A stretch of DNA of 6,871 nucleotides. It comes from Methanosaeta sp. UBA80. Lineage in GTDB: Archaea; Halobacteriota; Methanosarcinia; Methanotrichales; Methanotrichaceae. The notes under the pieces were generated by a model, which was not told where the DNA came from, searched no databases, and was given only the letters and a program-made list of their open reading frames with translations. Shown here piece by piece: positions 1 through 6,871 of the stretch. Position 1 is the stretch's first letter. Each line of letters starts with the position of its first letter. The position numbers were made by a program, and so were the translations under genes. Location of the stretch: positions 633-7,503 of the forward strand of contig DAWB01000049.1 of NCBI GenBank assembly GCA_002505805.1. Direction: 5' to 3'.

Positions 1-123
1 ATGCTCCAGGCAGATGTCGCATACGCCCTTGTAAGCTCCTTCCGGGTAGCTGAGGTTGTGTACGGGAGCCTTTATAGGAAAAAGCAGCGGTCGAGCACGG
101 GTACATAGTTCGCAATCAGCCAT
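1..123 (-). CDS. Partial CxxC/CxxC putative zinc-binding protein, N-terminal 41 residues
   Basis: The frame opens at an ATG (complement of 121-123) and stays open to the window edge, so only the first 41 residues are seen. The start is well supported: GGAGATGA (complement of 131-138) lies 7 bases before it. The peptide begins MADCELC and has two CxxC pairs, Cys4/Cys7 and Cys35/Cys38, separated by 27 residues. That spacing suits a zinc ribbon or treble-clef knuckle, or an iron-sulfur site. There is no signal peptide or membrane segment in the visible part. I do not recognise the family, and the C-terminal part that would define it is outside the window. The zinc-binding role is inferred from the cysteine pattern alone. 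It is divergent from the leader and methyltransferase gene on the plus strand. Confidence 0.7.
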   Translation of the reverse strand, partial: MADCELCTRARPLLFPIKAPVHNLSYPEGAYKGVCDICLEH

Positions 124-130
124 TTCGATT

Positions 131-151
131 TCATCTCCTAGGAGGAGGTGA
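131..151. promoter_or_regulatory. Back-to-back Shine-Dalgarno sites for divergent frames
   Basis: On the minus strand GGAGATGA (complement of 131-138) sits 7 bases before the ATG at 123. On the plus strand AGGAGGTGA (143-151) is a full match to the archaeal 16S 3' end and abuts an ATG at 152; the preceding GGAGG at 141-145 gives that ATG a normal 6-base spacing. Only 28 bases separate the two starts, so a promoter for either frame would have to lie inside the other's coding region. Confidence 0.5.
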
Positions 152-295
152 ATGGAATTCCTATTGTTTAAGCTTTATGTTGGAGATTTTCCCAAGCTCC
201 ATGTTCAGAACTTCTTATTGGATGCAAAGATGGCCTTAAATTCGGCGGGCATTATGAAGATCCTTTTCTGGATCAGTACTCTGGATCAGGGCTAA
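152..295 (+). CDS. Candidate 47-codon small ORF or gene remnant
   Basis: This ATG-to-TAA frame encodes 47 residues, starting MEFLLFKLYVGDFPK and ending WISTLDQG. The case for translation is the strong Shine-Dalgarno tract directly upstream (141-151). The case against is its small size, lack of a recognised family, and a base composition richer in A and T than the neighbouring genes. The N-terminal KLYV, then about 26 residues, then a hydrophobic strand ending near TLDQG, loosely recall the first half of KaiB-like thioredoxin folds (LKLYVAG... then VIDVL). If so this is a remnant, because the KaiB second half (ATPTL region) is not found downstream. The resemblance is weak and found by eye. It may instead be a leader peptide for the methyltransferase gene 54 bases downstream. 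The stop codon falls inside a hairpin (283-317). Confidence 0.3.
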   Translation: MEFLLFKLYVGDFPKLHVQNFLLDAKMALNSAGIMKILFWISTLDQG

Positions 296-324
296 GGATT
301 TGCCGGCAGCCTGATCCGATCAGG
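268..324 (+). repeat. GGATCAG repeat cluster with two mutually exclusive hairpins
   Basis: CTGGATCAG occurs at 268-276 and again at 281-289. The reverse complement CCTGATCC is at 310-317, followed directly by GATCAGG (318-324). GGATCAGG (283-290) can pair with CCTGATCC (310-317), with two more pairs across a one-base bulge and a 14-base loop. Alternatively CCTGATC (310-316) pairs with GATCAGG (318-324) as a perfect palindrome around one central base. The two folds share bases, so only one can form at a time. The cluster ends 25 bases before the methyltransferase start, suiting an operator or an attenuator-like leader; either role is inferred. Confidence 0.5.
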
Positions 325-349
325 CGCCCAAAGCTTTTTCCGGGAAAGA

Positions 350-976
350 GTGCGAGCAGCATCCATGCCCCCATATAACCGGCAGGAAGCCTGCGACTAC
401 ATCAGGGAAGAGGTCTATCCTCCCGCTGAGGATACCTATCTTCTCTTGAAAGCCGCCCTGGCCGAGGCTCGCCCGGAGGATCGGGCTATGGAGATAGGAT
501 GTGGCGGCGGAGCTATAGCCCGGCAGCTCTCTTCTGTGGTGCAATGCCTGATCGCCACGGATATCAACCCCCATGCCCTGCGCGCCACCCGTGCCAGAGC
601 AAGCGAAGTTCCTCTGGTCAGAGCCGATCTATTCCGGGGAATCAAGGGAAGGTTCGACCTGATACTATTCAACCCCCCCTATCTGCCTTTCAATCCAGAG
701 GAAAGATCGGGCAATTGGATAGACAGAGCTTTGGACGGCGGGGAGAGCGGAAGGGTGACTGTCGACCGCTTCCTGCAGGAGCTGGAAGATCACCTCCTGG
801 AGGGAGGAAGAGCTCTTATGCTCATATCCAGTCTGACCGGTTTGCCTGAGGTGATAGAGATGGCCTCTTCTCTGGGGATGCAGGCGGAAGCGGTGTTAAG
901 CGAGAGATGCTTCTTCGAGCAGCTCTATGTCCTGCGAATACGAGCTAAAGAGAAGACGGGGCAAAAAGCCCAGTGA
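350..976 (+). CDS. HemK2/Mtq2-type N5-glutamine class I SAM methyltransferase
   Basis: A 208-residue Rossmann-fold methyltransferase of the archaeal/eukaryotic HemK2 (N6AMT1, Mtq2) group. The family methylates the glutamine of the GGQ motif of class I release factor aRF1/eRF1, usually as a complex with the small partner Trm112, in the cytoplasm. In order I see the family-typical N-terminal VYPPAEDTYLLL (22-33), SAM-binding motif I EIGCGGGAIA (48-57), acidic motif II TDINP (70-74), D93 of motif III, and the catalytic NPPYLP (108-113), diagnostic of N-methylation of Gln/Asn/adenine amides or amines. ALDGGESGR (127-135) is also conserved in HemK proteins. The length is normal and there is no long N-terminal domain as in bacterial PrmC. 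The start is GTG at 350 or ATG at 365; neither has a strong Shine-Dalgarno. No Trm112 gene is visible nearby. Methylation of aRF1 is inferred from the family. Confidence 0.9.
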   Translation: MRAASMPPYNRQEACDYIREEVYPPAEDTYLLLKAALAEARPEDRAMEIGCGGGAIARQLSSVVQCLIATDINPHALRATRARASEVPLVRADLFRGIKGRFDLILFNPPYLPFNPEERSGNWIDRALDGGESGRVTVDRFLQELEDHLLEGGRALMLISSLTGLPEVIEMASSLGMQAEAVLSERCFFEQLYVLRIRAKEKTGQKAQ

Positions 977-1032
977 TCTCGCGAATGAGGCACTCCATTC
1001 CTAAAGCCAAGTCGTCATCAGCAGCATCTAAG

Positions 1033-1040
1033 TTTTTTTT
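1033..1040 (+). terminator. Oligo-T tract after the HemK2 gene
   Basis: A run of eight T lies 56 bases after the methyltransferase stop. Archaeal RNA polymerase can terminate at bare oligo-T tracts, so this is the likely transcript end. An inverted repeat (1041-1087) starts immediately after it. Confidence 0.5.
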
Positions 1041-1087
1041 GAAAAGCAGGGATAATTAATTGCTTAGTTTAAGCAATTTTGCTTTTC
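1041..1087. repeat. Two-tier inverted repeat (large hairpin or cruciform)
   Basis: The inner arms AATTGCTTA (1058-1066) and TAAGCAATT (1070-1078) are perfectly complementary over 9 bases with a 3-base loop. Outer arms GAAAAGC (1041-1047) and GCTTTTC (1081-1087) pair over 7 bases, leaving an asymmetric internal loop of 10 bases on one side and 2 on the other. The element is AT-rich and lies in the spacer between the methyltransferase and DUF1699 genes. It could assist termination, protect an mRNA 3' end, or be a binding site for a dimeric regulator upstream of the DUF1699 promoter. The sequence does not decide between these. Confidence 0.6.
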
Positions 1088-1098
1088 ATACATCAGGC

Positions 1099-1104
1099 TT
1101 ATAT
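1099..1104 (+). promoter_or_regulatory. Possible TATA box for the DUF1699 gene
   Basis: TTATAT lies in an AT-rich stretch 61 bases before the DUF1699 ATG. With usual archaeal spacing, transcription would start near 1125-1130, giving a leader of about 40 bases. No clear BRE is seen. Placement rests on composition and distance only. Confidence 0.35.
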
Positions 1105-1165
1105 CTCAGTAGGTAGAGTGAAATTTTGATGCATTTGGCAGATATGCTTTGTCGTTGGTGAGTCC

Positions 1166-1567
1166 ATGAAGCTGCGAGTAGTGAGTTCCAGAAATGACAT
1201 TGAAAATCTGAATCGAAACGAGCAGATGGTGCATCTGGCCTTCCGGGCAGCGAACACCGATGTATTCAAGCTGATCCAGAACTGTCCCCGCATAAGGATG
1301 GTTCAGGTTCCTGCCTCTTACCGCAGAACTCTCTCCAAAGCCAGTGAGATGTTCCTCACCATCCAGGGAGTTGAGCTGGTGGAAGGAGATGTATGGGGAC
1401 ACCGCAGGGACATAGATGAATACTACGATATCGATGAAGGGGTCATGAAGAGAATTGACCGCTTGCAGGCCAGCGGTGCCAGCACCAGCGACATTGCCAG
1501 TGCCATTTCCCGGGAGACCAAGCTCTCTCGAGAGCTGGTGGCCTATCTCATCAAGCAGAGGTCGTGA
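1166..1567 (+). CDS. DUF1699 family protein
   Basis: A 133-residue protein that I recognise as DUF1699, a strongly conserved family of unknown function in methanogens of the Methanosarcinales group. Family-like stretches are MKLRVVSS at the N-terminus, VHLAFRAANTDVF (22-34), VQVPASYRRTLSKA (47-59) and GDVWGHRRDIDEYY (74-87). The last 40 residues (about 93-132) read as two or three short helices, with GASTSDIASAIS then LSRELVAYLIKQR, and look like a helix-turn-helix. That suggests, but does not show, nucleic-acid binding. There is no signal peptide, membrane segment or metal motif. GGTGAG (1157-1162) precedes the ATG by 3 bases, supporting this start. The gene is apparently monocistronic with its own TATA-like box, and its 3' end faces the AlkD gene with a 20-base gap. 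Confidence 0.8.
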   Translation: MKLRVVSSRNDIENLNRNEQMVHLAFRAANTDVFKLIQNCPRIRMVQVPASYRRTLSKASEMFLTIQGVELVEGDVWGHRRDIDEYYDIDEGVMKRIDRLQASGASTSDIASAISRETKLSRELVAYLIKQRS

Positions 1568-1583
1568 AAAACAGCTCTAAAAA
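1567..1583 (-). terminator. Paired oligo-T tracts after the AlkD gene
   Basis: On the minus strand two five-T runs (complements of 1579-1583 and 1567-1571) follow the AlkD stop codon within 25 bases. This is a plausible archaeal U-tract terminator in the short convergent gap; the second run overlaps the last base of the DUF1699 stop codon. Confidence 0.4.
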
Positions 1584-1587
1584 GCAG

Positions 1588-2322
1588 CTATCTGGCCATA
1601 GCCCTCTTTTTCAGGTCTGTTGGCATCTTCTCAATGGCATAGCGCAGAGCCGTCCTGGGCATCTCCGCTTTCCTTCTCATAACAAAGTTGAAGACCTCTT
1701 CCTGATGCTTTTTACTGGCCTCCTTCAAGAGCCAGCCATATCCCTTCTGCACCATATCGTCCTTGTCTTGGAGCAGGATCTCGGAGATAGCAAACGCCTC
1801 CTCCAAAAATAGCCCTTTTCTGGCGGGAAGGATCAGTGTCACCGCCGAGGCCCGGCGCAGCCATCTGTTCTCAGAGAGGGCCCAGTCTCCCTTCAGATTT
1901 ACTAGGAACTCTGGATACATCTCCAGGAAGCTTCCCAGAGCATGGTTGCAGAGTGTATCGCACTTGGCCCAGTTGTCCACATAGCGCACGAGCCAGCCCT
2001 CGAATACGGAAAAGTCGGCGGGCTGGAAGCCGCTGCGCAGGTTATAAGACCACTGGAAGGCGATGAAGGCCTCCTCTCCATAGCCCGTCTCCAGAAGATC
2101 CCGGCATAAAGAGAAGATCTCCTCCTTCTCCTGGCCTTTGATCTCCTGAAAATGCTTTGCGGCAATCTTCCTGACCGCGGCGCTCTTCACTCCGTGGAAT
2201 TTGACCTCTTCCTTGAAGAAGCGCTGAGCGCCGTCCCTGGTCTTGGGATCGATATTTTCCTCCAGCTCCTGGCGCATCCGGGCCAGAACATCTCTTGGCA
2301 TGGAAGGCAGGTGCGGCGGCAT
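1588..2322 (-). CDS. AlkD-family DNA alkylation repair protein (HEAT-like DNA glycosylase)
   Basis: A 244-residue, mostly helical protein of the AlkC/AlkD superfamily. AlkD enzymes remove positively charged alkylated bases such as N3-methyladenine and N7-methylguanine using a HEAT-repeat solenoid, without flipping the base into a pocket. Family-like segments are FKEEVKFHGVKSAAVRKIA (36-54), VDNWAKCDTLCNHALG (115-130), NRWLRRASAV (152-161) and KGYGWLLKEASKKH (193-206). Residues that appear to match the B. cereus AlkD active site are W118 and D122 (the Trp/catalytic Asp pair), R156 or R157, and W197; this mapping is by motif, not structure. Length is normal. The start could be the first ATG or the ATG at codon 8 (complement of 2299-2301); neither has a clear Shine-Dalgarno. 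It is a single gene, divergent from the Dabb operon and convergent with the DUF1699 gene. Confidence 0.88.
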   Translation of the reverse strand: MPPHLPSMPRDVLARMRQELEENIDPKTRDGAQRFFKEEVKFHGVKSAAVRKIAAKHFQEIKGQEKEEIFSLCRDLLETGYGEEAFIAFQWSYNLRSGFQPADFSVFEGWLVRYVDNWAKCDTLCNHALGSFLEMYPEFLVNLKGDWALSENRWLRRASAVTLILPARKGLFLEEAFAISEILLQDKDDMVQKGYGWLLKEASKKHQEEVFNFVMRRKAEMPRTALRYAIEKMPTDLKKRAMAR

Positions 2323-2428
2323 GGGTCAAGAAATCTTCGCCTTATCCTGAGCGGGGAGGTTGGGAATGGATTTTTCCAGAGAGAACGAAGGAGACCTGGG
2401 TGGACAAAAGCGGCAAGGGCAAACCAGC

Positions 2429-2440
2429 ATAATTATAAAC
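2429..2440. promoter_or_regulatory. Near-symmetric TATA element in the divergent spacer
   Basis: ATAATTATAAAC reads as a TATA box on both strands. For the plus-strand Dabb operon the geometry is good: transcription would start about 2460, with a leader of roughly 38 bases and the Shine-Dalgarno inside it. For the minus-strand AlkD gene it would leave a leader of about 80 bases, so that gene may use another, weaker site. The rest of the 2323-2497 spacer shows no recognised gene. Confidence 0.45.
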
Positions 2441-2497
2441 CTAGCAAGAAAACCGAGACAACTAAATTTCCCTCTGCGCAAGGCGGGAGGGGCAAGG

Positions 2498-2812
2498 ATG
2501 GCATTTATCATGATCAAGCATATAGTCATGTTCAAGCTCAAAGAAAAGGCAGAGGGCAGGGATAAGGCAGAAAACATTCAGCTCCTAAAGGCGATGCTGG
2601 ATGCTCTGCCGGCCAGGATAAAGGAGATCAAATTCTTTGAGGTTGGAATCAACTTCCTCCAGGCGAGCATCGCCTATGACCTGGTGCTGATCTCAGAGTT
2701 CGAGAGCCTTGAGGCCCTTCAAAGCTACCAGAAGCATCCGGAGCATCTCAAGGTCTTCGACTTTGTGGTCAAGACCTGCGAGAGCCGGATAGTCGTGGAC
2801 TATGTCCTCTGA
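2498..2812 (+). CDS. Dabb (stress-responsive A/B barrel) domain protein
   Basis: A 104-residue protein made of one Dabb domain, a small ferredoxin-like alpha/beta fold that usually dimerises into a barrel. The domain starts with IKHIVMFKLKEKA (6-18), the classic first strand, continues through an amphipathic helix QLLKAMLDALPARIKEI (28-44), and has FEVGINF (47-53), then YDLVLISEF (60-68) and the SYQKHPEHLKV segment (76-86) typical of the family. Dabb proteins range from plant stress proteins to polyketide cyclases and dye or heme-related enzymes, so no substrate is assigned. I start at ATG 2498 because GGGAGGGG lies just before it and the domain begins immediately after. The frame is open further upstream to 2360 but that part is unlike the family. 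It overlaps the next gene by 11 bases. Confidence 0.82.
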   Translation: MAFIMIKHIVMFKLKEKAEGRDKAENIQLLKAMLDALPARIKEIKFFEVGINFLQASIAYDLVLISEFESLEALQSYQKHPEHLKVFDFVVKTCESRIVVDYVL

Positions 2813-3059
2813 GCAGCCGTTTAAGGTAGGCGTCTGCGGCATAGCCTGCCAGCTCTGCCCCCGCATGGTTCAGGGGAAATGCCCCAACGACGAGGCAGGA
2901 TGCAGGCCGCGCCAGAATCGCATGTGCCAGATAGCCACCTGCGCCTATGAGAAGGGCGTATCTCACTGCTTTGCATGCCATGATTTTCCCTGCGAGACCA
3001 CTAAGCTGGGGCCGATAAGCTACGGATACTGCTGCTATATTTCGGGAATGGAGTGCTGA
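2802..3059 (+). CDS. DUF3795-like cysteine-rich small protein
   Basis: An 85-residue protein with 13 cysteines (15 percent), recognised as DUF3795-like from CGIACQLCP (12-20), the central MCQIATCAYEKGVSHCFACHDFPC block (41-64, Cys 42, 47, 56, 59, 64) and the GPISYGYC ending (70-77). The cysteine spacing implies one or two bound metals, zinc or iron-sulfur; the family's function is unknown to me. The Cys77-Cys78 pair and terminal Cys85 are additional. There is no signal peptide. The ATG lies within the end of the Dabb gene: ATGTCCTCTGA contains this start and the Dabb stop. The two are therefore one operon, with translation probably coupled, since no separate Shine-Dalgarno is obvious. Functional linkage of the two proteins is inferred from this overlap only. 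Confidence 0.8.
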   Translation: MSSEQPFKVGVCGIACQLCPRMVQGKCPNDEAGCRPRQNRMCQIATCAYEKGVSHCFACHDFPCETTKLGPISYGYCCYISGMEC

Positions 3060-3083
3060 AAGTTGGCTATGATACGAAAGGGG

Positions 3084-3089
3084 AAAAAA
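3084..3089 (-). terminator. Oligo-T tract after the U32 gene
   Basis: Six T on the minus strand, 21 bases beyond the U32 stop codon, in the 50-base convergent gap with the DUF3795 gene. It fits an archaeal U-tract terminator for the minus-strand operon. The gap also has a short direct repeat of ATAGCAAA (3091-3106) with no assigned role. Confidence 0.4.
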
Positions 3090-3109
3090 GATAGCAAATA
3101 GCAAAATAT

Positions 3110-5689
3110 TCAGTCGATCTCATCCCTCAGCCCCTTGACGAAGTGCCCGTAGGTGATCCCCCCCAATGCCAGTGGCACGACCTTCTCCTTAAGCTCCTGT
3201 AGATCCTGCTCCAGCCTCTCCCCGCCTCTCTCGGTCAGCTCAATAGCCCTTCTATAGATTTCAGTCATCTCCCGGGCATATGCTTCGCCTCTGCCCCGCC
3301 CGTCCAGGGCCACGCCATCCAATCCCATGGCCGCTATTCGGGGCATCTGGTCCAGGAGGCAGGTCTCCACGGAGTTGAAGATGTGGGTCCGGGAATCATC
3401 ATCCAGCTGCAGGGGAAAGACCCGTCTCATATCTTGCAGTCCCCAGAACTGCCCGGAGTCGTCTGTTGCCGCATGCGGCCCAGCCAAGCAGGGAATGCAG
3501 TCCTCCGCCACCATCACCTCCAGGCTTCCCTGCACCACCAGCTCCAGGCTTGAAGCCTGCGGCAGAAAGCGACTGGCTGAGACGACTGCAGCTAGCTGTC
3601 GGGCGGAGAGTTCCGGGGAGAGGGTGATCAGGCTCAGAGGCGGAGAGAGGGCCTGGACGGTGAGATGATTGCAGACATTCAGGCCCATTCCCCCGTAAAT
3701 GGGGACGGCGGGTCGGCATTCCAGCGCTGCCTGCAGGGCACCTACATTCTCTACCATGACCCCGTCAACCTCTGCGCCAGCCAGCACCCTGCCGGCCAGA
3801 GAGAAGAACTCAGATCGGCAGATCCTGGGCCATTTCCAGAGGAGCTGCTTGCTGCCGCATATGGCCCGAGCTTCGCTGAGGATCTTTGTGAACCCGTCCT
3901 CCCTCGCACCATCATCTTTTATCCTGCGCCCCAATGACGGCTCAAGGTAAACCCGGTCGCATCCCCCGGCCACCGCACCCTTTACCTCCTCAAGGCTGGC
4001 GGCATAGACAGAGAGAAAGGATGCCGCAGCAGTTTTCCTTGTAGGGGGAGATGATGAAGCCCCACCAGAAGGTCCTGGCATTAAAGAGAGCATCTCCTGC
4101 CATAGGGCTCGGGCCACTTCCACCTTCTCCTTCTCCGGCCTTCTTCCAGCCAAAAGCGCCTCTTCCACCTTCTCCAGAAGCTGACGGCGCAGCTGGTTGA
4201 GAGCCCCCAGGGGAGCGAAGAGATCCCCGGAATAGTCCATCTCTATCTTTCTTATGGCAAAAGCAGTTCCACCGGTCCGGCGAAGCTGCGACTCGACCTG
4301 CTGCCGGGTGAGGGGCTGATTCTTGGCTTTTTCCATGAGAAACGATGCCAGGACAGCTACCTTCTTTCCATCCGGCAGCAGGGCCTGCAGAAGGGGCCTG
4401 TTCTCCTGCCAGCTCAGGTAGAGATCCAGGGGTATCCCGGCTGGAGCGGAGTCGATGATCTGAGCCGCCTTCCTTGATAGGGCGGTGCTGCCGGTAAGAT
4501 AGACCCTGGCCCCCGGTCGCACTCTCTCTTTCACCTTCATGCGCAAGAGGCCATCTTTCACCTCCGTCCTCTGCACCACCAGCCCCACCTCCTGGCCCGG
4601 CGACTGGAAGACCAGTCCGTCCCCCTTCTCCGGTGCCAGGCTGCCGGAGAGCCGCACTGCCGCCTCGCTTTTCCGGGAGTCATAGGAGCTTACGCTGCCC
4701 ACGAGAACTCCCCGGTTGTCCGACATCTCCCGGCCCATGACATCCCTCTCACCCAGCAGGTGGCCCTTGGTGAAGCTGCGGTTGAAGGCCAGGGCCAGGG
4801 CCATCTCATCCTCCCTTGAAGGCGACCAGTCTCCCCTGGCAATGCCGTCCAGCGCCCTTCGGTAAATGCTGGTCACAATGGCCACATACTCCGGGGACTT
4901 CATCCTGCCCTCGATCTTAAGAGATACCACGCCGGATCGGACTATCTCCTTTAGATGCCGGTAAACGCAAAGGTCCCTGGTAGAGAGCAGAAACTTCTCC
5001 GGCATAGGCCTGGCGGAGAGGCCCGTTGGACGGCCGTAACGGTCCTTCTGGCCGGAAAGCAGCACATAGGGCTTGCGGCAGGGCTGAGCACACATGCCCC
5101 GATTTCCGCTCCTCCCCCCGATGGCGGAAGAAAGAAGGCACTGCCCGGAATAAGAGTAGCATAAAGCGCCATGTACGAATACCTCCAGGCCGACATTGCC
5201 GGTCCCGCCCCGGACCATCGGCTTGATCTGCTCCAATCCCACCTCCCTGGCCAAAACCACCCTGGAAAAGCCCGCCCTTCCAGCCCATCGGGCTCCCTCC
5301 CCATTGTGGATGGTCATCTGGGTGGAGGCGTGCCTCTCCAGCTCCGGCACGATGCTTTTAGCTAAAAAAGCCGCACCCAGGTCCTGCAAAAGCAGGGCGT
5401 CGGCTCCCATCTCATAGAGGCGTATCAGATAATCGGCCAGGCCGGGGATCTCATCTTCCCGGACCAGGGTGTTGACTGTCACAAATACCCTCACCCCTTG
5501 CAGATGGGCATAGTCCACCGCCCGGGCCAGATCAGGCAGATCGAAGTTGGAGGCGAACTTTCTAGCCCCGAATCGCCTGCCTCCGAGGTAAACCGCATCC
5601 GCTCCTGCAGCCACGGCCGCTTTCAGAGCCTGCTCCGAGCCGGCAGGGGCGAGCAGCTCAGGCAGTCTTCTCCGGGCTGATGGCGGCAA
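3110..5689 (-). CDS. Long U32-family protein with second, degenerate U32-like barrel
   Basis: An 859-residue U32 protein. Residues 11-320 form the N-terminal barrel: ELLAPAGS (11-18), AGADAVYLGG (28-37), the full U32 signature from E169 to S187 (EVFVHGALCYSYSGQC...), then C200 and C204. C177, C184, C200 and C204 resemble the four cysteines that hold an Fe-S cluster in UbiU/UbiV and are needed in RlhA. RlhA makes 5-hydroxycytidine in 23S rRNA and TrhP (YegQ) hydroxylates tRNA, so RNA hydroxylation is more likely here than proteolysis; the substrate is unknown. Residues about 325-515 match the U32-associated collagenase-like (DUF3656) region. A low-complexity linker (538-552) leads to a second barrel (557-859) that resembles the first but lacks most cysteines. 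The start is TTG, the only candidate ahead of the conserved ELLAPAG, with GGTGGAG 4 bases upstream. It overlaps the preceding nucleotidase-like gene by 32 bases. Confidence 0.88.
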   Translation of the reverse strand: MPPSARRRLPELLAPAGSEQALKAAVAAGADAVYLGGRRFGARKFASNFDLPDLARAVDYAHLQGVRVFVTVNTLVREDEIPGLADYLIRLYEMGADALLLQDLGAAFLAKSIVPELERHASTQMTIHNGEGARWAGRAGFSRVVLAREVGLEQIKPMVRGGTGNVGLEVFVHGALCYSYSGQCLLSSAIGGRSGNRGMCAQPCRKPYVLLSGQKDRYGRPTGLSARPMPEKFLLSTRDLCVYRHLKEIVRSGVVSLKIEGRMKSPEYVAIVTSIYRRALDGIARGDWSPSREDEMALALAFNRSFTKGHLLGERDVMGREMSDNRGVLVGSVSSYDSRKSEAAVRLSGSLAPEKGDGLVFQSPGQEVGLVVQRTEVKDGLLRMKVKERVRPGARVYLTGSTALSRKAAQIIDSAPAGIPLDLYLSWQENRPLLQALLPDGKKVAVLASFLMEKAKNQPLTRQQVESQLRRTGGTAFAIRKIEMDYSGDLFAPLGALNQLRRQLLEKVEEALLAGRRPEKEKVEVARALWQEMLSLMPGPSGGASSSPPTRKTAAASFLSVYAASLEEVKGAVAGGCDRVYLEPSLGRRIKDDGAREDGFTKILSEARAICGSKQLLWKWPRICRSEFFSLAGRVLAGAEVDGVMVENVGALQAALECRPAVPIYGGMGLNVCNHLTVQALSPPLSLITLSPELSARQLAAVVSASRFLPQASSLELVVQGSLEVMVAEDCIPCLAGPHAATDDSGQFWGLQDMRRVFPLQLDDDSRTHIFNSVETCLLDQMPRIAAMGLDGVALDGRGRGEAYAREMTEIYRRAIELTERGGERLEQDLQELKEKVVPLALGGITYGHFVKGLRDEID

Positions 5690-6233
5690 TGGACTCCACC
5701 ACGCTTCTCCATTCCGGGCAGAAGAATACCTGATCAGAATAATCGTGGATATCTGTATCGTTCAGGCTCCAGGGATGGAGGAACAGTATTCCCTGCCTCT
5801 TCGGATCGCTCTTCACAAATTCGACTATATTCAGATCCAGGTCATCGATGAGAACATCGCAGGGGATGTTGTGTTTTGTGCCGGTTCGGGCATGATGGTA
5901 CCGGGTCAGACAGGGGAAATGCTCCTTAAGCCATCTCCTGGTGGCCTCCTCGGTGTGAGGTCTCCTGGCCGTGACCACCATGAGCTCATGCTCAGGCGTA
6001 GATAGCTGCTTTACCGCCTTTTTCGCCCCTTCCAATACCGGCACCCTCAAAACATACTCAGGATCGGACAGAAGCCGGGAGATCTCGGTCCAGATCTCAA
6101 TGCCCTCAAAGGACCAGTGGGCCCGATTGATATCTTTCTTGCTGTAGCTCCTCCCGTAATCCTTCTCGATCTCCCTGAGCACGGCAGCGACCTGATCTGC
6201 CAGAACCCCGTCAATATCCACTCCGATCTTCAA
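5658..6233 (-). CDS. HAD-superfamily 5'(3')-deoxyribonucleotidase-like phosphatase
   Basis: A 191-residue HAD hydrolase of the NT5C / 5'-nucleotidase type C group. Motif I is DIDGVLAD (6-13) with nucleophile D6 and acid/base D8. Motif II is VVTAR (86-90) with T88. The motif III lysine is probably K120 in the GTKHNIPCD segment, and motif IV is LIDD (128-131), with D130/D131 binding magnesium. The helical insert between residues 20 and 65 would form the cap that selects substrate. Relatives dephosphorylate deoxyribonucleoside monophosphates; the true substrate here is not shown. The start must be TTG (complement of 6231-6233), because an in-frame stop lies 4 to 6 bases upstream and KIGVDIDGV is the family's usual N-terminus. 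AGGGGA 8 to 9 bases before it is a good Shine-Dalgarno. It is the first gene of an operon with the U32 gene. Confidence 0.85.
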   Translation of the reverse strand: MKIGVDIDGVLADQVAAVLREIEKDYGRSYSKKDINRAHWSFEGIEIWTEISRLLSDPEYVLRVPVLEGAKKAVKQLSTPEHELMVVTARRPHTEEATRRWLKEHFPCLTRYHHARTGTKHNIPCDVLIDDLDLNIVEFVKSDPKRQGILFLHPWSLNDTDIHDYSDQVFFCPEWRSVVESIAAISPEKTA

Positions 6234-6293
6234 AACCTATGTCCCCTAAAGAAGGATCCTTAGTGCTTTCTCCTGGACAAAAGAGAGCCTGGC

Positions 6294-6304
6294 ATGATAA
6301 AGCT
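6294..6304 (-). promoter_or_regulatory. Possible TATA box for the HAD-U32 operon
   Basis: On the minus strand GCTTTATCATG lies about 61 bases before the TTG start. Usual spacing puts the transcript start near 6273 and leaves a leader of about 40 bases containing the Shine-Dalgarno. This rests on composition and distance only. Confidence 0.35.
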
Positions 6305-6336
6305 TTTCCAGGCAGGACAGCCGGTGGATCAAGCGG

Positions 6337-6342
6337 AAAAAA
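6337..6342 (-). terminator. Oligo-T tract after the SDH protease gene
   Basis: Six T on the minus strand, about 55 bases past the protease stop and before the proposed promoter of the HAD-U32 operon. It fits separation of the two transcription units. Confidence 0.4.
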
Positions 6343-6369
6343 TCCAGGAGAGCCTAGCTAGAGACGCAT

Positions 6370-6395
6370 GGGGGCATGGCCCTATCCGGCCCCCC
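6370..6395 (-). repeat. GC-rich hairpin immediately after the SDH protease stop
   Basis: GGGGG (6370-6374) and GGCC (6378-6381) face GGCC (6388-6391) and CCCC (6392-6395), giving a stem of 8 pairs with a 3-base bulge and a 6-base loop. It begins one base after the stop codon and lies about 28 bases upstream of the oligo-T tract in the direction of transcription. It is too far from the T run for a classical intrinsic terminator, but could stabilise the mRNA 3' end. Confidence 0.4.
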
Positions 6396-6396
6396 T

Positions 6397-6871
6397 CTAA
6401 TGCTTCATCAGCGGCACATACTCGACGCCTGGCCGGCTTCTCCCTGCTTCCATGCGATAGAGGTCCATGAGGGCATAGACCTCCTCTGGAACGGCCGTCT
6501 CCACGCATTCTCCCAGGAGAGAGCGGGCCTGCTCAGCCATGAAGGGATGATCATGGGTGTACTTGCCGGAGACGAACTCCTCGATGATCGTCTCCAGATT
6601 CTCCCCGCCGCACTTGCCCTCCAGAATCTTCCGCAGAAGAGATCTCATCTGCTCCATGGCCTTTCTGGCCTCCTCGGCGTAGATCAGGGTCTTGTCATCC
6701 ATTTCATCGATCTTCTTCTTGGAGGCTACCAGGAGCAGAGATGTTGCCGGGTAACTCCCTTGTGCATCCCCCAGCTGGGGATCGACAGGCCCGAGGGCCG
6801 CATGCGGATCCATGATTATGCTGTCCGCAGCGAAGGCGATGAGAGTCCCGCCGCTCATGGCATAATGGGGC
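6397..6871 (-). CDS. SDH/ClpP-class serine protease, 5' end outside window
   Basis: The frame enters from the window edge as PHYAMSGGTLIAF and gives the last 157 residues of the protein; the true start is upstream of the window. It belongs to the SDH family (PF01972, related to ClpP and SppA), usually 270-300 residues with an N-terminal membrane segment, which would be in the missing part. The serine in YAMSGGT is the predicted nucleophile. The following AADSIIMDPHAALGPVDPQLG is the family's hallmark beside the active site. Further conserved parts are DDKTLIYAEEARKAM, GKYTHDHPF and the EEVYALMDLYRMEAGRS tail. The catalytic partner residue cannot be assigned from this fragment. These proteins are common in archaea and thought to act on membrane proteins or peptides; the substrate is unknown. 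The gene ends in TAG and appears to be a separate unit from the HAD-U32 operon. Confidence 0.88.
   Translation of the reverse strand, partial: PHYAMSGGTLIAFAADSIIMDPHAALGPVDPQLGDAQGSYPATSLLLVASKKKIDEMDDKTLIYAEEARKAMEQMRSLLRKILEGKCGGENLETIIEEFVSGKYTHDHPFMAEQARSLLGECVETAVPEEVYALMDLYRMEAGRSRPGVEYVPLMKH

Follow-up and report, generated by a model that had tools for sequence, protein, structure and literature searches.

Layout of the locus and its product

The DNA analysed here (the window, a stretch of 6,871 nucleotides) comes from Methanosaeta sp. UBA80, a methane-making archaeon, and its central gene encodes an 859-residue protein of Methanothrix type. The gene, the parts of its product and the upstream neighbour are listed below in window coordinates.

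3110..5689, minus strand: whole gene for the RlhA-like 859-residue U32-DUF3656-U32 protein, with a TTG start according to the open reading frame list
4685..5668, minus strand: barrel 1, residues 8-335, a predicted [4Fe-4S] U32 TIM barrel
5183..5185, minus strand: E169, which aligns with E161 of E. coli RlhA and E162 of TrhP
5078..5161, minus strand: four-cysteine motif CX6CX15CX3C of barrel 1 (C177, C184, C200, C204), read from the sequence letters
4154..4504, minus strand: middle domain DUF3656 (PF12392), residues 396-512, 71.9 bits (cut-off 22.1)
3113..4048, minus strand: barrel 2, residues 548-859, a complete U32 barrel without the full cysteine site
3185..3784, minus strand: second Pfam U32 match (PF01136), residues 636-835 (88-287 of the 311-residue piece)
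3392..3499, minus strand: eroded metal-site region of barrel 2, C731 to S766, defined from alignments and counts
5658..6233, minus strand: upstream neighbour, an NT5C-like 5'-nucleotidase gene (PF06941, 63.0 bits)

In the whole protein, Pfam matched U32 at 312.2 bits over two stretches, and AlphaFold2 predicted its structure with a pLDDT of 88.5 and a pTM of 0.89; a PDB sequence search with the full protein gave no match. The 5'-nucleotidase gene overlaps the start of the U32 gene by 32 bases and lies outside the repeat. The two genes adjoin one another in 14 of 22 congener loci, counted at loci with limited flanks.

The protein shares the features of the RlhA family: a barrel with the CX6CX15CX3C motif, DUF3656 following that barrel, and a first barrel that groups with RlhA. 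Aligned over 520 columns that cover barrel 1 and DUF3656, it was 34% identical to E. coli RlhA (YdcP, the 23S rRNA ho5C2501 synthase), with an E value of 1e-70. In a quick tree, 36 barrel 1 rows including E. coli RlhA lay on one side of a branch, apart from UbiU and TrhP (SH-aLRT 90). Membership of the UbiU family was rejected by family profile search, and that of TrhP (YegQ) by the NCBIfam TrhP equivalog, which scored 234.2 bits against a cut-off of 534. PF16325, which we take to be the C-terminal domain of TrhP, was not reported in the protein by Pfam at E values up to 1.

An internal U32 repeat with a complete cysteine site in barrel 1

An earlier note on this DNA had proposed that the C-terminal third of the protein repeats the N-terminal barrel, and the residue pairs on which it relied were confirmed when the letters were checked. 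These are S18/S565, D31/D578, E169/E716 and G174/G721 at an offset of 547, C241/C777, G253/G789 and EGR 260-262/DGR 796-798 at an offset of 536, and the pairs C177/E724 and C184/C731; IYRRA at 275-279 and 811-815 were paired in the BLASTP alignment. Comparison of residues 1-330 with 546-859 by BLASTP produced one collinear, significant alignment (34.7 bits, E 1e-6, 23% identity), and profile-profile comparison of the two barrels gave a probability of 99.9% (E 4.7e-33, 288 columns). Residues 548-859 alone were predicted to form a TIM barrel (mean pLDDT 92.0, pTM 0.91), and residues 549-859 alone matched PF01136 at 57.5 bits (cut-off 22.4). A PDB search with the barrel 2 profile returned only short TIM-barrel stretches and unrelated chains. 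The matches listed in a structure search with barrel 2 alone included other TIM barrels (rubisco, CutC and thiamin phosphate synthase), and the U32 structure 5D88 was absent among the 50 listed. These results confirm the internal U32 repeat, in which only barrel 1 has all four cysteines of the site.

The note had further suggested an active barrel joined to an inactive one. What stands of this is a true repeat whose full set of four cysteines is found in barrel 1 and not in barrel 2. Its statement that C200 and C204 have no counterpart is correct for this protein but fails for the second barrels of many relatives, which carry two cysteines in the C200/C204 loop and one before the strand that reads RTHI here. 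The eroded region of barrel 2 has C731 and C734 but lacks the loop pair and the cysteine that precedes RTHI. C734, three residues past C731, had been overlooked; it is present in 5 of 19 sequences of the genus, the studied protein included. BLASTP aligns C204 with C734, and the profile alignment pairs C184 with C731, as the note did. Judged by the second-barrel cysteine set that is the majority state of our sample, a yardstick of our own rather than a published one, the protein has C731 only, one of the four.

Cysteine state among relatives and the direction of change

The cysteine state of second barrels was assessed in an alignment of 141 rows, comprising 48 archaeal loci, the studied protein, E. 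coli RlhA, the best 80 of 592 loci, and 11 proteins taken from 120 listed relatives. The count covered the 129 rows with at least 230 residues of second barrel. It was generous, in that a cysteine was scored as kept if it lay in the loop more than three residues past C731, or anywhere in a short stretch around S766; a site was called lost with zero to two of the four cysteines. Among these rows, which include the best 80 of 592 loci, second barrels had four cysteines in 60 of 129 and three in 23 of 129, so the loss is not universal, a question that the earlier note had raised. The stripped second barrel is therefore a derived state of certain lineages. Bacterial second barrels in the count (n = 64) carried four cysteines in 43 cases and three in 21. 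Erosion was partial in L022, with three cysteines, and in L017 and L006, with two, and one Methanosarcinaceae isolate encodes two paralogues, of which L116 has four barrel 2 cysteines and L089 has none. The barrel 1 site was complete in 128 of 129 relatives, the best 80 of 592 loci having been found by patterns that include two of its cysteines; the single exception, L034, has unknown residues in its reading and was left out of both trees.

Twelve rows fell outside the count: E. coli RlhA; L038, with four barrel 2 cysteines; L067 and L133, with three; L110, L117, L120 and L132, with little or no second barrel; and L083, L122, L127 and L129 from Bacilli-like bacteria, whose second barrels of 194-222 residues have no cysteine at the four places. 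These last four rows indicate that the loss is not confined to archaea.

The two-barrel design itself is already known and widespread. Two U32 matches in one open frame were found in 10 of 10 named bacterial genomes, and according to the sections available to us of Pelosi 2019 (PMC6747719), 'RlhA1' and 'RlhA2' mostly occur together as domains of a single protein. The studied protein resembles these two-domain RlhA1/RlhA2 proteins (Kimura 2017, as relayed in excerpts of Pelosi 2019 and Sakai 2019) in having two U32 domains in one polypeptide. It differs in its second barrel, which retains one of four cysteines, whereas three or four are present in 83 of 129 sampled rows (the best 80 of 592 loci included). 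In the literature listings and excerpts covered, nothing was said about second barrels losing their cysteines.

Trees were quick searches with midpoint rooting, and the changes of cysteine label counted on them are undirected. With 128 rows, 7 label changes were found, 4 of them forced; with the four shorter bacterial rows added (132 rows), there were 10, 5 of them forced. Cysteine loss thus appears repeatedly among archaea and also in the four shorter rows from Bacilli-like bacteria. The four-cysteine state is widely spread, which argues for loss rather than gain, and since relatives in many bacteria carry the site in both barrels, barrel 2 most likely lost its metal. We infer this direction of change, and with it that the missing site of barrel 2 is most likely a secondary loss. 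In the tree, a branch with an SH-aLRT of 96 separated the 35 second barrels from the rest, and barrel 1 fell with UbiU and TrhP, so the barrel pair appears old. A recent local duplication was rejected, as bacterial and archaeal second barrels lie together on one side of a branch.

Within the genus (n = 19 sequences), the barrel 1 site was complete in 19/19 and the barrel 2 site in 0/19. Median dN/dS was 0.144 for barrel 1, 0.182 for the middle region and 0.223 for barrel 2 (113 of 171 pairs, which are not independent since they share branches); L184, which has one internal stop, was left out of this set. Barrel 2 therefore remains under purifying selection. Glutamate E169 was invariant in an alignment of 54 archaeal relatives, and a match to the prephenate dehydrogenase family was present in 12 of 12 genomes, including that of the studied protein. 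No further U32 match was found in 11 of 11 near-complete congener genomes, and on this ground supply of a second cluster in trans by another U32 protein was rejected for the genus.

Proposed function and competing explanations

We propose, with a probability of about 0.6, that the protein belongs, as an archaeal two-barrel form, to the U32-DUF3656 (RlhA) family, with a barrel 1 that hydroxylates RNA and a barrel 2 that has most likely lost its site and serves as a silent partner lobe. Barrel 1 would carry a [4Fe-4S] cluster on C177, C184, C200 and C204 and, together with E169, would move a hydroxyl group from prephenate onto an RNA pyrimidine, the most plausible target being the cytidine of 23S rRNA that corresponds to C2501 of E. 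coli. The excerpts of PMC6599085 report E161, C169 and C176 as required in RlhA and name E161 of E. coli RlhA and E162 of TrhP as the essential glutamate; residues matching E161, C169 and C176 are present in the 859-residue protein. Barrel 2 and DUF3656 may position the barrel 1 active site and the RNA, much as a YrrN or UbiV subunit would in trans. A partner role of barrel 2 is likely.

The closer analogy to the derived state is with YrrO-YrrN (TrhP1/TrhP2) of Bacillus, a cysteine-bearing U32 protein with a partner barrel. Both yrrO and yrrN are required for U34 hydroxylation in Bacillus, yrrN for that of tRNA U34 in B. subtilis, in the part of PMC6599085 available. Cysteines are absent from the four places in two putative YrrN proteins of Paenibacillus, which we take for YrrN by their length and the adjacent YrrO-like gene. 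Unlike the present protein, YrrO and YrrN are encoded by separate genes, and YrrN-like barrels group with TrhP-type single barrels rather than with barrel 2, so the cysteine-less state would be convergent. The likeness to UbiU-UbiV suggested in the earlier note suits the presumed ancestor, in which both barrels had a site, better than the derived state. Both systems have two dissimilar U32 barrels acting jointly, and the CX12CX3C part of UbiV resembles intact second barrels. UbiU and UbiV, in the passages seen, are two proteins that each hold a [4Fe-4S] cluster and act on ubiquinone precursors, whereas the studied protein is one polypeptide with one complete cysteine site.

Several observations count against the proposed reading. 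The accessible text of Sakai 2019 names yrrO trhP1 and lists trhP1/trhP2 as PepU32#5/PepU32#3, an order by which the family lacking conserved cysteines in Pelosi 2019 would be YrrO, not YrrN; this conflicts with the Paenibacillus sequences and makes YrrN an imperfect precedent. The UbiV branch is very long (3.4), so any kinship of UbiV to barrel 2 in the tree is tentative. E. coli RlhA, the member of known function, also has a CX6CX15CX3C barrel followed by DUF3656, but its 653 residues seem to include no more than a part of barrel 2 (roughly 527-621, by profile match), a part that contains C572, C580, C611 and C614, whereas the studied protein has the whole barrel and no site. A full partner lobe is therefore not needed everywhere, since E. 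coli RlhA lacks a complete second barrel. In addition, the literature excerpts consulted held no biochemistry of an archaeal member, and a 2020 review (PMC7694415, in the portion available) assigns ho5C to bacteria only.

The protein may instead hydroxylate a substrate other than 23S rRNA, such as a tRNA base or a small molecule, to which barrel 2 would have adapted. According to the extracts consulted, the substrates of U32 hydroxylases range over rRNA, tRNA and quinone precursors, and targets may have split in the Methanosarcinaceae isolate, whose paralogues L116 and L089 differ in cysteine state. The RlhA-like character of barrel 1 and DUF3656 argues against this, as does the lack of any other U32 match in the 11 congener genomes, and we consider it unlikely. 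It is less probable again that barrel 2 is an active domain with cluster-free chemistry (another metal, or acid-base catalysis) in a bifunctional protein. Purifying selection on barrel 2 would fit, as would the invariance of N671, N674, S691, E693, D753 and Y812 among the 54 archaeal relatives; however, barrel 2 is less constrained than barrel 1, and that alignment contains both kinds of second barrel, so the invariant residues, shared with members that keep the cysteine site, mark no new activity.

Decay toward loss, as in family f7 and E. coli RlhA, would also explain a stripped second barrel. The match of E. coli RlhA residues 507-653 to the barrel 2 profile starts only around the profile's midpoint (E 1e-06, 87 columns), f7 proteins have a short, weak second barrel (21.2 bits in L053, under the Pfam cut-off of 22.4), and the four Bacilli-like rows combine shorter second barrels with absent cysteines. 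In the genus, by contrast, barrel 2 is full length, confidently predicted, above the Pfam cut-off in 11 of 11 congeners and constrained, which makes a decaying remnant decidedly improbable. A U32 peptidase (collagenase-like) with two protein-binding barrels is highly improbable: the Pfam names 'Peptidase family U32' and 'Collagenase' and the 'putative protease' label of some relatives suggest one, but the characterised relatives are O2-independent hydroxylases, Fe-S sites have been shown for UbiU and UbiV (both from partial texts of PMC6747719, PMC6599085 and PMC11574389), and residues reported as required for hydroxylases are conserved here.

A bolder reading, which we advance tentatively and at somewhat less than even odds, is that methanogens have repeatedly made a pseudoenzyme of one half of an ancient RNA hydroxylase with two clusters, its second U32 barrel shedding the metal site and being kept as an obligate scaffold. 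Were this so, these natural single-cluster enzymes would reveal the second cluster of a U32 pair as an auxiliary centre (electron-transfer or structural) rather than the catalytic one, and prephenate-dependent RNA hydroxylation would reach archaea. A 2024 review (PMC11574389, in the part available) describes what the Fe-S clusters do in U32 hydroxylases as not yet determined. Lineages that have lost one site while the fused partner is complete are natural single-site mutants, and comparison of L116 with L089, both in one isolate, bears on the choice between a catalytic and an auxiliary second cluster. Should the archaeal proteins act on rRNA, the range of ho5C would extend to archaea.

A search for stand-alone second barrels was read from the 120 of 338 matches listed. 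Its upper rows were mostly on short contigs or accompanied by DUF3656, so that on the evidence of the table alone they are probably fragments of two-barrel proteins; its lower rows were single barrels with PF16325. One other stand-alone barrel 2 candidate, P0308 (341 residues, longest contig 86,737), was present among the matches listed.

Gene arrangement around the two-barrel U32 protein

The window is part of contig C170, from an assembly of 2.17 Mb that is 66.6% complete, and the nearest organism-named relatives of its U32 protein are Methanothrix proteins. The following genes were identified.

350-976, (+): HemK2/MTQ2-family protein methyltransferase (NCBIfam TIGR00537, 171.7 bits, cut-off 87)
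2802-3059, (+): small protein of family DUF3795, rich in cysteine, in convergent orientation with the U32 gene
3110-5689, (-): 859-aa two-U32 protein
5658-6233, (-): NT5C-like 5'-nucleotidase, with a 32-base overlap with the U32 start

The internal U32 duplication described in the earlier note is real, with two U32 matches flanking a DUF3656 domain in the window protein. The overlap and adjacency of the NT5C-like gene suggest that it and the U32 gene may be co-translated. Among 22 congener loci, the NT5C-like gene adjoins the U32 gene in 14, short flanks notwithstanding, and the DUF3795 gene is also nearby in 7. Locus L184 (G307 C1:1769212-1771743), from a near-complete congener, has a single internal TGA in its U32 gene, either a sequencing error or a true interruption.

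Probable loss of the metal site in barrel 2

In an intact second barrel (barrel 2), the first cysteine lies shortly past a strand ending in 'ED' or 'EH/EY', the loop that follows holds two more, and the fourth precedes the strand 'R-T/M-H'. The first three are similar to the CX12CX3C part of UbiV. Only the first (C731) was found in barrel 2 of the window protein, and the loops of 19 sequences from the genus show C731 in 17, C734 as well in 5 and the full set in none, in agreement with the earlier claim that this barrel lacks a complete metal site. The barrel 1 set is complete in all 19. It is also complete in 128 of 129 aligned sequences (rows), a figure that is partly built in for loci from named genomes, where the search patterns contain two of these cysteines, and is not by construction for the archaeal protein-search loci or the genus sequences.

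Of the same 129 rows, 60 hold four cysteines in barrel 2 and 23 hold three; the lower counts are two (3 rows), one (17) and none (26). The 64 bacterial rows have four (43) or three (21). The 65 archaeal rows have four (17), three (2), two (3), one (17) or none (26), so that cysteine loss is not universal among second barrels. Twelve rows with a short second barrel were kept out of the 129. Four of these, the Bacilli-like L083, L122, L127 and L129, have shorter second barrels (194-222 aa) with no cysteine at the four places, and represent loss outside the archaea.

Rows were labeled kept or lost (0-2 of 4 cysteines) on trees built from barrel 1 and the middle domain, with barrel 2 columns excluded, by quick searches with a midpoint root. 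The labels required 7 changes on 128 rows, 4 of which were forced by well-supported branches. Inclusion of the four Bacilli-like rows gave 10 changes on 132 rows, 5 of them forced, compared to about 40 with shuffled labels; these cases broaden the recurrence of loss and have no bearing on the mechanism. Lost rows occur in several archaeal lineages, where their neighbors include four-cysteine rows (L026, L024, L039) as well as others that hold two or three in barrel 2 (L017, L022, L006). A single isolate, Methanosarcinaceae UBA9310, carries paralogues with four (L116) and no (L089) barrel 2 cysteines. Because the four-cysteine state is widely spread, we infer that the cysteine-less barrel 2 most likely arose by loss and is not ancestral. 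In the literature searched, Kimura 2017 lying outside it, no mention was found of such recurrent loss of the barrel 2 metal site in particular lineages.

Within the genus, median dN/dS rose from 0.144 in barrel 1 through 0.182 in the middle domain to 0.223 in barrel 2 (113 of 171 pairs with usable dS, the pairs not being independent), which indicates that barrel 2 is under constraint, though more weakly so than barrel 1. All 11 near-complete congeners searched gave no U32 matches beyond the two in this one open frame, and thus have no other recognizable U32 protein that could supply a second site.

Spread and origin of the two barrels

Within the window's phylum, a protein search of 294 genomes gave relatives in 141. 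Among the named-genome loci (the best 80 of 592 candidates), 70 of 80 have a second barrel of at least 230 aa, and their sources include Bacillota, Planctomycetota, Cyanobacteriota, Verrucomicrobiota, Actinomycetota, Myxococcota, Fibrobacterota and methanogens. A PF01136 search gave at least one frame with two above-cut-off U32 matches in each of the 10 bacterial genomes with such loci that were searched. The two-barrel architecture itself is already known: Pelosi 2019 (PMC6747719) describes RlhA1 and RlhA2 as being, in most cases, domains of a single protein. The members of family f7 (L050, L052, L053) also have two U32 barrels but are only about 650 aa long. Scans of L050 and L053 reported no DUF3656, and the match to the second barrel is weak, at 21.2 bits in L053.

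In a quick-search tree of 85 single barrels, one branch (SH-aLRT 96) sets the 35 second barrels apart from the rest, and another (SH-aLRT 90) does the same for the 36 first barrels, which argues that the halves separated before their spread across bacteria and archaea. UbiU, TrhP and YrrO/YrrN-like single-barrel proteins adjoin barrel 1; the placement of UbiV, whose branch is very long, is unsure.

Predicted function and comparison with E. coli RlhA

E. coli RlhA aligns with the window protein over barrel 1 and DUF3656 (34%, E 1e-70), and barrel 1 contains the residues that RlhA and TrhP are reported to need (PMC6599085). All 12 genomes searched, the window's own among them, have a prephenate dehydrogenase family match, so prephenate is likely available. 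The predicted activity of the window protein is prephenate-dependent RNA hydroxylation. By analogy with UbiU-UbiV and yrrN/yrrO, barrel 2 may serve as the partner. UbiU-UbiV is reported to be a heterodimer in which each protein has a cluster (PMC6747719). In B. subtilis, the part of U34 hydroxylation that depends on U32 proteins is reported to need both yrrN and yrrO, and another pathway makes the remainder (PMC6599085). Two YrrN-like Paenibacillus proteins have no cysteines at the four places, and PepU32#5 is described as without conserved cysteines (Pelosi 2019, PMC6747719), suggesting that YrrN may be a PepU32#5 member. The naming order in Sakai 2019 (PMC6599085) speaks against this: yrrO is named trhP1, and trhP1/trhP2 are listed as PepU32#5/PepU32#3, which, taken in order, would place YrrO, not YrrN, in PepU32#5.

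The barrel 2 profile, from roughly its midpoint onward, aligns with residues 507-653 of E. coli RlhA (L003:6782-8743), with an hhalign probability of 91% (E 1e-06, 87 columns) and, by HMMER in a small set, 14.5 bits (E 9.3e-06). All 121 sequences compared have C572, C580, C611 and C614 in this part, which says little because the sequences are closely related (120 listed matches 88-92% identical). The RlhA C-terminal part looks like a shortened barrel 2 with four cysteines. The comparison is suggestive only: E. coli RlhA may have lost half of barrel 2 while retaining cysteines, whereas Methanothrix, as in the window protein, may have retained the full barrel and lost the cysteine set.
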